Below are positions 1-64,000 of a stretch of 64,000 nucleotides of DNA, piece by piece. A program made the translations under genes and the position numbers. The first letter of the stretch is position 1; each line of letters starts with the position of its first letter. This stretch comes from Thermobifida alba (GTDB taxonomy: Bacteria; Actinomycetota; Actinomycetes; Streptosporangiales; Streptosporangiaceae), in assembly GCF_023208015.1 (NCBI RefSeq), contig NZ_CP051627.1:3578422-3642421 (forward strand), given 5' to 3'. The notes under the pieces are model-generated. The model saw only the letters and a program-made list of their open reading frames with translations. It made no database searches and was not told where the DNA came from.

Positions 1-566
1 CACAGTCCAGTGGGAAAGGTCTCGCCGCGTTCCGTCAACCGGTCCCGCAGCGCGGCGGCGTCCGCCAACCGCAGCCCGGGGACGCGCGCGTCAGCGGTGC
101 TCGCGGCCGTACGCACCCGGATCGTGGCGATCCCCAGCGCCTGCTCCAGCAGGTTGGCGGTGATGTCCACCACCTGCATCCGGCCGTAGGGGATCACCAG
201 CAGCTGCCGGATCACCGTCCCGAACGTCAGGTAGAAGTCGCTCTCCCCCTCGGCGTACCCCCATGACAGCCTGGTCCGTTCCGCGGTGGCCCAGGCGACC
301 CCCGTGCCGAGCAGCGCCAGCGCGGCCACGGCCACGCCCACCGCCCAGTGCAGCCACAGTCCCGCCCCGGTTCCGCCCAGCACGGCGACCGGCAGGGTGA
401 CGAGTGCCGTCAGCAGCCTGCGGTACCGGGTGAACGCCGGATCCAACCGGCTCCACTCGGTGCCCGGGGGCGGGGCGAAGGCGGTCTCCGTCGGAGAGCC
501 CTTCGCCTCCGGCAGGTCGGGAGCCACCAACCGCGGCATCTTGGGAGATTCGGCGAAGTCCACCAT
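1..566 (-). CDS. PH-domain (YdbS-like) membrane protein, cut by the window edge
   Basis: The frame read on the minus strand from ATG at 566 gives at least 188 residues and runs off the left edge, so the C-terminus is missing. Residues 1-45 are hydrophilic. Two hydrophobic stretches follow (about 48-68 and 70-90), then a soluble part containing LVIPYGRMQVVDI and ATIRVRTA, typical of bacterial PH (bPH2/YdbS) domains. The family is membrane-bound and of unknown biochemical role. It follows the DUF3180 gene in the same direction, as is usual at the end of actinobacterial folate operons; a second PH gene often comes next and would lie outside the window. The start is inferred from frame and is not marked by a strong ribosome site. 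Confidence 0.8.
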   Translation of the reverse strand, partial: MVDFAESPKMPRLVAPDLPEAKGSPTETAFAPPPGTEWSRLDPAFTRYRRLLTALVTLPVAVLGGTGAGLWLHWAVGVAVAALALLGTGVAWATAERTRLSWGYAEGESDFYLTFGTVIRQLLVIPYGRMQVVDITANLLEQALGIATIRVRTAASTADARVPGLRLADAAALRDRLTERGETFPTGL

Positions 567-659
567 TCCAGTCAACCATCCCCGAACGGACGAACCGCTG
601 CACTGCGCAATAAATTACTCACCGTCTGTCGGTCAAACCCGTGGCGGGCACGGCACCGG

Positions 660-1154
660 TCACCCCTTGGCCCCGCCGTTCTCGTGGCTGTCCGGCGGCA
701 CCCGGCAGGCGTACTCCAGGAACACCGCGGCGAGCGCCAGCAGCAGCCCGGACAGCGCGGTGCCGCCCGCGACGAGGGCGTCCGTCCGGGCGTGCGGGCT
801 GTGCAGCCAGTCCAGCAGCGCCAGCGCGAACCCGCCGAAGGCGCCGCAGGCGAGCGCGCCGAGCAGCACGCTGGCCTTGGCGAAAGCCACCAGCCGGGCC
901 GCGCTGATCGGCTCGATCGGCTCGGTGCCCGACTCCCCCCGGATCCGGCGGCGCACGTGGACCGCCGTGATCAGCTCGCCGAACGCCAGCAGCAGCAGCG
1001 TGGGAATGGCCGTCCACGGCAGCAGCACCAGGCTGGAGTAGGTCTCCCGCACCACCAGGAACATGACGAACCCGGTGACGACGGCGACCGCCAGCGGCAC
1101 CCGCCACCCGGTGGGGCGCACCCGGCCGTTCCGGTCGTTGCTCGGCGAACTCAC
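660..1154 (-). CDS. DUF3180 family membrane protein
   Basis: 164 residues from a GTG whose last bases overlap the folK stop (GTGA, 4-bp overlap), which is why this start was chosen over longer upstream ones. Four hydrophobic segments are visible (about 17-33, 37-57, 90-112, 126-148), with an Arg-rich cytoplasmic loop (VHVRRRIRGE) between the second and third. DUF3180 is an actinobacterial family with no known function, regularly found next to folK. Translational coupling suggests it is made with the folate enzymes, but nothing in the sequence shows a role in folate synthesis. Confidence 0.85.
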   Translation of the reverse strand: MSSPSNDRNGRVRPTGWRVPLAVAVVTGFVMFLVVRETYSSLVLLPWTAIPTLLLLAFGELITAVHVRRRIRGESGTEPIEPISAARLVAFAKASVLLGALACGAFGGFALALLDWLHSPHARTDALVAGGTALSGLLLALAAVFLEYACRVPPDSHENGGAKG

Positions 1155-1675
1155 CGCGGCACCCGCAGCACCAGGTCGTCGCGGCGGCGCAGCTCCTGGT
1201 CGGCCACGCCCGCCAGCAGGTCGCGCACCGCCCCCCGGCCGGCGATCTCGGCGTCGGGGTCGATGTCGGCCCACGGCCGCAGCACGAAGGCGCGCTCGTG
1301 GGCCCGGGGGTGGGGGAGGGTCAACGCCGGGTCGGTGCGGACCAGCCCGTCGTAGGCGATGACGTCCACGTCCAGGGTGCGGGGGCCCCAGCGCACCTCG
1401 CGGACCCGGTGGAACGCCCGCTCCACCTCCTGGACGCGCTCCAGCAGCGCCTCCGGGGTGAGCAGGGTGTCGGCCACCGCCACCGCGTTGAGGTAGTCGT
1501 CCTGCTCCGGGCCGCCCACCGGAGCCGTCTCGTACACCGGCGACAGCGCCACCAGGCGCAGCGGCCCCGGTGCGAAGAGGGTGTCGACCGCGCCCTGGAG
1601 GATGCCGAGCCGGTCGCCCAGGTTGCTGCCGAGGGCCAGGACGACCCGGCCGGCCCGGTTCTCGTTGGTGCTCAC
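1151..1675 (-). CDS. folK: 2-amino-4-hydroxy-6-hydroxymethyldihydropteridine pyrophosphokinase
   Basis: 174 residues, the usual HPPK size. It transfers pyrophosphate from ATP to 6-hydroxymethyl-7,8-dihydropterin, giving the substrate of FolP. Family landmarks are LGSNLGDR (15-22), the signature WGPRTLDVDV (96-105) with the two Asp residues that bind Mg-ATP, and PHPRAHERAFVL (121-132). It starts at GTG 1675, overlapping the folB stop by 4 bp, and its own stop overlaps the DUF3180 start, so the distal folate genes are translationally coupled. Cytosolic. Confidence 0.96.
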   Translation of the reverse strand: MSTNENRAGRVVLALGSNLGDRLGILQGAVDTLFAPGPLRLVALSPVYETAPVGGPEQDDYLNAVAVADTLLTPEALLERVQEVERAFHRVREVRWGPRTLDVDVIAYDGLVRTDPALTLPHPRAHERAFVLRPWADIDPDAEIAGRGAVRDLLAGVADQELRRRDDLVLRVPR

Positions 1676-2052
1676 GCGCGCCTCCGCGAGACGGTGACGG
1701 ACACGTCGTCGAACCGGTGCCGGATCGGCGCCTCGGGTTTGTGGACCGTCACCTCGGCCTCGACCACCCGGGGAGAGGCCAGGCAGACGTCGGCGAGCCG
1801 CTGGGCGAGCGTCTCGATCAGGTTCACCGGTTCTCCCTCGACGACCGCCACGAGGCGGTCGCTGAGCTCGCCGTAGTCGACGGTGTCGGAGACGTCGTCC
1901 GTGCGTGCGGCCGGACGGGTGTCCACCGCCAGGACCACGTCCACCACGAACTCCTGTCCCTCGCGCCGCTCGAAGTCGAACACCCCGTGCCTGCCCCGGG
2001 CACGGAGTCCGCGCAGTGCGATCCGGTCCAGCGATCCGAACGTCTCAGTCAT
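1672..2052 (-). CDS. folB: dihydroneopterin aldolase
   Basis: 126 residues, full length for the family. It converts 7,8-dihydroneopterin to 6-hydroxymethyl-dihydropterin plus glycolaldehyde. Visible landmarks are RGRHGVFDFERREGQEF near the N-terminus (active-site His/Glu region), VDYGELSD, NLIETLAQRLAD and the C-terminal VHKPEAPI containing the conserved Lys. ATG at 2052 overlaps the upstream SnoaL-like gene by 4 bp (ATGA). Longer in-frame extension upstream is high-GC read-through inside the neighbouring genes. Confidence 0.95.
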   Translation of the reverse strand: MTETFGSLDRIALRGLRARGRHGVFDFERREGQEFVVDVVLAVDTRPAARTDDVSDTVDYGELSDRLVAVVEGEPVNLIETLAQRLADVCLASPRVVEAEVTVHKPEAPIRHRFDDVSVTVSRRRA

Positions 2053-2486
2053 TCGTCCTCGTCGTCTTCCTGGAGCATCACCGGCGACGCGTGGTGCGAC
2101 CACATCCGCCATCCCTGCTCGGTCTCGACGAACAGGTTGGTGGTGACCACCCGGCCGCCCGCCACGAACCCCGGCTGGTCGTCCTCCGCGGTCAGGACGT
2201 TCTCCTCGCAGGTGACCATCGCGATGTCGCCGCTGACCCCGACCCGGGTCTCGGTGAGCACGTACTGGATGTAGGGAATGTTCGCCATGACCAGCGACCA
2301 CGCCCGCATGATCTCGGCGCGTCCGCGCAGCATCGGCCAGCCGGGGTTGACGCAGACGAGGTCGGGCGCCTGGTCCTCCTCGGCCCACACCCGCGCCATG
2401 AGGTCGATGTCGCCGGTCTCGATGGCCTGGTAGAAGTCCGCGTTGGCCGCGGCCACCCGCTCCTCGATCTCCTGCCGGGACCTCAC
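2049..2486 (-). CDS. SnoaL-like / nuclear transport factor 2 family protein
   Basis: 145 residues with an NTF2-like cone-fold pattern: an N-terminal helix (EIEERVAAANADFYQAIETGD), ending in DIDLMARVWAEED, then alternating strands and WRMWSHHASP at the C-terminus. The family includes polyketide cyclases, steroid isomerases and proteins without enzymatic activity, so no reaction is assigned. It overlaps folP upstream (GTG 2486) and folB downstream by 4 bp each. A gene of this type between folP and folB recurs in actinobacterial folate operons, as I recall. The acidic tail (EDDEDE) is poorly structured. A substitute for a missing folate step is possible but not shown. Confidence 0.85.
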   Translation of the reverse strand: MRSRQEIEERVAAANADFYQAIETGDIDLMARVWAEEDQAPDLVCVNPGWPMLRGRAEIMRAWSLVMANIPYIQYVLTETRVGVSGDIAMVTCEENVLTAEDDQPGFVAGGRVVTTNLFVETEQGWRMWSHHASPVMLQEDDEDE

Positions 2487-3391
2487 TGGACGTCCCGGGC
2501 GCGGGGGGCTTCGGCCCGTCCGTGGACGAGGGCGGTGCCTCCGGTGCGCCAGGCCCGGGCGACCCGCACCGCGTCGGCGTTGGGGCGCACGTCGTGCACC
2601 CGCACCGCCCAGGCACCGTGGAACGCGGCCAGGGCGGTCACGGCGACGGTGGCGTCGTCGCAGTCGGTGAAGTCGCGGGGGTTGCCCTCGGCGTCGCTGA
2701 GCAGCCGCCCCAGGAAGCGTTTTCGAGAGCCGCCGACCAGGATCGGACGCCCCAGGCCGGCGAGGCGGTCCAGGCGCGCCAGCAGCGCCCAGTTGTGGGC
2801 CCGGTCGGGGCTCTTGGAGAACCCGAGCCCGGGGTCGATGATGATCTGGCCGGGATCGACGCCCTGGTCGACCACGGCGGCCATGCGTCGGTCCAGCTCG
2901 TCGTGGACCTCTTGGACGACGTCGGTGTACACGGCACGCTTCTGCATGTCATGACTATGCCCACGCCAGTGCATCAACACATAGGAGACGCCGGTGGCCG
3001 CCACCAGCCGGGCCATCTCCGGGTCGGCCAGCCCGCCGCTGACGTCGTTGACCAGCACCGCGCCCGCGTCCACGGACGCCGCGGCGACCTCGGCCCGCAT
3101 CGTGTCGACGCTCACCGCGACCCCCTGGCGGGCCAGTTCGGTCACGACGGGCAGCACCCGCCGCAGCTCCTCCTCCGCGGAGACCCGCTGCGCACCGGGC
3201 TGTGTGGACTCGCCGCCCACGTCGACGATGTCCGCGCCCTCTTCGACCATCCGCAGGCCGTGCTCGACCGCCCGGCCGGCGTCGAACCACCGGCCGCCGT
3301 CGGAGAACGAGTCAGGGGTGACGTTGACGACCCCCATCACCAGGCAGCGTTCTTCGACCGGAAGGCCGGGAAGTTCCTTTGTCGTCGCCAT
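2483..3391 (-). CDS. folP: dihydropteroate synthase
   Basis: 302 residues. It condenses hydroxymethyl-dihydropterin pyrophosphate with p-aminobenzoate and is the sulfonamide target. Landmarks on the TIM barrel are VMGVVNVTPDSFSDGG (19-34), DVGGESTQPGA (about 57-67), SVDTMRAEVA, LVNDVSGG, IIIDPGLGFSKS and GGSRKRFLG, the last being the pterin/pABA-binding Lys-Arg loop. All expected motifs are present, so it is probably active. It starts at ATG 3391. A 112-bp gap separates it from folE, so it may have its own promoter, while everything downstream of it is coupled by 4-bp overlaps. Confidence 0.97.
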   Translation of the reverse strand: MATTKELPGLPVEERCLVMGVVNVTPDSFSDGGRWFDAGRAVEHGLRMVEEGADIVDVGGESTQPGAQRVSAEEELRRVLPVVTELARQGVAVSVDTMRAEVAAASVDAGAVLVNDVSGGLADPEMARLVAATGVSYVLMHWRGHSHDMQKRAVYTDVVQEVHDELDRRMAAVVDQGVDPGQIIIDPGLGFSKSPDRAHNWALLARLDRLAGLGRPILVGGSRKRFLGRLLSDAEGNPRDFTDCDDATVAVTALAAFHGAWAVRVHDVRPNADAVRVARAWRTGGTALVHGRAEAPRARDVQ

Positions 3392-3503
3392 AGTCGCCAG
3401 CCTACAGATTTCCCGTCAGCGTCAGGTTTCCTGGCTTTCTCCCCGGTATTTCCCCGGCCGCGCGTCCTGGCTGGTCAAGTTCCGTACAAGGAGCCGCGGG
3501 GGG

Positions 3504-4127
3504 TCAGCGGTGCCCCAGGATGAGCCCCATCGCCTCGGCGCGGGTCTTGTCGCTCTCCCGGAAGGCGCCGCGCACCGCGGAGGTCACCGTCTTGGCGCCC
3601 GGCTTGCGCACGCCGCGCATGGTCATGCACAGGTGTTCGGCCTCGACGACCACGATGACGCCGCGCGGTTCCAGGCGCTCCATCAGGGCGTCGGCGACCT
3701 GTGAGGTCAGCCGCTCCTGCACCTGGGGGCGGCGGGCGTAGACGTCCACCAGGCGGGCCAGTTTGGACAGCCCGGTGATCTGCCCGTCGGTGTTGGGGAT
3801 GTAGCCCACGTGCGCGGCCCCGTAGAAGGGGACGAGGTGGTGCTCGCACGTGGAGTACAGCTCGATGTCCTTGACCAGCACCATCTCTTCGTGGTTGGCC
3901 TCGAACACCGTGGTCAGCACGTCCTCGGGACGCTGGCTCAACCCGGCGAACTGCTCGGCGAAGGCCCGGGCGACCCGTGCGGGGGTCTCCACGAGCCCGT
4001 CGCGGTCCGGGTCCTCTCCGATGGCCAGCAGGATCTCGCGGACCGCCTTCTCGATGCGCGGCTGGTCGATTCCTGTGGGTTCGAGGCCGGCGTCGACGTC
4101 GCCGGCCCGGTACTCGTACTCAGTCAC
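3504..4127 (-). CDS. folE: GTP cyclohydrolase I
   Basis: 207 residues. It converts GTP to dihydroneopterin triphosphate, the first step of folate synthesis. The zinc site is seen as [10 protein letters not shown] (Cys94, His97) and [10 protein letters not shown] (Cys167), with [20 protein letters not shown] between them. The protein is of normal length for the homodecameric family. It lies 9 bp downstream of ftsH, so it is probably co-transcribed with it, an arrangement common in actinobacteria. Confidence 0.97.
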
Positions 4128-4136
4128 GGTCTACTC

Positions 4137-6173
<2,037 letters not shown>

Positions 6174-6522
6174 CTATACGGAACCCCGCCGGGCCCGTCC
6201 CTTCTAACAGCGGTCCCTCCGAGTAGCGCAGAGGCGTCGGCGTGCGTCAGCGGTCCGGGACGACGACCCGTCGTCGCGCCGGACCCCGTCGGCTCGTCGC
6301 GGCGCCTCATGCCGACCGCCGGAAGCGGGACCTGTCGGACATGTGCTCCCTACAATGATGCCGGGATAATCGACGGTACACCCAGACTCTTCCGCGCCAC
6401 TCGCGCGGTGCGGCAGCACGCCGGGGTTGTCCCGTCATGAACGCAACGCTTGGCGGCGCCCCTGTTGTTCCCGACCGGCTCTTCCGGGAAGAGGCCCGCC
6501 GCATCCGCCCGCGGAGTGGTCC
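6174..6522. promoter_or_regulatory. intergenic leader between hpt and ftsH
   Basis: 349 bases with no convincing gene. It must hold the ftsH promoter (minus strand). A nested dyad lies near 6250-6285: outer arms GGTCCGG/CCGGACC enclose GACGACG/CGTCGTC. It could be the hpt terminator or a regulatory structure. The -10/-35 boxes cannot be placed with confidence. Confidence 0.4.
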
Positions 6523-7074
6523 TCAGTCGTACACGTGCGGTGCGAGAGTACCGATGAACGGCAGGTTGCGGTACTTCTCGGCGTAGTCCAGACCGTATCC
6601 GACGATGAACTCGTTGGGCAGGTCGAAGCCGACGTACCTGACGTTCAGGTCGACGTTGAGCGCCAGCGGCTTGCGCACCATGGTGCAGATCTCCACCGAC
6701 GCCGGCTGGCGCGACCTGAGGTTGCCGACCAGCCAGGACAGGGTGAGTCCGGAGTCGATGACGTCCTCGACGATGAGTACGTTGCGCCCCTGGATGTCGG
6801 TGTCGAGGTCCTTGAGGATGCGGACCACGCCCGAGGAGGTGGTGCCCGCCCCGTAGGAGGAGACCGCCATCCAGTCCATCTCGCAGGGGTGGTGCAGTTC
6901 CCGTGCCAGGTCCGCCATCACCATGACCGCGCCCTTGAGGACGCCGACCAGCAGCAGGTCCCTGCCTGCGTAGTCGGCGTCGATCTCGGCTGCCATCTCC
7001 CGGGTGCGGGTCCTGATCTCTTCCTCGGTGACCAGGATCTTGTCCAGGGCGGAGCCCATGTCCTTCGCGTCCAC
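6523..7074 (-). CDS. hpt: hypoxanthine phosphoribosyltransferase
   Basis: 183 residues. It salvages hypoxanthine and guanine with PRPP. The PRPP-binding loop is VLIVEDVIDSGLTL, preceded by the catalytic flexible-loop region (MDWMAVSSYGAGTTSSG). YVGFDLPNEFIVGYGLDYAEKYRN near the C-terminus is the purine-binding part. ATG at 7074 (DAKDMGSALDKILV follows) fits family starts; the longer upstream reading has no support. It sits between tilS and ftsH in the standard actinobacterial order tilS-hpt-ftsH. Confidence 0.96.
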   Translation of the reverse strand: MDAKDMGSALDKILVTEEEIRTRTREMAAEIDADYAGRDLLLVGVLKGAVMVMADLARELHHPCEMDWMAVSSYGAGTTSSGVVRILKDLDTDIQGRNVLIVEDVIDSGLTLSWLVGNLRSRQPASVEICTMVRKPLALNVDLNVRYVGFDLPNEFIVGYGLDYAEKYRNLPFIGTLAPHVYD

Positions 7075-7196
7075 GCTTCAGGTCCTCGCTGCTCAGCTAG
7101 GGGTTCCTCGATCGCAACCAAGAATAAACGGACCAAACGGCGGTCTCGGGCGCACCCTGCGGAAGACGGGGCGGGCGCACTGCTCCGGGTCGCCGC

Positions 7197-8174
7197 TCAG
7201 TCCTCGGCGGAGACGACGATCCGCCCTCCGCTTCTGCGGCCCCGGCGGGCTCCGGGCAGGTCGACGTGGCTCTGGCCCCGCCAGTCGGTGACGAGCCGGT
7301 CCAGCGCGAAGACGTGCTCCGCGGTGAGGGCTCCCGCGGGGCATCCGGCCGCGAGGGCGGCGCGGCGCAGCAGGCGGGTGCGGATCGCGCGGGGCAGGGC
7401 GGCCAGGGAGGCGACGTCCAGGGCGCCTGTTCCCCGTCCGGCCTGCTGCTCCGCCCGGTCCGCCCACTCGTCCAGGGCGTCGGCGTCGTCCCGCAGCAGG
7501 GTGGCGGTGCGGGCCAGCGCCTCGGCGATCCCCGGTCCGAGCACCCGTTCCAGCACGGGCAGCGCGTCGTGGCGGACCCGCGAGCGGGCGTAGGCGGGGT
7601 CGGTGTTGTGCGGGTCGGCCCAGGGTTCCAGGCCCATGAGCGCGGCCGCGGCGTGCACGGTGCGCCGGTCCAGGTCGAGCAGGGGGCGCAGGTAGCGGCC
7701 CGAGCGGGGGGACATGGCCGCCAGCGACCGGGCGCCGGATCCCCGGGCCAGCCGCAGCAGCACCGTCTCGGCCTGGTCGTCGCGGGTGTGTCCGAGCAGG
7801 ACGGCGGCGGCCCGGTGGACGTCGGCGGCCTTCTCCAGGGCCGCGTAGCGGGCGTCGCGGGCGGCTCCCTCGGGGCCGCCCCGGGTGCCGACGGTCACCG
7901 AGATCCGTTCCACGGGGGCCAGGCCCAGGTCGCCGAGCACGGCGGCCACCGTGTCGGCGCGTTCGGCCGATCCCTCCTGGAGGCCGTGGTCGACGGTGAC
8001 CCCGCCGGCGCGCAGGCCCAGCCGGGGGGCGACGAACGCGGTGGCCCCCGCCAGCGCCAGCGAGTCGGGGCCGCCGCTGCAGGCCACCAGCACCAGCTCG
8101 CCGGCGGTCAGGCCGCTCAGCGCACGGCGCACGGCCGCCCGCACCAGCGCCACGGGGGGCGGTGGTCCGCTCAC
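7197..8174 (-). CDS. tilS: tRNA(Ile)-lysidine synthetase
   Basis: 325 residues. It adds lysine to C34 of the CAU-anticodon tRNA-Ile so that it reads AUA; the reaction is ATP-dependent. The PP-loop SGGPDSLAL lies at about 33-41, followed by [30 protein letters not shown] (the family's catalytic Arg/Asp region) and RPLLDLDR. The C-terminus is short, as usual in actinobacteria, which lack the extra E. coli domain. GTG 8174 was chosen because it lies 19 bp from the upstream metalloprotease stop and gives a family-like N-terminus. Cytosolic, presumed essential. Confidence 0.95.
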
Positions 8175-8193
8175 GTGTGCTCCGGGCTCCCGG

Positions 8194-9303
8194 TTACTCG
8201 GCCTCGGGCTCCTCGCCCGGGGAGATCGGCAGCGGCGGGTGGACGACGCGGGCGATCCAGGCGTCGGGGTCGCGGATCTCGGCCAGGGTGGGCAGTGTCT
8301 CGGGCGACTCCCAGACCCGGTTGAAGTCGGCCATGCCGACCCGGGCGACCACGGCGCGCACGAAGGCCGCGCCCTCCTCGTACTGCTTCAGTTTCAGGTC
8401 GAGGCCGAGCAGTTGGCGGATGGCCTTGTCGATCCGGTTCCCGCCGTGGCGGCGGCGCTCGAAGCGGCGCCGGATCTCAGCGACGCTCGGCACCACCTGG
8501 GGGCCGACCGCGTCCATCACGTAGTCGCCGTGGCCCTCGGCCAGGGTCATGACCGCGGTGATGCGGTCGAGGATTTCGCTCTGCTCCTCGCTCTGGAAGA
8601 CGTCGATGAGGTTGGCCTCGTTGCCCCGGACCACCTCGGCGACCGCCTCGCCGATGGCGCGCAGCCGCTCCAGGAAGTCTCCGGCGCTGAGGTTGGACGC
8701 CCGCAGGTAGTCGGTCATCAGCTGCTGCACGTGGCCGCGCAGCCACGGGTTGGCGGTGAACTGGGTGCGGTGCGTCTCCTCGTGCAGGCACACCCACAGC
8801 CGGAAGTCGTGCGGGTCGACGTCGAGCTCCCGTTCGGCGTGCACGATGTTGGGGGCCACGAGGGTGAGGCGGCCGGTGGGCGCCCTGCCCTCGGGGTCGG
8901 GCGGCAGGAACAGTTCGTACTGGCCGAGCACCCGCCCGGCGAGGTAGGAGAGCACAGCGCCGAGCTGTGCCCCGGTGACCCGGGAGCCGACCGCCGTGGT
9001 GATGGTGCCGACGGGGGAGTCGCTCAGGGCGGAGGGGGCGAGGGAGTCGAGGACCGGTTCCAGGACCACCCGGAAACCGTCGACGTTCGCCCTGATCCAC
9101 CCCGGCCGGTCGACGACGGTGGCGGGGCCCACCGGTTCGAGGCTGTTCATCCCGGTGAACTCGCGTACGTGGGTCTGCGCGATCACCGAGAGTTCACGCA
9201 GCTGGGCCACTGCCTGTCGAGCCTCGGTGAGGCTGATCTGCGGACCGGGCCGCACGAGGCGGACACCGGTGTTGACGGCTACTTCCCAGTCGATCAAAGT
9301 CAC
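8194..9303 (-). CDS. zinc-dependent metalloprotease, DUF2342 family
   Basis: 369 residues from GTG 9303. The zinc motif HEETH (174-178) lies in [16 protein letters not shown], and [12 protein letters not shown] about 80 residues later probably supplies the third ligand. The actinobacterial DUF2342 family is often labelled 'coenzyme F420 biosynthesis associated' in databases, but direct function is unknown. No signal peptide or membrane segment is seen, so it is probably cytosolic. It stands just upstream of tilS, its usual position between dacB and tilS. In-frame extension beyond 9303 covers the divergent gene and is not real. Confidence 0.9.
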
Positions 9304-9471
9304 GTTTCCACCGTACCCACTCGTTCCCCGCCCATCGGGGATTGCCGATTGTTTCGGGGTTTTCTCAGGGTGTGCCCGCACTGCCCCGCACCGCCCCGGA
9401 CATCCGGGTCCGTCCCGCCAACCGACCGCGGGATCTCGAACACCTGTTCGAGAATCGGGTATGCTGGCGCC

Positions 9472-9846
9472 GTGTCCGAGCGACGGTTGCCCGAGGAGTG
9501 GCCCGCGGGGGTGCGTCCCTTCTGGGCCGAGGACTTTCCACACAGCGCGGTCGAGTGGCTGTTCGGGCTGCTTCCCGGCGACTACCGGCTGCACGGGGTG
9601 CTGCGCAGGTATCCGGTGGCACTGTCCGGGCTGGCGCTGCGCCACGTCCGGGCGGAGCTGGCGGCGGCCCGGGAGGGGTACCGGGCCGTCCCGGCCGACC
9701 TGGACGGCCGGCTGCCCGCCGCAGCCGTCGACCAGGTCAGGAACGTCTACCTCACCGAGGGCGGCCGGCTGGCCGACCGGCTGCGCGCCGTGGAGGCCGT
9801 GGACCGGGCGCTGCGCGCGCTCCCTGCCGGGCCGGCCGCCCGGTGA
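9472..9846 (+). CDS. small hypothetical protein
   Basis: 124 residues from GTG 9472, divergent from the DUF2342 protease across 168 bp. The sequence has no signal peptide and looks like an all-helical protein: WFGLLPGDYRLHGVLRR, HVRAELAAAREGYRAV and an Arg/Ala-rich C-terminal helix (LADRLRAVEAVDRALRAL). The spacing of charged residues and its actinobacterial setting suggest a conserved lineage-specific protein. I do not recognise the family. An upstream ATG at 9461 is out of frame, so GTG is the likely start. Confidence 0.65.
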   Translation: MSERRLPEEWPAGVRPFWAEDFPHSAVEWLFGLLPGDYRLHGVLRRYPVALSGLALRHVRAELAAAREGYRAVPADLDGRLPAAAVDQVRNVYLTEGGRLADRLRAVEAVDRALRALPAGPAAR

Positions 9847-9851
9847 GCGGA

Positions 9852-10397
9852 TCAGGCGGTGACCCGCACCACCACGGCGGTCTCGGAGCCGGTGTTGACG
9901 AGCTGCCGCCCGTCCACCCCGCCGAGCACCCGGGTGCGGCCCGCCACCAGTTCCTGCACCGCCAGCAGGCGGCCGCCGGAGCCGGTGACCACCGCGTGGA
10001 TGCGTCCGCTGACCAGCAGCAGCACGTCGCCGTGGGCGGCCTGGGACCCGGGGCGGGCAGCGGGCAGCGCGACGAACCCGTTGGGGGCCAGCGCCACCAC
10101 GCTCATCCGCATCCGGCCCCGGGCGTGCCGCCGGGCGGCGCGCGGCGGACGCTGCCAGTGCCCGTACCGCCTCGGCCACAGCCGGGTCCGGGCGAGGACG
10201 GCGGCGGCTCCGTGGGCCGCGGCCATGAGCCGTCCGACGGTGGGCAGGGAGTGGGCGGCCAGGTGCGCGTAGCGGGTGCGCGCCCCGGCCATCACGATGT
10301 CCCCGATCCCGTCGGGGGAGGCGGCGGCGCGTCCGACCGACGGTTCGGTGGTGCGTTCTGCGGAAACGGAGGAAACGGTGGAAAGACCGGACAACAT
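9852..10397 (-). CDS. hypothetical protein with a cupin-like C-terminal half
   Basis: 181 residues from ATG 10397, preceded by GAAGG about 11 bases upstream. The N-terminal part is Ala/Arg-rich. The C-terminal 80 residues (MSVVALAPNGFVALPAARPG, HGDVLLLVSGRIHAVV, LVAGRTRVLGGVDGRQLVN) resemble the beta-strand rhythm of a small cupin or cysteine-dioxygenase-like fold, but metal-binding His residues are not clearly in place. It converges on the preceding small gene with only 5 bp between them. The function is unknown, and the true start could be an internal Met. Confidence 0.55.
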   Translation of the reverse strand: MLSGLSTVSSVSAERTTEPSVGRAAASPDGIGDIVMAGARTRYAHLAAHSLPTVGRLMAAAHGAAAVLARTRLWPRRYGHWQRPPRAARRHARGRMRMSVVALAPNGFVALPAARPGSQAAHGDVLLLVSGRIHAVVTGSGGRLLAVQELVAGRTRVLGGVDGRQLVNTGSETAVVVRVTA

Positions 10398-10948
10398 CGA
10401 CGATGGACCTTCGTGCGGATCAGTCGCTCCACGCACGGCGGCGGGACGACGTCAGGAGTGCTGTGGCCCGGTGCCGGAAACGGCCCGGGGGAGGGTGCGC
10501 GCGGGGACGCACCGGAGGCGGGAGCCCCGTCGGCGGGGTCCCGTTCGCACAACGCGGATCAGTTGATCAGCGACAACACGAAGGAATCGGACAGAGCGCA
10601 CTGGCCACACGACGGAAGACCACCGAGGTCGTGCGGGCGATGGCTGACTGGAGCGTGACAGTGCGCGGACGCATGCCGTCAAGAAGACCAACCCCGAGTT
10701 GCGATGTCAAGTCGGAGGCGGCGGTCAGAGTGTCGTCTCCCTCGTTGTTCGGCCTGCCCGGGGCGGCCGCGGCGCAAACGGTCTCCTCCGCCCGGGGGTT
10801 GTGTTTTTGGTCGGGACGGTGGTGACATCGGCCTTTGCCGAAACCACCGAGGCTCTGGTTGCGTAGGACGGCGGGCGGACGGCACGGGGCGCTCCGGCCG
10901 ATCGGGGACCGCGCTCCCGGCGTTCGGAATCCACACCGGAGGTGACAC
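10398..10948. other. 551-base region without a convincing gene
   Basis: Divergent spacer between the cupin-like gene and the NERD-like gene. Open frames on both strands are compositionally biased, lack ribosome sites and show no recognisable motif. Local T-rich runs (near 10740-10815) interrupt the GC-rich background and probably belong to promoters. Nothing else could be supported. Confidence 0.4.
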
Positions 10949-11602
10949 GTGGGACATGGCGAAGCCCCCCGCCCCGGGGGCCTCGGAGCCGTGGCGGTCG
11001 CGCCTGACTCGGCGGGCGCGCAGGTCGTGCGGTTGGCGGTCCGCTCCCTGGTCGTCCTGGCGTCGGGGGTCATGGGCACCGGGTTCCTGGGCTGGCAGGC
11101 CGGAGTGCTGGTGGCGGTCCTGGTCGCCCTCAGCTACCTGCTGTCCGCCACTCTCGCCCCCCGCCTGCGCGCGCCGTTCGGCCGGGGGCGCCTGCTGCGC
11201 ACCCTGCACCGCAACGGGTACCACGTGGTTCCCGGCGGCCACTCCCGGCACGTGGCGATCGGCTCGGGCGGCGTCTACCTGCTGGAGACCCGCACCTGGC
11301 AGCACGCGGCCTCCGGGGAGGGCGACTCCTGGATGATCGGCGCGCTGCCCGCCGAGCGCGCCGTGGAGCGGGTCAGCGCCCACGCGGCCCACCTGGAGCG
11401 CTGCCTGCACCTGGCGGAGAACTGGCCGGGGGTCCGGGTCGTCCCGGTGATCACGGCCACGGGCCGCCTGCCCGAGCCGGTGGTGTACGCGGGACGCGCG
11501 GTCATCGCCCGTCCCCGGCAGGCGGTCGAGCACATCCTGGCCCAGCCGACCATCCTCGATCCCCAGGATGTGGACGACATCGCACGGCGCTTCGCCGCCT
11601 GA
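10949..11602 (+). CDS. membrane-anchored NERD-like (nuclease-related domain) protein
   Basis: 217 residues from GTG 10949 with a strong GGAGG six bases upstream. Two hydrophobic segments (about 30-47 and 48-68) are followed by a soluble domain with HRNGYHVVPGG, HVAIGSGGVYLLETRTWQ and VRVVPVITATG. This is the pattern of NERD domains fused to N-terminal membrane helices in actinobacteria. The NERD fold is a restriction-nuclease relative, but the Asp/Glu-Lys catalytic set is not obvious here (LLETRTW where ExK is common), so activity is doubtful. It is followed by a short CCCCT/AGGGG hairpin. Confidence 0.6.
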   Translation: MGHGEAPRPGGLGAVAVAPDSAGAQVVRLAVRSLVVLASGVMGTGFLGWQAGVLVAVLVALSYLLSATLAPRLRAPFGRGRLLRTLHRNGYHVVPGGHSRHVAIGSGGVYLLETRTWQHAASGEGDSWMIGALPAERAVERVSAHAAHLERCLHLAENWPGVRVVPVITATGRLPEPVVYAGRAVIARPRQAVEHILAQPTILDPQDVDDIARRFAA

Positions 11603-11994
11603 TCCCCCTTCGGAGGGGCCGCGCCGGCCGCGGTGGCGAGGGGGTCCCGCGGCGGAACGCCCCGGGCCGCCGCGTGCGGGTCGTCGGCGGAGCGGTCGCC
11701 CCGGAACTGGCCGGGCACCGCGGCCGTGGTGCGGCCCGGGGCAACCGCTTCGGTCGGAGGGAGTGTCTGCGGTCTGTCTCGGCCCGGTGCCCTCCGGGCC
11801 CCGGTGTGCCCGCCGAAGTCGCGGTGGTGGCGCTGGTCGCCGTGCTGCTGCGGTTGGTGGTGTCGACCGCCCAGACCTGTGCGGAGGGTCCGCTTCCGCG
11901 GTCCTGCCGGTTCGGCCGTCCCGGTCCCGGGGCGCGGCGTCCCGCTAGGGGCCGCGTTCCCGTCACCACGACCGCGCCACCGTCGTTCCGCGGA
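11603..11994. terminator. convergent spacer after the NERD-like gene
   Basis: 392 bases between two gene ends. A small hairpin (CCCCT-TCGG-AGGGG, 11605-11618) directly follows the stop and can end transcription. The rest is GC-rich, and no coding frame on either strand has a plausible start or motif. Confidence 0.45.
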
Positions 11995-12513
11995 TCAGTC
12001 GTCCAGTTTGAAGTACGCGCCGTTCTGGTGCCCGTGATCGGCGGCGCGCTTGATGGAGTTCCGGATCTCCTGCTCGGCCTCGTGGCGGCCCACCCAGGTG
12101 GCGCCCTCCACCGACTTGCCCGGTTCCAGGTCCTTGTAGACGGTGAAGAAGTGCTGGATCTCCAGCCGCTCGAACTCGTTGACGTGATGAATGTCACGCA
12201 GGTGCTCCATGCGCGGGTCCGTGGCGGGCACGCACAGCACCTTGTCGTCGCCTCCCGCCTCGTCCCGCATGCGGAACATTCCGATGGCGCGGCACCGGAT
12301 CATGCAGCCGGGGAAGGTGGAGTGCTTGAGCAGCACGAGCGCGTCCAGCGGGTCGCCGTCGTCTCCCAGGGTGCCCTCGATGAAACCGTAGTCGGCGGGG
12401 TAACTGGTCGAGGTGAACAGCATGCGGTCCAGCCGGATGCGGCCGGTCTCATGGTCCATCTCGTACTTGTTTCGCTCTCCCTTAGGGATTTCGATCGTGA
12501 CGTCGAATTCCAT
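11995..12513 (-). CDS. ppa: inorganic pyrophosphatase
   Basis: 172 residues from ATG 12513 ([18 protein letters not shown]), preceded by GGGGAG. It hydrolyses pyrophosphate to two phosphates, pulling biosynthetic reactions forward. The family I catalytic motif [10 protein letters not shown] is present, with RIRLDRMLF and [16 protein letters not shown] before it and [11 protein letters not shown] after. The frame stays open 12 codons upstream, but family proteins begin at the chosen Met. Cytosolic, and divergent from dacB as in many actinobacteria. Confidence 0.97.
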
Positions 12514-12593
12514 ACTGTTCTCGGCTCCCCTAGCGACTAGTGTCGCCATAGTTCACAGGTTTTCGCGACGCCGACGGAAGGCAGGTACCGGGA

Positions 12594-13988
12594 GTGCGGA
12601 ACGATCGACTCTGGGCTCTCCTCACCTTGGCCTTGCTCACCATGTTCGTGCTGGCCACCGGCCTGGTCGCCCGCGACGCCATCGCTGCGCGCCCACCGGA
12701 GACCGTGCCTGTTCCCGTCGCGGTCGCAGAGACGGTGCCTCTTCCGGCCGCCGCGGATGCCGCGGCCGTCGATCCGGCCCGGCTCGCGGATAAGCTCGAT
12801 GATCCCATGTCGCAGTCGGGCGTCGTCGAGGGGCTCTCCGCATACGTGGTCGACGCGGAGACCCACCAGGAACTCTATGTGCGCGACGCGGACGAGGGGG
12901 TGGTCCCCGCCTCCACCACCAAGATCGTCACCGCGGTGGCCGCCCTGCACACCCTCGGGCCCGACGCGCGGATCGCCACCGAGGTCGTCCGGGGCTCCTC
13001 GCCGGAGGAGGTCGTCCTGGTCGGCGGCGGCGACCCCACGCTGACCGAGCACGCCGACCCGGACCGCTACCCCCGGCTGGCCAGCCTGGAGGAGCTGGCC
13101 GCCCAGACCGCGGACACGCTGTCCGAGGAGGGGGTGACCGCGGTGCGGCTGGGCTACGACGAGTCCGCCTACACGGGCGAGGCCCTCGGGCCGGGCTGGA
13201 AGCAGGGCTACATCGACGAGGGCAGCACCGCCTCGGTGCACGCGCTGATGCTGGACTGCGGGATGGCCACCGTCGTCGACGAGTGCGGGCGGATCGACAT
13301 CCCGGTGGGGAGCAAGTACGGACCGCGGGTGAGTGATCCGCCGCTGGCCGCGGCCCAGGTCTTCGCGCGGAAGCTGGGCGAGGCGGGCATCACCGTGGTG
13401 GGCGAGCCGCAGGCCGCCCTGGCCGCCGCGGACGCCGAGACGCTGGCGAGCGTCTCCTCTCCCCCGGTCTCGGCCCTGGTCGAGAAGACCCTGATGGACA
13501 GCGACAACAACGTCGCGGAGGCCCTGGCCCGCCAGGTGGCGATCGCCCGGGGCGAGGAGCCCAGCTTCGAGGGCGCCGCCCGTGCGGTCATGGCGGTCAT
13601 GGACGAGCTGGGTGTGGAGGGTGTGCGGGTCAGCGACGGCAGCGGCCTGTCGGTGGACACCCGGATCACCAGCAGGGCGCTGACGGAGCTGCTGGTGCTG
13701 GCCACCGACCCCGACCGCCCGGAGCTGTACCCGACGCTCTCGGGGCTGCCCACGGCGCACAGCACCGGCAGTCTGGGCGAACGGTACTCGCCGGCGAGCG
13801 GTGCCTCCGGGGGCGCGGGTCTGGTCCGCGCCAAGACCGGCACGCTCAACGGGGTCAGCGCGCTCGCGGGGACCGTCCACACCGCCCAGGGCCGTCTTCT
13901 CGTGTTCGCGTTCGTGGCCAACCACCCCGGTGCGACGGGGCCGGCCCTGGACCTCCTCGCCGCCGCCCTCGCCGAGTGCGGGTGCTGA
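12594..13988 (+). CDS. dacB: D-alanyl-D-alanine carboxypeptidase/endopeptidase (PBP4 type)
   Basis: 464 residues from GTG 12594. The N-terminal hydrophobic segment (7-25) is an uncleaved anchor or signal peptide, so the enzyme acts outside the membrane on peptidoglycan. The three penicillin-binding motifs are complete: SxxK as STTK (Ser107, Lys110), SxN as SDN (303-305) and KTG (414-416). A domain with DEGSTASVHALMLDC separates the first two, as in PBP4. Peptide stem trimming or cross-link cleavage is the expected role. It is divergent from ppa. Confidence 0.95.
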   Translation: MRNDRLWALLTLALLTMFVLATGLVARDAIAARPPETVPVPVAVAETVPLPAAADAAAVDPARLADKLDDPMSQSGVVEGLSAYVVDAETHQELYVRDADEGVVPASTTKIVTAVAALHTLGPDARIATEVVRGSSPEEVVLVGGGDPTLTEHADPDRYPRLASLEELAAQTADTLSEEGVTAVRLGYDESAYTGEALGPGWKQGYIDEGSTASVHALMLDCGMATVVDECGRIDIPVGSKYGPRVSDPPLAAAQVFARKLGEAGITVVGEPQAALAAADAETLASVSSPPVSALVEKTLMDSDNNVAEALARQVAIARGEEPSFEGAARAVMAVMDELGVEGVRVSDGSGLSVDTRITSRALTELLVLATDPDRPELYPTLSGLPTAHSTGSLGERYSPASGASGGAGLVRAKTGTLNGVSALAGTVHTAQGRLLVFAFVANHPGATGPALDLLAAALAECGC

Positions 13989-14033
13989 GGGGCGGCGCCG
14001 GTCCGGCGGACGGTCCGAACGTGCGGTGCGGGC

Positions 14034-14375
14034 TCAGGCCGCGGCGGGGACCTGCGGGGCGAGCATCGAGTTGAGCAGGGCGGCGGCGCCGGAGGGGTCG
14101 TTGGCGGGGTGGGTGACGGTCATCCCGAACCGGTCGCTCCAGATGAACTTGCCGTCGCAGCACCACACGTTGAGGCCGCAGCTGGTGGAGATGAAGGCGA
14201 CGTCCGGGGAGCCGGCCTGGTACCAGGGCTTGACCCAGCCCTCCCGCAGCTCGCAGAAGAGTGCTTCGACCGAACGGTCAGCGCGGAACCCGTGCCTGGG
14301 AAGACGCCGCACCCGGACGGCTTCGGCCAGTTTCGCCCGATAGGTCCGTGGATTGTTCAGTCGCGGATGGCTCAA
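14034..14375 (-). CDS. small hypothetical protein with a Cys cluster
   Basis: 113 residues from TTG 14375; AGGAG lies five bases upstream, which decides this start over longer alternatives. The family is not recognised. The N-terminal half is basic (RTYRAKLAEAVRVRRLPRHGF). The centre holds WYQAGSPDVAFISTSCG and LNVWCCDGKFIWSDRFG, three Cys residues near aromatic residues that could bind metal or form a disulfide. No membrane segment or signal is seen. It converges with dacB over a 45-bp gap. Confidence 0.6.
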   Translation of the reverse strand: MSHPRLNNPRTYRAKLAEAVRVRRLPRHGFRADRSVEALFCELREGWVKPWYQAGSPDVAFISTSCGLNVWCCDGKFIWSDRFGMTVTHPANDPSGAAALLNSMLAPQVPAAA

Positions 14376-14953
14376 GACTTCTCCTGCTGGCTCGGTCGCC
14401 GCTGCGTCGCGGCACTCCTTTCCCCGTTCAGCGGCCACTGGCTGTGTCCGCCCCGGTCGCTTCGCCCCACCGACGACAGACAACCGAAGGATCATCCTTT
14501 TTTACGAGGAACAGATTGCGTCGTTACCTCGTAGTGATCCTCGGAACCGGGATGCTAGCAGGATCTGCCCGCCTTCAGGAGCCTCTCCGAGATGTAGGCC
14601 ATGTCACATTGTGATCATCTCGCGACCATGACATTGTGAGTGTTTTGCCTGGTCATTGCCTGATTTGCAGCCCCTCCGAGCGGCTCCGCACCCGCGTCTG
14701 ACAGGGAGTGGTCAGGACCATTCGGACCGTATTGTCCGTACCTCCGAACGCTTGCCCGCAGGCGATTCGCCCATGACGACCTGTCCTGATATGCCGCCAA
14801 CTCTCCTGAAAAACGTGGTTGATCCCTCATCGCGTAGTACGGAAGCCGCGAACACGGACCGCCACTTCCGGGGAACTCCCCGAAACCGGGACACGGGCAC
14901 CGAAGTACGATCGGCGCTGACCGCGGGCGGCCGAACGGGGGATCGGGGGATCG
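14376..14953. promoter_or_regulatory. 578-base divergent spacer with paired palindromes
   Basis: No gene could be supported. The stretch is less GC-rich than its surroundings (including CATCCTTTTTTACGAGG near 14494-14510). It carries a perfect palindrome TCACATTGTGA (14604-14614) and a near copy TGACATTGTGA (14629-14639), 25 bp centre to centre. These look like a tandem operator for a dimeric regulator of the MFS gene (+) or the small Cys gene (-). No repressor gene is adjacent. Confidence 0.5.
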
Positions 14954-16240
14954 ATGACTCTGGAAACACCTCACCACAAGAGCAGAGAAAGGTCCGATGA
15001 TGGGCTCCATCGCGCGGTGAGTGAGCCTCCCGGCGGTCCCCGCGCCTGGCTGGTGTGGGGCACGGCGGCCGCCGTCTACCTCCTGGCCATGTTCCACCGC
15101 AACGGCATGAGCGCGGCCGCCCTGCACGCCCAGGAGCGTTTCGACCTCGGCCCGGCCCTGCTCTCCACGCTGCCCGTGGTCCAGTTGGCCATCTACGTCC
15201 TCCTCCAGATCCCCTCGGGCCTGCTCGCCGACCGTCTGGGACCGCGGCGGTCGCTCGTGATCAGCCTGGGGGTCATGGCGGCGGGGACGATCCTGTTCGC
15301 CCTCGCCCCGGACGCGCGGACCGCCGTCGCGGGGCGCGTGCTCATCGGCGCGGGCGACTCCCTGGTCTTCCTCAACGTCATCCGGGTGGCGGCCCTGTGG
15401 TTCCCCCGCCGGCAGTACAGCCTCGTCAGCGCGCTCACCGGCCTGGCCGGAGGGCTCGGCCAGCTCGTCAGCGCGGCCCCGTTGTCGGCGCTGCTGAACG
15501 GCTTCGGCTGGGAGGTCTCCTTCCTCGGCGCGGGAGCGGTGAACCTGCTGGTGGGCGCGCTGGTGCTGCTCCTGGTCCAGGACCGGCCCGACGGGCGCCG
15601 CGCCCCCTCGCACGCGTTCCCCTCGATGCGGGAGAGCCTGGCGGAGGCGCTGTCGCACCGGGGCCCGCTCGTCGGCATGGCCGCGCACGCGGTCATCATG
15701 GTGCCGTTCACCGTCCTGGGCGTCCTGTGGGGCTACCCGCTGCTGGAGGAGGGCTACGGGCTCTCGGCGCGCGCCACCGGCCTGCTGCTGACCGGAGCGA
15801 TGGTCCTTCCGATGGCCCTCGTGCCGTTCCTCGGCCGCATCCCCGGCAGCCACCCGCGCGCCCGCAAGCCGATGGCGCTGGGCCTGGCGTGGACGGTCAC
15901 CCTGCTCTGGTCGGGTGTGGTGCTGTGGCCGGGCGGCCTGCCCCCGCTCCCGGTCGCCGCGGCGGTGATCCTGGTGAGCGCCTTCGCCTCGGTGCTGGCG
16001 CCGTCGATCTCCTTCGACTACGCCCGCGACGGACTGCCCGAGCAGCGCACCGGGGCGGCCTCGGGCCTGGTCAACATGAGCGGCTTCACGTCGGTCATGC
16101 TGGGCGTGGTGGGCGCGGGCATCCTGTTGGACATGGGCGGCGACGAGGCGTCCTTCCAGGTCGCCTTCGTGCCGATGACCCTGCTCTGCCTGACGGCCTC
16201 GACCGCGATGACGGTGCTGCTGCGGCGCGGCCGCCGGTGA
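14954..16240 (+). CDS. MFS transporter
   Basis: 428 residues with 11-12 hydrophobic segments. A nitrate/sugar-phosphate-type N-half has the loop LLADRLGPRRSL between helices 2 and 3. It is probably an exporter or uptake permease; the substrate is not evident. The ATG at 14954 follows GGGGG. A GTG at about 15017 (SEPPGGPRAW) is an alternative that would drop a hydrophilic leader. The gene ends at a perfect 15-bp hairpin shared with ispF. Confidence 0.85.
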   Translation: MTLETPHHKSRERSDDGLHRAVSEPPGGPRAWLVWGTAAAVYLLAMFHRNGMSAAALHAQERFDLGPALLSTLPVVQLAIYVLLQIPSGLLADRLGPRRSLVISLGVMAAGTILFALAPDARTAVAGRVLIGAGDSLVFLNVIRVAALWFPRRQYSLVSALTGLAGGLGQLVSAAPLSALLNGFGWEVSFLGAGAVNLLVGALVLLLVQDRPDGRRAPSHAFPSMRESLAEALSHRGPLVGMAAHAVIMVPFTVLGVLWGYPLLEEGYGLSARATGLLLTGAMVLPMALVPFLGRIPGSHPRARKPMALGLAWTVTLLWSGVVLWPGGLPPLPVAAAVILVSAFASVLAPSISFDYARDGLPEQRTGAASGLVNMSGFTSVMLGVVGAGILLDMGGDEASFQVAFVPMTLLCLTASTAMTVLLRRGRR

Positions 16241-16252
16241 CCGCGTACGGGC

Positions 16253-16285
16253 GCTCCGGCCGCCGCGTCACGCGGCGGCCGGAGC
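16253..16285. terminator. bidirectional hairpin between the MFS gene and ispF
   Basis: A perfect 15-bp stem (16253-16267 with 16271-16285) with a 3-base loop lies between the convergent MFS stop and ispF stop. There is no T-tract on either side, so it is a GC-type terminator inferred from structure. Confidence 0.75.
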
Positions 16286-16290
16286 CGGCG

Positions 16291-16773
16291 TCAGCGCACC
16301 CGCACGCACAGGGCGGTGGCGATGGCCGCGATGCCCTCTCCCCGGCCGGTGAGGCCGAGCCCGTCGGTGGTGGTGGCGGAGCAGGACACCGGGGCGCCCA
16401 CCGCCGCGGTGAGCACCTTCTCGGCCTCGTGGCGGCGCGGCGCGAACTTGGGCCGGTTGCCGATGATCTGAACGGCGATGTTGCCGATCTCGTAGCCCGC
16501 CTCCCGGACACGCCGGGCGGCCTCGGTCAGCAGGGCCACCCCCGAGGCTCCCCGCCAGCGGGGGTCGGAGGTACCGAACTGCGAACCGAGGTCGCCCAGA
16601 GCGCATGCCGAGAAAAGAGCGTCGCAGGCCGCGTGCGCCGCGACGTCGCCGTCGGAATGACCGCTCACTCCTGTTTCACCGGGCCATTCGAGCCCGGCGA
16701 GGAAAAGCGGACGTCCCGACATGAAAGGGTGGACGTCCGTCCCGACACCCACCGTCGGCAATTCACGAATCAC
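16291..16773 (-). CDS. ispF: 2-C-methyl-D-erythritol 2,4-cyclodiphosphate synthase
   Basis: 160 residues. It cyclises CDP-ME 2-phosphate in the non-mevalonate isoprenoid pathway. Zinc ligands are seen in GTDVHPF (Asp, His) and [12 protein letters not shown] (His), with [13 protein letters not shown] and the C-terminal [18 protein letters not shown]. It starts at GTG 16773, 20 bp after the carD stop, and is probably co-transcribed with carD. In many actinobacteria ispD stands between carD and ispF; here it does not. Confidence 0.96.
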
Positions 16774-16793
16774 ATCAGTGCTTCTTGGTTCGG

Positions 16794-17276
16794 TTAACTG
16801 GTGAGAACCTCGTCGAGAAGAGCCTCGGCCTTGTCCTCGTTCGTCTTCTCGGCGAGAGCCAGCTCACTCACCAGAATCTGCCGGGCCTTCGCGAGCATTC
16901 GCTTTTCGCCGGCGGAGAGGCCGCGTTCCTTGTCGCGCCGCCAGAGGTCCCGGACGACCTCGGCGACCTTGTTGACGTCACCGGAGGCGAGTTTCTCCAG
17001 GTTCGCCTTGTACCGCCGCGACCAGTTCGTGGGCTCCTCGGTGTGCGGTGCGCGCAGCACCTCGAAAACCCGGTCCAGACCTTCTTGACCAACCACGTCG
17101 CGGACCCCCACCTCTTCGGCGTTGTCCGCGGGAACGCGCACCGTAAGATCGCCCTTGTCGACCTTCAGAACGAGGTAGGTCTTTTCCTCGCCCTTAATGG
17201 TTCGCGTTTCGATAGCTTCGATTCGAGCAGCCCCATGATGGGGGTAGACAACAGTGTCGCCGACCTTGAAAGTCAT
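16794..17276 (-). CDS. carD: CarD family transcriptional regulator
   Basis: 160 residues, full length. It binds the RNA polymerase beta subunit and stabilises open complexes, notably at rRNA promoters. The N-terminal Tudor-like RNAP-interacting domain runs from [20 protein letters not shown] to about 65. The helical DNA-binding part includes [13 protein letters not shown] with the conserved Trp. Essential in mycobacteria. Starts at ATG 17276; the 294-bp leader upstream carries its promoter. Confidence 0.96.
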
Positions 17277-17512
17277 GTGACAAGTACCCCTTCCGCTTCT
17301 ACCAGGATACCACGAACCTGTCGCTTAACGCACCTGTCGGATTTGTGAATACGCAGGTCAAGGCCCTAATCGCAGGCTTGACAAAGCCGGCCCCGGCCGC
17401 CTGTCGAAGCATCGGGAAAACACACCGGGTACGCCCCAGGCCGCTTCTCCTGATAGTGGTGGGAACTACCCATTCTACCCGTGACCGCCCAACTCGGCCA
17501 CGGGTCCACGCA

Positions 17513-17549
17513 GAACAGGGCCGCGGGGGTGTCCCCCGCGGCCCTGTTC
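17513..17549. terminator. strong hairpin downstream of phoU
   Basis: A perfect 17-bp GC-rich stem (17513-17529 with 17533-17549) with a TGT loop lies just past the phoU stop. There is no T-run. It is probably the phoU terminator, insulating carD. Confidence 0.75.
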
Positions 17550-17570
17550 CGGGCTGTTCGGCCGTCCCGG

Positions 17571-18233
17571 TCAGCCCTCCCCGTAGGAGTCCTTGGGACG
17601 CTCGCCGGTCACCAGGTAGACGAGGTTGTCGGCGACGTGGACCGCGTGGTCCCCGAAGCGCTCGTAGAACCGGCCGGCCAGGGTGACGTCCATCGCGGCC
17701 TCCACCCCGTGGTTCCACTTCGGGGAGAGGATGCGCTCCAGCAGCTTGCGGCGGAGCCGGTCCATGCGGTCGTCGTCCTTGTCCAGCTCCCGGGCGGTCT
17801 CGGCATCCCGGTTCGAGACGACCTCCCCGGCCTTGACCACCAGGAGCTCCGCCTGGTGGCCCATCTCCAGGACTATGGAGCGCAGCTCCGCCGGTACGGC
17901 CGAGTCGGGGTGCCTGCGCCGTGCGATCTTGGCGATGTGCACCGCGTGGTCCCCCATCCGCTCCAGGTCTCCGGACATGTGCAGAGCGGTGATAATGACC
18001 CGGAGGTCCTGCGCGACGGGCTGCTGTCGCGCCATGAGGGCGAAGGTGCTGGTCTCGATCTCGTCGTTGAGCTCGTTGATCCGCTCGTCCCCGGAGATGA
18101 CCTCCTGGGCCGCGTCGAGGTCGGCGTCCAGCAGTGCGGTGGTGGCGCGCGCGATCGCGTGCCGGGCGAGCCTGGTCATCTCGACCAACCGGTCGGAGAG
18201 GGCGTCAAGCTCCTCGTGATAGGTGTCGCGCAT
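17571..18233 (-). CDS. phoU: phosphate signalling regulator PhoU
   Basis: 220 residues from ATG 18233 (MRDTYHEELDAL). It has two PhoU helical repeats, each with the metal-binding (E/D)xxxD motif: DLERMGDHAVHIAKIA in repeat 1 and RFYERFGDHAVHVADN in repeat 2. PhoU mediates between the phosphate transporter and the sensor kinase to shut off the Pho response. It is divergent from the SenX3/RegX3-type pair over 123 bp, the common actinobacterial arrangement, which supports a shared phosphate role. An in-frame GTG/ATG 11 codons upstream is less likely. Confidence 0.94.
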   Translation of the reverse strand: MRDTYHEELDALSDRLVEMTRLARHAIARATTALLDADLDAAQEVISGDERINELNDEIETSTFALMARQQPVAQDLRVIITALHMSGDLERMGDHAVHIAKIARRRHPDSAVPAELRSIVLEMGHQAELLVVKAGEVVSNRDAETARELDKDDDRMDRLRRKLLERILSPKWNHGVEAAMDVTLAGRFYERFGDHAVHVADNLVYLVTGERPKDSYGEG

Positions 18234-18356
18234 GTTCTCAATCGTCCCAAGCGGTGTTTGAACCACCGAGGAATCCCCGGTGAACTCTTGAAGAAACTCG
18301 GTTGCCCCACCCCCCCAGTCGGGTAACGGGACGTTCCGTCCGCTTACGATCGAATT

Positions 18357-19535
18357 GTGGAAGGGGAACTGCTGGCCGCGATCGCGGGACTCGTGGGGCT
18401 CGTGACAGGCGTCGCGGCCGGTCTGGCGTTCCGCATCAGCGAGTCAAGCCACAGTGATACCCCCGATCCCGTACCGCAATCAGTCCTGCCCCCGGGAATC
18501 GCCGAGGTGCTCGCGGCCCTGCCGTCGTCGGCGGTCGTCCTGGACTCCACCGACCGGGTGCTGCGCGCCAGTTCCGCGGCCCGCGCCTACCGGCTGGTCG
18601 TCGGCGACGAACTGGTGATCGGGGAGCTGCTCGCCCTGGCCCGCCAGGTCCGCCGGGACGGGGTGATCCGCGAGACCGAGATCGAGGTGTCGGTCCGCAG
18701 GTTCGGCCCCGACTCCACCTCCTTCGCGGTACGGGTCGCCCCCCTGGGCGGCACCGGCCTGGTCCTGGTCCTGGCCGAGGACCAGACCGAACGGCGCCGG
18801 GTGGAGGCGGTGCGCCGCGACTTCGTCGCCAACATCAGCCACGAGCTCAAGACCCCGGTGGGCGCGCTGTCGCTGCTCGCCGAGACGATCAACGACGCCA
18901 GCGACGACCCCGAGGCGGTGCGCCGCTTCACCGCCCGGATGAAGCACGAGGCGGACCGGCTGACCAGCCTCATCCAGGACCTGATCACCCTCTCCCGCAT
19001 CCAGGGCGCCGAACCGCTGTCCGAACCCGCCGAGGTCGCCCTGGACACCGTGGTCGAGGAGTCGCTGGACGCCGTGCGCACCGCCGCCGACACCAAGAAC
19101 ATCGAACTGGTCTCCGGCGGCGCCGAGGGCGTCTCGGTGATGGGCGACGAGGGGCTGCTCATCACCGCGCTGCGCAACCTGGTCGCCAACGCCGTCTCCT
19201 ACAGTCCGGAGAACACCCGGGTGGCGGTGTCGGTGCGGACCGCCCCCGCCTCGGTGGAGATCAGCGTCGCCGACCAGGGCATCGGCATCCCCCCGCAGGA
19301 CCTGGAACGGATCTTCGAGCGCTTCTACCGTGTGGACGCCGCTCGGAGCCGGGCCACCGGAGGCACCGGCCTCGGCCTGGCGATCGTGAAACACGTCATG
19401 ACCCTTCACCGAGGGGAAGTGACAGTGTGGAGCAAGGAGGGCGAGGGGTCGACGTTCACGCTGCGTCTGCCCCGGTCCGAGACCCCGGAGCCGTCGGGCT
19501 CCACTGCCAACAGCTATCGGGAGGCAGCACAGTGA
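18357..19535 (+). CDS. senX3: sensor histidine kinase, SenX3/PhoR type
   Basis: 392 residues from GTG 18357. One N-terminal membrane helix (about 5-25) is followed by a PAS-like region (LAALPSSAVVLDSTDRV) and the HisKA box NISHELKTP with phospho-acceptor His162. The catalytic domain has N-box LRNLVANAVSYS, G1 DQGIGIPPQDLERIFERFYR and G2 GGTGLGLAIVK. It should autophosphorylate when phosphate is short and pass phosphate to the next gene product. Its stop overlaps the regulator start by 4 bp, so the pair is translationally coupled. Confidence 0.92.
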   Translation: MEGELLAAIAGLVGLVTGVAAGLAFRISESSHSDTPDPVPQSVLPPGIAEVLAALPSSAVVLDSTDRVLRASSAARAYRLVVGDELVIGELLALARQVRRDGVIRETEIEVSVRRFGPDSTSFAVRVAPLGGTGLVLVLAEDQTERRRVEAVRRDFVANISHELKTPVGALSLLAETINDASDDPEAVRRFTARMKHEADRLTSLIQDLITLSRIQGAEPLSEPAEVALDTVVEESLDAVRTAADTKNIELVSGGAEGVSVMGDEGLLITALRNLVANAVSYSPENTRVAVSVRTAPASVEISVADQGIGIPPQDLERIFERFYRVDAARSRATGGTGLGLAIVKHVMTLHRGEVTVWSKEGEGSTFTLRLPRSETPEPSGSTANSYREAAQ

Positions 19536-20218
19536 CGCGTGTACTCGTCGTCGAGGACGAGGAATCCTACAGCGACGCCCTGTCGTATCTGCTTCGCAAG
19601 GAGGGCTTCGAGGTCGCCGTCGCTCCGACCGGCACGATCGCCCTGGAGACCTTCGACCGCACCGGCGCCGACCTGGTCCTGCTCGACCTGATGCTGCCGG
19701 GGCTGTCCGGTACCGAGGTGTGCCGCACCCTGCGGCAGAAGTCCAACGTCCCAGTGATCATGCTGACCGCCAAGGACAGCGAGATCGACAAGGTCGTCGG
19801 TCTGGAACTGGGCGCCGACGACTACGTGACCAAGCCCTTCTCCTCGCGCGAGCTGGTCGCCCGTATCCGCGCGGTGCTGCGCCGCCGCAGCAAGGACGAC
19901 ACGATGCTGCCCAGCACCCTGGAGGCCGGCCCGGTCCGCATGGACGTGGAGCGGCACGTGGTGACGGTGCGCGGCGAGAACGTGCAACTCCCCCTCAAGG
20001 AGTTCGAGCTGCTGGAGGTGCTGCTGCGCAACGCCGGACGGGTGCTGACCCGCCCCCAGCTGATCGACCGCGTCTGGGGCGCCGACTATGTGGGCGACAC
20101 CAAGACCCTCGACGTCCACATCAAGCGGCTGCGCGCCAAGATCGAGACCGATCCCAGCAGCCCGCAGTACATCATCACGGTCCGGGGCCTGGGCTACAAG
20201 TTCGAGCCCGGGTCCTGA
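19532..20218 (+). CDS. regX3: OmpR-type response regulator, RegX3/PhoP type
   Basis: 228 residues from GTG 19532 (overlapping the kinase stop, GTGA). The receiver domain has the acidic pocket VVEDEE, phospho-acceptor Asp52 (LLDLMLPG) and Lys101 (YVTKPF). The winged-helix DNA-binding domain includes LTRPQLIDRVWG and TLDVHIKRLRAKIE, ending in RGLGYKFEPGS. It probably activates phosphate-starvation genes. It ends 22 bp before a 16-bp hairpin facing gpmA. Confidence 0.94.
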   Translation: MTRVLVVEDEESYSDALSYLLRKEGFEVAVAPTGTIALETFDRTGADLVLLDLMLPGLSGTEVCRTLRQKSNVPVIMLTAKDSEIDKVVGLELGADDYVTKPFSSRELVARIRAVLRRRSKDDTMLPSTLEAGPVRMDVERHVVTVRGENVQLPLKEFELLEVLLRNAGRVLTRPQLIDRVWGADYVGDTKTLDVHIKRLRAKIETDPSSPQYIITVRGLGYKFEPGS

Positions 20219-20240
20219 TCCCCCGCCCCCACAGGACGCG

Positions 20241-20274
20241 ACGGCGGCCGGGCCCCGCGGGGCCCGGCCGCCGT
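20241..20274. terminator. bidirectional hairpin between regX3 and gpmA
   Basis: A perfect palindrome of two 16-base arms (20241-20256 and 20259-20274) with a 2-base centre lies between convergent stops. No T-tract. Terminator inferred from position and structure. Confidence 0.75.
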
Positions 20275-20289
20275 ACTCGGTGCTCCGGA

Positions 20290-21033
20290 CTACTTGCCCT
20301 GGTTCTTGACCGCTTCGATGGCTTCTTTGGCGGCTTCGGGGTCCAGGTACTCGCCGCCCGTCTTGCGGGGCGTGAAGTCGTCGTTGAGTTCGTACACCAG
20401 CGGGATCCCGGTGGGGATGTTGAGGCCCGCGATGGTCTGGTCGTCGATGCCGTCCAGGTGCTTGACCAGGGCGCGCAGGGAGTTGCCGTGCGCGGCGACC
20501 AGCACCGTGCGGCCCGCGGCCAGGTCGGGGACGATCGAGTCGTACCAGTAGGGCAGCATCCGGTCCACGACGTCGGCCAGGCACTCGGTGCGCGGCATCA
20601 GCTCGGGGGGCAGGTTCGCGTAGCGCGGGTCGCCGTACTGGGAGAACTCGCTGTCCTCGGCGAGCGGCGGCGGGGGCGTGTCGTAGGAGCGCCGCCAGAC
20701 CATGAACTGCTCGTCGCCGAACTCGGCGCGGGTCTGGGCCTTGTTCTTGCCCTGGAGGGCGCCGTAGTGGCGCTCGTTGAGCCGCCAGGAGCGCTTGACC
20801 GGAAGCCAGTGCAGTCCGGCCTCCTCCAGCGCGATATTGGCGGTGCGGATCGCCCGCTTGAGCAGGGAGGTGTGGACCACGTCGGGGCGCACCCCCGCCT
20901 CGGCCAGCAGTTTTCCGCCCTTGCGGGCCTCTTCCTCGCCCTTCGCGGAGAGGTCCACGTCCACCCAGCCGGTGAACAGACCCTCGGCGTTCCAGACGCT
21001 TTCGCCGTGGCGCAGCAGAACCAGAGTCGACAT
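20290..21033 (-). CDS. gpmA: 2,3-bisphosphoglycerate-dependent phosphoglycerate mutase
   Basis: 247 residues. It interconverts 3- and 2-phosphoglycerate in glycolysis. The catalytic signature [18 protein letters not shown] carries the phospho-His near the N-terminus, and [15 protein letters not shown] carries the second His. [12 protein letters not shown] and [12 protein letters not shown] are also typical. Full length, ATG 21033. In actinobacteria gpmA is often near mshA and the Pho genes, as here. Confidence 0.97.
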
Positions 21034-21108
21034 GCCTCTCAGCCTAGCGACCCGTCTCCCCCGCGATCGCCGGGGGCACCGAATGGTCTATGCCAATTCC
21101 GCGAAGCT

Positions 21109-21630
21109 TCACCCGGCCTCCTCCCCGTCCGCGCTCTGCTCCACCAGGTGGCGGAAGGCTCTCAGGTTGCGCCGGCTCACGCCGCGCTTGGTGCGCCACG
21201 CCCACTCCTTGCGGATCGCCGTGGCGAACCCGCGTTCCAGCGCCGGGTTGAAGTTGTCGTCGGAGTAGGAGAGCACGCATCCCAGCAGCCGGTCCACCTC
21301 CTCCGGGGTGATCCCGGCCAGCGGCAGCCTCCCGGTGATGTACACGTCGCCCACGTCGTCGGCGGTGAAGGCCATGCCGTACATGTCGGCGCTGCGCCGC
21401 ATCAGGTAGCGGTAGAACTCGCCCTCGTTCTCGTCGGGCCGCCGGCAGAAGAAGCTCTTGAGCAGCAGGCTGTGCTCGCCGATGTTCAGCCACACCAGCG
21501 TCTTGAGCTTGCGTTCGCCGGGCAGGGTGACCAGGTAGGCGTCGGACCGGGGCCGCTCGTACTCCAGTTCCGCCTCCTCAAGGGCCGTCTCGATCGCGTC
21601 GGCCGCGTCGGCCTGTTCCTGTGTGGGCAT
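21109..21630 (-). CDS. YbjN domain-containing protein
   Basis: 173 residues from ATG 21630. It resembles the YbjN/type III secretion-chaperone-like fold: an N-terminal helix (ADAIETALEEAELEYER), a strand set (KLKTLVWLNIGEHSLLLKSFFC), then EGEFYRYLMRRSADMYGMAFTADD and LGCVLSYSDDNFNPALERGF. In actinobacteria this family is regularly encoded between mshA and gpmA. Its biochemical role is unknown. It is probably expressed with mshA, 75 bp upstream. Long upstream open frame is read-through in mshA. Confidence 0.88.
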   Translation of the reverse strand: MPTQEQADAADAIETALEEAELEYERPRSDAYLVTLPGERKLKTLVWLNIGEHSLLLKSFFCRRPDENEGEFYRYLMRRSADMYGMAFTADDVGDVYITGRLPLAGITPEEVDRLLGCVLSYSDDNFNPALERGFATAIRKEWAWRTKRGVSRRNLRAFRHLVEQSADGEEAG

Positions 21631-21704
21631 GCGGTCCCCTCTCGGTCTCGTCGTGCTGTGGGCCTGCCGTCGCCGGCCCCGTCCATCCTCGTACCGGCCC
21701 GGGA

Positions 21705-23009
21705 TCACCGGCACGGCACGGTCAGGCGGTGCCGTGCCAGGGCCTCCCGGTAGGCCGCCAGCAGACCGTCGACGGTCGCCTCCCAGCTCAGTCCCGAGGC
21801 GTGCCGGACTCCCGCGGCTCCCATGCGGTCCCGCCACGCGGGCTCGGCGACCACCCGGCGCAGGACCCGGGCGTAGTCGTCGGGGTCGTGTCCGTCGATG
21901 AGCACCCCGGAGACGCCGTCGCGCACCGCCGTGGGCAGGCCGCCGACCCGGGCCGCGACGACCGGGGTGCCGCAGGCCTGGGACTCCACCGCCACCAGGC
22001 CGAAGGACTCCGAGTAGGACGGCACCACGGTGACGGCGGCCGCCCGGTAGTAGTGGACCAGTTCGGTGCGGGAGCGGGGCGGCTCCAGGCGGACCACGTC
22101 GGCGATGCCCAGCGAGCGCGCCAGGTCGGACAGCAGTCCGGGCTCGGCGCAGCCGCTGCCGGACTGGCCGCCCACGACCGCGACGACGAGGCGGTCGCGC
22201 AGGTGGGGGGCGTCCTCCAGCAGCCGGGCCGCCGCGCGCAGCAGCACGTCGGGGGCCTTGAGCCGCTGCACCCGGCCGACGAACAGCAGCAGCGCGGCGT
22301 CGGCGGGCAGGCCGAGGCGGCGCAGCGCCTCGGCGCGCGGTCCGGGGGTGAAGGTCTGCAGGTCCACCCCGGGGAAGACCGTGGAGACGCGGCCGGGGTC
22401 GGCGCCGTAGTAGTGGATGAGCTGGGCGGCCTCGTCGTCGGTGTTGGCGATGAGCCGGTCGGCGAGCGCGACGAGCGCGTCCTCGCCCCGCACCCGCTCC
22501 TCGGGCTCGGGGGTGTCGCCCTCGGCCAGCGACATGTTCTTCACCCTGGCCATGGTGTGCATGGAGTGCACGAGCGGCACTCCCCACTCCCGGGCGGCCG
22601 ACCATCCGGCCTGGCCGGACAGCCAGTAGTGGGCGTGCACCAGGTCGTAGCGGCCGCCGAGGTTCTCGGCCTCGGCGCGCAGGACGCCGTGGACGAACGG
22701 GCACAGGTAGTGGACCAGGACGGTCTTGTCGAGTGTGCCGTAGGGGCCCGCCGCGATGTTGCGGACGGTGACCCCGGGCGCCAGTTCGACCTCCGGGGGC
22801 TGTTCGAAGGAGGTGGCCCGGGTGAAGACGTCAACGGCGACGCCGCGTTCCGCCAGCCGCTTGGCCACCTCGACGACGTAGACGTTCATCCCCCCGGCGT
22901 CGCCGGTCCCGGGTTGGTCGAGGGGTGAGGTGTGCAGGCTGATGGCGGCGATCCTGCCGGGCCACGCGGTCCGGCTCTGCTCCTCCGCCTCCGGAGTCTG
23001 TGACGCCAC
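21705..23009 (-). CDS. mshA: D-inositol-3-phosphate glycosyltransferase
   Basis: 434 residues. This GT4-family enzyme makes GlcNAc-inositol phosphate from UDP-GlcNAc, the first step of mycothiol synthesis. N-terminal Rossmann landmarks are [20 protein letters not shown] (39-residue region around the donor/acceptor loop), FTRATS and HAHYWLSG. The C-terminal donor domain has [41 protein letters not shown] (the E-x7-E pattern). GTG 23009 gives a normal-length protein. Its presence fits actinobacteria, which use mycothiol as their main thiol. Confidence 0.95.
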
Positions 23010-23161
23010 TCGGCTCCCCGTCCCTTCCGGTCCTCTCGGTGCTCACTGCGGACCTCAACGGTCAACATCCGTCAAGGGGCGCAGTGTTCCCATATTGGCC
23101 ACGGGGGCGGGCCGGGCCGGAACGCGGGGTGGGGGTTGTCCGAGGCGGCTCTCCCGGGAGG

Positions 23162-23683
23162 TCAGATCTCTTCGGCCAGTGCGTGGAACACCTCGGTGAA
23201 GACCGCGTGCGCCAGTGTGTCGAAAAGAACAAAACGGACATGCTCCACGGTCGTCGGAGTGTTGCGGACCGTGGTCAGGGCGATCCGCGCCCCGTCGTCC
23301 AGCGGCCAGCCGTAGACGCCGGTGGAGAGGGCGGGAAAGGCCACACTGCGCGCCCCCAGCTCGTCGGCGATCCGCAGCGACTCGGCGTAGCAGGAGGCGA
23401 GCAGCGCCGAACGGTCGTGTTCGGCGCTGTGGACGGGGCCGACGGTGTGGATGACCCAGCGCGCGGGCAGCCGCCCGGCCGTGGTGGCCACCGCCTGCCC
23501 CGTGGGCAGGCCGTCGCGGTAGCGGCCGGCGCGCAGGGCCCGGCACTCGGCCAGGATGTCGGGGCCGCGGCGGTGGATCGCACCGTCCACCCCTCCCCCG
23601 CCGAGCAGGCTGGAGTTGGCCGCGTTGACCACGGCGTCCACCCGCTGCTCGGTGATGTCTCCCCGGAGCAGTCGCAGGTCCAT
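23162..23683 (-). CDS. macro-domain protein (O-acetyl-ADP-ribose deacetylase type)
   Basis: 173 residues from ATG 23683 (MDLRLLRGDITEQRVDAVVN). This is a single macro domain of MacroD/YmdB type: the catalytic region is VNAANSSLLGGGGVDGAIH, with IHTVGP and AFPALSTGVYGWPL forming the ADP-ribose phosphate loop. It binds or hydrolyses ADP-ribose derivatives such as O-acetyl-ADP-ribose or mono-ADP-ribosyl proteins. It is a free-standing gene between mshA and the divergent intein-bearing amidase. An in-frame ATG at 23725 is possible but would add an untypical tail. Confidence 0.92.
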   Translation of the reverse strand: MDLRLLRGDITEQRVDAVVNAANSSLLGGGGVDGAIHRRGPDILAECRALRAGRYRDGLPTGQAVATTAGRLPARWVIHTVGPVHSAEHDRSALLASCYAESLRIADELGARSVAFPALSTGVYGWPLDDGARIALTTVRNTPTTVEHVRFVLFDTLAHAVFTEVFHALAEEI

Positions 23684-23828
23684 GTCTCCATGATGCTCCG
23701 CCGGGTTACGGCCATGCCTTTTCACGAAGAGTAGTGTCCACTTCTCCCTCGGTGTTTATCAAGCCCCGGTTGTCGCGGAACAACCAGTAACAGCCCTGGT
23801 CATAACCCCTCTCCGCACGGAGGAACGC

Positions 23829-25793
23829 ATGCCGAAACCCGAGAGATTCGTGTCCCGGTCCGCTCTCGGCTGGGGGGCTTCCGGCGCCTCCTACGCCGAT
23901 CCGAAGAAGGGGTTGGTGATCCACTACGACGGGTCCGACCAGAAACTCGCCTCCCGGGACCACGAGGCGTGCGTCCGGTACTGGAAGAGCACCCGCGACT
24001 TCCACACCGGGCCGTCCCGGGGCTGGGCGGACATCGGCTACTGCGTGGACGAGGAGACCGAGATCCTCACCGCCGCGGGCTGGAAGACCTTCCGGGAGGT
24101 CCGCCCCGGTGACGTCGCGCTGACCCTGGACCACGGGACGGGGCTGGCGGAGTGGCAGCCGGTCCTGGACGTCTACGTCTTCCCCGCACAGCCGCGGACC
24201 ATGATCCGCATGGCGGGGCGCTTCCACTCCTCGCTGACCACGCCGCAGCACCGCTGGCCGGTGGAGCGCCACTCCCGGAACGGACCGGAACGGGAGCGGA
24301 CCTGGGCCACCACCGAGACGCTGGCCCACGGGGACCGCATCCCCCAGGCGGCGCCGTGCGCGGACCTGCCGACCGCACCCAAGTGGTCCGACGCCCTCGT
24401 CGAACTCGTGGCGTGGCTGTGGACCGGCGGCCGCGCCGCACCGCGGAGCCGCCGCCCCGACGCCGGTGTCGCCCTCCGGCCACGAGGGGGCCTCGGGGCC
24501 GCACGCATCAGGGCGGCGCTGCACGCCCTGTTCGGACCGCCGGTCGAGGGCTTCCCCCGGACCGGGCGGCGGACCGACGGCCGGCCCCGTTGGCGGGAGT
24601 GCCCCGACCGGCAGCCGGTGGAGTTCCACCTGTCCGCGGAGGCCGGCCGGGTGCTGCTGGAGCACGCTCCCGACCGGGTGGTGCGCTTCGACTTCCTGCG
24701 GTCGCTGACGCGGGCCCAGCTCGACCTCTTCGTCGAGACGTCCCTGCTCGCGAACGGTACCGGCAGAACGGCCGCCAGGACCTTCGCCCAGCCGGACCGC
24801 GGCCGGGCCGAGGCGTTCCAGTTCGCCGCGCTCCTGGCGGGGCACGCGACCTCGCTGCACCGCCTCGGACCGGACGACACGTGGCTGGTCCGCCTCCGCA
24901 CGGCCCAGGACTTCGCCCCCAGGGCAGCGGCGGCCCGGAGGGGCGCCTTCACCATCGCCGAGGAGCGCTACGCGGGGCACGTGTGGTGCGTGCGCACCCC
25001 CAACGCCACCTGGCTGGCCCGCCGCGCCGGAACCGTCTACTTCACCGGCAACAGCTTCGGGGCCTGCCCGCACGGCTACGTGTTCGAGGGGCGCGGCCTG
25101 TACAAGTCCCAGGCCGCACAGCCGGGCGGCAACTCCACCTACTACTCGGTGACGCTCATGTCCGGCCCCTCCGACGAGATCACCGACGCCCAGATCAACG
25201 CCGTCCGGCAACTGCGCGAATGGCTCATGGAGCCGAGCACGTCGATCAGCGGAACCGTCAGGGGCCACCGGGATTTCATCAGCACGTCCTGTCCCGGCGA
25301 CAAGCTCTACCGGATGGTCCGCGACGGAGTCTTCAACCAACCAGCACGGTGGGGAACCACCGGGGAGGAGGACGAGGTGCCGCACTACCTCAACATGGCC
25401 CAGACCAAGGACGTCGTGGTCTCGCCCGACAAGTACGTCTCGCTGCGCTGGGACACCGTGTGGACCGACACGGCCAAGATCGCGCACCAGGACGGCCTCG
25501 CCGTCATCTCCAAACCGTGCGACCTCAACGGCGCGCTCTGGCTGGAGATCGAGGGCCTGGACGAGGGCGAGGACGTCCAGGTGCGCATGGCCGACTGGGA
25601 GCGCAAGACCAAGAAGTACCACCTGCACCCGATCGCCGAGGGGGTCGGCACGGGCGGCCGGTCGTTCCCCGTGTTCCCGGTGGTCAACCGGCTCCCCGAC
25701 GGACGCACCATGGACCTGCGCGTCTACAACGTCAGCCAGAAGCCCTTCACCCTGCGCCGCGCCACCTTCAAGGGGCACGTCTGGCTGCGCTGA
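23829..25793 (+). CDS. PGRP/T7-lysozyme-type N-acetylmuramoyl-L-alanine amidase with an in-frame intein
   Basis: A 654-residue precursor; removal of the 337-residue intein (72-408) would leave a 317-residue amidase. The spliced sequence reads through GWADIGY-SFGACPHGYVFEGRG, the classic core of peptidoglycan-recognition/amidase_2 enzymes. Zinc ligands are His32 (LVIHYDG), His480 and Cys488 (GHRDFISTSCPG); Tyr71, immediately before the intein, is the predicted catalytic tyrosine. Residues 491-654 form an extra beta-rich domain of unknown role, perhaps wall binding. There is no signal peptide, as in phage endolysins released through a holin; a holin-like gene follows 107 bp later. It probably cleaves the MurNAc-L-Ala amide bond only after splicing. 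A bacterial self-lysin is the alternative to a phage relic. Confidence 0.93.
   Translation: MPKPERFVSRSALGWGASGASYADPKKGLVIHYDGSDQKLASRDHEACVRYWKSTRDFHTGPSRGWADIGYCVDEETEILTAAGWKTFREVRPGDVALTLDHGTGLAEWQPVLDVYVFPAQPRTMIRMAGRFHSSLTTPQHRWPVERHSRNGPERERTWATTETLAHGDRIPQAAPCADLPTAPKWSDALVELVAWLWTGGRAAPRSRRPDAGVALRPRGGLGAARIRAALHALFGPPVEGFPRTGRRTDGRPRWRECPDRQPVEFHLSAEAGRVLLEHAPDRVVRFDFLRSLTRAQLDLFVETSLLANGTGRTAARTFAQPDRGRAEAFQFAALLAGHATSLHRLGPDDTWLVRLRTAQDFAPRAAAARRGAFTIAEERYAGHVWCVRTPNATWLARRAGTVYFTGNSFGACPHGYVFEGRGLYKSQAAQPGGNSTYYSVTLMSGPSDEITDAQINAVRQLREWLMEPSTSISGTVRGHRDFISTSCPGDKLYRMVRDGVFNQPARWGTTGEEDEVPHYLNMAQTKDVVVSPDKYVSLRWDTVWTDTAKIAHQDGLAVISKPCDLNGALWLEIEGLDEGEDVQVRMADWERKTKKYHLHPIAEGVGTGGRSFPVFPVVNRLPDGRTMDLRVYNVSQKPFTLRRATFKGHVWLR
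24042..25052 (+). mobile_element. intein with class 3-like WCT triplet and degenerate LAGLIDADG core
   Basis: In-frame insertion encoding residues 72-408 of the amidase precursor. Block A is CVDEETEILTAAGWKTFREV with Cys72 as first residue. Block B is TTPQHRW (Thr138, His141, Trp143). Block F is GHVWCVRTPNATW (Cys387). Block G is VYFTGN followed by the +1 extein Ser409. Trp143, Cys387 and Thr406 match the non-contiguous Trp-Cys-Thr triplet of class 3 inteins. Penultimate residue is Gly407, not His. Between blocks B and F, LVELVAWLWTGG (about 190-201) and LFVETSLLANGTG (about 300-312) look like LAGLIDADG helices whose acidic residues are replaced, so homing activity is probably lost. Splicing remains plausible because Cys, Asn and Ser are retained. 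Confidence 0.9.
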
Positions 25794-25900
25794 CCCCGCA
25801 CACCGCCCCCGTCGCACGTCTTCCGGCCCCGTCCCCCGGTCCGTCTCCTCCTCGTCTCTCTCCTTCTCTCTCCGTCAGCCAGCCAACCGGGAGGTCCGCC

Positions 25901-26149
25901 ATGCTCACATCCGTCGTCCGCACCACCGTGCCGCTCATCGTCGGCGCGCTCAGCGCCTTCGCCGCCACCCGCCTCGGCATCGACCTGCCGGAGGCCGCGC
26001 TCACCGAGGTCGTCACGGTGCTCGTCGCGGGGGTCTACTACACGGCCGTCCGCGTCCTGGAGGAGCGCGTGTCGCCCGCGTTCGGCCGGGTCCTGCTGGG
26101 CCTCGGCCTGCGCGGCACCCCCAAGTACGACCTGGCCTCCCCCTCCTGA
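25901..26149 (+). CDS. holin-like small membrane protein
   Basis: 82 residues from ATG 25901 with GGGAGG seven bases upstream. Two hydrophobic helices (about 4-24, SVVRTTVPLIVGALSAFAAT, and 33-52, ALTEVVTVLVAGVYYTAVRV) are joined by a short loop and followed by a charged tail. Size, topology and position directly after an amidase without signal peptide fit actinophage holins or membrane factors that release endolysin. It may instead be a cell-envelope protein of unrelated function. It is followed by two tandem perfect hairpins. Confidence 0.75.
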   Translation: MLTSVVRTTVPLIVGALSAFAATRLGIDLPEAALTEVVTVLVAGVYYTAVRVLEERVSPAFGRVLLGLGLRGTPKYDLASPS

Positions 26150-26160
26150 TCCCGCCGGGC

Positions 26161-26225
26161 GGAAGCGCCCCGCCGGACCGGGGCGCTTCCGTCCCCGCCG
26201 CGCCCGCGTGGGGCGCGGCGGGGAC
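26161..26225. terminator. two tandem perfect hairpins
   Basis: The first hairpin has an 11-bp stem (26161-26171 with 26180-26190). The second has a 15-bp stem (26191-26205 with 26211-26225). Both are perfect and adjacent, between the holin-like gene (+) and the methyltransferase remnant (-). Probably a double, bidirectional terminator. Confidence 0.75.
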
Positions 26226-26228
26226 GGG

Positions 26229-26691
26229 TCAGTACCGCCAGGACGGGCCGTCGGGGGAGCCCAGCCAGACCGTGTGGCCCCGCGCTCCGACGGTCAGCCC
26301 GAACTCCTCGACCCCCGGGCGGCCCCGCTGGTCCCACCAGGCGTGCGCCTGCTCCAGTTCGCCCCACCGTGTGCGGCTGGTATCCGGCGGCGGTCAGCGC
26401 GGTCCGCGCCCGTTCGGCGAGCACCGGGTCCACTTCGACGGTCACGACCCGGCGGTGCTGGACGGCCAGTTCGCACAGCAGGGCGGCGTTTCCTCCGGTT
26501 CCGGTGCCGACCTCCAACACCCGCAGGCCGGGGTGCACCTCCAGCTCGTCCAGCATGGCGGCTATGACGCTCGGCGCGCTGGAGGACGACGACGGGAGGC
26601 CCGGCCCGTCCTCGGCGCCGTCGTCGACCCGGGTCACCACCGCGTCGTCCGCCGCAGGCCCCGCACTCCTGCTGCCCGCCGTCGTCAGCAT
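26229..26691 (-). pseudogene. remnant of a PCMT-like (FxLD/lanthipeptide-type) methyltransferase
   Basis: Reading from ATG 26691, the first ~108 codons give the SAM-binding half of a protein-isoaspartate-type methyltransferase: LRVLEVGTGTGGNAALLCEL, VVTVEVDPVLAERARTAL, AAGYQPHTV. At about 26361-26370 the frame is lost. In another frame the last ~45 codons read ELEQAHAWWDQRGRPGVEEF and LTVGARGHTVWLGSP, which resembles the extreme C-terminus of the same kind of methyltransferase. Roughly 150 or more residues that should lie between are absent, so the gene carries an internal deletion that also shifts frame. It is most likely dead. No lanthipeptide synthetase or precursor is visible nearby. Confidence 0.75.
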
Positions 26692-26760
26692 GTGGCACTT
26701 TCTCAGCTGGATCGATCTCCGGCGCATTACCTTAGAGCCCCACACGGCAGAAGGGGTGTC

Positions 26761-27267
26761 ATGGATCTGAAGTGCCGAAACGGCATGACTCACACCTACA
26801 CCAGGGATCTCCGGTCGCCTGTGCGCCGCAAATCCGAGCTGGCACGGAAGATCGCTGGGGCAGTGCTGGAGTCCTGCAAGATCTGTCGCTGGGACGGGAC
26901 GCGGCTCGCTGCCCGAGATCTCGCACCAGGTGGGCTGGCCGCTGAGCTGTACTCAGCGTGGGCGGAGCACGAAACCCTGGCCGCTCTGGCCGAAGGCAAA
27001 CGCCTGGACAGCGTGGTGACGCTGGCGACGCTGATGGGCCGCAGGAAGGGGATGCTTTATCCGCCGACGCCGGACACGTTCGGGCTGTGCGAGATCACGA
27101 TCACTGGCGTCGAAGTGGCAGTCGACGTGTCGCGGGTCCTGGACCACATGTACTGCCTGGAGTTCCAGGAACGGGTGTGGGTGGTGGACGACGTCCTCTC
27201 GGGAATCATCGGAGCCGAGTTCTACCCGCCGGCTCCCATCAAACGGTTGCTGGCCGGGGCAGCGTAG
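26761..27267 (+). CDS. hypothetical protein
   Basis: 168 residues from ATG 26761 with AAGGGG upstream. The family is not recognised. The N-terminal third is basic and has Cys5, Cys39 and Cys42 (MDLKCRNG, ESCKICRWDG) that could form a small metal site. The middle is helical (GLAAELYSAWAEHETLAALAEGK). The C-terminal third is beta-rich (CEITITGVEVAVDVSRVLD) and ends in FYPPAPIKRLLAGAA. No signal or membrane segment. Its codon GC content is lower than that of housekeeping neighbours, in keeping with an accessory gene. It is divergent from the methyltransferase remnant and followed by a hairpin. Confidence 0.7.
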   Translation: MDLKCRNGMTHTYTRDLRSPVRRKSELARKIAGAVLESCKICRWDGTRLAARDLAPGGLAAELYSAWAEHETLAALAEGKRLDSVVTLATLMGRRKGMLYPPTPDTFGLCEITITGVEVAVDVSRVLDHMYCLEFQERVWVVDDVLSGIIGAEFYPPAPIKRLLAGAA

Positions 27268-27272
27268 GAGAA

Positions 27273-27301
27273 GAGGGCCAGGGGATGTCCCCCTGGCCCT
27301 C
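27273..27301. terminator. hairpin after the hypothetical gene
   Basis: Arms 27273-27284 and 27290-27301 form a perfect GC-rich stem with a 5-base loop (ATGTC), just after the stop at 27267 and facing the minus-strand small zinc-ribbon gene. It is followed by a TGTTT run on the plus strand. Confidence 0.75.
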
Positions 27302-27316
27302 CTGTTTCGCGTGGAC

Positions 27317-27439
27317 CTAGTGCATGCCGCGGCCGTTGCACCTGGTGCACAGGTCACCGTTGCTGTCGATGCCCTGTCCCTGGCACTTGGAGCACATCTC
27401 CTGGACGATCATCCGGATGCGTGCGATCAGGGTCTTCAT
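27317..27439 (-). CDS. 40-residue CxxCxGxG zinc-ribbon microprotein
   Basis: ATG 27439 is preceded by an ideal AAAGGAGGT nine bases away. The 40-residue product has a short amphipathic, basic N-terminus (MKTLIARIRMIVQEM), then CSKCQGQG and CTRCNGRG separated by seven residues. These two CxxCxGxG knuckles are those of the DnaJ zinc-binding region. Such a unit could fold around one zinc ion and bind protein or nucleic acid. No J domain is near. It is too small for most gene callers, but the ribosome site and the paired motifs make it convincing. Confidence 0.75.
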   Translation of the reverse strand: MKTLIARIRMIVQEMCSKCQGQGIDSNGDLCTRCNGRGMH

Positions 27440-27598
27440 GGTCACCTCCTTTCCATAGTGAGGGGAGAGAAGAGGATGTCCTCCCCTTCTGGAGGACGTC
27501 CCCGGGTGGTGAGCGGCCGCGCCGCCGCCCACCACGTCTGGCCCCGGGACCGGGTAGGGACTGGAGCAGAGAGGCCCGGCCCCGGGGAGTTCACGGTG

Positions 27599-27811
27599 CT
27601 ACCGGCCCCACAGCATCGCCGTGGACAGGGCGGTGCCGAGCACGGTGTCGAGGTTGGCCAGCGCGGTGACCGTGCGCACCGGGTCGCCGATCGGCAGGAT
27701 CAGCCGGTCGGCGCCGAGGACGACGGCCAGGCCGTGCTCGTGCTCTTCCACGCGGGCGCGGCCGTCGGCGAGCAGCGCCAGCTGGTCGGGAGTGAGGGTG
27801 TAGTCCGCCAC
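27599..27811 (-). CDS. small hypothetical protein
   Basis: 70 residues from GTG 27811, with GAGAGGA upstream. The sequence VADYTLTPDQLALLADGRAR begins it, followed by alternating strand-like stretches (HGLAVVLGADRLILPIGDPV) and a helical end. No known family, no membrane segment. It is probably co-transcribed with the secreted protein gene upstream on the same strand (64 bp gap). Confidence 0.55.
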   Translation of the reverse strand: MADYTLTPDQLALLADGRARVEEHEHGLAVVLGADRLILPIGDPVRTVTALANLDTVLGTALSTAMLWGR

Positions 27812-27875
27812 CGGGGTCCTCTCTCTGCTCGGGGGTGCGGATGCGGTCGTGCGGCGTGCCGTTCGGGGCGGCGGG

Positions 27876-28292
27876 TCACCCGCCGCTCGGCGCGTAGGCG
27901 CGGACGCGGCCCCGGTCGCAGTAGGCGCGCACCGTATGCGGGGGCTGGTACTCGGTGAGGACGTGGTCGAGCAGGTCCACGTCGGACACGGCGACCAGGT
28001 GCCCGGTGACCCGGTTGCGCGCCGTGTAGGGGCAGGGCGCCCCGTAGGCGTAGGTGACCTCCCACAGCGCGGAGTGCCGCTCGGCGCACTCCGCGAACAC
28101 CGGGTAGTCGGGGATGCGCGGGGGCACGGCCCGGGCCTGCGGCCGGGGGACGGGCCCGGTCGGCGCGGGAGCCGCCGGGGGATGCGCCGCGGGTTCGGTG
28201 CGGGTGGCGTGGCGCGGCCAGTACGAACCACGCGCGGGGGCGAACACCGCCAGCAGCAGTGCGACGGGCAGCGTCAACAGGCGCAACAGCAT
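27876..28292 (-). CDS. secreted or membrane-anchored hypothetical protein
   Basis: 138 residues from ATG 28292. The N-terminal hydrophobic stretch (LLRLLTLPVALLLAVFAPARG) is a signal peptide or anchor. A Pro/Ala-rich linker (about 33-60) leads to a compact C-terminal domain with three Cys residues (FAECAERHS, APCPYTARN, VRAYCDRGR) that could be disulfide-bonded outside the cell. The family is not recognised. It is divergent from the HTH/DUF5753 gene. Confidence 0.6.
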   Translation of the reverse strand: MLLRLLTLPVALLLAVFAPARGSYWPRHATRTEPAAHPPAAPAPTGPVPRPQARAVPPRIPDYPVFAECAERHSALWEVTYAYGAPCPYTARNRVTGHLVAVSDVDLLDHVLTEYQPPHTVRAYCDRGRVRAYAPSGG

Positions 28293-28516
28293 GGCCCCTC
28301 CAGGGGTCGGGCCGGACGGGGTCCGGCAGGCATCTCAGATACATGCCAATGCTGACCCATCCCAGATAAATTCGCAATTCCCATGTTCAAAGTCATAGAC
28401 CAAGTCAACTTGAACATCGCCCAATAATGTGGTCAGTGAGAAGAATGTCCAGTTCAAACCAGGCGCACGTAGGATCGGAGCGGAATCGCAATGCCTACCA
28501 GCAGGGGAGCGACGAC

Positions 28517-29341
28517 GTGGCGGGCAGTCCCACCGTGCGCCGCAAGCGCCTGTCGCGGCGACTCCGAGAGCTGCGTGAAGAACGGGGCCTCACCTCGGAG
28601 GAGGTCACCAAGCGGGCAGGGTTCTCGCGCGGGAAACTCACACGCATGGAGCGTGACGAGTGGACACGCCCCAACCCTGCGGACATCGAAAAGTTGCTGA
28701 CCATCTACAAGGTCACCGATCCGGACGAGCGGGAGGCGCTGCTGACGCTGGCCCGTCAGGCCCGGCAACGTGGCTGGTGGGTCAGCTACTCGGACGCCCT
28801 GGGCCGCGGCGCCTACGTCGGCCTGGAGACTGAGGCCACCCGTATCCGCACCGTGGAGCTGATGCTGGTCCCGGGACTGCTCCAGACCGAGGACTACATT
28901 CGTGCGGTGCTCCGTGGCGATGACGTCACCGATCCCGACGAGGTCGACCGGCGCGTGGAGGCGCGGCTGCTGCGTCAGCAGATCCTCACCCGGGCGGACG
29001 CTCCCACGCTGCACGCGGTCATCGACGAATCGGTGCTACGGAAAATCACCCCGGAACTGCGCGGTCAACTCCAGCGGCTGCTGGACCTTCAGGAGCCGCA
29101 CCGCCTCCAGGTGGTACCGGACCGGATCGGCCCTCATGCTGCGATGACCGGAGCGTTCACGATCCTGGAGTTCACCGAGGACCCAACCGTGGTCTACGTG
29201 GAAACAACCGACACTTCGCTGCTCCTGGAAGAGCCTGCGGAGATCCGCCAGCACGAGGACCGGTTCGACCGTCTGTGCGCCGTGGCTCTCTCCCCGGCAG
29301 AATCACGCGGGTTCATCCAGCACCTACTGGACTCGATGTAA
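28517..29341 (+). CDS. helix-turn-helix regulator with DUF5753 domain
   Basis: 274 residues from GTG 28517 (VAGSPTVRRKRLSRRLREL), with GGGGAG upstream; longer starts to 28427 are possible but untypical. An XRE HTH fills about 15-70 (LTSEEVTKRAGFSRGKLTRME). The DUF5753 domain has the conserved LMLVPGLLQTEDYIRAVL, DRRVEARLLRQQIL and the C-terminal FDRLCAVALSPAESRGFI. This family is widespread in actinomycetes and usually paired with a DUF397 protein; some pairs affect development and antibiotic production. The DUF397 gene follows 9 bp later. Confidence 0.93.
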   Translation: MAGSPTVRRKRLSRRLRELREERGLTSEEVTKRAGFSRGKLTRMERDEWTRPNPADIEKLLTIYKVTDPDEREALLTLARQARQRGWWVSYSDALGRGAYVGLETEATRIRTVELMLVPGLLQTEDYIRAVLRGDDVTDPDEVDRRVEARLLRQQILTRADAPTLHAVIDESVLRKITPELRGQLQRLLDLQEPHRLQVVPDRIGPHAAMTGAFTILEFTEDPTVVYVETTDTSLLLEEPAEIRQHEDRFDRLCAVALSPAESRGFIQHLLDSM

Positions 29342-29350
29342 GGAGCCACC

Positions 29351-29542
29351 ATGAACGTTTCCCAGCTCCGGTTTCGCAAGTCCTCTTACTCCGGCGCCCG
29401 GCACGAGAACTGTGTCGAGGTCGCCGACCTGCCCGGTGCCACCGCTGTCCGCGACTCCCAGCACCCCGAAGCGGGGCACCTCACCTTCCCGGCCACCGAG
29501 TGGCGCGCGTTCCTCGACGCGGTGAAGACCGACCGCATCTGA
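29351..29542 (+). CDS. DUF397 family protein
   Basis: 63 residues. It contains the DUF397 core: RFRKSSYSGARHENCVEVAD near the N-terminus, TAVRDSQHPEAGHLTF, and WRAFLDAVKTD at the end. It is a cytosolic partner of DUF5753 HTH regulators and probably antagonises or modulates the regulator encoded 9 bp upstream, judging from studied pairs. AGGAG lies just upstream of the ATG. A perfect hairpin follows. Confidence 0.93.
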   Translation: MNVSQLRFRKSSYSGARHENCVEVADLPGATAVRDSQHPEAGHLTFPATEWRAFLDAVKTDRI

Positions 29543-29559
29543 CCCCGGCAACAACGAGA

Positions 29560-29588
29560 ACGGCCCCCGCCTACACGGCGGGGGCCGT
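29560..29588. terminator. hairpin after DUF397
   Basis: Perfect 12-bp stem (29560-29571 with 29577-29588) with a 5-base loop. It ends the regulator/DUF397 unit; a short TCTCG follows instead of a T-tract. Confidence 0.75.
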
Positions 29589-29722
29589 CTCGATGCACGT
29601 ACCCAAGATGCATTTCCCGGGTCATGCTACCCCGGCACCCGGCCCCCGGTCAGGGGAACACAGGGACGCGATCCCCCGTTGCGCAAGGGGACCGAAGTCC
29701 CTAACAGGGGGTCCTACGCCGT

Positions 29723-29732
29723 GTAGTACTAC
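29723..29732. promoter_or_regulatory. palindrome GTAGTACTAC, candidate BlaI-type operator
   Basis: A perfect 10-base palindrome 19 bp before the ATG of the BlaI-type repressor gene. BlaI/MecI repressors bind short palindromes overlapping their own promoters, so autoregulation through this site is likely. Inferred from position and symmetry only. Confidence 0.5.
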
Positions 29733-29751
29733 CGCCGGTAAACTGGCTCAC

Positions 29752-30129
29752 ATGAAGACCAGGCTCGGCGACCTTGAACGCGCGGTGATGGATGTACTGT
29801 GGGAGCAAACCGAGCCCATGACGGTTCGGGAAGTGGGCCGCGCTCTGGCTGACCGCGACCTCGCCCACACGACCGTCATGACCGTGCTCGACCGGCTCGC
29901 CAAGAAGGGAGTCGTGCGTCGCACCCGCGACGGGCGCGCGTGGCGGTACCGCCCGGCAGCCAGCCGGGAGACCTTCATCTCGGAGATGATGCTGGACGCG
30001 CTCGGCCAGACCGGTGACCGCGACGCCGCGTTGGCTGCTTTCGTCCGCTCCATGAGCGGCCCGGAAGCTGAGGTACTTCGCCGTCTCCTCGCGGAGAACC
30101 ACGGGGAGACCGGCAGATCAAGGATGTAG
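29752..30129 (+). CDS. BlaI/MecI/CopY family transcriptional repressor
   Basis: 125 residues from ATG 29752. The N-terminal winged helix is LGDLERAVMDVLWEQTEPMT, VREVGRALADRDLAHTTVMT and LDRLAKKGVVRR. The C-terminal dimerisation/cleavage region follows (SRETFISEMMLDALGQTGDRDAALAAFVRSM). Such repressors are inactivated by proteolysis when the paired M56 membrane protease senses a signal. The protease gene begins 4 bp after this stop, so the two are one operon. No beta-lactamase gene lies beside them. Confidence 0.93.
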   Translation: MKTRLGDLERAVMDVLWEQTEPMTVREVGRALADRDLAHTTVMTVLDRLAKKGVVRRTRDGRAWRYRPAASRETFISEMMLDALGQTGDRDAALAAFVRSMSGPEAEVLRRLLAENHGETGRSRM

Positions 30130-30133
30130 CCGA

Positions 30134-31078
30134 ATGGTCGTTGCCGCACTGCTCACAACGATCGCAGGCGGCTGCCTTCTCGCCGCCCGCCGCCTGCTGC
30201 GCGCCCAGTGGCCCTCCCGGGGCCCACACGTCGCCGTTGTCGCCTGGCAGGCGCTGGGACTGGCATGGGGCATATCGACCATCGGCGCCCTGCTGGCCTT
30301 CGGACTGGCCCCCTACGGCCAGGGAGTGCTACACGGCCTGACCGCCCTCGCCCAGGACGCCGCCGCGAACGGCCTGCGACTGGACGTCCTGTCCGAGGGA
30401 CGCTTCGCCGCCACCCAGGTGGCCGCGCTCGTCGCGGCGGTCGGCCTGACCCTGGTGCTCCTCTGGGGACTGGCGATCTCCTTCATCCAGGTGGTGCGCA
30501 CCCGCCGCCGCCACCGTGCCCTCCTCGAACTGGTCGCCCACGACCACCCGGAGCTTCCCGGGACCAGGGTGCTCGACCACCCCGCGGCAGCGGCCTACTG
30601 CCTGCCCGGCGTGCTGAACCCGCAGATCGTCATCAGCGCCGGGGCGCTGGAGGTGCTGGACCGCCGGGAACTCGCCGCGGTCCTGGCCCACGAGCACGCG
30701 CACCTGCGCCAGCGGCACGACCTCGTCCTCCTCCCGTTCTCCTCGCTGAAGCGCGCCTTCCCCCGGATCCGGTTCATGGAGCGCTGCTACAACGCCGTGG
30801 CGCTGCTCATCGAGATGTGCGCCGACGACCACGCCCGCCGCCACCACTCCCCCCGCGAACTGGCAACGGCACTGGTGCGGTTCGGCACCGCGGGCGGCAC
30901 GACGGTCCCCGCCGGAGCCATGGCGGTGATCCCCAACGAACAGCAGCCGGAGGTGCTCGCCCGCGTCTCCCGGCTGCTGAACCCGGTGGAGCTGTCCCGT
31001 CGGGCCTCCGCGACCGTGCTGACCGGATCGGCCTCCCTCATGGCCGCGACCCTGACCCTGTGGCACCTGCCTCTTTGA
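30134..31078 (+). CDS. M56 family membrane metalloprotease (BlaR1-like, no sensor domain)
   Basis: 314 residues. Hydrophobic segments lie near 2-20, 33-60, 92-118 and 290-312. The zinc motif HEHAH sits in ELAAVLAHEHAHLRQRHD, with CADDHA downstream as the third-ligand region. Unlike BlaR1 it has no penicillin-binding sensor domain at the C-terminus, so what it senses is unknown. It is expected to cleave or trigger cleavage of the repressor encoded immediately upstream. BlaI-M56 pairs of this short kind are common in actinobacteria. Confidence 0.9.
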   Translation: MVVAALLTTIAGGCLLAARRLLRAQWPSRGPHVAVVAWQALGLAWGISTIGALLAFGLAPYGQGVLHGLTALAQDAAANGLRLDVLSEGRFAATQVAALVAAVGLTLVLLWGLAISFIQVVRTRRRHRALLELVAHDHPELPGTRVLDHPAAAAYCLPGVLNPQIVISAGALEVLDRRELAAVLAHEHAHLRQRHDLVLLPFSSLKRAFPRIRFMERCYNAVALLIEMCADDHARRHHSPRELATALVRFGTAGGTTVPAGAMAVIPNEQQPEVLARVSRLLNPVELSRRASATVLTGSASLMAATLTLWHLPL

Positions 31079-31168
31079 GGCGGGTCACGGCCTTTCGGGC
31101 ACGATTCCCGCCTGTCGTGCGTTTACTCTGAAGGCAAGGTTCCCTCAAGTCAAAGGCCGGGTGCTCGC

Positions 31169-31483
31169 GTGTACGCCGTAGGCTTCTTCGATCTGCTCTT
31201 CAGGGTCCTCTACCTGGTGACCTTCGTGCTGTCGCTGTACTCGCTGATCGAGGCCGCCCGCACTCCCGCGCCCGCATTCCCCGCGATGGACAAGCAGACC
31301 AAGGGGCTGTGGGTGGGCCTGCTGGCCGGAGGCACGGTGGTCTCGTTGGCCGCGTTCCTGGGCATGTCCGCGTTCCTGACGATCCTGGCGCTGATCGCCG
31401 CCCTGATCTTCCTGATCGACGTGCGCCCCGCGATCCGCCAGATCGGCCGCTCCGGCGGCGACGGCCCCTACGGCTCCTGGTGA
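31169..31483 (+). CDS. DUF2516 family membrane protein
   Basis: 104 residues from GTG 31169. Three hydrophobic helices (about 7-27, 46-66, 67-84) and the conserved FLIDVRPAIRQIG at the C-terminal end mark the actinobacterial DUF2516 family. Function unknown. It is a single gene whose stop lies 4 bp from the convergent zinc metallopeptidase stop. Confidence 0.88.
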   Translation: MYAVGFFDLLFRVLYLVTFVLSLYSLIEAARTPAPAFPAMDKQTKGLWVGLLAGGTVVSLAAFLGMSAFLTILALIAALIFLIDVRPAIRQIGRSGGDGPYGSW

Positions 31484-31487
31484 CCGC

Positions 31488-32450
31488 TCACTGGAGCAGG
31501 TCCTCCTCGGCCGCCCAGGTGTTGCAGGAACCGGGGGTCTGGTAGTCCAGCCCCCGCTCCAGCCACAGCGCGCTGTTCTGCGCCGAGCCGTGCGTACGCT
31601 CGGCGTCGCTGCTGCCCTCGCGGTCCGCGGTGGCCGCGGCGTCCTCAAGGAGCACCCGGTGCTCGGCGTCCCCGAGGGGGTAGGTGACGCTCACCGCCCC
31701 GAGGAAGGCTCCCGCCAGGCAGTTGGCCTGGAGTTCGCTGCGGCGGGTCCAGAAGCTCCGTTCCACCGGGTCGCTCTCCAGGCGGCGCTGCTCGTGGTAG
31801 TAGTCCAGGATTCCGGCCTCGCCCTGCACGTGGTGCCCGTACTCGTGGGCGAGCAGGGAGGCGTAGACGACGCTGTCGGGACTGTGGCGCCACTTCTCCA
31901 CCACGTCACTCAGGCCGATGTAGACGCTCTTGCTGGCCCGGCAGTAGAAGCCGCCCGCCGCCGAGGGGTAGTCGCGGCACGGGCTGCTGCCGGGTTCCGT
32001 CCAGAAGACCCGTCCGGGCGGTTCGAACTCCAGCCCCGCCTTGGCGAACTGGGTGGCCCAGGCGTGGTCCAGGCAGTCCGCGACGGTGTCGAGGAAGCGC
32101 TTCATGGACGCGGTGTCGTGGACGTCGAGTCCGGGGGCCGGGCAGGGCAGCGGTGCCAGGCGTCCGGTCGTGTAGAGCGGATTGTGCCGGAGCACGCCCT
32201 CCCCGGTGAACTCCGCTCCGAGGCCGCTGCTCGGTCCCCGGTGCGGGTCCTCGGGCGGGGCCTGTTCCTGGGAGGTGCGGCCGAGCGACGGCGCCCCCCG
32301 TTCCTCGCCGCCGACCCCGTGTCCCACCAGGACCGCCAGGGCCAGGACGACCGCGCCGACCCCCACGAAGCGACCGAAGCCGCGCCTTCCGCTCCGCGCT
32401 GTCCGGTCGTGCGCCCGTTCCACTTCCCGTCCCGGCTCGTCCACCGCCAC
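31488..32450 (-). CDS. neutral zinc metallopeptidase, YpfJ-like (copy 2)
   Basis: 320 residues from GTG 32450. A basic cytoplasmic start and one membrane helix (about 28-46, FVGVGAVVLALAVLVGHGVG) are followed by an extracytoplasmic domain. The zinc motif HEYGHHVQGEAGIL is typical of the putative neutral zinc metallopeptidase family; RRSELQANCLAGAFLGAV supplies the Glu ligand. Six Cys residues (PCPAPG, DCLDHAW, PCRDYPS, FYCRAS, ANCLAG, SCNTW) probably form disulfides. It is a tandem paralogue of the gene 7 bp upstream. Substrate unknown. Confidence 0.9.
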   Translation of the reverse strand: MAVDEPGREVERAHDRTARSGRRGFGRFVGVGAVVLALAVLVGHGVGGEERGAPSLGRTSQEQAPPEDPHRGPSSGLGAEFTGEGVLRHNPLYTTGRLAPLPCPAPGLDVHDTASMKRFLDTVADCLDHAWATQFAKAGLEFEPPGRVFWTEPGSSPCRDYPSAAGGFYCRASKSVYIGLSDVVEKWRHSPDSVVYASLLAHEYGHHVQGEAGILDYYHEQRRLESDPVERSFWTRRSELQANCLAGAFLGAVSVTYPLGDAEHRVLLEDAAATADREGSSDAERTHGSAQNSALWLERGLDYQTPGSCNTWAAEEDLLQ

Positions 32451-32457
32451 ACCCCGG

Positions 32458-33426
32458 TCAGTCGACCAGTTCCTCCTCCGCCTCCCAGGTGTTGCACGCG
32501 GCGGGGTCCCGGCGGTCCATGCCGTGGCTGGTCCACAGCCGGCCGTTGGCGGGACTGCCGTGCGTGTGCGTGTCCCCCCGGTCCGCGCGGAGCGCGGCGT
32601 CCCGCAGCACCTCCTCGCGTTCCGCCTCCCCGATGGGGAAGCTGTTCTCCACCGCCCCCAGGAACACCCCGCTCAGGCAGTTGGCCTGGAGTTCGCTGCG
32701 GCGGCTCCACTCGTCCCGGCTCTCCTCGCCGTTGCTGCCGCTCCGCATCTCCTGGTACTGGGACAGGATTCCCGTCTCGCCCTGCACGTGGTGCCCGTAC
32801 TCGTGGCCGAGCAGGAACGTGTAGGCCGCGGTCCGGTCGCTGTGGCCGGAACCGGCCACGATGTCCTCCACGCCGAGGTACAGGCCCTTGTTCGCGTGGC
32901 AGTAGAACGCCGAGAGCCCCTCGACCGGATAGGTGCCGCACGGGCTCTGCCCCGACGAGTACCAGTAGACCCGGTTCGGGGGTTCGAACTCCAGTCCCGC
33001 CGCGGTGAGGTGCTCCCCCCACGCCTGGTCGAGGCAGTCGGTCACCTCGTGCAGGAAGTCCTCCATGGAGCGGGGGTCGCCGACCTCCATCTCCGGGGCC
33101 GGGCAGGCGACCGACCGCAGTTCCCCGCTCAGGTAGAGCGCGTTGGTGGTCAGCACGTCCCGGGGCCGGCCCTGGTCCGGGTCGGCCTGCTCGGACGGCC
33201 CCGTCGGCGGACCCGTGGCCGGCGCGGGCCCGGACCCGGTTCCGAAGAGGGAGGCCACCGAGACGAACCCGGCCAGGGCGACGGAGGCCAGACCCATGAC
33301 CACGACGACGGAGACGCCGACGCCCAGGGGACGCGGCCGGGCCCGTCCCGCGCGTCCGGGCAGCATGTACTCGCTGCCGAGACTCCGCTTGCGGACCGGC
33401 TCCGTCGCGTTGTTCCGTCCCCGCAC
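32458..33426 (-). CDS. neutral zinc metallopeptidase, YpfJ-like (copy 1)
   Basis: 322 residues from GTG 33426. It has the same plan as its downstream paralogue: a basic tail, a membrane helix (about 36-58), a Pro/Gly-rich linker, then a domain with HEYGHHVQGETGIL and RRSELQANCLSGVFLGAV. Matching segments include GLEFEPPNRVYW and the C-terminal ACNTWEAEEELVD. The pair is separated by 7 bp and probably arose by tandem duplication followed by divergence. Both keep all zinc-binding residues, so neither looks decayed. Confidence 0.9.
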   Translation of the reverse strand: MRGRNNATEPVRKRSLGSEYMLPGRAGRARPRPLGVGVSVVVVMGLASVALAGFVSVASLFGTGSGPAPATGPPTGPSEQADPDQGRPRDVLTTNALYLSGELRSVACPAPEMEVGDPRSMEDFLHEVTDCLDQAWGEHLTAAGLEFEPPNRVYWYSSGQSPCGTYPVEGLSAFYCHANKGLYLGVEDIVAGSGHSDRTAAYTFLLGHEYGHHVQGETGILSQYQEMRSGSNGEESRDEWSRRSELQANCLSGVFLGAVENSFPIGEAEREEVLRDAALRADRGDTHTHGSPANGRLWTSHGMDRRDPAACNTWEAEEELVD

Positions 33427-33581
33427 CCGTCGTTTCCCCCCTGTCGGTCCGTCAAGGTGACTTTTCGATTATGCCGGGCGAAAGGGACGGCCCCGGTGCC
33501 CGCCTCCTTCTCTCCGGACCACTGGACGTGGTCGATAGGCTCACCGTGAGCGACACGTCCAGCAGAACAGGTGAGGAAGCG

Positions 33582-35336
33582 ATGACGGGAACAGCGACGG
33601 GGAGGGCCCTGCTCGGTCTCGCCGCCGTCGTGTCCACCGGTGTGCTGCTGGCGGGACCGGCGGCCGCCGCACCCCACGACCCGCAGACCCACACCCTCCA
33701 GCAGGGCGAGCTCGCCGACGGGCAGATCGTCAACACGATCTCCCTGCGGCTGGACGGCAACGGCGTCCTGCACGCCCAGGAGCGCATCGCCTTCGGCGGC
33801 GCGGGCCCCGCGGAGTTCACCCGGACCTTCCTGCTGCGGGAGCCCTACGACACCGACCACGACCGGCTGTACGAGCTGACCGGCCTGGCCGCGCAGAGCG
33901 GGGACGGCACCCCGGTGGAGGTCACCGTCACCGAGGACGAGACCACCCTGAACGCCACCCTGGACGTGGCCGGCGCCCCGGTCGTCATCGTGGACTACCA
34001 GGTCACGGGCACGGTCAGCGAGGTCGGCGACCGGTTGGAGCTGGAGTGGACGGCGGTCGGGGGCTACAGCGACTTCGTCGAGGAGACGACGGTGGTCGTC
34101 GACGCCCCGAATCCGCCGCAGGCGCTGTCGTGCGCGGCGGGCGAACCGCTCAGCTCCATCTACTGCACCGCCTCGGACATGGGCGGCCCCCAGGCGCTCG
34201 TGGCCCGTTTCCTCCAGGCCGACCTGGACGCGGGGCAGACGCTCGGCATCGTGGTGAGCTATCCCCCGGGGACCGCGGACAGCAGCCTGATCCTGGACCG
34301 GTCCTGGTCGCTGACCTCCGCGTTCGCGATCACCCCCGCGACGGCGGGCGTCTTCGGGCTGCTGCTCGTGGTGCTCGTCGGCGGACTGGTGCTGCTGATC
34401 TGGGTGCGCGGTAGGGACGAGCGGGCGCTGCGGTCGGAGGCGTGCAAGGCCGACCACGCCCCGCTGGAGCCGGGGGTGGGCGGGAACCTGCAGTTCCATC
34501 CGCCGGACAACGTGCACCCGGGGCAGATCGGCACCCTTATCGACGAGCAGGCCGACGTCGTGGACGTCACCGCGTCCGTGGTGGACCTGGCGGTGCGCGG
34601 ATACCTGCGGATCGAGGAGCTGCCGCACCAGCGCTACTCGTCGGTGGACTGGCTGCTGACCCGCACCGGCCAGCGCGGCGAGGAGACCCTGCTGACCTAC
34701 GAGCGCCTGCTGCTGGAGGCGCTCTTCCCCCGGGGCCCGCGGACGCGGCTGTCGGAACTGGACGAGGAGTTCGCGAACCGGCTGGCCGACGTGCGCGAGG
34801 AGCTGTACCGCGACATGGTGCGGCTCAAGTGGTTCGCGCGCCGCCCCAACCGGGAGCGCAACCAGTGGACGACCGTGGGGATCGTGCTGTCCCTGCTCGG
34901 CGCGGTGGTCACCGTGCTGCTGGCGATCTTCACGCACGCCGCGTTCACCGGGCTTGCCCTGGTCATCGCGGGCGCGGCGGTGACCGTCGGAGCGCAGTAC
35001 ATGCCCGCCAAGACGAAGCTGGGCAGTGCCGTGTTCGCGCACGTCGCCGGGTTCCGGGCGTACCTGCTGCGGGCCCGGGTCGACGACGTCCCGCCCGAGC
35101 GCCGGGTCCACCTGTTCTCCCGCTACCTGCCGTACGCGATCATCTTCGACAACGTCGAGCACTGGGCGCGGATCCTGGCGGCCGCGGGGGCGGAGGAGTC
35201 CGGCGGCCAGGGCCTGTCCTGGTACCGCGGGCCGCAGGACTGGACCCTGGGCGACTTCGCCGACTCCATCAAGGCGTTCACGCTGACCCTGTCCGGTGTC
35301 ATCTCCAGTACCCGGCAGTTCCGGTCCCTGATCTGA
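33582..35336 (+). CDS. DUF2207 domain-containing membrane protein
   Basis: 584 residues from ATG 33582 (GAGGAAGCG upstream). A signal peptide (about 5-30, ending GPAAAAP) precedes an extracytoplasmic DUF2207 beta domain (to about 240). One membrane helix lies at about 258-280, then a cytoplasmic region with winged-helix-like stretches, and two further helices near 428-470. The C-terminal [19 protein letters not shown] is characteristic of the family. Function unknown; it is a widespread bacterial membrane protein. It is followed 13 bp later by dtd, so the two may share a transcript. Confidence 0.9.
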
Positions 35337-35349
35337 GAGGAGCAGTCTC

Positions 35350-35775
35350 ATGCGTGCGGTGGTGCAGCGGGTCAGCCGCGCCTCGGTGACGGTCGACGGC
35401 GAGGTCGTCGGCGCGATCAAGGAGCCGGGGCTGCTGGCGCTGGTGGGGGTGACCCACACCGATGGGGACGCGCAAGCCGCCAAGCTGGCCCGGAAGCTGT
35501 GGACGCTGCGCATCCTGGAGGACGAGAAGTCGTGCTCCGACGTCGCGGCCCCGCTGCTGGTGGTCAGCCAGTTCACGCTGTACGGCGACGCCCGCAAGGG
35601 CCGCCGCCCCACCTGGCAGGCGGCCGCGCCCGGTCCGGTGGCCGAACCGCTGGTGGACCGGGTGGTCGAGGAGCTGCGCGGGTTGGGCGCGCGGGTGGAG
35701 ACGGGGGTGTTCGGGGCGCAGATGTCGGTGGAGTTGACCAACGAGGGCCCGTTCACCGTCATCGTGGAGGTCTAG
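35350..35775 (+). CDS. dtd: D-aminoacyl-tRNA deacylase
   Basis: 141 residues. It hydrolyses D-amino acids (and glycine mis-attached to tRNA-Ala) from tRNA. Landmarks are [17 protein letters not shown] at the N-terminus, the active-site loop [19 protein letters not shown] and the C-terminal [12 protein letters not shown], which carries the cross-subunit Gly-cis-Pro-type active site. AGGAG precedes the ATG. Cytosolic proofreading enzyme. Confidence 0.97.
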
Positions 35776-35823
35776 GGACCAGCCCCGTAGTGATGCGGTA
35801 AAGACGATCTTCCCCTTCGATAC

Positions 35824-35835
35824 CTAACGTGTTAG
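35824..35835. promoter_or_regulatory. palindrome CTAAC-GT-GTTAG in the xylanase leader
   Basis: Two perfect 5-base arms around a 2-base centre, 20 bp upstream of the CelR-like operator. Its right side (GTTAGAT) also overlaps a plausible -10 hexamer TTAGAT (35832-35837). It could be a second operator or part of the promoter. Confidence 0.4.
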
Positions 35836-35854
35836 ATTGGTCACCGGTTGCACG

Positions 35855-35868
35855 TGGGAGCGCTCCCG
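35855..35868. promoter_or_regulatory. CelR-type operator TGGGAGCGCTCCCG
   Basis: Matches 13 of 14 bases of the palindrome TGGGAGCGCTCCCA that the LacI-family repressor CelR of Thermobifida binds upstream of cellulase genes. It lies 83 bp before the xylanase ATG, inside the 175-bp spacer after dtd. This predicts that the xylanase is induced together with cellulases by cellobiose-type signals. The celR gene itself is not in the window. Confidence 0.85.
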
Positions 35869-35950
35869 GACGTGTGATCTGACCGACAGGCTGAGGGGGC
35901 ACGTCGGTCGCGCAACAGGAAGAACAACCGTCGCGCGAAAGGAAGAACCG

Positions 35951-37414
35951 ATGACGGAAGCCCGTCACCGTTCCCCGCGGCGAGCCAGACGCTCGCTCAG
36001 CCTCCTCCTCACCTCGGCACTGGCCGCGGCCGGCCTGCTGGTCACGGCCTCCCCGGCGCAGGCCGAGTCGACCCTGCGGGACCTGGCCGCACAGAACGGC
36101 GGCCGCCACTTCGGCACCGCCCTCACCTACAACCCGCTCAACAGCGACTCCCAGTACCGGGACATCGCGGCCGCCCAGTTCAGCGCGGTCACCCACGAGA
36201 ACGAGATGAAGTGGGAAGCGCTGGAGCCGCAGCAGGGCCAGTACAACTGGAGCCAGGCCGACTCCATCATCAACTTCGCCAAGGCCAACAACCAGATCGT
36301 GCGCGGGCACACCCTGGTCTGGCACAGCCAGCTGCCGTCCTGGCTGAACAACGGCGGCTACAACGGCAACCAGCTCCGCTCCATCATGGAGAACCACATC
36401 GAGGTGGTGGCCGGCCGCTACAGGGGTGACCTCTACGCCTGGGACGTGGTCAACGAGGCGTTCAACGAGGACGGCACGTTCCGCAACTCGATCTGGTACC
36501 AGGGCATGGGCCGCGACTACATCGCCCACGCCTTCCGCAAGGCCCACGAGGTCGACCCCAACGCCAAGCTGTACATCAACGACTACAACATCGAAGGCAT
36601 CAACGCCAAGAGCAACGGTCTGTACAACCTGGTGGTCGACCTGCTCAACGAGGGCGTGCCGATCCACGGCGTCGGCATCCAGAGCCACCTCATCGTCGGC
36701 CAGGTGCCGTCCACGTTCCAGCAGAACATGCAGCGCTTCGCCGACCTGGGCCTGGACGTGGCCATCACCGAGCTGGACATCCGCATGCAGATGCCCGCGG
36801 ACAACAACAAGCTCCAGCAGCAGGCCCGCGACTACGAGGCCGTAGTCGACGCCTGCCTCGCGGTGAACCGCTGCATCGGCATCACCGTCTGGGGCATCGA
36901 CGACGAGCGCTCCTGGGTGCCCTACACCTTCCCGGGCGAAGGCGCCCCGCTGCTCTACGACGGCCAGTACAACCGCAAGCCCGCCTGGTACGCCGTCTAC
37001 GAGGCCCTCGGCGGCACCGACGACCCGGGTGAGGAGCCGGGTAACCCGGGCGAGGAGCCGGGTGGTCCGGGTGAGGAGCCGGGCGAGCCGGGTACGCCGG
37101 GTGGTCCCTGCGACGTGGACTACGCCGTGGTCAACGACTGGGGCAACGGCATGCAGGGCGCCCTGACCGTCACCAACACCGGGTCCTCCCCGATCAGCAA
37201 CTGGACCCTGCAGTTCACCCTGGCCAACGTGAACATCTCCAACGGCTGGAACGGCGACTGGACCCAGAACGGCTCCCAGATCACCGTGACCGCCCCCGCC
37301 TGGAACGCCACCCTCAACCCCGGTCAGAGCACCGAACTCGGCTTCGTCGCCGACAAGACCGGCAGCGTCTCCACCCCCACCCAGTTCACCCTCAACGGAG
37401 CCACCTGCTCCTGA
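35951..37414 (+). CDS. xyl10A: secreted GH10 endo-1,4-beta-xylanase with C-terminal CBM2
   Basis: 487 residues from ATG 35951 (AAAGGAAG upstream). The signal peptide is twin-arginine-like or Sec-type (basic RRARRSLSLLL, cleavage probable after Ala38). The GH10 barrel (about 41-350) has acid/base Glu169 in WDVVNEAF and nucleophile Glu274 in ITELDIRM, plus ENEMKWEA and RGHTLVWHSQ of the substrate cleft. A Pro-Gly-Glu linker (about 357-386) leads to a CBM2 (387-487) bounded by Cys387 and Cys486, with NDWGNGMQGALTVTNTG and WNATL. It hydrolyses xylan outside the cell while bound to cellulose or xylan. It matches the plan of Thermobifida Xyl10A as I know it; the symbol rests on that. Confidence 0.96.
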   Translation: MTEARHRSPRRARRSLSLLLTSALAAAGLLVTASPAQAESTLRDLAAQNGGRHFGTALTYNPLNSDSQYRDIAAAQFSAVTHENEMKWEALEPQQGQYNWSQADSIINFAKANNQIVRGHTLVWHSQLPSWLNNGGYNGNQLRSIMENHIEVVAGRYRGDLYAWDVVNEAFNEDGTFRNSIWYQGMGRDYIAHAFRKAHEVDPNAKLYINDYNIEGINAKSNGLYNLVVDLLNEGVPIHGVGIQSHLIVGQVPSTFQQNMQRFADLGLDVAITELDIRMQMPADNNKLQQQARDYEAVVDACLAVNRCIGITVWGIDDERSWVPYTFPGEGAPLLYDGQYNRKPAWYAVYEALGGTDDPGEEPGNPGEEPGGPGEEPGEPGTPGGPCDVDYAVVNDWGNGMQGALTVTNTGSSPISNWTLQFTLANVNISNGWNGDWTQNGSQITVTAPAWNATLNPGQSTELGFVADKTGSVSTPTQFTLNGATCS

Positions 37415-37443
37415 CGGTGACCTGACCACCTGAACACACCAAC

Positions 37444-37474
37444 GGGGCCGCCGCGCCACAGACGCGGCGGCCCC
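37444..37474. terminator. hairpin after the xylanase gene
   Basis: A perfect 12-bp stem (37444-37455 with 37463-37474) with a 7-base loop, 30 bp past the stop. GC-rich without T-tract. It faces the convergent DsrE gene. Confidence 0.75.
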
Positions 37475-37531
37475 CGCGGTCTTCGGCCCCGCCTCCGGAG
37501 CGCTCCGGCACCGGGGGCACGGTCAGCCGGA

Positions 37532-37894
37532 TCAGTAGACCAGCGCCTGGACCCCGTCCGCCATGACCTCCTCGACGAAGGTGGGGGCGCCCGCGATCCG
37601 CACGCCCTCGACCAGGTCCGCCTCGGTCAGCGAACGCCGCGCCGCACACTGGGTGCAGACGGTGACCTGCCCGCCCGCCAGGACCGCGTCGAGCAGCTCG
37701 TCGAGCGGAGCCGCGTGCGGCAGCGTGAACCGCTCCGCCCGGCCGGGGACCGCCAGCCAACTCGCCTCCCCGGTCAGCCACAGCGACACCCGCACCCCGC
37801 TCGCCACCGCTGCCGCCGCCACCGTGAACGCCTGGTTGCAGCGTTCGGGGGAGTCCTCACCGGCGGTCGCCTTGATCACCAACACGCGTTCCAT
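37532..37894 (-). CDS. DsrE family protein
   Basis: 120 residues. The DsrE/F fold is seen in VLVIKATAGEDSPERCNQAF, VRVSLWLTGEASWLAVPG and the final ADGVQALVY. It has the Cys-x-x-Cys pair VCTQCAARR near residue 80. The family includes sulfur-relay subunits (TusD/DsrE) and stand-alone proteins of unknown role. No other sulfur-relay genes are adjacent, so a relay role is unproven. Cytosolic. Confidence 0.88.
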   Translation of the reverse strand: MERVLVIKATAGEDSPERCNQAFTVAAAAVASGVRVSLWLTGEASWLAVPGRAERFTLPHAAPLDELLDAVLAGGQVTVCTQCAARRSLTEADLVEGVRIAGAPTFVEEVMADGVQALVY

Positions 37895-37966
37895 GCCGTC
37901 AGCGTAACGCCCGTGTCCGCCGCGGTCCCACGGTTCGCCGGGATCGCGGTGCTCCGTCCCCGGAGG

Positions 37967-40828
37967 TCACCCGGCGGCGAGAGCGTCGCGCAGCGCCCGC
38001 GCCTCCCGGACCAACCGGGTCCGCCCCTTCCGTGCGGCCACCTGCGTCACCTCGGGGATCTCCCCCCGGGCACCGCAGCGGCCCGCGCACTCGGCGGCCA
38101 CCGCGACCAGGTCGGCCAGCCCGCGCGGCGCGGGGCCGTCGCAGCAGCGGAGCAGGCCGGGCAGGACGGCCTCCAGCACCGACCAGACCGTGCCGTAGGC
38201 GCCGCCCGCCGCCGCGTCCCGCAGCGCCGCGGCCAGCCTCGTCGGGACGACCGCCCCGACGCGCACCGCCTCGCCCAGGCAGCGGCCGAGCAGCGCCGCG
38301 TCCAGGTCGCCGCGCGCCGCCAGGGCCAGCAGGGCGTCGACCGCCGCGGGCCGGTCCTCGGCCTCCGCCACGCCCAGCGCGCAGGCCACCCCCATGTGCA
38401 GGGCCGTTCCCGCCCCGCCCCCGGCCTCCGCCAGGACGGGCAGCAGCCGCACCGTCCCGCTCGCGCCCCCGTCGGCCGCGTCGACGTAGGCCCGCTGCAG
38501 CCGCAGGGCGAGCAGCCGCCGGGAGACCGGCAGCATCGCCAGCCAGTGCGGGTCGGGGAGGTGGCGGCAGAGGTCCCGGTCGTCGACGCCGCCCCCCTCC
38601 AGCAGCGCCCCGAAGACCTCGTGCAGCGCGCCGGGCGGGGCCACCGCCCCGCTGGCGACCAGGAGAGCGCCCGCCGGGGTGCCGTCGCCGCCGGGACCGT
38701 CCCAGGGAGCGCGTTCCACCGGTTCGGGCAGGCCGCCGGCCGCCAGCCACGCGGCGAGCCGCCGCCCCGCCGACCCCGCCAGCTTCCCGGCGCGGTCCAG
38801 GACCTCGTCCGGGCAGGCCGCGGCATCCACCCGCAGCAGCGCCTGGGAGAGGTCGACCTCCCCGGGGGACACGCCGGCGTCCTCGTAGGCCGCGATCCGG
38901 GCGACCAGTTCGGCCGGGTCGATCCGCCCGTCCACGGCGGTGGGGGTGGCCAGCAGGAACGGCGGCGGATCGGTGGCCAGGCGCTGGGCGACCTCGTGCA
39001 GCCGCGCCCGGATGACCCGGCTGAACCGGCTGGGGGCCCGCCCCGGAAGCCACTGCTCCCGCCACGCCCACAGGACTCCCGGGTCCTCCTCGCCCAGCAG
39101 ATGGGCCAGGACGTACCGCAGGTCCCCGGGACGCCACTCCCGCTCCCACGGCTCCCGGGAACGCCACGAGAGGTCCCAGGGGCAGGCGCGGGCGACCGGT
39201 TCGAGCGCCGCGACCAGCCCGTCGAGGTCGCGGTGGGCGTGGCGGACCAGGCCGTCCAGGGCGCGTTCGAAGGTGGGGACGTCGACCGCGCGGACGGCGG
39301 CCCACCCGCCCCGGGTCCGCTGGACCACCGCGCCGACCTCCTCGGCGACCTCGGCCGGGGTGGCCGGAGGAGGGGCCAGCGGCGCGGGCACGGCCACCGG
39401 GGGCAGCAGGTCGGCCGGCTCCGCGGCCGCGGACGGTGCCGTGCCGAGGAGTCCGGCGGCGCGGTCGCGCAGTCCCGGGTGGAGCGCGGCCGACGCCGCG
39501 GCCAGGCCGGCGCGGACCTCCTCGGGGGCGTGCGGCAGGTGGCGGGCGGCCACCTGCCAGGCCCTCTCCTGGAGGGTGACGTCCTCGTGGCCGAAGAGGC
39601 CGGTGACGGCCGACACCACCACCCCGGCGCGGGAGGCGTCGCGCCGGGCCGACCGGTCCAGCCAGGACAGCTGGGCGCGCAGCAGCTTCTTCTGGGGGCG
39701 GAACAGCACCGACCGGGAGGCGTCGGCGAACTGCTCAGCGGTGAGCCTGCCCGCGTCGTCCAGCGCCCGCAGCCTCCGCTGGACGTGTTCCGCGACGGCG
39801 GAGGGCGTCTCGGACAGCAGGCGCAGCAGGACCGGCACCCGCTCGCCGCACTCGTCGTCGGTGGGGTCCAGGCTGGTGAACACCTCGAAGCAGGCGGTCA
39901 GGTCGCTCGGCCGACCGCCGCGCAGCAGGCACGCCAGGGCGGTGTCAATGAGGAAGGCGCGGTCCAGGCGCCCCTCCGCGGCGAGCGCGGCCAGCGCCCG
40001 CGGCCACCGGTCGGCGTCCTCCCCGCCGGCCCCCCGCTCCGCCAGCTGGGCGACGGTGCCGCCCCGGAAGATCCGGGGCAGGAGCGTGTCGCGGAAGGGG
40101 TCGTCGCGCAGGCGGTCCAGCAGCGTGTCGGGGCGGGAGGAGGTCCGGTGGCGCCCCCCGGCGGGGTGCCAGTGCGGATGGGTGAGGTCGCGCATCCACG
40201 CCTGGACGAAGGCGTCGTGCTCGGGGGGCGGGAGGTCCGACATCAGCAGCAGTCCCCTGACCAGGGGGTACCAGAAGGACTCCGTGGTCCGGTCGCAGCG
40301 CTCCACGACGCGGGCCACCAGGTCGGCCCGCCACCGTGCGGGGCGGTCGGCCAGGACCTGCAGGAGCCGGTCGGTGTCGCGGGGCTCCGTGCTCGCCCAC
40401 CACAGCTCGTCGCTGATGATCCAGCGGACCGCCGCCGCGGGGGTCGGCTCGCACGCGACTCCGGCCAGGCGCAGGATCTGCCGGTGTCGCTCGTAGCGGA
40501 TGCTCGTCGCGTCCCAGTCGTCCCGGAGCAGGCGCAGGAACCGCTCCAGGTAGGGGACGCAGGAGCCCCGGTCCCGCTCCGGCAGCGCCGCCAGCCTCGG
40601 GAACAGGTCCTCCTTGCGGACGTCCGTCACGGCCGCGACCACCCCCGCCGCCTCGGGGGTAAGCCGCCGAGCGGTCTCCTCCAGGATCTCCCGGTCCTCC
40701 TCGGTGAGCCGTCTGGCCGCCTCCAGCCGGACACCGGTGCGCCGGGCGAACCGCAGCAGCAGGTCCACCGGGTCGTCGGCCGGCGGCTCCGGCGCGGTTC
40801 GCGGCTCCGGCGCGGGGGACGTGCTCAT
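37967..40828 (-). CDS. DUF6493 family large helical-repeat protein
   Basis: 953 residues from ATG 40828 (GGAGACAG upstream), overlapping the SWIM gene stop by 4 bp. It is almost entirely alpha-helical, Ala/Arg/Leu-rich, with HEAT-like repeating pairs. No enzyme motif is seen. The family is known from Streptomyces-type genomes beside SWIM zinc-finger genes and often MoxR ATPase/VWA genes; neither of the latter is present here. Translational coupling to the SWIM gene argues for a shared complex. Long helical repeats suggest a scaffold. Upstream frame extension is an artefact of composition. Confidence 0.8.
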   Translation of the reverse strand: MSTSPAPEPRTAPEPPADDPVDLLLRFARRTGVRLEAARRLTEEDREILEETARRLTPEAAGVVAAVTDVRKEDLFPRLAALPERDRGSCVPYLERFLRLLRDDWDATSIRYERHRQILRLAGVACEPTPAAAVRWIISDELWWASTEPRDTDRLLQVLADRPARWRADLVARVVERCDRTTESFWYPLVRGLLLMSDLPPPEHDAFVQAWMRDLTHPHWHPAGGRHRTSSRPDTLLDRLRDDPFRDTLLPRIFRGGTVAQLAERGAGGEDADRWPRALAALAAEGRLDRAFLIDTALACLLRGGRPSDLTACFEVFTSLDPTDDECGERVPVLLRLLSETPSAVAEHVQRRLRALDDAGRLTAEQFADASRSVLFRPQKKLLRAQLSWLDRSARRDASRAGVVVSAVTGLFGHEDVTLQERAWQVAARHLPHAPEEVRAGLAAASAALHPGLRDRAAGLLGTAPSAAAEPADLLPPVAVPAPLAPPPATPAEVAEEVGAVVQRTRGGWAAVRAVDVPTFERALDGLVRHAHRDLDGLVAALEPVARACPWDLSWRSREPWEREWRPGDLRYVLAHLLGEEDPGVLWAWREQWLPGRAPSRFSRVIRARLHEVAQRLATDPPPFLLATPTAVDGRIDPAELVARIAAYEDAGVSPGEVDLSQALLRVDAAACPDEVLDRAGKLAGSAGRRLAAWLAAGGLPEPVERAPWDGPGGDGTPAGALLVASGAVAPPGALHEVFGALLEGGGVDDRDLCRHLPDPHWLAMLPVSRRLLALRLQRAYVDAADGGASGTVRLLPVLAEAGGGAGTALHMGVACALGVAEAEDRPAAVDALLALAARGDLDAALLGRCLGEAVRVGAVVPTRLAAALRDAAAGGAYGTVWSVLEAVLPGLLRCCDGPAPRGLADLVAVAAECAGRCGARGEIPEVTQVAARKGRTRLVREARALRDALAAG

Positions 40829-42195
40829 CTGCTGTCTCCTTCGGGTCGGACGACGGTACCTCGGGCGAGGCGGACGGCGAGGACGTGGGAGCACGGTCCG
40901 CGTCCGCCCCGGTACCGCGTCCACCACGGGCAGGTGCAGGTGGACTCCCCGCCGCCCGAGCGGACCCGGTGGACGCGGTCGGCGTCGACGGTGACGGCGG
41001 CCAGGTCGCCGTCGAGGCGGACCGCGCCGGCGGCGACGAGGGAGCGGGCCATCCGCAGGCGGGGGTTGCGCCGCTCGGCGTGCGCGGCGTCGTAGGGGAG
41101 CTCCCGGTGGAAGTGGGCGGCCTCGGCGGTGTCGTAGCCGACCCGGCCCGCCGTCCCCAGCAGGGTGAGGGCGGCGCGCACCCGGGCGGGGGCCAGCCCG
41201 GCCTGCTCGGCGAGGTCGGCGACGTCCAGGCGCGGCTCCCAGGCCAGCAGCGCCGCGACCCGGTCGGCGTCGGCGGCGTCGGCGTCGGCCAGCGCCTCCA
41301 AGGCCGACCCCTCCCCGGAGAAGCCCCGGGCCGCGCTCGGCGACAGGGTGAGGGTGAGGCGCATCCCCGGCAGCACCACCTCCCAGGCGGCGGCGACGGG
41401 TTCGCTGCGCGCGGTCACCGGCGGCCCGTACACCCGCAGGGCGCGGGCGTACCGCAGCACCCGGCCCAGCGCGGCCAGGCGCACGGGGCCGGGCAGGCAG
41501 ACCGCGCCGGGCACGGGCCTGCTGGTGCGCCGCAGGGTGCGCCCGCCGGGCACCACCCAGCCGGGGTCGCGGGAGCCGCGGGGCAGCGAACGCAGGAAAC
41601 GGACCGCCTCGGCCGCGGGGACCTCGCCGCGCAGGTCGAAGGTGGAGGCGATGACCTGCGTCTCGGCGAACCCGCGCAGCCAGCGGTCGGGCAGCGGCAC
41701 CTTCTTCTCCACCACCGCGCCGTCCGGGGTGGCCACCGCCAGCTCGTCGGGGCCCACGCTCAGGTGCAGGGGATCGGCGCCGCCCACCCGGGCCAGGGCC
41801 TCCCGCAGCGGGTCGTTGACGTCGACGTTGGTGGTGCCGTGGCCGACCTCGCCGCCGTCGAGCCCGGCGGCCAGGACGTCCAGGCGCGCGTAGACGCCCC
41901 CGCAGGCGGAGAACGACTCGAACCGGAGCCGGTCGCCGTTCCCGGTGACCACGGGGTCCCGTGAGGCGTCCGGGAACTGCCGGTGGTAGCGGGCCGCGGC
42001 GACGTCCGCCACGCTCAGCAGCGCCGCCGCGGCAGCCCCCGGCTCGGTGAGGAAACCGCTGAAGAACCGGGGGTGCGGGTGGGAGCCGGCGGGCGTCAGT
42101 CCCGTCGAGGTCTGCAGGCAGAGGCGTCCTCCGGCTCCCCCGAAGTCGAGGGTCGAGGAGCACCGGTAGCTGGGGGCGTGCACCGCTTCCGTCAT
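40825..42195 (-). CDS. SWIM zinc-finger protein
   Basis: 456 residues. The C-terminal SWIM motif CxCxnCxH is clear: STCTCPWWTR (two Cys) and GPCSHVLAVRLARG (Cys, His), around residues 418-445. The bulk upstream is alpha/beta without recognised catalytic residues; a winged-helix-like stretch lies near LDVADLAEQAGLAPARVRAAL. SWIM fingers bind DNA or protein. It is coupled to the DUF6493 gene by an ATGA overlap. Role unknown; a DNA-linked stress or conflict function is a guess. Confidence 0.88.
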   Translation of the reverse strand: MTEAVHAPSYRCSSTLDFGGAGGRLCLQTSTGLTPAGSHPHPRFFSGFLTEPGAAAAALLSVADVAAARYHRQFPDASRDPVVTGNGDRLRFESFSACGGVYARLDVLAAGLDGGEVGHGTTNVDVNDPLREALARVGGADPLHLSVGPDELAVATPDGAVVEKKVPLPDRWLRGFAETQVIASTFDLRGEVPAAEAVRFLRSLPRGSRDPGWVVPGGRTLRRTSRPVPGAVCLPGPVRLAALGRVLRYARALRVYGPPVTARSEPVAAAWEVVLPGMRLTLTLSPSAARGFSGEGSALEALADADAADADRVAALLAWEPRLDVADLAEQAGLAPARVRAALTLLGTAGRVGYDTAEAAHFHRELPYDAAHAERRNPRLRMARSLVAAGAVRLDGDLAAVTVDADRVHRVRSGGGESTCTCPWWTRYRGGRGPCSHVLAVRLARGTVVRPEGDSR

Positions 42196-42237
42196 GTCCC
42201 GTGACCCTAGGGGCCGGCAGTGACAGGGAGGGCCGGT

Positions 42238-42585
42238 TCAGCTCCGGTGCGGCCAGGGCAGGAGGCGTCCCGCCGCTTCCAGACGGTGGATGAAGTCCCA
42301 GTCCATCTTCGTGTCCAGGTCCCACGAGGGATGGAAGCTGCCGGGGATCCTCGGGTCGCCCAGGCCCAGGCTGTCCACGACGAAGTCCAGCAGCTTCGGC
42401 TGCATCCGGCGCAGACAGGCGTCGACGGCCTCGGCGTAGGTCAGCGACTCGCGGATGGTGATGAGCGTCCCGTACCGGTGCCGGGTGAGGAGGAACGGCA
42501 CACGCGGCGGGAGCGGGCTGTAGGTGAGGGAGAGTTTCGGGCGGCGGGGGCCCGCCCTGGGACGACCGTGCGGCGGCTGCGGCAT
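42238..42585 (-). CDS. small hypothetical protein
   Basis: 115 residues from ATG 42585, AAGAGGTC upstream. It has a basic Pro-rich start, then YGTLITIRESLTYAEAVDAC and a C-terminal WDLDTKMDWDFIHRLEAAGR. No signal, membrane helix or known family. It reads in the same direction as the SWIM gene (42 bp apart) and may be co-transcribed with it. Confidence 0.6.
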   Translation of the reverse strand: MPQPPHGRPRAGPRRPKLSLTYSPLPPRVPFLLTRHRYGTLITIRESLTYAEAVDACLRRMQPKLLDFVVDSLGLGDPRIPGSFHPSWDLDTKMDWDFIHRLEAAGRLLPWPHRS

Positions 42586-42785
42586 GTCTGACCTCTTCGT
42601 CACGTTGCGGGCGCGGCGGCCGCTCGGGGGATTCAGGGTCTTCGCGCCTCCGTCCCGATCCCCGGCGACCAGCACACTACGTTTTGTCACCATTCTTACA
42701 TCCCGGTCGAGGGCCGCGGAGAAAGCTTCAGCGGTTCCGGGGGCCCGCCGCCTCCCCGCGGGGTGCGCCGCCCGGTGCCGACCGC

Positions 42786-43289
42786 TCAGTGCAGTGCGCC
42801 GTTGCCGCTCATGCGTCTGCGTCTGGCCCGGTGCACCACGAGCAGCGCCTGGACGCGCGCGGTCTCCAGGGCCTGCTCCACGAGCGCCCGCGCCTCCTCC
42901 TCCGGCATGTCGGCGGTGTCGGCCTGCAGGTCGGTGTAGATGCGCTGCAGCAGCTCCTCGTTGCCGAGCAGGTAGCGGCGGGTCTCGGTGCCCTGGCTCT
43001 CGTCGCGGACCACGGAGATGAGGTCGTTGACCTCCTCGGGATCCCCGCCCGAGGCCATGCGCTCGATCGACCCGCGCGTCCACCCCAGCTTGAACTCCAA
43101 CTTGGCGCACAGGTCCCGGCTGTAGCGGGACCGCCTGCCGCTCTCCAGGTCCTGCAGCAGGCGCGGCGGGATCTTCGGGGTCTGCTGGGCGAACTCCGTC
43201 CGGCTGCGCCCCAGCTCCTCGCGGCGGGCTCTGACGGCCGCCGCGATGGACGCCGTATGTTCGCCAAAGTCGATGCTGGGGCGGGCCAT
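42786..43289 (-). CDS. XRE-family DNA-binding protein
   Basis: 167 residues from ATG 43289 (MARPSIDFGEHTASIAAAVR). The N-terminal helix-turn-helix covers about 15-72 (ELGRSRTEFAQQTPKIPPRLLQDLESGRR would span it; key residues Arg-Ser-Arg-Thr-Glu-Phe of helix 2). The C-terminal half is a charged helical region (ETRRYLLGNEELLQRIYTDL, MPEEEARALVEQALETARVQ). Probably a local transcription regulator; target unknown. Confidence 0.78.
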   Translation of the reverse strand: MARPSIDFGEHTASIAAAVRARREELGRSRTEFAQQTPKIPPRLLQDLESGRRSRYSRDLCAKLEFKLGWTRGSIERMASGGDPEEVNDLISVVRDESQGTETRRYLLGNEELLQRIYTDLQADTADMPEEEARALVEQALETARVQALLVVHRARRRRMSGNGALH

Positions 43290-43617
43290 GGCTGTCGGTC
43301 TCCTCCGTGTCGGGGACGTCGGGTCATGCCGGTCATTCCCGCTGACGCCCTCTCCCAATACCGCCGCCGACCCTAACGGACGGACCGCCCCCGTGACCGG
43401 GGGAACGAGATCCGCGGCACTCCTCCGAAGTGGAGATTCGGCACCTAACGGACGTCGGGGAACGATATGGTTTCTTCAGCGATAGTCATCGCCTCTCTCC
43501 GCGACACCAGCCCCGTGCGCCGTGGGCGGCTGCGGTTGACCACCCCTCTCCCCGGTCCCCGGGACGGCGGGTCCCCCCCGCGGCTCGTCGCGAGATCCAG
43601 ACGACTGTGAAAGAGGC
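43290..43617. promoter_or_regulatory. 328-base divergent spacer with 11-bp direct repeat
   Basis: No gene seen. It carries two copies of CCTAACGGACG (43372-43382 and 43444-43454), 72 bp apart, between the XRE regulator (-) and the membrane PH-like gene (+). They could be binding sites for that XRE protein. Unproven. Confidence 0.4.
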
Positions 43618-44103
43618 ATGTCCGTGACCCAGAAGGTTCGCCTCACCTGCCCGTTGGGGCGCAAGCATGTCGAACTGTGGGGCGGCGCGGCGCTGGCGGC
43701 GCTCGGCGGGGTCGTCATCGCGATGGATCCGTCCCACTGGGCCAGTGTGGTGTTGGGTGTGCTGGTCATCGGCGGCGGCCTGGCCGTGCTGTGGCACGGC
43801 CTGCGCGCCAAGTCCCCCGTACTGGAGATCGACGACCAGGACTTCTGCTACATCCGCGGCCGCTACGTGGTCCGCGTGCCGTTCTCCGAGATCGGCTCCT
43901 ACTACCTGCTGCCCGGCCGCACCCGGTCGCTCGGCCTGTGCGACCCCACGGGACGCCCGAAGGTCTTCCCGTCCGTGGAGGGCCGCCGCGCCGGACGCCC
44001 CTACCTGCCGCTGACCGGCCTGACCTCGCCGGCCAAGGTCGACGCGTTCATGAGCACCGCGGGCATCCCGCCCCGCGACCGGTCGCTCACCTCGGGGTCC
44101 TGA
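43618..44103 (+). CDS. membrane protein with a PH-like domain, hypothetical
   Basis: 161 residues. Two hydrophobic helices (about 19-36 and 41-60) are followed by a small beta domain: PVLEIDDQDFCYIRGRYVVR, FSEIGSYYLLPGRTRSLGLC. This helix-pair plus beta arrangement resembles short bacterial PH-domain proteins (STM3941 type). No enzymatic residues. Function unknown. It ends before a perfect hairpin facing the ABC transporter operon. Confidence 0.65.
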   Translation: MSVTQKVRLTCPLGRKHVELWGGAALAALGGVVIAMDPSHWASVVLGVLVIGGGLAVLWHGLRAKSPVLEIDDQDFCYIRGRYVVRVPFSEIGSYYLLPGRTRSLGLCDPTGRPKVFPSVEGRRAGRPYLPLTGLTSPAKVDAFMSTAGIPPRDRSLTSGS

Positions 44104-44119
44104 CCTGCCGTCCGCAGCC

Positions 44120-44155
44120 CGGTGGGGCCGTCCCGCTGCCGGGACGGCCCCACCG
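44120..44155. terminator. bidirectional hairpin
   Basis: Perfect 16-bp stem (44120-44135 with 44140-44155) with a 4-base loop, between the convergent PH-like gene and the ABC transporter binding-protein gene. Confidence 0.75.
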
Positions 44156-44181
44156 TTCGTTCCGCTCCGTCACCCGGCGGG

Positions 44182-45129
44182 TCAGAACTCCAGGTCGGCC
44201 CCCGCCTCACCGAGGGTGCGCTCGATGAACTCGGGGTTGGCGGCCAGCCACTCGCGGGCGCCGGCCTCCGGGTCGTCCTCGTGGTCGGCGAGGACGGCCT
44301 GCTCCAGGGAGCTCAGCTCGTCGTCGCTGAGCTCGAAGTTGCCGAGCCACTCGGCCAGCTCCGGGAAGTCCTCGCTGAAGCCGGCGCGGCCCACCGCGTG
44401 GATCTCCTCGGCGCCGCCCATCGCGCCCTCGGGGTCCTCCAGGTCCTTCAGGTCGTACTGGGCGTAGGCGATGTGCGGCCGCCACAGGGTGACCACGATC
44501 GGCTCCTCGTCGGCGATCGCCGCGTCCAGCTCGGCGAGCATCGCCGCGGTGGAGGACTCGATCAGCTCGTAGTCGTCCAGGCCGTAGGTGGGGATGGCCT
44601 CTTCCTTGGTGGTGCGCACCAGGCCGGACCCGGACTCGATGCCGACGATCCGGCCGCCGAACAGGTCGGCGTTGTCGGCCAGGTCGGCGATGGAGTCCAC
44701 CTCGTCCACGTAGGAGGGGACGGTGAGGGTCAGCACGGCGTTGTCGTACCAGGCCCCGAGGTCCTCGACCTTGTCGCCGTACTCCTCCCAGTAGTCGGCG
44801 TGGGTGAGGGGAAGCCAGGTGTCCAGGAACATGTCGACGTCGCCGTTGGCCACGCCCTGGTACATGGGGGCCACGTCGACCTCGGTGATGGTCACCTCGT
44901 AGTCGAGCTCTTCGAGGAGCACCTTCCACATGTTGGTGGTGGCGATGGCCTCCTCCCACGGGATCAGGGCGATCTCGATCTGCTTGTCGCCGCCCTGCCC
45001 GGATCCCTCGTCTCCGCCGCCCGCCAGGCCGCTTCCGCCGTCTCCTCCACAGGCGGTGGCCAGCAGGGCCAGCGAGGCCAGCCCTGCGGTGACCGAGGCG
45101 AGGCGCCGGGTGCGCTTGGTGGGTTTCAC
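44182..45129 (-). CDS. opuAC: glycine betaine/choline ABC transporter substrate-binding lipoprotein
   Basis: 315 residues from GTG 45129 (GAAGGGAACC upstream). The lipoprotein signal ends in LLATACGG with the lipid-bearing Cys at about 26, followed by a Gly-rich tether. The OpuAC/ProX-type domain has IALIPWEEAIATTNMWKVLL, DVDMFLDTWLPLTHADYWEE and VVTLWRPHIAYAQYDLK, with several Trp residues suited to a quaternary-ammonium cage. It delivers betaine, choline or a related solute to the permease encoded upstream. Last gene of the operon. Confidence 0.9.
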   Translation of the reverse strand: MKPTKRTRRLASVTAGLASLALLATACGGDGGSGLAGGGDEGSGQGGDKQIEIALIPWEEAIATTNMWKVLLEELDYEVTITEVDVAPMYQGVANGDVDMFLDTWLPLTHADYWEEYGDKVEDLGAWYDNAVLTLTVPSYVDEVDSIADLADNADLFGGRIVGIESGSGLVRTTKEEAIPTYGLDDYELIESSTAAMLAELDAAIADEEPIVVTLWRPHIAYAQYDLKDLEDPEGAMGGAEEIHAVGRAGFSEDFPELAEWLGNFELSDDELSSLEQAVLADHEDDPEAGAREWLAANPEFIERTLGEAGADLEF

Positions 45130-45231
45130 GTGGTGGTTCCCTTCTTCATTGGCTTCACGCTTCCGTGCGGGACGGGGAAGCGTGCACTGCCGCACGCTCG
45201 TGGAGCGGCAGCACGGTCTGTGGTTGTCGGC

Positions 45232-46482
45232 TCAGGCCGCGGCCGCCTGTTCGGCGCGGGCCTGCGGGGAGCGGCGGGTGACCGCGGCGGTGAGCCGGTC
45301 GAGGAAGATCGCGAGGATGACGACGGCGATGCCGCCCTCGAAGCCGAGCGCGCCGTCGTTGCGGGAGATGCCCTGGTAGACCTGGTTGCCCAGGCCGCCC
45401 GCGCCGACCATGCCGGCGATGACCACCATGGACAGGCCGAGCATGATCACCTGGTTGACCCCCGCCATGATCGTCGACAGCGCCAGCGGCAGCTGGATGC
45501 CGGTGAGGATCTTGGCGGGCGGCGCGCCGAACGCCTCGCCCGCCTCGACGATCTCCTTGTCGATCTGCCGGATGCCCAGCTCGGTGAGGCGCACCCCGGG
45601 CGGCATCGCGAAGATGACGGTCGCCACGACCCCGGGGACGGCGCCGAGCGAGAAGAAGAAGATCGCCGGAATCAGGTAGACGAAGGCGGGCATCGTCTGC
45701 ATGAGGTCCAGGACCGGCTTGACGACCCGGCTGACCACGGTGCTGTAGGCGGCCAGCACACCGATGGGGATGGCGATGATCACCGCGATGAGGCTGGCCA
45801 CCAGGACCAGGGACAGCGTGGACATGGCGTTGTTCCACTGGCCGATGCTGATCACGACGGTGAGCGCGACCAGCGAGAACACGCCCAGCTTCCAGCCCGC
45901 CACCGCCCACGCCAGGGCGCTGAGCAGCAGCATCACGAGGGTGGCCGTGGGCTGGCCGATCACCCCGGGGACCGCGTCGAACAGCAGCCAGCCGCACAGG
46001 ATCGTCACCAGCCAGCCGCCGGCCACGGCGGCGACCAGCGGCAGCCGGATCCGGTGGACCGCGGCCACGACCACCAGGGCCGCGAGCGCGACGATCCCGA
46101 TGACCAGGTTGGACTCCACCCCGTCCTGGCCGAACAGGTGCATCGCCCACAGGAAGAGCTGCGGCGGCGAGTGGTTGACCAGGGTGTCGCCCAGCGCGAA
46201 CGCGGCCTGCCCCACGTACAGGGCGACGGCCGTGCCGGCGATGACCAGCACCGGGATGGGGCGGGCGCGCACCAAGACCGCCACCAGGACGGCGGCCGCG
46301 ATGGCGGTCAGCTGGGCGGCCTGGGGTTCGGTGAGGAAGTCCCGGAGCGTGGTGACCGACCAGTCGATGGTGGCGCCGATGGCGTCGAAGAGTCCGCCGA
46401 AGTGCTCCTTGAGCCACTCGTTCAGCGCTTCGAAGCCCTCACCGAGCGGCAGCCGCGGCGGGAAGGGGAACAGCCAGCTCAC
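45232..46482 (-). CDS. opuAB: glycine betaine/choline ABC transporter permease
   Basis: 416 residues, longer than a minimal ProW because of a hydrophobic N-terminal half. The C-terminal 200 residues form the MetI-type permease domain; the EAA-like coupling loop is EIVEAGEAFGAPPAKILTGI. At least eight membrane helices are seen. GTG 46482 overlaps the ATPase stop by 4 bp. It forms the channel of the betaine-type importer with the ATPase and binding protein. Direction and order: ATPase, permease, binding protein. Confidence 0.92.
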   Translation of the reverse strand: MSWLFPFPPRLPLGEGFEALNEWLKEHFGGLFDAIGATIDWSVTTLRDFLTEPQAAQLTAIAAAVLVAVLVRARPIPVLVIAGTAVALYVGQAAFALGDTLVNHSPPQLFLWAMHLFGQDGVESNLVIGIVALAALVVVAAVHRIRLPLVAAVAGGWLVTILCGWLLFDAVPGVIGQPTATLVMLLLSALAWAVAGWKLGVFSLVALTVVISIGQWNNAMSTLSLVLVASLIAVIIAIPIGVLAAYSTVVSRVVKPVLDLMQTMPAFVYLIPAIFFFSLGAVPGVVATVIFAMPPGVRLTELGIRQIDKEIVEAGEAFGAPPAKILTGIQLPLALSTIMAGVNQVIMLGLSMVVIAGMVGAGGLGNQVYQGISRNDGALGFEGGIAVVILAIFLDRLTAAVTRRSPQARAEQAAAA

Positions 46483-47567
46483 TGGCGGACCTCCTCACGC
46501 CGTTCACCGCGCACGGGCGCGGGCACGACGCCGTTCTCCTGCTCCTCCGGCATGGCCAGCGCGGACAGGATGGTGCTCGGGGAGACCGCGCCGATCACCC
46601 GGTCCTCCTCGTCGACCACGGCGAGCGGGTTGTCGCAGGCGGCCGCCCGCTGGAACAGTTCGGCGACGGGGGCGTCCGGCTCCACCCGCTCCCAGTCGTC
46701 CCAGTCAGCGGAGTCGGCCTTGGGCGCGGGCTCCATGACCGAGGCGGCGGTCAGCACCCGGCTGCGGTCCACGTCCTCGGTGAACCGGGCGACGTAGTCG
46801 TCGGCCGGGTGGTTGAGGATCTCCTCGGGGGTGCCGATCTGGATGACCCGGCCGTCCCGCAGCACGCAGATGCGGTCGCCCAGGCGCATCGCCTCGTTCA
46901 GGTCGTGGGTGATGAAGACGATGGTCTTGCCCAGTTCGGCCTGGAGCTGGATCAGCTGGGTCTGCATGTCGCGGCGGATCAGCGGGTCCAGGGCGCTGAA
47001 CGCCTCGTCCATGAGGATGATGTCGGTGTCGGCGCTCAGGGCCCGGGCCAGGCCCACGCGCTGCTGCATACCGCCGGACAGCTGCTGCGGCAGGTGGCTC
47101 TTCCAGTCCCCCAGCCCCACCAGGTCGAGGGCGTGTGCGGCGCGTTCGTGGCGCTGGGCGCGCGGGACGCCGCGCACCTCCAGCCCGTAGGCGGCGTTCT
47201 CCAGCACGGTGCGGTGCGGGAAGAGCGCGAAGTGCTGGAAGACCATGCTGATCTTCTCACCGCGCAGGGCGCGCAGGGCGCGCCGGGACAGGGCGGTGAT
47301 GTCGGTCCCGTCGATCTCCACCGTCCCGGAGGTGGGCGGCAGCAGTCCGTTGAGCATGCGGATCAGCGTGGACTTGCCGGAGCCCGAAAGACCCATGACG
47401 ACGAAGATCTCGCCGGGCTGGACCTCGAAGGACACGTCGATGACGGCGGCTGTGACGTTCAGTTCCTTGATCTCGTCGCGGTGGCGCCCGTCCGACAACA
47501 GTTCGACGGCTTGGGGTGCTCGTTTGCCGAACACCTTGTACAGGTGGTTCGCGCGTACAGCTGGCAC
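46479..47567 (-). CDS. opuAA: glycine betaine/choline ABC transporter ATPase with CBS-like tail
   Basis: 362 residues from GTG 47567 (GAGGAAG upstream); the longer frame to 47714 has no support. It has Walker A GLSGSGKST (59-67), signature LSGGMQQRV, Walker B DIILMDEAFSALD and switch His in FITHDLNEAM. An N-terminal helix region (YKVFGKRAPQAVELLSDG) is typical of ProV/OpuAA. Residues after about 285 contain CBS-type sequence (PLAVVDEEDRVIGAVSPSTI). In OpuA the CBS module senses ionic strength, so osmotic gating is plausible. Confidence 0.93.
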   Translation of the reverse strand: MPAVRANHLYKVFGKRAPQAVELLSDGRHRDEIKELNVTAAVIDVSFEVQPGEIFVVMGLSGSGKSTLIRMLNGLLPPTSGTVEIDGTDITALSRRALRALRGEKISMVFQHFALFPHRTVLENAAYGLEVRGVPRAQRHERAAHALDLVGLGDWKSHLPQQLSGGMQQRVGLARALSADTDIILMDEAFSALDPLIRRDMQTQLIQLQAELGKTIVFITHDLNEAMRLGDRICVLRDGRVIQIGTPEEILNHPADDYVARFTEDVDRSRVLTAASVMEPAPKADSADWDDWERVEPDAPVAELFQRAAACDNPLAVVDEEDRVIGAVSPSTILSALAMPEEQENGVVPAPVRGERREEVRQ

Positions 47568-48051
47568 GGCTTCCTCTTCGGTCGACCTCGTCTGGCACGG
47601 CGTCTTCGGCGTGGTGCCCTCCTCCTCGGGTCCCGTGACGTGCCGCTGAGGAATGCGCGGGGTCAGCGTCGGCCCGGTACCGGAGCCCTCGGGGCCCCGC
47701 ACTTCGAACACCACACGTCCGATTTGCGTAGATACGCCACCTTAGAGACGTTGACCTGGGATTTTCCTTAGAAAGGTCACAGAGAGGAAACGGGTTTAAG
47801 TTTCAACCTCCACGAAACTCCTCTTGCAAGGGAGGATGGACCGACCAAAAAGCAAGATTTTGTGATTTACATCACTCACACTTCAAGAGTGAAATAGATC
47901 ACATTTTTAGCTCTTGAAATCTTCCTGAGCACAGGTCCACTCACCCGGGTGAGGAACGGCGTCCGCCGTCGACCGGTCCCGCAACGCCCCGGCCGCGCGG
48001 CACGGAAGCGCTCCCTTCCAGGAGGAGAGCACGGTCAAATACAGTCGAAGA
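47568..48051. promoter_or_regulatory. AT-rich leader between the opuA operon and the rhomboid gene
   Basis: 484 bases without a gene, strikingly AT-rich at about 47750-47935. It holds TGTGA-TTTACA-TCACT (47861-47876) and AGTGA-AATAGA-TCACA (47888-47903), both close to the CRP consensus TGTGA-N6-TCACA, 27 bp centre to centre. The second lies inside an 8-bp inverted repeat TTCAAGAG/CTCTTGAA (47882-47889, 47911-47918). Promoters for both divergent units should be here, possibly under CRP-type and osmotic control. Confidence 0.6.
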
Positions 48052-48690
48052 GTGACCAAGTCCCGGATCAGCGCGATCCTCACCGTCGGGGTGTTCACCG
48101 CGACGATGTGGATCCTCGAAATCGTCGACTTCTTCCTCCTCGGCGGGCTGCTCGACCACCAGTTCGGCATCCGCTCCTGGGCCGCCGAGGACCTGTGGAC
48201 CGTCTTCACCGCGCCGTTCATGCACGCCAACCTCGCCCACATCACCGCCAACACCGTGCCCCTGCTGGTGCTGGGCGCACTGGTGGCGTTCAGCGGACTG
48301 GGCCGCTTCCTGTGGGCGTCGGCCATCATCGCCGTGGTCAGCGGCATCGGCGTGTGGCTGCTGTCCGCCCCCGGCTCACTGACCGTCGGCGCGAGCGGCC
48401 TGATCTTCGGCTACTTCGGCTACCTGGTGCTGCGCGGCATCATCGAACGCAAGACGATCGACATCGTCATCATGATCTGCACGGTGCTCTTCTACGGCGG
48501 CCTCATCTTCGGCGTGCTGCCGCAGGGCCAGGGCATCTCGTGGCAGGCCCACCTGTTCGGCTTCCTCGGCGGACTGCTCGCCGCCTACATCCTGCCCAGG
48601 CGCACCAGGCGCCAGCCGCTCCCCCCGCACCAGGGCTACGGCCCCTACGGCCCTTACGGCCCCCCGCCGCAGGGGTACCCGGGCTACTGA
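48052..48690 (+). CDS. rhomboid family intramembrane serine protease
   Basis: 212 residues from GTG 48052. Six hydrophobic segments. The catalytic Ser is in [14 protein letters not shown] and the catalytic His in [17 protein letters not shown]; the [15 protein letters not shown] loop is also family-typical (His-x-x-x-x-His-x-x-x-Asn). The C-terminal tail is repetitive ([17 protein letters not shown]). It cleaves membrane proteins within the bilayer; the substrate is unknown. Its stop overlaps the convergent dcd stop region. Confidence 0.9.
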
Positions 48691-49274
48691 TCCCCGTGCC
48701 GGACCGTGGTGCGCGTGAAGTTCAGATAGGAGCGTGAAGGCGTGGGACCGCGCTGCCCCTGGTAGCGCGAACCGCAGACCTGCGAACCGTAGGGGTGCTC
48801 GGCGGGCGAGGACAACTGGAACATGCACAGCTGTCCGATCCGCATCCCGGGGTAGAGCTTGATCGGCAGCGTCGCCACGTTGGACAGCTCCAGGGTGACG
48901 TGCCCGGAGAACCCCGGGTCGATGAACCCGGCCGTGGAGTGGGTGAGCAGCCCCAGCCTCCCCAGGGAGCTCTTGCCCTCCAGCCGGCTCGCGATGTCGT
49001 CGGGCAGCGTCACCGTCTCGTAGGTGGACGCCAGCACGAACTCGCCGGGGTGCAGGATGAACGCCTCGTCCCCCTCCGGCTCGATGAGCCGGGTCAGCCC
49101 CGGCTGCTCCACCGCCGGATCGATGTGCGGGTACCGGTGGTTCTCGAACACCCGAAAGTAACGGTCCAGCCGCACGTCGATGCTGGACGGCTGGACGAGC
49201 TCGGGATCGTAGGGGTCCAGCTTGACCCGCCCCGATTCGATGGCGGCCCTGAGATCACGGTCGGAGAGAAGCAC
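48684..49274 (-). CDS. dcd: dCTP deaminase
   Basis: 196 residues from GTG 49274. It deaminates dCTP to dUTP (in some actinobacteria on to dUMP), feeding dTTP synthesis. Landmarks are [52 protein letters not shown] (central catalytic Glu/Ser-Arg region) and [20 protein letters not shown]. It is of normal length. Its 3' end overlaps the end of the rhomboid gene by 7 bp in convergent orientation. Confidence 0.96.
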
Positions 49275-49416
49275 GTTGACGAATCTACCTTGCTGTACGA
49301 TCCGCCCGATCGGGCGGTGCCTGCCCCCTCACGGACTTGCGAGCCGCGCCGCGATCATTATCCTTACCCATGAGCTCGCAGAGTGCGGTAACCTCTCTGC
49401 AGAGCGAGCTGCTCAT

Positions 49417-49487
49417 GCGGATGTAGTTCAATGGTAGAACTTCAGCTTCCCAAGCTGATAACGCGGGTTCGATTCCCGTCATCCGCT
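49417..49487 (+). tRNA. tRNA-Gly (anticodon CCC)
   Basis: 71-nt cloverleaf. Acceptor GCGGATG pairs with CATCCGC (49480-49486), discriminator T. The D arm is GTTC/GAAC. The anticodon stem TCAGC/GCTGA encloses the loop TTCCCAA with anticodon CCC at 49449-49451. The T arm is GCGGG-TTCGATT-CCCGT. No CCA is encoded. It reads GGG codons. Confidence 0.95.
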
Positions 49488-49496
49488 CTCACAGCG

Positions 49497-49535
49497 AAGG
49501 CCCAGGTCAGGGACAGTTTCCCGGACCTGGGCCTT
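49497..49535 (+). terminator. tRNA-Gly terminator hairpin
   Basis: AAGGCCCAGGTC (49497-49508) pairs with GACCTGGGCCTT (49524-49535). It lies 10 bases after the tRNA. A related hairpin of similar arms recurs at about 50398-50437. Confidence 0.75.
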
Positions 49536-49640
49536 CGGCGTTGGAAGGGCGCTTGAGAAGGCGCGTGCCCGTTACGTGCCCGATGCTCGACCTCTCCCCC
49601 ACCTCAGCGCCGCACGCCGACGAGGCGCGGCTCGTCCTCG

Positions 49641-49833
49641 CCGCCGCTCCGGTGCCGGAGGGGTTGTCGGGTGGCGGGTCTTCGGGGTGAAGCGCCGTCA
49701 CACGGCCACAGGCCGACCGGTGGTGAAGCGCCACGGAAAGCCGACCATCCCCCGGGACCAGAGCGAACCTCAAGGCTGCCGGGCCTCCCGGCCGAAGCAC
49801 ACCCGCTGATTCACCGCTCGCCCGCACCCCGGC
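49641..49833. repeat. 193-bp direct repeat, copy 1
   Basis: Identical over 193 bases to 49961-50153 (offset 320). Weaker similarity with a small indel extends about 20 bases to the left. High GC with no convincing gene; open frames inside are repeated only because the DNA is. Perfect identity suggests a recent duplication or ongoing conversion. Confidence 0.9.
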
Positions 49834-49843
49834 CCCGACTCCG

Positions 49844-49903
49844 ATGATCTTGACACCGTGGGGCACCCAACCGCGGAACATGGCCCGTTTCCGTCAAGAT
49901 CAT
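49844..49903. repeat. inverted-repeat element A (ATGATCTTGAC ... GTCAAGATCAT)
   Basis: Perfect 11-bp inverted arms (49844-49854 and 49893-49903) around 38 bases. Its right half (CCCGTTTCCGTCAAGATC) is the reverse complement of the left part of element B (50214-50269), so the two are inverted copies flanking the second 193-bp repeat. Confidence 0.8.
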
Positions 49904-49960
49904 GGCCATGAAGGCGGTCGGGTGACCGGTGTCTTCGGCCGCGAGGCGCGGCAGCCTTGA

Positions 49961-50153
49961 CCGCCGCTCCGGTGCCGGAGGGGTTGTCGGGTGGCGGGTC
50001 TTCGGGGTGAAGCGCCGTCACACGGCCACAGGCCGACCGGTGGTGAAGCGCCACGGAAAGCCGACCATCCCCCGGGACCAGAGCGAACCTCAAGGCTGCC
50101 GGGCCTCCCGGCCGAAGCACACCCGCTGATTCACCGCTCGCCCGCACCCCGGC
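49961..50153. repeat. 193-bp direct repeat, copy 2
   Basis: Second identical copy of the segment at 49641-49833. It is bracketed by the two inverted-repeat elements (49844-49903 and 50214-50269). No coding function supported. Confidence 0.9.
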
Positions 50154-50213
50154 GCTTCACCGGAAACCGCTGCCGTCAAAACAGCTTCCGACACATCCCA
50201 GCACGAACCAATA

Positions 50214-50269
50214 GATCTTGACGGAAACGGCCCATAATCTGCGGTTTCATGCCCACTCGTGTCAAGATC
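50214..50269. repeat. inverted-repeat element B (GATCTTGAC ... GTCAAGATC)
   Basis: Perfect 9-bp arms (50214-50222 and 50261-50269), again with exactly 38 bases between. The part GATCTTGACGGAAACGG mirrors element A in inverted orientation. It resembles a small non-autonomous palindromic element; no transposase is near. Confidence 0.8.
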
Positions 50270-50397
50270 ATCGGTTCTCGGCATCACCGGCGCACGCCGC
50301 GTGTCCGCTGCGCCGCCGGGCCGGCAGCAGAAACCCCTCCGGGCCGGCGACGAACGTGAACGGCCCGGCCCACTCGTCCGCACGGTAGCGGCAAGGG

Positions 50398-50437
50398 AAG
50401 GCCCAGGCCGGTGCGGGGGCCGGGCCTGGGCCTTCGA
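50398..50437. terminator. second copy of the tRNA-type terminator hairpin
   Basis: AAGGCCCAGGCC pairs with GGCCTGGGCCTT across a G-rich loop. Its arms closely match the hairpin behind tRNA-Gly (49497-49535). No tRNA precedes this copy. With the repeats, it indicates duplication or insertion events in this spacer. The remainder up to 50540 shows nothing further. Confidence 0.6.
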
Positions 50438-50540
50438 GGTGGGCGGTGATCTTGGTACCAGGGTCATGTCAGGCGTTGACCGTAACTCTGGTGTCACCGC
50501 CGTCGAGGTCCGGAGCGCTCGGGGGCGCCCCGGAAGCCGT

Positions 50541-51386
50541 TCAGCCGAGGTTCTTCTGGTCCACGTCCCAGTCGGGGGAGGTGCAGAGGCCGCAGTTGGG
50601 TCCGACGAACTGCCGGCGGGCGTTCTGGTCGCCCTTGAGCTGCCACTTCAGCCACTGGACGCCCACCCGGCCGTACTCGCCGCCGTTGGGTTCGCCGAAG
50701 GTGCCGTAGTGGCCGACGTCCAGGTGGCCCATGAACGCGGGCAGCCCTGCGGGCAGGCGGCCCCAGTCGTCCACGGCGTTGGCGTAGGCGATGTCGGTCG
50801 GACCGCCGGTGAAGTAGGCGATGGGGGCGTGCAGGCGGGTGAGCAGGTGGTTGTCGCGGTCGCTGAGCAGGCCGCTGTTCCACAGCACGGTCGTGGTGAT
50901 CCGCGGGTCGTCGGCCACCTCGTAGGTTTCGAGGCCGCCGCAGGACTGGCCCATGACCGCGATCTTGTCGGTGTCGAGCTTGCCCCGGTACGGGCTGAAC
51001 AGGCGGGTGTTCTCCGCGACCGCCCAGTCGATGGCCTCGGTGAGCATCGCGGCGTCGGTGCGGCCGAAACCGCCCGGCCGGCCGTTCGCGATGACCAGGA
51101 AGCCGTGCGAGGCGAACTCGGTGAGGATGTTCTCGAACATCGTGCCGTCGGCGAGGCAGGCGCCGTTGCCCCAGACGACGATCGGCAGCCGCTCGCTGCC
51201 GGGCAGGGTGACGGGCCGGTAGATCGTGTGGTCCCGGAGTCGGATCGTGGTCACGTACTCGGCCGGGTACGGGCCCGTGCCCGTGGCCGCGACGGCCGTG
51301 CCCGACGTCACGGGCAGGAGGAAGGCCGCCGCCAGCAGACCGACGAGACCGGTCGACACACGGCGGGCCAGGCTGCGCACTCTCAT
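50541..51386 (-). CDS. secreted alpha/beta hydrolase
   Basis: 281 residues from ATG 51386, GGAG upstream (a Met 7 codons earlier is less likely). Signal peptide: RVRSLARRVSTGLVGLLAAA, ending near TAVAA. It has an alpha/beta-hydrolase core with nucleophile elbow GQSCGG (Ser), oxyanion-region VWGNGACLADG and the late VGHYGTFGE carrying the catalytic His. Three C-terminal Cys residues (one pair GPNCGLCTS) may form a disulfide. It is related to dienelactone-hydrolase or PHB/PET-esterase-like secreted enzymes, but the substrate cannot be told. Exported. Confidence 0.82.
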   Translation of the reverse strand: MRVRSLARRVSTGLVGLLAAAFLLPVTSGTAVAATGTGPYPAEYVTTIRLRDHTIYRPVTLPGSERLPIVVWGNGACLADGTMFENILTEFASHGFLVIANGRPGGFGRTDAAMLTEAIDWAVAENTRLFSPYRGKLDTDKIAVMGQSCGGLETYEVADDPRITTTVLWNSGLLSDRDNHLLTRLHAPIAYFTGGPTDIAYANAVDDWGRLPAGLPAFMGHLDVGHYGTFGEPNGGEYGRVGVQWLKWQLKGDQNARRQFVGPNCGLCTSPDWDVDQKNLG

Positions 51387-51719
51387 ATCTCCACTCCAAA
51401 AAATCATTGCGGACTTTCCTGGCTTTCCCTGTCCGCCCAGTCAAATATTCGGCCGCGTTATTGGAGTGTCAACACCGGATGAAAGGAACCGGTTGTTTCA
51501 CCGATACCCGGATCCCTTTATTCCGATCTTGCCGATAATGGGCTTCTGAACTGGGGAAACAGAGCATTTCGGCATGATCGCAGGATTCTGGCGGGGCTCC
51601 TCGCACCGCCGGGCGGGAGCGCGGCGTCCGGGGATGTTTCCGCCGTTGTCGCCGGGTGTGCTGACCCACCGGAGGGAAAGCCGATTGACAGGGGTGGGGC
51701 GGAGTGCCAGCATGGCGGC
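51387..51719. promoter_or_regulatory. 333-base divergent spacer
   Basis: Between the secreted hydrolase (-) and the GNAT gene (+). The half near the hydrolase is AT-richer (CCAAAAAATCATTGCGG, CAAATATTCGG) and should hold its promoter. No gene, and no CelR-type palindrome was found here. Confidence 0.4.
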
Positions 51720-52208
51720 ATGCCCCGATCCGTGATCCGCGAATTCCGCCCCGACGACTTGGACGCGGTGGTCGAACTGTCGGTGCGCGCGTGGACTCCG
51801 GTCTTCACCTCCCTGGCAGAGGTGCTCGGCTCCGGGCTCTTCGCGTGGATGCATCCCGACGGCTGGCCCGCGGCGCAGCGGAAGGCGGTCGCGGAGGCCT
51901 GCCGCTCGGAGGGGACGCACGTGTGGGTCGCCGAGGCCGGCACGGCCGTGGCCGGTTTCGTGGCGGTGCGGTTCGACCCCGCCGAGAGCACGGGCGAGAT
52001 CCACATGATCGCCGTCGACCCCCCGTACCAGCAGGAGGGGGTCGGGTCGCGGCTGACGGAGTTCGCCCTGGACCGGATGCGGGAGCGGGGCATGGCCCTG
52101 GCCCTGGTGGAGACGGGCGGCGACCCCGGGCACGCCCCGGCGCGCCGGACCTACGAACGGGCCGGTTTCACCCCGCTGCCGATCGTCCGGTACTTCAGAC
52201 GGCTCTGA
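51720..52208 (+). CDS. GNAT family N-acetyltransferase
   Basis: 162 residues from ATG 51720. It has the GNAT fold with VIREFRPDDLDAVVELSVRA at the start, VAGFVAVRFDP, the acetyl-CoA pyrophosphate loop PPYQQEGVGSRLTEFAL (Q-x-x-G-x-G/A type) and the C-terminal RRTYERAGFTPLPIVRYFR. Substrate unknown. It ends before a 26-bp perfect hairpin facing the convergent hydrolase. Confidence 0.92.
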   Translation: MPRSVIREFRPDDLDAVVELSVRAWTPVFTSLAEVLGSGLFAWMHPDGWPAAQRKAVAEACRSEGTHVWVAEAGTAVAGFVAVRFDPAESTGEIHMIAVDPPYQQEGVGSRLTEFALDRMRERGMALALVETGGDPGHAPARRTYERAGFTPLPIVRYFRRL

Positions 52209-52233
52209 GGGTTGGAGAAGGGGCACCCGCCCG

Positions 52234-52290
52234 CCGGACGGCCGTGACCGCCGGTCCGGTCGCCCCGGACCGGCGGTCACGGCCGTCCGG
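52234..52290. terminator. 26-bp perfect hairpin between convergent genes
   Basis: Arms 52234-52259 and 52265-52290 are fully complementary with a 5-base loop. The right arm includes the last codons and the stop of the minus-strand hydrolase (52277). The longest perfect stem in the window; probably a bidirectional terminator. Confidence 0.8.
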
Positions 52291-53113
52291 TGACCAGTTC
52301 CTCGGTGATGCGGGCCAGGGTGTGCGGGGCCGAGTAGTTCAGCGCGTGCCCCTTCCCCGGGACCTCCACCAGTCGCCCGCGGGGCAGCAGGTCCGCGGCC
52401 AGCGCCGCGGACTCGTGGTCGCTGAGCCGGTCGTGGGTGCCGCGCACCACCACGGCGGGGGCGGCCACCTTCGGCAGGGTGCGGCTGACCGGGTCGTCGA
52501 GGGCGCGGCACAGCGTCCACCAGATCCGCCGCGGGCCGCAGCGCAGGTAGTCGCCGAGGACGAGGGGGACCAGCGCCGGGTTCTCGCTGGGCACGGTCAG
52601 CAGCAGCTGCCCGGTCTTCTGTGCGACGCCGCGGTTCCCGCCCTCCAGCATGAGGCCGTTGAGCACCAGGGGCCCCACTAGTTCCGGGGCGGTCGCGGCC
52701 AGGTGGACGGTGATCTGGCAGCCGATGGAGTTGGCGACCAGGGGCACACCCGCGCGGCCGGTGGCGCGCAGCCACTCGGCCAGGGCAGCCGCGAGCCGGG
52801 GAACGTCCAGTCCGCGGCGGGGCCCCGGGGTACGGCCGAATCCCGGCAGGTCCACGGCGACCGTCCGATGGCGCGGAGCGAGAGCCCGGGCGAACGGGAG
52901 GAAGTAGCGGTGCGAGACGCCCAGCCCGTGGACGCACACCACCTCCGGGGCCGTGGCCGGGCCCAGGACCGCGGCGTGGACGGGAACACCGGCGACGGGA
53001 GTGGTCTCGTACCCCTCCCATCCGCCGGGGGCCGCGGAGGGTGCGGGGGTGTCGAGGGCGCCGGGGGGCCTTCCGCGGGCGTGTGCGCTGTCGTGGCACG
53101 TCCGCTCCCCCAT
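52277..53113 (-). CDS. alpha/beta hydrolase
   Basis: 278 residues from ATG 53113 (GGAGG upstream). The core is VVCVHGLGVSHRYFLPFARAL (oxyanion His-Gly), VDLPGFGRTPGP, nucleophile elbow VANSIGCQI (Asn-Ser-Ile-Gly-Cys instead of the usual Gly-x-Ser-x-Gly), GTHDRLSD (Asp) and PGKGHALNY (His). The first elbow residue is Asn, not Gly, which is seen in some subfamilies. No signal peptide is clear. Reaction unknown. The last codons lie inside a terminator hairpin. Confidence 0.85.
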   Translation of the reverse strand: MGERTCHDSAHARGRPPGALDTPAPSAAPGGWEGYETTPVAGVPVHAAVLGPATAPEVVCVHGLGVSHRYFLPFARALAPRHRTVAVDLPGFGRTPGPRRGLDVPRLAAALAEWLRATGRAGVPLVANSIGCQITVHLAATAPELVGPLVLNGLMLEGGNRGVAQKTGQLLLTVPSENPALVPLVLGDYLRCGPRRIWWTLCRALDDPVSRTLPKVAAPAVVVRGTHDRLSDHESAALAADLLPRGRLVEVPGKGHALNYSAPHTLARITEELVTGRP

Positions 53114-53391
53114 GGCTTGCCTCCGACGAGACGACGGCGGTGACCGTGCTCCCATTACCCCCGGCCGTGCCGCACAAACAGCCGTGCTCCACCGGGGGGG
53201 AGCGGCTCCTCCCGGCTCTCCCGACGGTTGGGGGGCGGCCGGGGAGCCCGCGCGTCCCGCCCGTTCCCGGGGTTGCTCGCGGGCCGTGTCCGGAACATCA
53301 CACTTTTCTGAACAGAATTTTGCAGCCCTGCATCCTTGCTCGGCTGTAAGCTTGCATCCGTGCAATTTTTCCTTGATGGAACACTACCTCC

Positions 53392-54045
53392 ATGACCAAG
53401 ACCACTTATTCGTCCGGGGAGACGCTGCGGGCGCGCAAGCAGCGGCAGACCCGGGAAGCCATCCACATGGCCGCGCTGCGCCGCACCTTGGAGCACGGGA
53501 TCGAGAACGTGACCGTCGCGGAGATCAGCGCCGAGGCCGACGTCTCCACGAGGACGTTCTTCAACTACTTCCCGACCAAGGAGGACGCGATCCTCGGCCT
53601 CCGGGACGTGCGGGAGAGCATCACCGAGGACGCGGCGATGGAGTCGCTCATGGACCGCGAGCCCACCGGTGACCTGCTGACCGACGTGGCCCACCTGGTC
53701 CGCTCGGTGTTCTCGGCGACGCTCAGCGGACGCACCCGCGAGCAGATCTGGGAGGCCATGACGCGCTATCCGCAGCTCCGACGCCGCCAACTGGAGCGCG
53801 TCTCACTCATCGAACAGCGTCTGGGGCAGGTCGTCGCCAGGCACCTGAAGACGGACGAGCGGTTCGCCGACGGCTCCCTGGACGTTGACGACGCGGCCCG
53901 CATGATCGTCGTGGTCTGCGCCGGAGCCATGCGTTTTGCCGTGCACGACCCCGCCGCCGGGAAGTGCGCGTCCATCGAGGAGATCGAATCCCGGTTCGAC
54001 CAGACGGTGGAGTTACTGAGAAAGGTAATGCGGAAACTCCAATGA
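53392..54045 (+). CDS. TetR/AcrR family repressor
   Basis: 217 residues. The N-terminal HTH is at about 12-60 (RKQRQTREAIHMAALRRTLE, VTVAEISAEADVSTRTFFNY, FPTKEDAI). The ligand-binding C-terminal domain is variable; it contains VVVCAGAMRFAV near the end. Its stop overlaps the exporter start (ATGA), so regulator and exporter form an operon, probably autorepressed and induced by the exporter's substrate. The 278-bp leader is AT-rich just before the ATG. Confidence 0.93.
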   Translation: MTKTTYSSGETLRARKQRQTREAIHMAALRRTLEHGIENVTVAEISAEADVSTRTFFNYFPTKEDAILGLRDVRESITEDAAMESLMDREPTGDLLTDVAHLVRSVFSATLSGRTREQIWEAMTRYPQLRRRQLERVSLIEQRLGQVVARHLKTDERFADGSLDVDDAARMIVVVCAGAMRFAVHDPAAGKCASIEEIESRFDQTVELLRKVMRKLQ

Positions 54046-55586
54046 CCATCACTGCCCGTTCGGAGTCTTCCGAAATGAGCCCGGCCGCCGGTTCCCGGCG
54101 CAGCGTCGTCTTCGTCTTCCTCGCCCTGATCCTGACGATGCTGCTGGCCTCGCTGAACCAGACGGTGCTGAGCACCGCGCTGCCCACCATGGTCGGCGAG
54201 CTCAACGGGGTCGACCAGATGCTGTGGGTGATGACCGCCTTCATCCTGGCGTCGACGATCATGATGCCGGTCTACGGCAAACTCGGCGACCTCATCGGAC
54301 GCAAAGGACTGTTCCTCACCGCCATCTCGCTGTTCACCGTGGGCTCGGTGATCGGCGGCCTGGCCCCCGACATGGGCTGGCTCATCGCGGGCCGGGTGGT
54401 GCAGGGACTGGGCGGCGGCGGCCTGATGATCATGTCCCAGGCCATCATCGCCGACATCATCCCCGCCCGGCAGCGCGGCCGGTACATGGGCGTCATCGGC
54501 GCGGTGTTCGCGGTCTCCTCGGTCGCCGGACCCCTGCTGGGCGGCTGGTTCACCGAGGGCATCGGCTGGCGGTGGGCCTTCTGGATCAACATTCCCCTCG
54601 GCCTGCTGGCGCTGGCCGCCGCGGCCTTCCTGCTGCGCCTGCCCAAGCGGCGGCCCGAACGGCTCCGGGTAGACGTCTGGGGCATGGCGTTCATGGCCAT
54701 TGCGGCCACCTGCCTCATCCTGACCAGCACGTGGGGCGGCAGCCAGTACGACTGGGACTCCCCGGTGATCATCGGCCTCATCGTCGGCACCGTCGTCGCC
54801 TCGGTCCTGTTCGTCCTGGTCGAGCGCCGCGCCGCCGAGCCGATCGTCCCGCTCCACCTGTTCCGCGACCGCAACTTCAACCTGACCACCGTCGCGGGGC
54901 TGCTCACCGGCGTGATGATGTTCGGAACCCTCGGCTACATGCCCACCTACCTGCAGATGGTCACCGGGGCCGAGGCCACCGCGGCGGGGCTGCTGATGAC
55001 CCCCATGATGGGCGCCCTGCTGCTCACCTCGATCGTCACGGGCCAGTTCGTGAGCCGGACCGGCCGCTACAAGTGGATTCCCGTCGCCGGGTCCGTGGTC
55101 ATCGCGGCGGGCCTGGTCCTGCTGTCGACCATCGGCCCCGCCACCCCGGTCTGGGTCATCTGCGCCCACCTCGCCGTCATCGGCGTGGGGCTGGGCACCA
55201 GCATGCAGCTGCTGGTGCTGATCGTGCAGAACTCCTTCCCCGCCTCGCAGGTGGGCACGGCGACCGCGGCCAACAACTTCTTCCGCCAGATCGGCGCCTC
55301 GCTGGGCTCGGCGGTCGTGGGCAGCCTCTTCACCGTCCGCCTCATGGACTTCCTGGTCCAGCGCCTGCCCGCGGAGGCCGCCCTCCCCGCGGGGAGCGGC
55401 CGGTCGTCGCTCACCCCGGAGCTGGTCCAGAACCTTCCCGACGCGCTGCGCCAGATCGTCATCGACGCCTACAACGAGGCCCTCGTCCCGCTCTTCCTGG
55501 TGATGGCGCCGCTGGGGATCGTCGCGGCCGCCCTGCTGGTGTTCGTCAAGGAGAAGCCGCTGGCCACCACGATCGACCGCGGTTAG
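54042..55586 (+). CDS. DHA2-family (EmrB/QacA) drug exporter
   Basis: 514 residues from ATG 54042. Fourteen hydrophobic segments. Motif A-like loop KLGDLIGRKGLFL, helix 1 LASLNQTVLSTALPTMVGEL (typical DHA2, Asp-equivalent replaced by Asn-Gln), and motif C region GAVFAVSSVAGPLLGGWF in helix 5. It is a proton-driven multidrug exporter, controlled by the upstream TetR protein. Substrate unknown. Confidence 0.93.
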   Translation: MTITARSESSEMSPAAGSRRSVVFVFLALILTMLLASLNQTVLSTALPTMVGELNGVDQMLWVMTAFILASTIMMPVYGKLGDLIGRKGLFLTAISLFTVGSVIGGLAPDMGWLIAGRVVQGLGGGGLMIMSQAIIADIIPARQRGRYMGVIGAVFAVSSVAGPLLGGWFTEGIGWRWAFWINIPLGLLALAAAAFLLRLPKRRPERLRVDVWGMAFMAIAATCLILTSTWGGSQYDWDSPVIIGLIVGTVVASVLFVLVERRAAEPIVPLHLFRDRNFNLTTVAGLLTGVMMFGTLGYMPTYLQMVTGAEATAAGLLMTPMMGALLLTSIVTGQFVSRTGRYKWIPVAGSVVIAAGLVLLSTIGPATPVWVICAHLAVIGVGLGTSMQLLVLIVQNSFPASQVGTATAANNFFRQIGASLGSAVVGSLFTVRLMDFLVQRLPAEAALPAGSGRSSLTPELVQNLPDALRQIVIDAYNEALVPLFLVMAPLGIVAAALLVFVKEKPLATTIDRG

Positions 55587-55751
55587 TCCCCCGGCCGGTC
55601 CACGCGGAGCCCCGGTCCGCGTGAACCGGCCGCACGTTTGTGCCCGGCCCGCACGGGGAAGCCGAGAAAACAGCCGTTTCGGGTGGTCTGTCACTGAGTG
55701 CCGGAACGGCTGCTCCAGTCCGGAACGGACCGTCGGAAGAGGGGAGCCCGG

Positions 55752-55970
55752 ATGGCGTCCTCGCAGCGGACCCCGCGCCTCCGGGCGCGCACGGCCGTGG
55801 TTCTGGCGATCATCGTCCTGGTCGCGGTGTGGCTGGTGGGAACCGGGAACGCCAATGTCGCGGCGAGCCTCCTGCTGGCCTCGCTCTGGCTGTTCCTCGC
55901 CTTCCGGAGCGGGCCGCGCAGGCCGCTGCCCCGGCTGCCGCGGCGGGACGAGGCGGAAGAGCCCGGATAG
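55752..55970 (+). CDS. small two-helix membrane protein
   Basis: 72 residues from ATG 55752, GGGGAG upstream. A basic N-terminus precedes two hydrophobic helices (about 13-32 and 34-50), then a basic/acidic tail (RRPLPRLPRRDEAEEPG). No known family. An in-frame GTG at 55698 would add 18 residues. Function unknown. Confidence 0.6.
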   Translation: MASSQRTPRLRARTAVVLAIIVLVAVWLVGTGNANVAASLLLASLWLFLAFRSGPRRPLPRLPRRDEAEEPG

Positions 55971-56117
55971 TCCCGCACCGCACCCTCCTGTTCGCTTTTC
56001 CCGTTCTTTACACCCCTGCCCCGGCTCGTTAGCATTCACGCTGAGTGTTGCTTGCTCCACTCACCGTGCTTTCCAGTCCTTGGGGAGGGAGGGGGAAGCG
56101 ACCTTGAGGAGTCTTCC

Positions 56118-57239
56118 ATGTCCCGTACCTTGGCCCGTGCGGCTACGGGCGCGTGCGGCGCACTCGTCCTGACGGCGGCCTCGGTCGTCGTGGGCGGTGT
56201 GTCCACGGCGTCGGCGGCCGACGGCTGTTCCGTGGAGTACACCGTCGCCAGCGACTGGGGCAGCGGGTTCACCGCCGACGTCACCGTCACCAACGACAGC
56301 GGGGGCCCCGTCACCGGGTGGACCGTCGTGTGGACCCTGCCCTCCGGCCACACGATCACCAACGCCTGGAACGCCACGGTGTCCGTGGACGGGGCCGCGG
56401 TGCGGGCGGTCAACGCGGGCTGGAACGGTGCGCTCCCCTCCGGGGGCAGCGCGTCGTTCGGCCTCCAGGGCACCGGTTCGGGCGCCTCGTCCGTCCCCTC
56501 CGACCTTGAATGCTTCTTCGGTGCCCCCGGCGACCCGGGCGACCCCGGCGACCCGGGCGACCCCGGAGATCCCGGTGACCCCGGCGATCCGGGCGGCCCC
56601 GGTGACCCCGGCGGCTCGGACGGCCCGGTCCGGATCATGCCCCTGGGCGACTCCATCACCGGCTCCCCCGGATGCTGGCGGGCCATGCTGTGGCGCGACC
56701 TGACCGACGCCGGGTACACCGACATCGACTTCGTCGGCTCCCGCGCCGGCGACGGCTGCGGCTTCCCCTACGACCACGAGAACGAGGGCCACGGGGGCAT
56801 GCTCGTCACCAACCTGGCCGCCAGCGGACAGCTGTCCACCTGGTTGTCCGCCACCGAGCCCGACATCGTGCTGATGCACTTCGGCACCAACGACGTGTGG
56901 AGCTCCCGGCCCACCCAGACGATCCTCGACGCCTACAGCACCCTGGTCGCCCAGATGCGGGCCCACAACCCGTCCATGACGGTCCTGGTCGCCCAGATCA
57001 TCCCGATGGACTCCGCGCGCAGCTGCGCCACCTGCGCCCAGGGCGTGCGGGCCCTCAACGCCGCGATCCCCGGGTGGGCGGCGAGCGAGAGCACCGCCCA
57101 GTCCCCGGTCGTCGTCGTGGACCAGTGGACCGGTTTCGACACCGGCTCCGACACCTACGACGGCGTGCACCCCAACGCCTCGGGCGACGCCAAGATCGCG
57201 CAGAACTGGATGGCGGCGCTGACCCCGCTGCTCGACTGA
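56118..57239 (+). CDS. secreted CBM2 - SGNH/GDSL esterase (CE3-like)
   Basis: 373 residues from ATG 56118 (GAGGAG upstream). The signal peptide ends near STASAA (about 33). An N-terminal CBM2 (about 35-136, Cys-bounded, SDWGSGFTADVTVTNDSGG) is joined by a collagen-like Gly-Asp-Pro linker (about 137-164) to an SGNH hydrolase. Block I is PLGDSITGSPGCWR, block III HFGTNDVWS, and block V DGVHPNASG with the catalytic Asp and His. This arrangement fits carbohydrate esterase family 3 acetyl-xylan esterases, which would help the xylanase encoded 19 kb away. No CelR palindrome was seen upstream. Confidence 0.92.
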   Translation: MSRTLARAATGACGALVLTAASVVVGGVSTASAADGCSVEYTVASDWGSGFTADVTVTNDSGGPVTGWTVVWTLPSGHTITNAWNATVSVDGAAVRAVNAGWNGALPSGGSASFGLQGTGSGASSVPSDLECFFGAPGDPGDPGDPGDPGDPGDPGDPGGPGDPGGSDGPVRIMPLGDSITGSPGCWRAMLWRDLTDAGYTDIDFVGSRAGDGCGFPYDHENEGHGGMLVTNLAASGQLSTWLSATEPDIVLMHFGTNDVWSSRPTQTILDAYSTLVAQMRAHNPSMTVLVAQIIPMDSARSCATCAQGVRALNAAIPGWAASESTAQSPVVVVDQWTGFDTGSDTYDGVHPNASGDAKIAQNWMAALTPLLD

Positions 57240-57260
57240 GCCCCGCCCCTCCCGACGGGA

Positions 57261-57294
57261 CGCGGGGGTGCGGCCGGGAGGCCGTGCCCCCGCG
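57261..57294. terminator. hairpin after the CBM2 esterase
   Basis: Arms 57261-57274 and 57281-57294 pair over 14 bases with one G-T wobble, loop of 6. Lies between the esterase stop and the convergent DUF3618 gene. Confidence 0.7.
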
Positions 57295-57310
57295 GCGCTC
57301 CCCGTGCCGC

Positions 57311-57931
57311 CTACCGGCTCCCGCCCATCTGCTCACGGGAGCGCTGGGCTTCCTGCTGGGCCGTGTCCCGCGTCGTCTGGCCGGCCTGGGCCGCGGTCTC
57401 CTTGATCTGTCCCGCCGCCTGCTGCGCGGACTCCTGGGCGTCTTCCCTGACGCGCTGGGCGGACTCCGCCAGCGACTGCTTGACCGGTTCGACCGCGCCG
57501 CCCACCTGCTCCTTGATCCGCCGGGCCGCGTCGCGTTCGACCTGGCTGTCGGAGATCAGGGACGCCGCCAGGAGTCCGGCGCCGAACGCGATGAGCCCGG
57601 CGGCCAGCGGGTTGCCCTGGGTGCGCTCCACGGCCTGGCCCGGCATCGACTTCACCGTCTCCGTCGCCTGGCCCATGCCGCTCCTGACCCCCTCCTTGGC
57701 TGATTCGGCGCGCTCCTGCGCCCGCTGTCCGGCTTCGCGGAAGGTGTCCCGCTCCGGGGCCCTGCCCATCACCCGCTCCTTGAGTGCCCGCGCCTTGCCG
57801 CGGACCTGGTCGGTGCGGCGCTGCGCCATCCGCTTGGGGCTGGTCCGGTCGGCGATCCGGTCGACGTCGTCCCGCAGCTCCGCCCGGGTCACCTCGATGT
57901 CGTTCCTGATCTCGTCGGGTGTTTGGCCCAT
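57311..57931 (-). CDS. DUF3618 domain-containing protein
   Basis: 206 residues from ATG 57931 with GGAGG upstream. The N-terminal DUF3618 signature is TPDEIRNDIEVTRAELRDDV. A charged helical region follows, then a hydrophobic segment (about 122-138, NPLAAGLIAFGAGLLAASLI), and a long C-terminal amphipathic Gln/Glu/Ala-rich helix like late-embryogenesis or apolipoprotein-type proteins. Probably membrane- or envelope-associated stress protein. It overlaps the holin-X gene end by 43 bp and is the last of three co-directional genes. Confidence 0.85.
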   Translation of the reverse strand: MGQTPDEIRNDIEVTRAELRDDVDRIADRTSPKRMAQRRTDQVRGKARALKERVMGRAPERDTFREAGQRAQERAESAKEGVRSGMGQATETVKSMPGQAVERTQGNPLAAGLIAFGAGLLAASLISDSQVERDAARRIKEQVGGAVEPVKQSLAESAQRVREDAQESAQQAAGQIKETAAQAGQTTRDTAQQEAQRSREQMGGSR

Positions 57932-58344
57932 TGTGCGTCCTCCTTCAGCGTCTCGACCGTCTGTTCGGGCTTGGGGGACACCTCGCGCATCCTGTTGCGG
58001 CCGAGCACGGCCAGCACCGCGGCGGCGATCGCCCACAGCGCGGCCACGATCAGCGCCGCCCAGCCGGCGTCCATCACGTTCGCCAGCGCGTACACCAGGG
58101 CGAAGCTGGCCAGGACCAGGAAGAGCAGCCCGGCCACGGCGGCCCCGGCGAGCATCCCGGCGGCCTTGCCGGCCTTGACGCCCTCCTCGCGCAGCTCGGC
58201 CTTGGCCAGGTTCACCTCCTGGCGGAACAGTTTCTGCAGGTCGCCCATTGCCGTGCTGAGCAGCTCACCCAGCGACTCGTCCCGCCGCTCCGGTTCCCGG
58301 ACCCGCGGCTCGCTGCTCGGCTGAGGAACCTGGGGTGAGGACAT
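57889..58344 (-). CDS. actinobacterial holin-X (phage_holin_3_6/DUF1469) membrane protein
   Basis: 151 residues from ATG 58344 (GGGGAAG upstream). An amphipathic helix ELLSTAMGDLQKLFRQEVNL and LAKAELREEGVKAGKAAGML precede two hydrophobic helices (about 67-88 and 93-113), then a charged tail. The family is named for similarity to holins but is chromosomal and widespread in actinobacteria; actual role unknown. Encoded between two helical envelope proteins with which it is probably co-expressed. Confidence 0.88.
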   Translation of the reverse strand: MSSPQVPQPSSEPRVREPERRDESLGELLSTAMGDLQKLFRQEVNLAKAELREEGVKAGKAAGMLAGAAVAGLLFLVLASFALVYALANVMDAGWAALIVAALWAIAAAVLAVLGRNRMREVSPKPEQTVETLKEDAQWAKHPTRSGTTSR

Positions 58345-58345
58345 G

Positions 58346-58972
58346 TCACTTCCCCTCTCCGAATCCGGACCGGTCGTGCGGAGGCACGTCCCGGGCGGGC
58401 TCCTCCTGACGCGGCTGCGGAGTGCTGTGGCCCGGCCCGGAAGCGGAACTCTCGATCGCCCCGGACGCTTCGGAGGACTCCTGCGACTCCTTGGTGATCG
58501 CCTTGGCCAGCCGTCCGACCGCGAATCCGGCGAGAGCGGCTCCGGCGAGGAAGACCCCCGGACGGCGCCGCGCGAACGTGCGCACCTCGTCGGCGACGCC
58601 CTCAAGGCCGCGCTGGTCGAGGAAGTCGGCGGTGCTGTGCCCGCTGTCGGCGATCCGCCGCACGACGCCGCGCACCGGCGAATCGGTCTCGGCCCTGTCC
58701 GCCATGAGCGCCAGGTCGTCCGACCACTCGCGGACCAGCTCCGCGACACGCTGGGCCTGGGTCCGCGTCTCCTCGTCGATCCGGTCGCGCATCTTCGCGG
58801 TCGCGTCCCTGAGCTGGGCGCGGGATTCGCCGACGACGTCGCGGGCCTGCTCCTTCGCGGTCGTGGCGACCTCGCCCGCGGACTGCCGGGCCTGTCCCAT
58901 GGCCTCCGAAGCCTTCTCCTTCCCCTGGCCGGACCGTCCTCCTGATCCGGGGGGCGCGGTCTCATATGCCAT
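58346..58972 (-). CDS. helical envelope-stress-like protein, hypothetical
   Basis: 208 residues from ATG 58972, AAAAGG upstream; a GTG three codons earlier is an alternative. Long charged coiled-coil-like helices (QARQSAGEVATTAKEQARDV, DEETRTQAQRVAELVREW) precede one hydrophobic segment (about 138-155, PGVFLAGAALAGFAVGRLA). It is the first gene of the set with holin-X and DUF3618, an arrangement recurrent in actinobacteria. Function unknown; membrane remodelling or stress is a guess. Confidence 0.78.
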   Translation of the reverse strand: MAYETAPPGSGGRSGQGKEKASEAMGQARQSAGEVATTAKEQARDVVGESRAQLRDATAKMRDRIDEETRTQAQRVAELVREWSDDLALMADRAETDSPVRGVVRRIADSGHSTADFLDQRGLEGVADEVRTFARRRPGVFLAGAALAGFAVGRLAKAITKESQESSEASGAIESSASGPGHSTPQPRQEEPARDVPPHDRSGFGEGK

Positions 58973-59300
58973 TACCGCCACCTTTTCGTCTCGGGCCTGT
59001 ATGATTGCTGGTGTTCGCAGCTACCCACGGCATCTGCGGGCATGCCTGCCGCCCCCGGCCGACCGAGGGCACAGCACCGGAACCGGTACAGACCAGGGCA
59101 GTCCAGACGGCGCGGGCCACGGAAAAAGCCGTGCCGCGCAGCACTGTCGGCCGGAAGCCGCACCGCCCCGCTCCCGGTCTCAGCGCGCCCGCCTCCCCCT
59201 GGCCGGAAGCGGCCAACAGGGTTGTCCGCCCCGCTTCCGCCCTCCATCCTTGGAGGTTTGCGGAGAAGCCCCGCTCGCCTCCGCCGCCAGGAAGGACAGC
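58973..59300. promoter_or_regulatory. 328-base divergent spacer
   Basis: Between the helical envelope protein (-) and the CPBP protease (+). Slightly lower GC near 58985-59030, where the minus-strand promoter should lie. No gene, repeat or clear operator found. Confidence 0.35.
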
Positions 59301-60158
59301 ATGTCCGAACAGATTCGCCCCCGCACCGCCACACCGAAACAGCCAGGGCTGCCCCTGCGCCTGGCCGTGGTGATGACCGGCAGTCTGGTGATCTGGCTGG
59401 GCATGAGCTACCTGTCCGAGCACGTCTACGGCGGGCTTCCGCAGCTCGCCCGGCACGCGCTGAACGCGGCCGTGGTCGCGGGCCTCGCCGTCCCCCTGGT
59501 CGTGGCGGCCCGGCACCTGCTGGACCGGCGCTCCTGGTCGGGACTGCGGCTCACCGGTATCCGCGCGGGATGGTGGCCGTTCACCGTGGGAGCGCTCTCC
59601 TGGCTGGTTCCCGGGCTGGCGGGCATCGCGCTGTGCGTCGCCCTCGGCTGGGCGCACATCGACGTGCGGGCCACTCCCCTGGAACTGCTGCGGGCGCTCC
59701 TCCTGCTCACCGTGCTGGTGTTCGTCTTCGAGGCGTTCCCGGAGGAACTGGTCTTCCGCGGCTACCTGCAGCGCAACCTGGACGCGGCGATGCCCCCGTG
59801 GGCTGCGGTGGCCGTCCAGGCCCTGCTGTTCTCCCTCTTCGGAACGGTGCTGTGGGTGGTCTCGGCGGGATGGGGCGCCCTGGCGGAGCGGGCACCGCTC
59901 TTCCTCGGCATGGGGGTGGTGCTGGGCTGCCTCCGGGTCATCACCGCGAACGTGTGGGGCTGCGTCGGCTACCACCTGGCGTTCCAGGTGGTGGCGCAAC
60001 TCCTGCTGACCGGCCACTACGCCGAGGTGGCGATCGGCGGCGCGGACGTCCTGGTACCGGTCGTCTTCGGCAGCGCCTTCGTCCTCGGCCCCACGATCGC
60101 CTCCCTGCTGGCACGTTCGCCGCAGAACTGGCGGAACCGGGCACCGGACCCCGTCTGA
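59301..60158 (+). CDS. CPBP family intramembrane metalloprotease
   Basis: 285 residues from ATG 59301 (GGAAGGA upstream). Eight hydrophobic helices. The CPBP/Abi motif 1 is EAFPEELVFRGYLQ (EExxxR), motif 2 RAPLFLGMGVVLGCLRV (modified FxxxH region) and motif 3 NVWGCVGYHLAFQ (HxxxN/Q type). The family cleaves membrane proteins or prenylated peptides and includes bacteriocin self-immunity proteins. Target unknown. Followed 57 bp later by an MFS gene. Confidence 0.87.
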   Translation: MSEQIRPRTATPKQPGLPLRLAVVMTGSLVIWLGMSYLSEHVYGGLPQLARHALNAAVVAGLAVPLVVAARHLLDRRSWSGLRLTGIRAGWWPFTVGALSWLVPGLAGIALCVALGWAHIDVRATPLELLRALLLLTVLVFVFEAFPEELVFRGYLQRNLDAAMPPWAAVAVQALLFSLFGTVLWVVSAGWGALAERAPLFLGMGVVLGCLRVITANVWGCVGYHLAFQVVAQLLLTGHYAEVAIGGADVLVPVVFGSAFVLGPTIASLLARSPQNWRNRAPDPV

Positions 60159-60215
60159 CCCTCCCGGCGGCCTCCCCGTGTGCCGTTGCCGCCTCCCCGC
60201 AGGTACCAAGGAAGC

Positions 60216-61427
60216 ATGTCCCTCTTCCCCCTGCGGCGCCGGGAACGCGACGGCTTCCGCGCCCCCGGTCCGCTCGCCGAACGAGACTTCCTGCTGCTGC
60301 TCGCGGCGACGCTGGGCATGTTCGCCAACCACGCGCCCCTGCTGTCCGTCGTCCCCCTGTGGGCCGCCGAGGGAGGGTCGGGGCACGGCGGGGCGGGCGC
60401 CGCGACCGGGGTGACCATGGCGACGACCGTGGCCATCCAGTTGTGCATGGGCCGGCTGCTGCGGCGCTTCGGCCCGTACCGGCTCCTGGTCGTCGGGGCG
60501 CTGCTGCTGGGCGTGCCGACGTTCGGCTACCCGCTCTCCACCGACCTGGGCTGGGTGCTGTCCGTCTCGGCGGTGCGCGGCCTCGGTTTCGGGATCGTCA
60601 CCGTCGCCGGAAGCGCGCTGGTGGCCGACCTGACCACGCCCGCGCAGCGCGGCCGGGCCGTGGGGTGGCACGGCATCGCCGTCGGCCTGCCCCAGGTCGT
60701 GCTCCTCCCGCTGGGGGTGTGGTTCGCCGAGTCGTTCGGTTTCACCGCGGTCTTCCTGGCCGCCGGCGCCTCCAGCGCCCTGGTGCCGCTCCTGGTGGCG
60801 GGGATGAGGCGGCGGCGCGCGGGCGGCGCGGCACCGGAACGGGACGGGACGCGCCCCGCCGCCGGGCTGCTGCGCTCCCTGGCCGTACCGGGACTCCTCA
60901 TGGTGGTCTCGGCGTGCGCGCTGGGCGGCGTCACCTCGTTCCTGCCCCTGGCCGTGGTGGGGAGCACGACCGCTCCCGCCGCGCTGTTCGCGCTGTCGGC
61001 CGCGATGATCGCTGGCCGCTGGGCCGCGGGGGCGTGGAGCGACCGCGGCAGCGCGGGACGCCTGCTCGTTCCCGGCACGGTGCTGTGCGCGGCGGGCATG
61101 GGCGGCCTCGCGGCCGCGGTCGCCACCTCCCCGGTCCTGGCCGTGGCCGCGGCGGCGCTCTACGGGTTCGGTTTCGGCGTGCTGCAGAACGACACCCTGG
61201 TGGTGATGTTCCACCGGGCCGGGCCGGGCGGTTCCGGGACGGCCAGCGCGACGTGGAACGTCGCCTTCGACGCGGGCGCCGGGGCGGGGTCGGCGTCGAC
61301 CGGGCTGCTCGCCCAGGCCCTGGCCTTCCCCGGCGCCTACTCCGCCGCCGCGCTCCTGGTCGCCGCCGCCGTCCCGTTCGCCTGGTACGACGCCCGACGC
61401 GAACGTGTCGGGCGTCGTACCCCCTGA
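60216..61427 (+). CDS. MFS transporter
   Basis: 403 residues from ATG 60216 (AAGGAAG upstream). Twelve hydrophobic segments. Loop 2-3 is LLRRFGPYRLLV and the loop between helices 8 and 9 has DRGSAGRLLVPG. It resembles small actinobacterial efflux permeases of the YfcJ/AraJ kind. Substrate unknown. The last codons form the left arm of a 15-bp hairpin. Confidence 0.87.
   Translation: MSLFPLRRRERDGFRAPGPLAERDFLLLLAATLGMFANHAPLLSVVPLWAAEGGSGHGGAGAATGVTMATTVAIQLCMGRLLRRFGPYRLLVVGALLLGVPTFGYPLSTDLGWVLSVSAVRGLGFGIVTVAGSALVADLTTPAQRGRAVGWHGIAVGLPQVVLLPLGVWFAESFGFTAVFLAAGASSALVPLLVAGMRRRRAGGAAPERDGTRPAAGLLRSLAVPGLLMVVSACALGGVTSFLPLAVVGSTTAPAALFALSAAMIAGRWAAGAWSDRGSAGRLLVPGTVLCAAGMGGLAAAVATSPVLAVAAAALYGFGFGVLQNDTLVVMFHRAGPGGSGTASATWNVAFDAGAGAGSASTGLLAQALAFPGAYSAAALLVAAAVPFAWYDARRERVGRRTP
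61384..61421. terminator. hairpin overlapping the MFS 3' end
   Basis: Perfect 15-bp stem (61384-61398 with 61407-61421), loop of 8, wholly inside the last codons of the MFS gene. It faces the convergent glutathione-transferase-like gene. Confidence 0.7.
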
Positions 61428-61435
61428 CGCTCGGG

Positions 61436-62434
61436 TCAGAACTGCGCGGGGAGGCGCTCCTCCTCCGGCGGCGGCCCCGGCGGGGTGCCGTCGCCGAACG
61501 GGCGTCCGCCCAGCTCCTCGCGGCCGTGCGGGGCGAGCCAGCCCGACAGGTCCGGGCCCAGCGGCACGATCCCCGACGGGTTGATCTCGTGGTGCACCAC
61601 GTAGTAGTGCCGTTTGATGTGGTCGAAGTCCACGGTGTCGCCGATGCCCGGGGTCTGGAACAGGTCGCGGGCGTAGGCCCACAGCACCGGCATCTCGGTG
61701 AGCTTGTTCCGGTTGCACTTGAAGTGGCCGTGGTAGACGGCGTCGAAGCGGACCAGGGTGACGAACAGCGCGATGTCGGCGACGGTGATGCTGTCGCCGA
61801 CCAGGTACCGCCGCCGCGCCAGGCGGTCGGACAGCGCGTCCAGCCGGTCGAACAGCGCGGTGAAGGCCCGCTCGTAGGTCCGCTGGGTGCGGGCGAACCC
61901 GCACACGTACACCCCGTTGTTGACGTCGCGGAAGATCTCCTCGCTGATCTCCTCGATCTCGTCCCGCAGCGGTTCGGGGTACAGGTCGGGCGCGCCCGCG
62001 CGGTGCAGGCTCCGCCACTCGGTGGCCAGTTCGGCGGGAATCCTCAGGTAGTCGTTGGTGACCAGTTTCCCGCTGGGGACGTCGACGATTGCGGGGACAC
62101 TGATCCCGCCGGTGTACTCGGGGTCGCGGGCGTGGTAGGCCTCGGCCAGGTAGCGGATGCCGAGCACCGGGTCGCGGCCGTCCGGATCGAGCGTGAACCG
62201 CCAGCTCCGCTCGTCCTGGATGGGGTCGGCCACGGCCAGGGAGAGCGTCGGCTCCAGGCCCAGCAGGCGGCGCGCGATCATCGCCCGGTTGGCCCACGGG
62301 CAGGCGCGGCTCACCACCAGCCGGTACCGTCCCGGCTCCACCGGCCACCCCTCGGAGCCGTCGGCGGTGATGCGGTCGACGAAACCGCTCGGCGACCGTT
62401 TGAACTCCGGCTTGTCCGACGTGTCGGTTCCCAT
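61436..62434 (-). CDS. glutathione S-transferase family protein, glutathionyl-hydroquinone reductase (YqjG/ECM4) type
   Basis: 332 residues from ATG 62434. The xi/omega-class catalytic Cys is in VVSRACPWANRAM; further family sequence is DPDGRDPVLGIRYLAEAY, PAIVDVPSGKLVTNDYLRI, the C-terminal helical domain (RRYLVGDSITVADIALFVTL) and IKRHYYVVHHEINPSGIVP. In mycothiol-using actinobacteria the thiol may be mycothiol (S-mycothionyl-hydroquinone reduction), which fits the mshA gene in this window. Cytosolic. A long upstream frame is spurious. Confidence 0.9.
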   Translation of the reverse strand: MGTDTSDKPEFKRSPSGFVDRITADGSEGWPVEPGRYRLVVSRACPWANRAMIARRLLGLEPTLSLAVADPIQDERSWRFTLDPDGRDPVLGIRYLAEAYHARDPEYTGGISVPAIVDVPSGKLVTNDYLRIPAELATEWRSLHRAGAPDLYPEPLRDEIEEISEEIFRDVNNGVYVCGFARTQRTYERAFTALFDRLDALSDRLARRRYLVGDSITVADIALFVTLVRFDAVYHGHFKCNRNKLTEMPVLWAYARDLFQTPGIGDTVDFDHIKRHYYVVHHEINPSGIVPLGPDLSGWLAPHGREELGGRPFGDGTPPGPPPEEERLPAQF

Positions 62435-62585
62435 GCCCACCCTTTCGTGTCTGTCGTCCGTGGCGTGCCGTTCCGCGCGGCGGGCCGCCCGGATCCGGCG
62501 ATGGACAGAACATTCCCCGCCGATCGGGGATTCCCCGGTATCCCGCCGCCGAGTGGGTAGGGGGCTGCCCGTCAGGAGGTGAGGC

Positions 62586-63098
62586 ATGAGACTCGACAGG
62601 AACCGGCCGGAGGACCGCCGGCTCGGCAACGTCTACCGCTTCGGCGCCGCACTGACCGGCGGGGCGCTCGTCGTCCTCGGCCTGCTCGGCGCGGCGGACC
62701 AGGCCGCGTTCCTCACCACCGAGGGTGAGGTGTTCTCGGGGGTCTCCACCACCGAGGCGGTGGGCTTCCTCATGGTGGCGTTCGGCTCGCTGCTGCTCGG
62801 CGGCGCGGTCGTCGGCGGCACCTTCGCCTCCACCGTCAACATCGTGCTGGGGGCGGTGTTCGTGCTGAGCGGCCTGACGTCCCTGGCGGTGCTGGACACC
62901 CCGTACAACCTGCTGGCCCTGCGCATGCCGAACGTGCTCTGCGTCTTCGCCGTCGGCGTGGTGCTGCTGACGTTCGGCATGTACGGGCGGTTCAGCGGCC
63001 GTCTGCCGTACGACAACCCGTACTGGCGGTCGCGCCATCCGCACGCCGTTGCGGAGCCGCCCCGGCGGCAGCGCCCGTTCTTCACCGGCCGGGGGTGA
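62586..63098 (+). CDS. DUF4383 domain-containing membrane protein
   Basis: 170 residues from ATG 62586 (AGGAGG upstream). Four hydrophobic helices (about 17-38, 58-80, 82-104, 114-134) and the C-terminal YGRFSGRLPYDNPYW region. Family of actinobacterial membrane proteins without known function. Its stop overlaps GTGA at the start of the next gene, so the two are probably coupled. Confidence 0.87.
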   Translation: MRLDRNRPEDRRLGNVYRFGAALTGGALVVLGLLGAADQAAFLTTEGEVFSGVSTTEAVGFLMVAFGSLLLGGAVVGGTFASTVNIVLGAVFVLSGLTSLAVLDTPYNLLALRMPNVLCVFAVGVVLLTFGMYGRFSGRLPYDNPYWRSRHPHAVAEPPRRQRPFFTGRG

Positions 63099-63100
63099 GC

Positions 63101-64000
63101 ATGGCGCGGGTCCTGGTCACGGGGGCGAGCGGCTACATCGGCGGCCGGCTCGTCCCGGAACTGCTCGCCGCCGGGCACCGGGTGCGCTGCCTGGCCCGTT
63201 CGCCCGAGAAGCTCCGCGACCACCCGTGGCGCGCCGACGTGTCGGTCGTCCGGGGCGACGTGCTGTCCCCCGAGACCCTGGCTCCGGCGCTGGCGGACGT
63301 GGACGTCGCCTACTACCTGGTGCACTCGATGGGCGGCGGGGCCGACTTCGCCCGCCGGGACGAGGAGGGGGCGCGCAACTTCGCCGCCGCCGCGCACGCC
63401 GCCGGCGTCCGCCGCATCGTCTACCTGGGCGGGCTCGTCCCCAGAGGGGAGCGGCTCTCCCCGCACCTGCGCTCCCGCGCCCAGGTGGGCGACATCCTGC
63501 TGGCCTCGCCCGTGCCGACCGCGGTGCTGCGGGCCGCGGTCATCCTCGGTTCGGGCTCGGCCTCCTTCGAGATGCTGCGCCACCTCACCGAGCGGCTGCC
63601 GGTGATGACCACGCCCCGCTGGGTGACGACCCGGGTGCAGCCGATCGCGGTGCGGGACGTGCTGCGGCTGCTCGTCCGGTGCACGGACCTGCCCGCCGAC
63701 GTCGACCGGGTCTTCGACATCGGGGGGCCGGAGGTCCTCACCTACGCCGAGATGATCCAGCGTTTCGCCCGCGTCGCGGGGCTGCGGCGGCGGCTGATCG
63801 TCCCCGTCCCGGTGCTCTCGCCGGGCCTGTCGAGCCTGTGGGTGGGCGTGGTCACCCCGGTTCCGGCCGCTGTCGCGCGGCCCCTGGTGGAGTCGCTGCG
63901 CAACGAGGTGGTCTGCGGCGAGAACGACCTGGCCGACCTGCTCGGCGACCACGACCGGCTCGGTTTCGACGAGGCGGTGCGGCTGGCGCTGCGCCGGGTC
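63101..64000 (+). CDS. NAD(P)-binding epimerase/SDR-like protein, cut by the window edge
   Basis: 300 codons present, no stop before the edge. The N-terminal Rossmann motif VTGASGYIGGRLVPELLAAG is of the NmrA/extended-SDR kind. AYYLVHSMGGGADFARRDEE and VRRIVYLGGLVPRGE follow, and a C-terminal part with FDIGGPEVLTYAEMI. Full-length relatives often end in a DUF2867 domain that would lie beyond the edge. ATG 63101 has GGGGG six bases upstream; GTG 63095, overlapping the DUF4383 stop, is an alternative. Probably an oxidoreductase or regulator with NAD(P); substrate unknown. Confidence 0.88.
   Translation, partial: MARVLVTGASGYIGGRLVPELLAAGHRVRCLARSPEKLRDHPWRADVSVVRGDVLSPETLAPALADVDVAYYLVHSMGGGADFARRDEEGARNFAAAAHAAGVRRIVYLGGLVPRGERLSPHLRSRAQVGDILLASPVPTAVLRAAVILGSGSASFEMLRHLTERLPVMTTPRWVTTRVQPIAVRDVLRLLVRCTDLPADVDRVFDIGGPEVLTYAEMIQRFARVAGLRRRLIVPVPVLSPGLSSLWVGVVTPVPAAVARPLVESLRNEVVCGENDLADLLGDHDRLGFDEAVRLALRRV

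Follow-up and report, generated by a model that had tools for sequence, protein, structure and literature searches.

Class 3 inteins splice with an N-terminal nucleophile that is absent or not needed (PMC5050341, PMC5222942, PMC7891396; these and the other papers named here are cited for the parts consulted). In a class 3 structure, the cysteine at block F position 4 (F:4), the histidine at B:10 and the threonine at G:5 form a catalytic triad (PMC7664689), and a cysteine at +1 was unable to replace the one at F:4 in a class 3 intein (PMC5222942). The proposed ancestor of the class is a class 1 intein of phages in which the first residue was lost (PMC3196547). A survey from 2020 put it at 1701 inteins, with those starting with cysteine excluded by criterion; hence a family joining Cys1 to the tryptophan, cysteine and threonine of B:12, F:4 and G:5 (the W-C-T set) would go uncounted there (PMC7891396). 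The AceL NrdHF intein itself has Met at B:12 (PMC7891396). Position F:4 is most often Asp and next most often Cys (PMC4031507), so that a cysteine at F:4 does not alone make a class 3 intein. On the class 1 side, the Bethlehem RDF intein splices completely and is slowed by a change of Gly to His (PMC5050341).

Here, we describe an intein of Thermobifida alba that has a cysteine at position 1 together with the W-C-T set. It interrupts an amidase gene in the window, i.e. the whole stretch of 64,000 nucleotides that was analysed. The features are as follows.

23829..25793, + strand: gene of the amidase precursor that carries the intein (654 residues and a stop codon), with a ribosome-binding-site-like GGAGG upstream and matches in Pfam and PHROG
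23829..24041, + strand: N-extein, residues 1-71, with the putative zinc ligand His32 and the catalytic-type Tyr71 at -1
24042..25052, + strand: intein, 337 aa, residues 72-408, a Hint domain with an inserted degenerate LAGLIDADG domain
24042..24044, + strand: Cys72, the intein's Cys1 (block A)
24249..24257, + strand: block B, with His141 (B:10), Arg142 and Trp143 (B:12)
24396..24431, + strand: LAGLIDADG motif 1, LVELVAWLWTGG, with Gly at the catalytic acid position (commonest at other sites: Glu)
24720..24758, + strand: LAGLIDADG motif 2, LDLFVETSLLANG, with Asn at the catalytic acid position (commonest at other sites: Asp)
24987..24989, + strand: Cys387, the block F:4 cysteine
25044..25052, + strand: block G, with Thr406 (G:5), Gly407 (G:6) and Asn408 (G:7)
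25053..25790, + strand: C-extein, residues 409-654, starting with Ser+1 and holding the putative zinc ligands His480 and Cys488
25901..26149, + strand: gene of a small holin-like protein adjoining the amidase; Thermobifida phage P1312 and a viral contig (L022) have a homologue in the same place

The preliminary description of this locus had proposed an intein of this length, inserted between GWADIGY and SFGACPHGY, and the comparison with uninterrupted proteins bears it out. The insertion lies between Tyr71 and Ser409, and eight uninterrupted homologues are contiguous across this site (nine were listed as empty, but one of them, L079, is really occupied), with Tyr-Ser at the junction in six and Tyr-Asn in two. 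Among the empty homologues listed, the most similar comes from Thermobifida phage P1312, whose amidase shares 74% identity (GWVDIGYSWGVCPHSY). AlphaFold2, given the intein with five extein residues on each side and an alignment of 68 relatives, returned a model with a mean pLDDT of 92.9 and a pTM of 0.92. Its first Foldseek matches in the PDB are VMA and other endonuclease-bearing inteins, followed by AceL NrdHF (target-normalised TM 0.74); the list also mixes BIL domains, hedgehog domains and I-DmoI, with the class 3 intein MchDnaB1 at rank 48, and these matches to a predicted model do not separate intein classes. The in-frame insertion at an otherwise contiguous site, the predicted Hint fold, the terminal Asn and the nucleophile at +1 all point to an intein. 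BIL domains are set apart by the lack of a +1 nucleophile, and here that position is Ser409. All residues named in the earlier account (Tyr71, Cys72, Trp143, Cys387, Thr406, Gly407, Asn408 and Ser409) are where it placed them; the block B histidine is His141.

Standard profiles mostly miss inteins of this type. In Pfam the window intein has only sub-threshold Hint matches (E 0.08 and 0.16), and in NCBIfam it has no intein match; among 68 relatives, at E <=0.01, Intein_splicing matched two and Hint_2 seven. Its best profile match in the PDB is the class 3 AceL NrdHF intein (E 3.6e-6). Elsewhere in the same genome, outside the window (L271, G000:C1:131865-132113), lies a second intein, a standard class 1 element with Cys1 and a His-Asn ending; an intein N-terminal profile detects it but gives no match to the window intein.

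We drew relatives from IMG/VR, GTDB genomes, genomes of the same group, phages and plasmids. The extraction profile began at residue 10 and gave 173 matches, 165 of them full length (8 partial ones were dropped) and 137 unique after merging of identical sequences. Four of these (L086, L167, L167b and L168) were set aside as decayed, being without the Asn and the +1 nucleophile, which leaves 133 that we call live, a label partly circular for Asn and +1 and not for the cysteines. The live relatives all have Cys1, His B:10 and Cys F:4; Trp B:12 is present in 124, Thr G:5 in 132, Gly G:6 in 129 and Asn G:7 in 132, and the +1 residue is Ser in 81, Thr in 43 and Cys in 9. In six copies other than the decayed ones Cys1 sits one residue further upstream. 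With the decayed copies added, Cys1 and Cys F:4 each stand at 134/137, three of the four having lost Cys1 (L086, a chromosomal copy, keeps it) and three Cys F:4. The remaining decayed copies are three plasmid copies from two loci in hypothetical proteins (L167 from a Streptomyces avidinii plasmid, with L167b, and L168 from a Streptomyces sp. plasmid): Cys1 and Asn are lost in all three and Cys F:4 in two, while Trp and Thr are retained; these copies are decayed or domesticated.

These counts depend on how the relatives were found. The search patterns of the first IMG/VR scan included the first residues, the Trp and the F:4 Cys. In the scan of GTDB genomes one pattern holds the Trp and none holds position 1 or the F:4 Cys; 38 of its 39 loci are live, and both Cys1 and the F:4 Cys are present in 38/38. 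In the second IMG/VR scan one pattern holds the F:4 Cys and none holds position 1 or the Trp; all 61 loci are live, with Cys1 in 61/61 and Trp in 58/61. The near-invariant set of the family, as read from the alignment, is Cys1, His B:10, Cys F:4, Thr G:5, Gly G:6, Asn G:7 and Ser, Thr or Cys at +1, usually with Trp B:12. Such conservation rules out a chance occurrence of W, C and T, which had been named as part of what would overturn the class 3 reading, and 133 live relatives rule out a single transitional oddity. The penultimate Gly407 in place of His, singled out in the preliminary description, is indeed there, but it is the rule in this family and not an unusual trait.

Annotated host genes among the phage records include those of portal protein, terminase, methylase and DNA polymerase. 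Among 394 sampled genomes of the host's class, 22 have a match at E <=1e-10, of which 19 belong to the host's own taxonomic family, the host genome included. A T. fusca intein in this kind of gene had been mentioned, and there is one: T. fusca NBRC 14071 (L054, identical to L002) carries an intein in the same amidase, at the same site and with the same residues, about 68% identical to the window intein and with endonuclease motifs that also look degenerate. We take it to be InBase Tfu-2914; a search of the open-access literature for Tfu2914 and for Thermobifida inteins yielded nothing. Apparent natural split inteins at three loci on viral contigs (L142, L158 and L159) were rejected because their halves lie in overlapping frames, i.e. 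they reflect a frameshift or an assembly error. A sequence search meant to widen the branch lacking the Trp returned only the contigs of the queries.

For comparison, a class 3 set was built from a bait sequence, through real phage class 3 inteins, to at least 80 IMG/VR loci, with search patterns placed within the endonuclease only; 85 loci gave 82 full-length inteins, 78 of them unique, among the matches listed. Among these matches, none of the 78 has Cys1; nine residue types occur at position 1, Ala in 52 and Ser in one (L180, of Mycobacterium phage Koguma, the only position-1 nucleophile in this set). H-x-W within residues 51-120 is found in all 78 of these listed inteins and a THN ending in 74, and no Trp, Cys F:4 or Thr G:5 is missing from any of the 73 clustered rows of the listed matches. 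Class 3 inteins such as MchDnaB1, AceL NrdHF, Bvi IcmO and those of phage TerL thus share with the window family the Trp at B:12 (except AceL NrdHF), the Cys at F:4, the Thr at G:5, the His at B:10 and, mostly, Ser or Thr at +1. The two sets part at both ends: no Cys1 and mostly THN in class 3, among the matches listed, against an invariant Cys1 and a usual penultimate Gly in the window family. As far as the alignments go, the W-C-T set is common to both families, whereas position 1 and the penultimate residue differ, and position 1 varies in class 3 only; we regard this difference as the central finding. As first described, the window intein combines Cys1 with a W-C-T set placed as in class 3, and it has the usual Ser at +1; yet the exclusion of Cys at position 1 from class 3 (PMC7891396; cf. 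PMC5050341) would leave it out, and a nucleophile at position 1 is what characterises class 1.

A wider set consists of nine phage inteins chosen by similarity, three of which (L170-L172) are also among the 133. All nine have Cys1, Cys F:4 and a penultimate Gly; six have Thr G:5 and two Trp B:12. One of them, in the phosphoesterase of Mycobacterium phage Mryolo (L173), is 317 aa long, with Cys1, Val B:12, Cys F:4, Thr G:5, Gly316 and a Thr-Gly-Asn end. Its length and Gly316 match the Bethlehem RDF intein, of which it is the apparent orthologue, and the latter would then belong to this group of phage inteins with Cys1 and a penultimate Gly. Read on L173, inteins of the Bethlehem RDF type share with the window family Cys1, Cys F:4, Thr G:5, Gly G:6, Asn and Ser+1, and fall on the same branch of the tree; they differ by Val at B:12 and by their host genes.

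Our block tree used 129 columns, without the five class-defining ones, and 80 rows out of 179 clustered (family, 37 of 88; class 3, 25 of 73; phage inteins, 9; bacterial class 1 inteins, 9). A starred branch (99) groups the window family with the nine phage inteins, class 3 lies on another branch (94) and the nine bacterial class 1 inteins stand apart (87), values to be read in the light of few columns and long branches. Profile comparison by hhalign gives the same nearest kin, with E 2.4e-42 for the phage inteins, 8e-11 for class 3 and 2e-5 for class 1 references, the last represented by 9 sequences only. Nevertheless, an AU test does not reject a single clade of all W-bearing inteins and class 3 (p 0.459), nor does a second one reject a clade of class 3, the window intein and the 18 inteins nearest to it (p 0.576); in the latter test the constrained tree scored 6 log units above the free one, which therefore was not the optimum. 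The profile and tree checks that had been proposed thus place the window intein closest to phage inteins with Cys1 and a penultimate Gly and apart from the bacterial class 1 inteins, without rejecting a union with class 3.

The exteins of the amidase match Pfam Amidase_2 at 28.3 bits (cut-off 26), and the host protein matches a PHROG endolysin at E 4.1e-36. For the uninterrupted P1312 amidase the E value is 8.9e-9 against PGRPs but no better than 0.63 against T7 lysozyme. Tyr71 aligns with residue 78 of PGRP-LB (1oht), which we take to be the position of the catalytic Tyr, in keeping with the earlier claim of an insertion right after it. The Tyr, two His and Cys of the zinc site of Amidase_2/PGRP/T7-lysozyme-like amidases are in register with Tyr71, His32, His480 and Cys488, whose catalytic or zinc-binding roles are presumably those of T7 lysozyme and PGRP-LB. 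The score and these four residues mark the frame at 23829-25793 as a likely member of this group, from which it differs by the intein and by an extra C-terminal region (506-654). Because His32 precedes the intein while His480 and Cys488 follow it, the unspliced protein would have no active site. The choice of site may reflect a family preference for an aromatic residue at -1 rather than targeting of a catalytic residue, since 52 of the 89 Cys1-beginning rows at non-amidase sites also have an aromatic residue there, as the amidase site has Tyr.

The holin-like protein next to the amidase is 65.8% and 64.4% identical to its counterparts in P1312 and L022. It has no Pfam match, and its size and place suggest a holin. 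The gene is found near the amidase in six of six stretches (L001-L004, L054 and L056), as is mshA. A macro-domain gene is near it in four of them (L001, L003, L004 and L056) and in another genus (L298); it was not seen in the T. fusca stretch around the amidase. That the holin-like gene also adjoins the amidase in P1312 and on a viral contig suggests an origin as a phage lysis cassette, which appears to have become fixed in the genus Thermobifida. A single tRNA gene was found in the window, a tRNA-Gly (ccc) at 49417-49488.

The endonuclease tells another part of the story. An active LAGLIDADG enzyme has an acid in both motifs, and in the window intein Gly stands for the usual Glu and Asn for the usual Asp; it is probably homing-dead. 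Of the inteins at the amidase site, 16 of 38 retain both acids, against 93 of 99 elsewhere; the count is 78 of 82 for inteins from viral contigs and 19 of 41 for those from bacterial genomes, with alignment gaps taken as loss in both comparisons. Yet all 38 unique amidase-site inteins keep Cys1, the His, the W-C-T set, the Gly and the Asn, with Ser or Thr at +1. Hence, the splicing residues have been retained while homing decayed, as expected where an intein is still required to splice and its mobility has ended. Two amidase-site inteins from genomes of the same family (L309 and L310, in G139 and G077) are down to 263 and 268 residues because their endonuclease region is collapsing; Cys1, Trp, Cys F:4, Thr, Gly and Asn are all retained in them. 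In each of six pairwise comparisons, which amount to four distinct gene copies because of duplicates (L002 = L054, L003 = L056), dN/dS of the endonuclease exceeds that of the N-terminal Hint part. The N-extein and amidase part lies at 0.12-0.42. The pattern is not clean for the short C-terminal Hint part (0.12, 0.14, 0.62 in T. cellulosilytica and 0.51 in L004, the last above the 0.42 of its own endonuclease), nor for the C-extein tail (0.18, 0.84 and 0.50).

Taken together, the sequence comparisons make it likely that this is a genuine intein of an actinophage and actinobacterial family, with a start at Cys1 and Cys387 as an obligate partner, derived from a phage lysis cassette and probably no longer homing. 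Cys72 would form the first thioester with Tyr71, as in class 1, and the acyl group would move to Ser409; Asn408 would then cyclise and the amidase halves join, uniting His32 and Tyr71 with His480 and Cys488. Cys387, aligned with His141 and Thr406 like the class 3 triad, would be indispensable, either as an activator only or as an acyl carrier itself. The intein would have arrived with the lysis cassette and now sits in Thermobifida chromosomes. One might object that Cys1 is conserved because it could serve folding or redox control instead of acting as the first nucleophile, and that Ser or Thr at +1, found in 124 of the 133, is a class 3 trait too, and that the best PDB profile match is a class 3 and not a class 1 intein. 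A more elaborate version of the Cys1 start is a relay, in which the linear thioester at Cys1 passes to a second, internal one at the block F cysteine and then to Ser or Thr at +1; we regard it as rather unlikely.

On the class 3 pathway, Cys387 would be the first to attack the bond between Tyr71 and Cys72, with Cys72 playing no part. This reading draws on the W-C-T set and on a spacing of 19 residues from Cys to Thr, the same as in MchDnaB1 (Cys124 and Thr143), as well as on Ser+1, the AceL NrdHF match, the joint clade that the AU test tolerates, and the Ser1 of Koguma in an otherwise canonical class 3 intein. But a residue without a role should drift, as the first one has in class 3, where nine residue types and no Cys occur among the matches listed; an invariant Cys1 thus argues against an idle residue. 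Besides, the RDF-type relative with Cys1, Cys F:4, Thr G:5, Gly and Val B:12 was classed as class 1 (PMC5050341). We therefore find the class 3 pathway improbable, and of the class 3 or transitional status first suggested, the W-C-T set stands while class membership is not established. The suggestion that either Cys72 or Cys387 may start splicing, both nucleophiles being at the right places, fares worse still: redundancy predicts that one or the other is occasionally lost, and neither is lost in any of the 133 live members. In class 3 such nucleophiles are not freely interchangeable either, given that Cys+1 could not substitute for Cys F:4 (PMC5222942). It is just as hard to believe that the insert is a non-splicing relic or a domesticated Hint domain in an inactive amidase gene. 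Lost endonuclease acids, the clear decay of the plasmid copies and of L086, and an amidase that is probably dispensable speak for it; every splicing residue is nevertheless intact, as in all other amidase-site copies, the amidase part shows low dN/dS, and the frames are open in four genomes of the genus, the host's included. Among these readings, splicing that begins at Cys1 and cannot do without Cys F:4 is the one that best accounts for two cysteines never lost in live members.

The definition of class 3 is said to have been widened by Tori and Perler in 2011. By title and opening of abstract, we found no description of a family with Cys1 and the W-C-T set in the open-access literature, and earlier notice in Tori and Perler 2011, Tori 2010 or InBase is possible. 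The consulted parts of PMC7664689, PMC7891396, PMC3196547, PMC5050341, PMC5222942, PMC4031507, PMC7765530 and PMC9957025 do not describe one.

A phage-type intein that keeps both cysteines of two splicing mechanisms is a test case for the conversion of one into the other. The descent of class 3 from class 1 needs an account of how splicing survived the loss of the first residue, and a large living family that unites Cys1 with all of W-C-T would offer a natural point of departure for that origin. If the relay through the block F cysteine were true, class 3 would have arisen by losing its first step, and the W-C-T set would predate the loss of Cys1.
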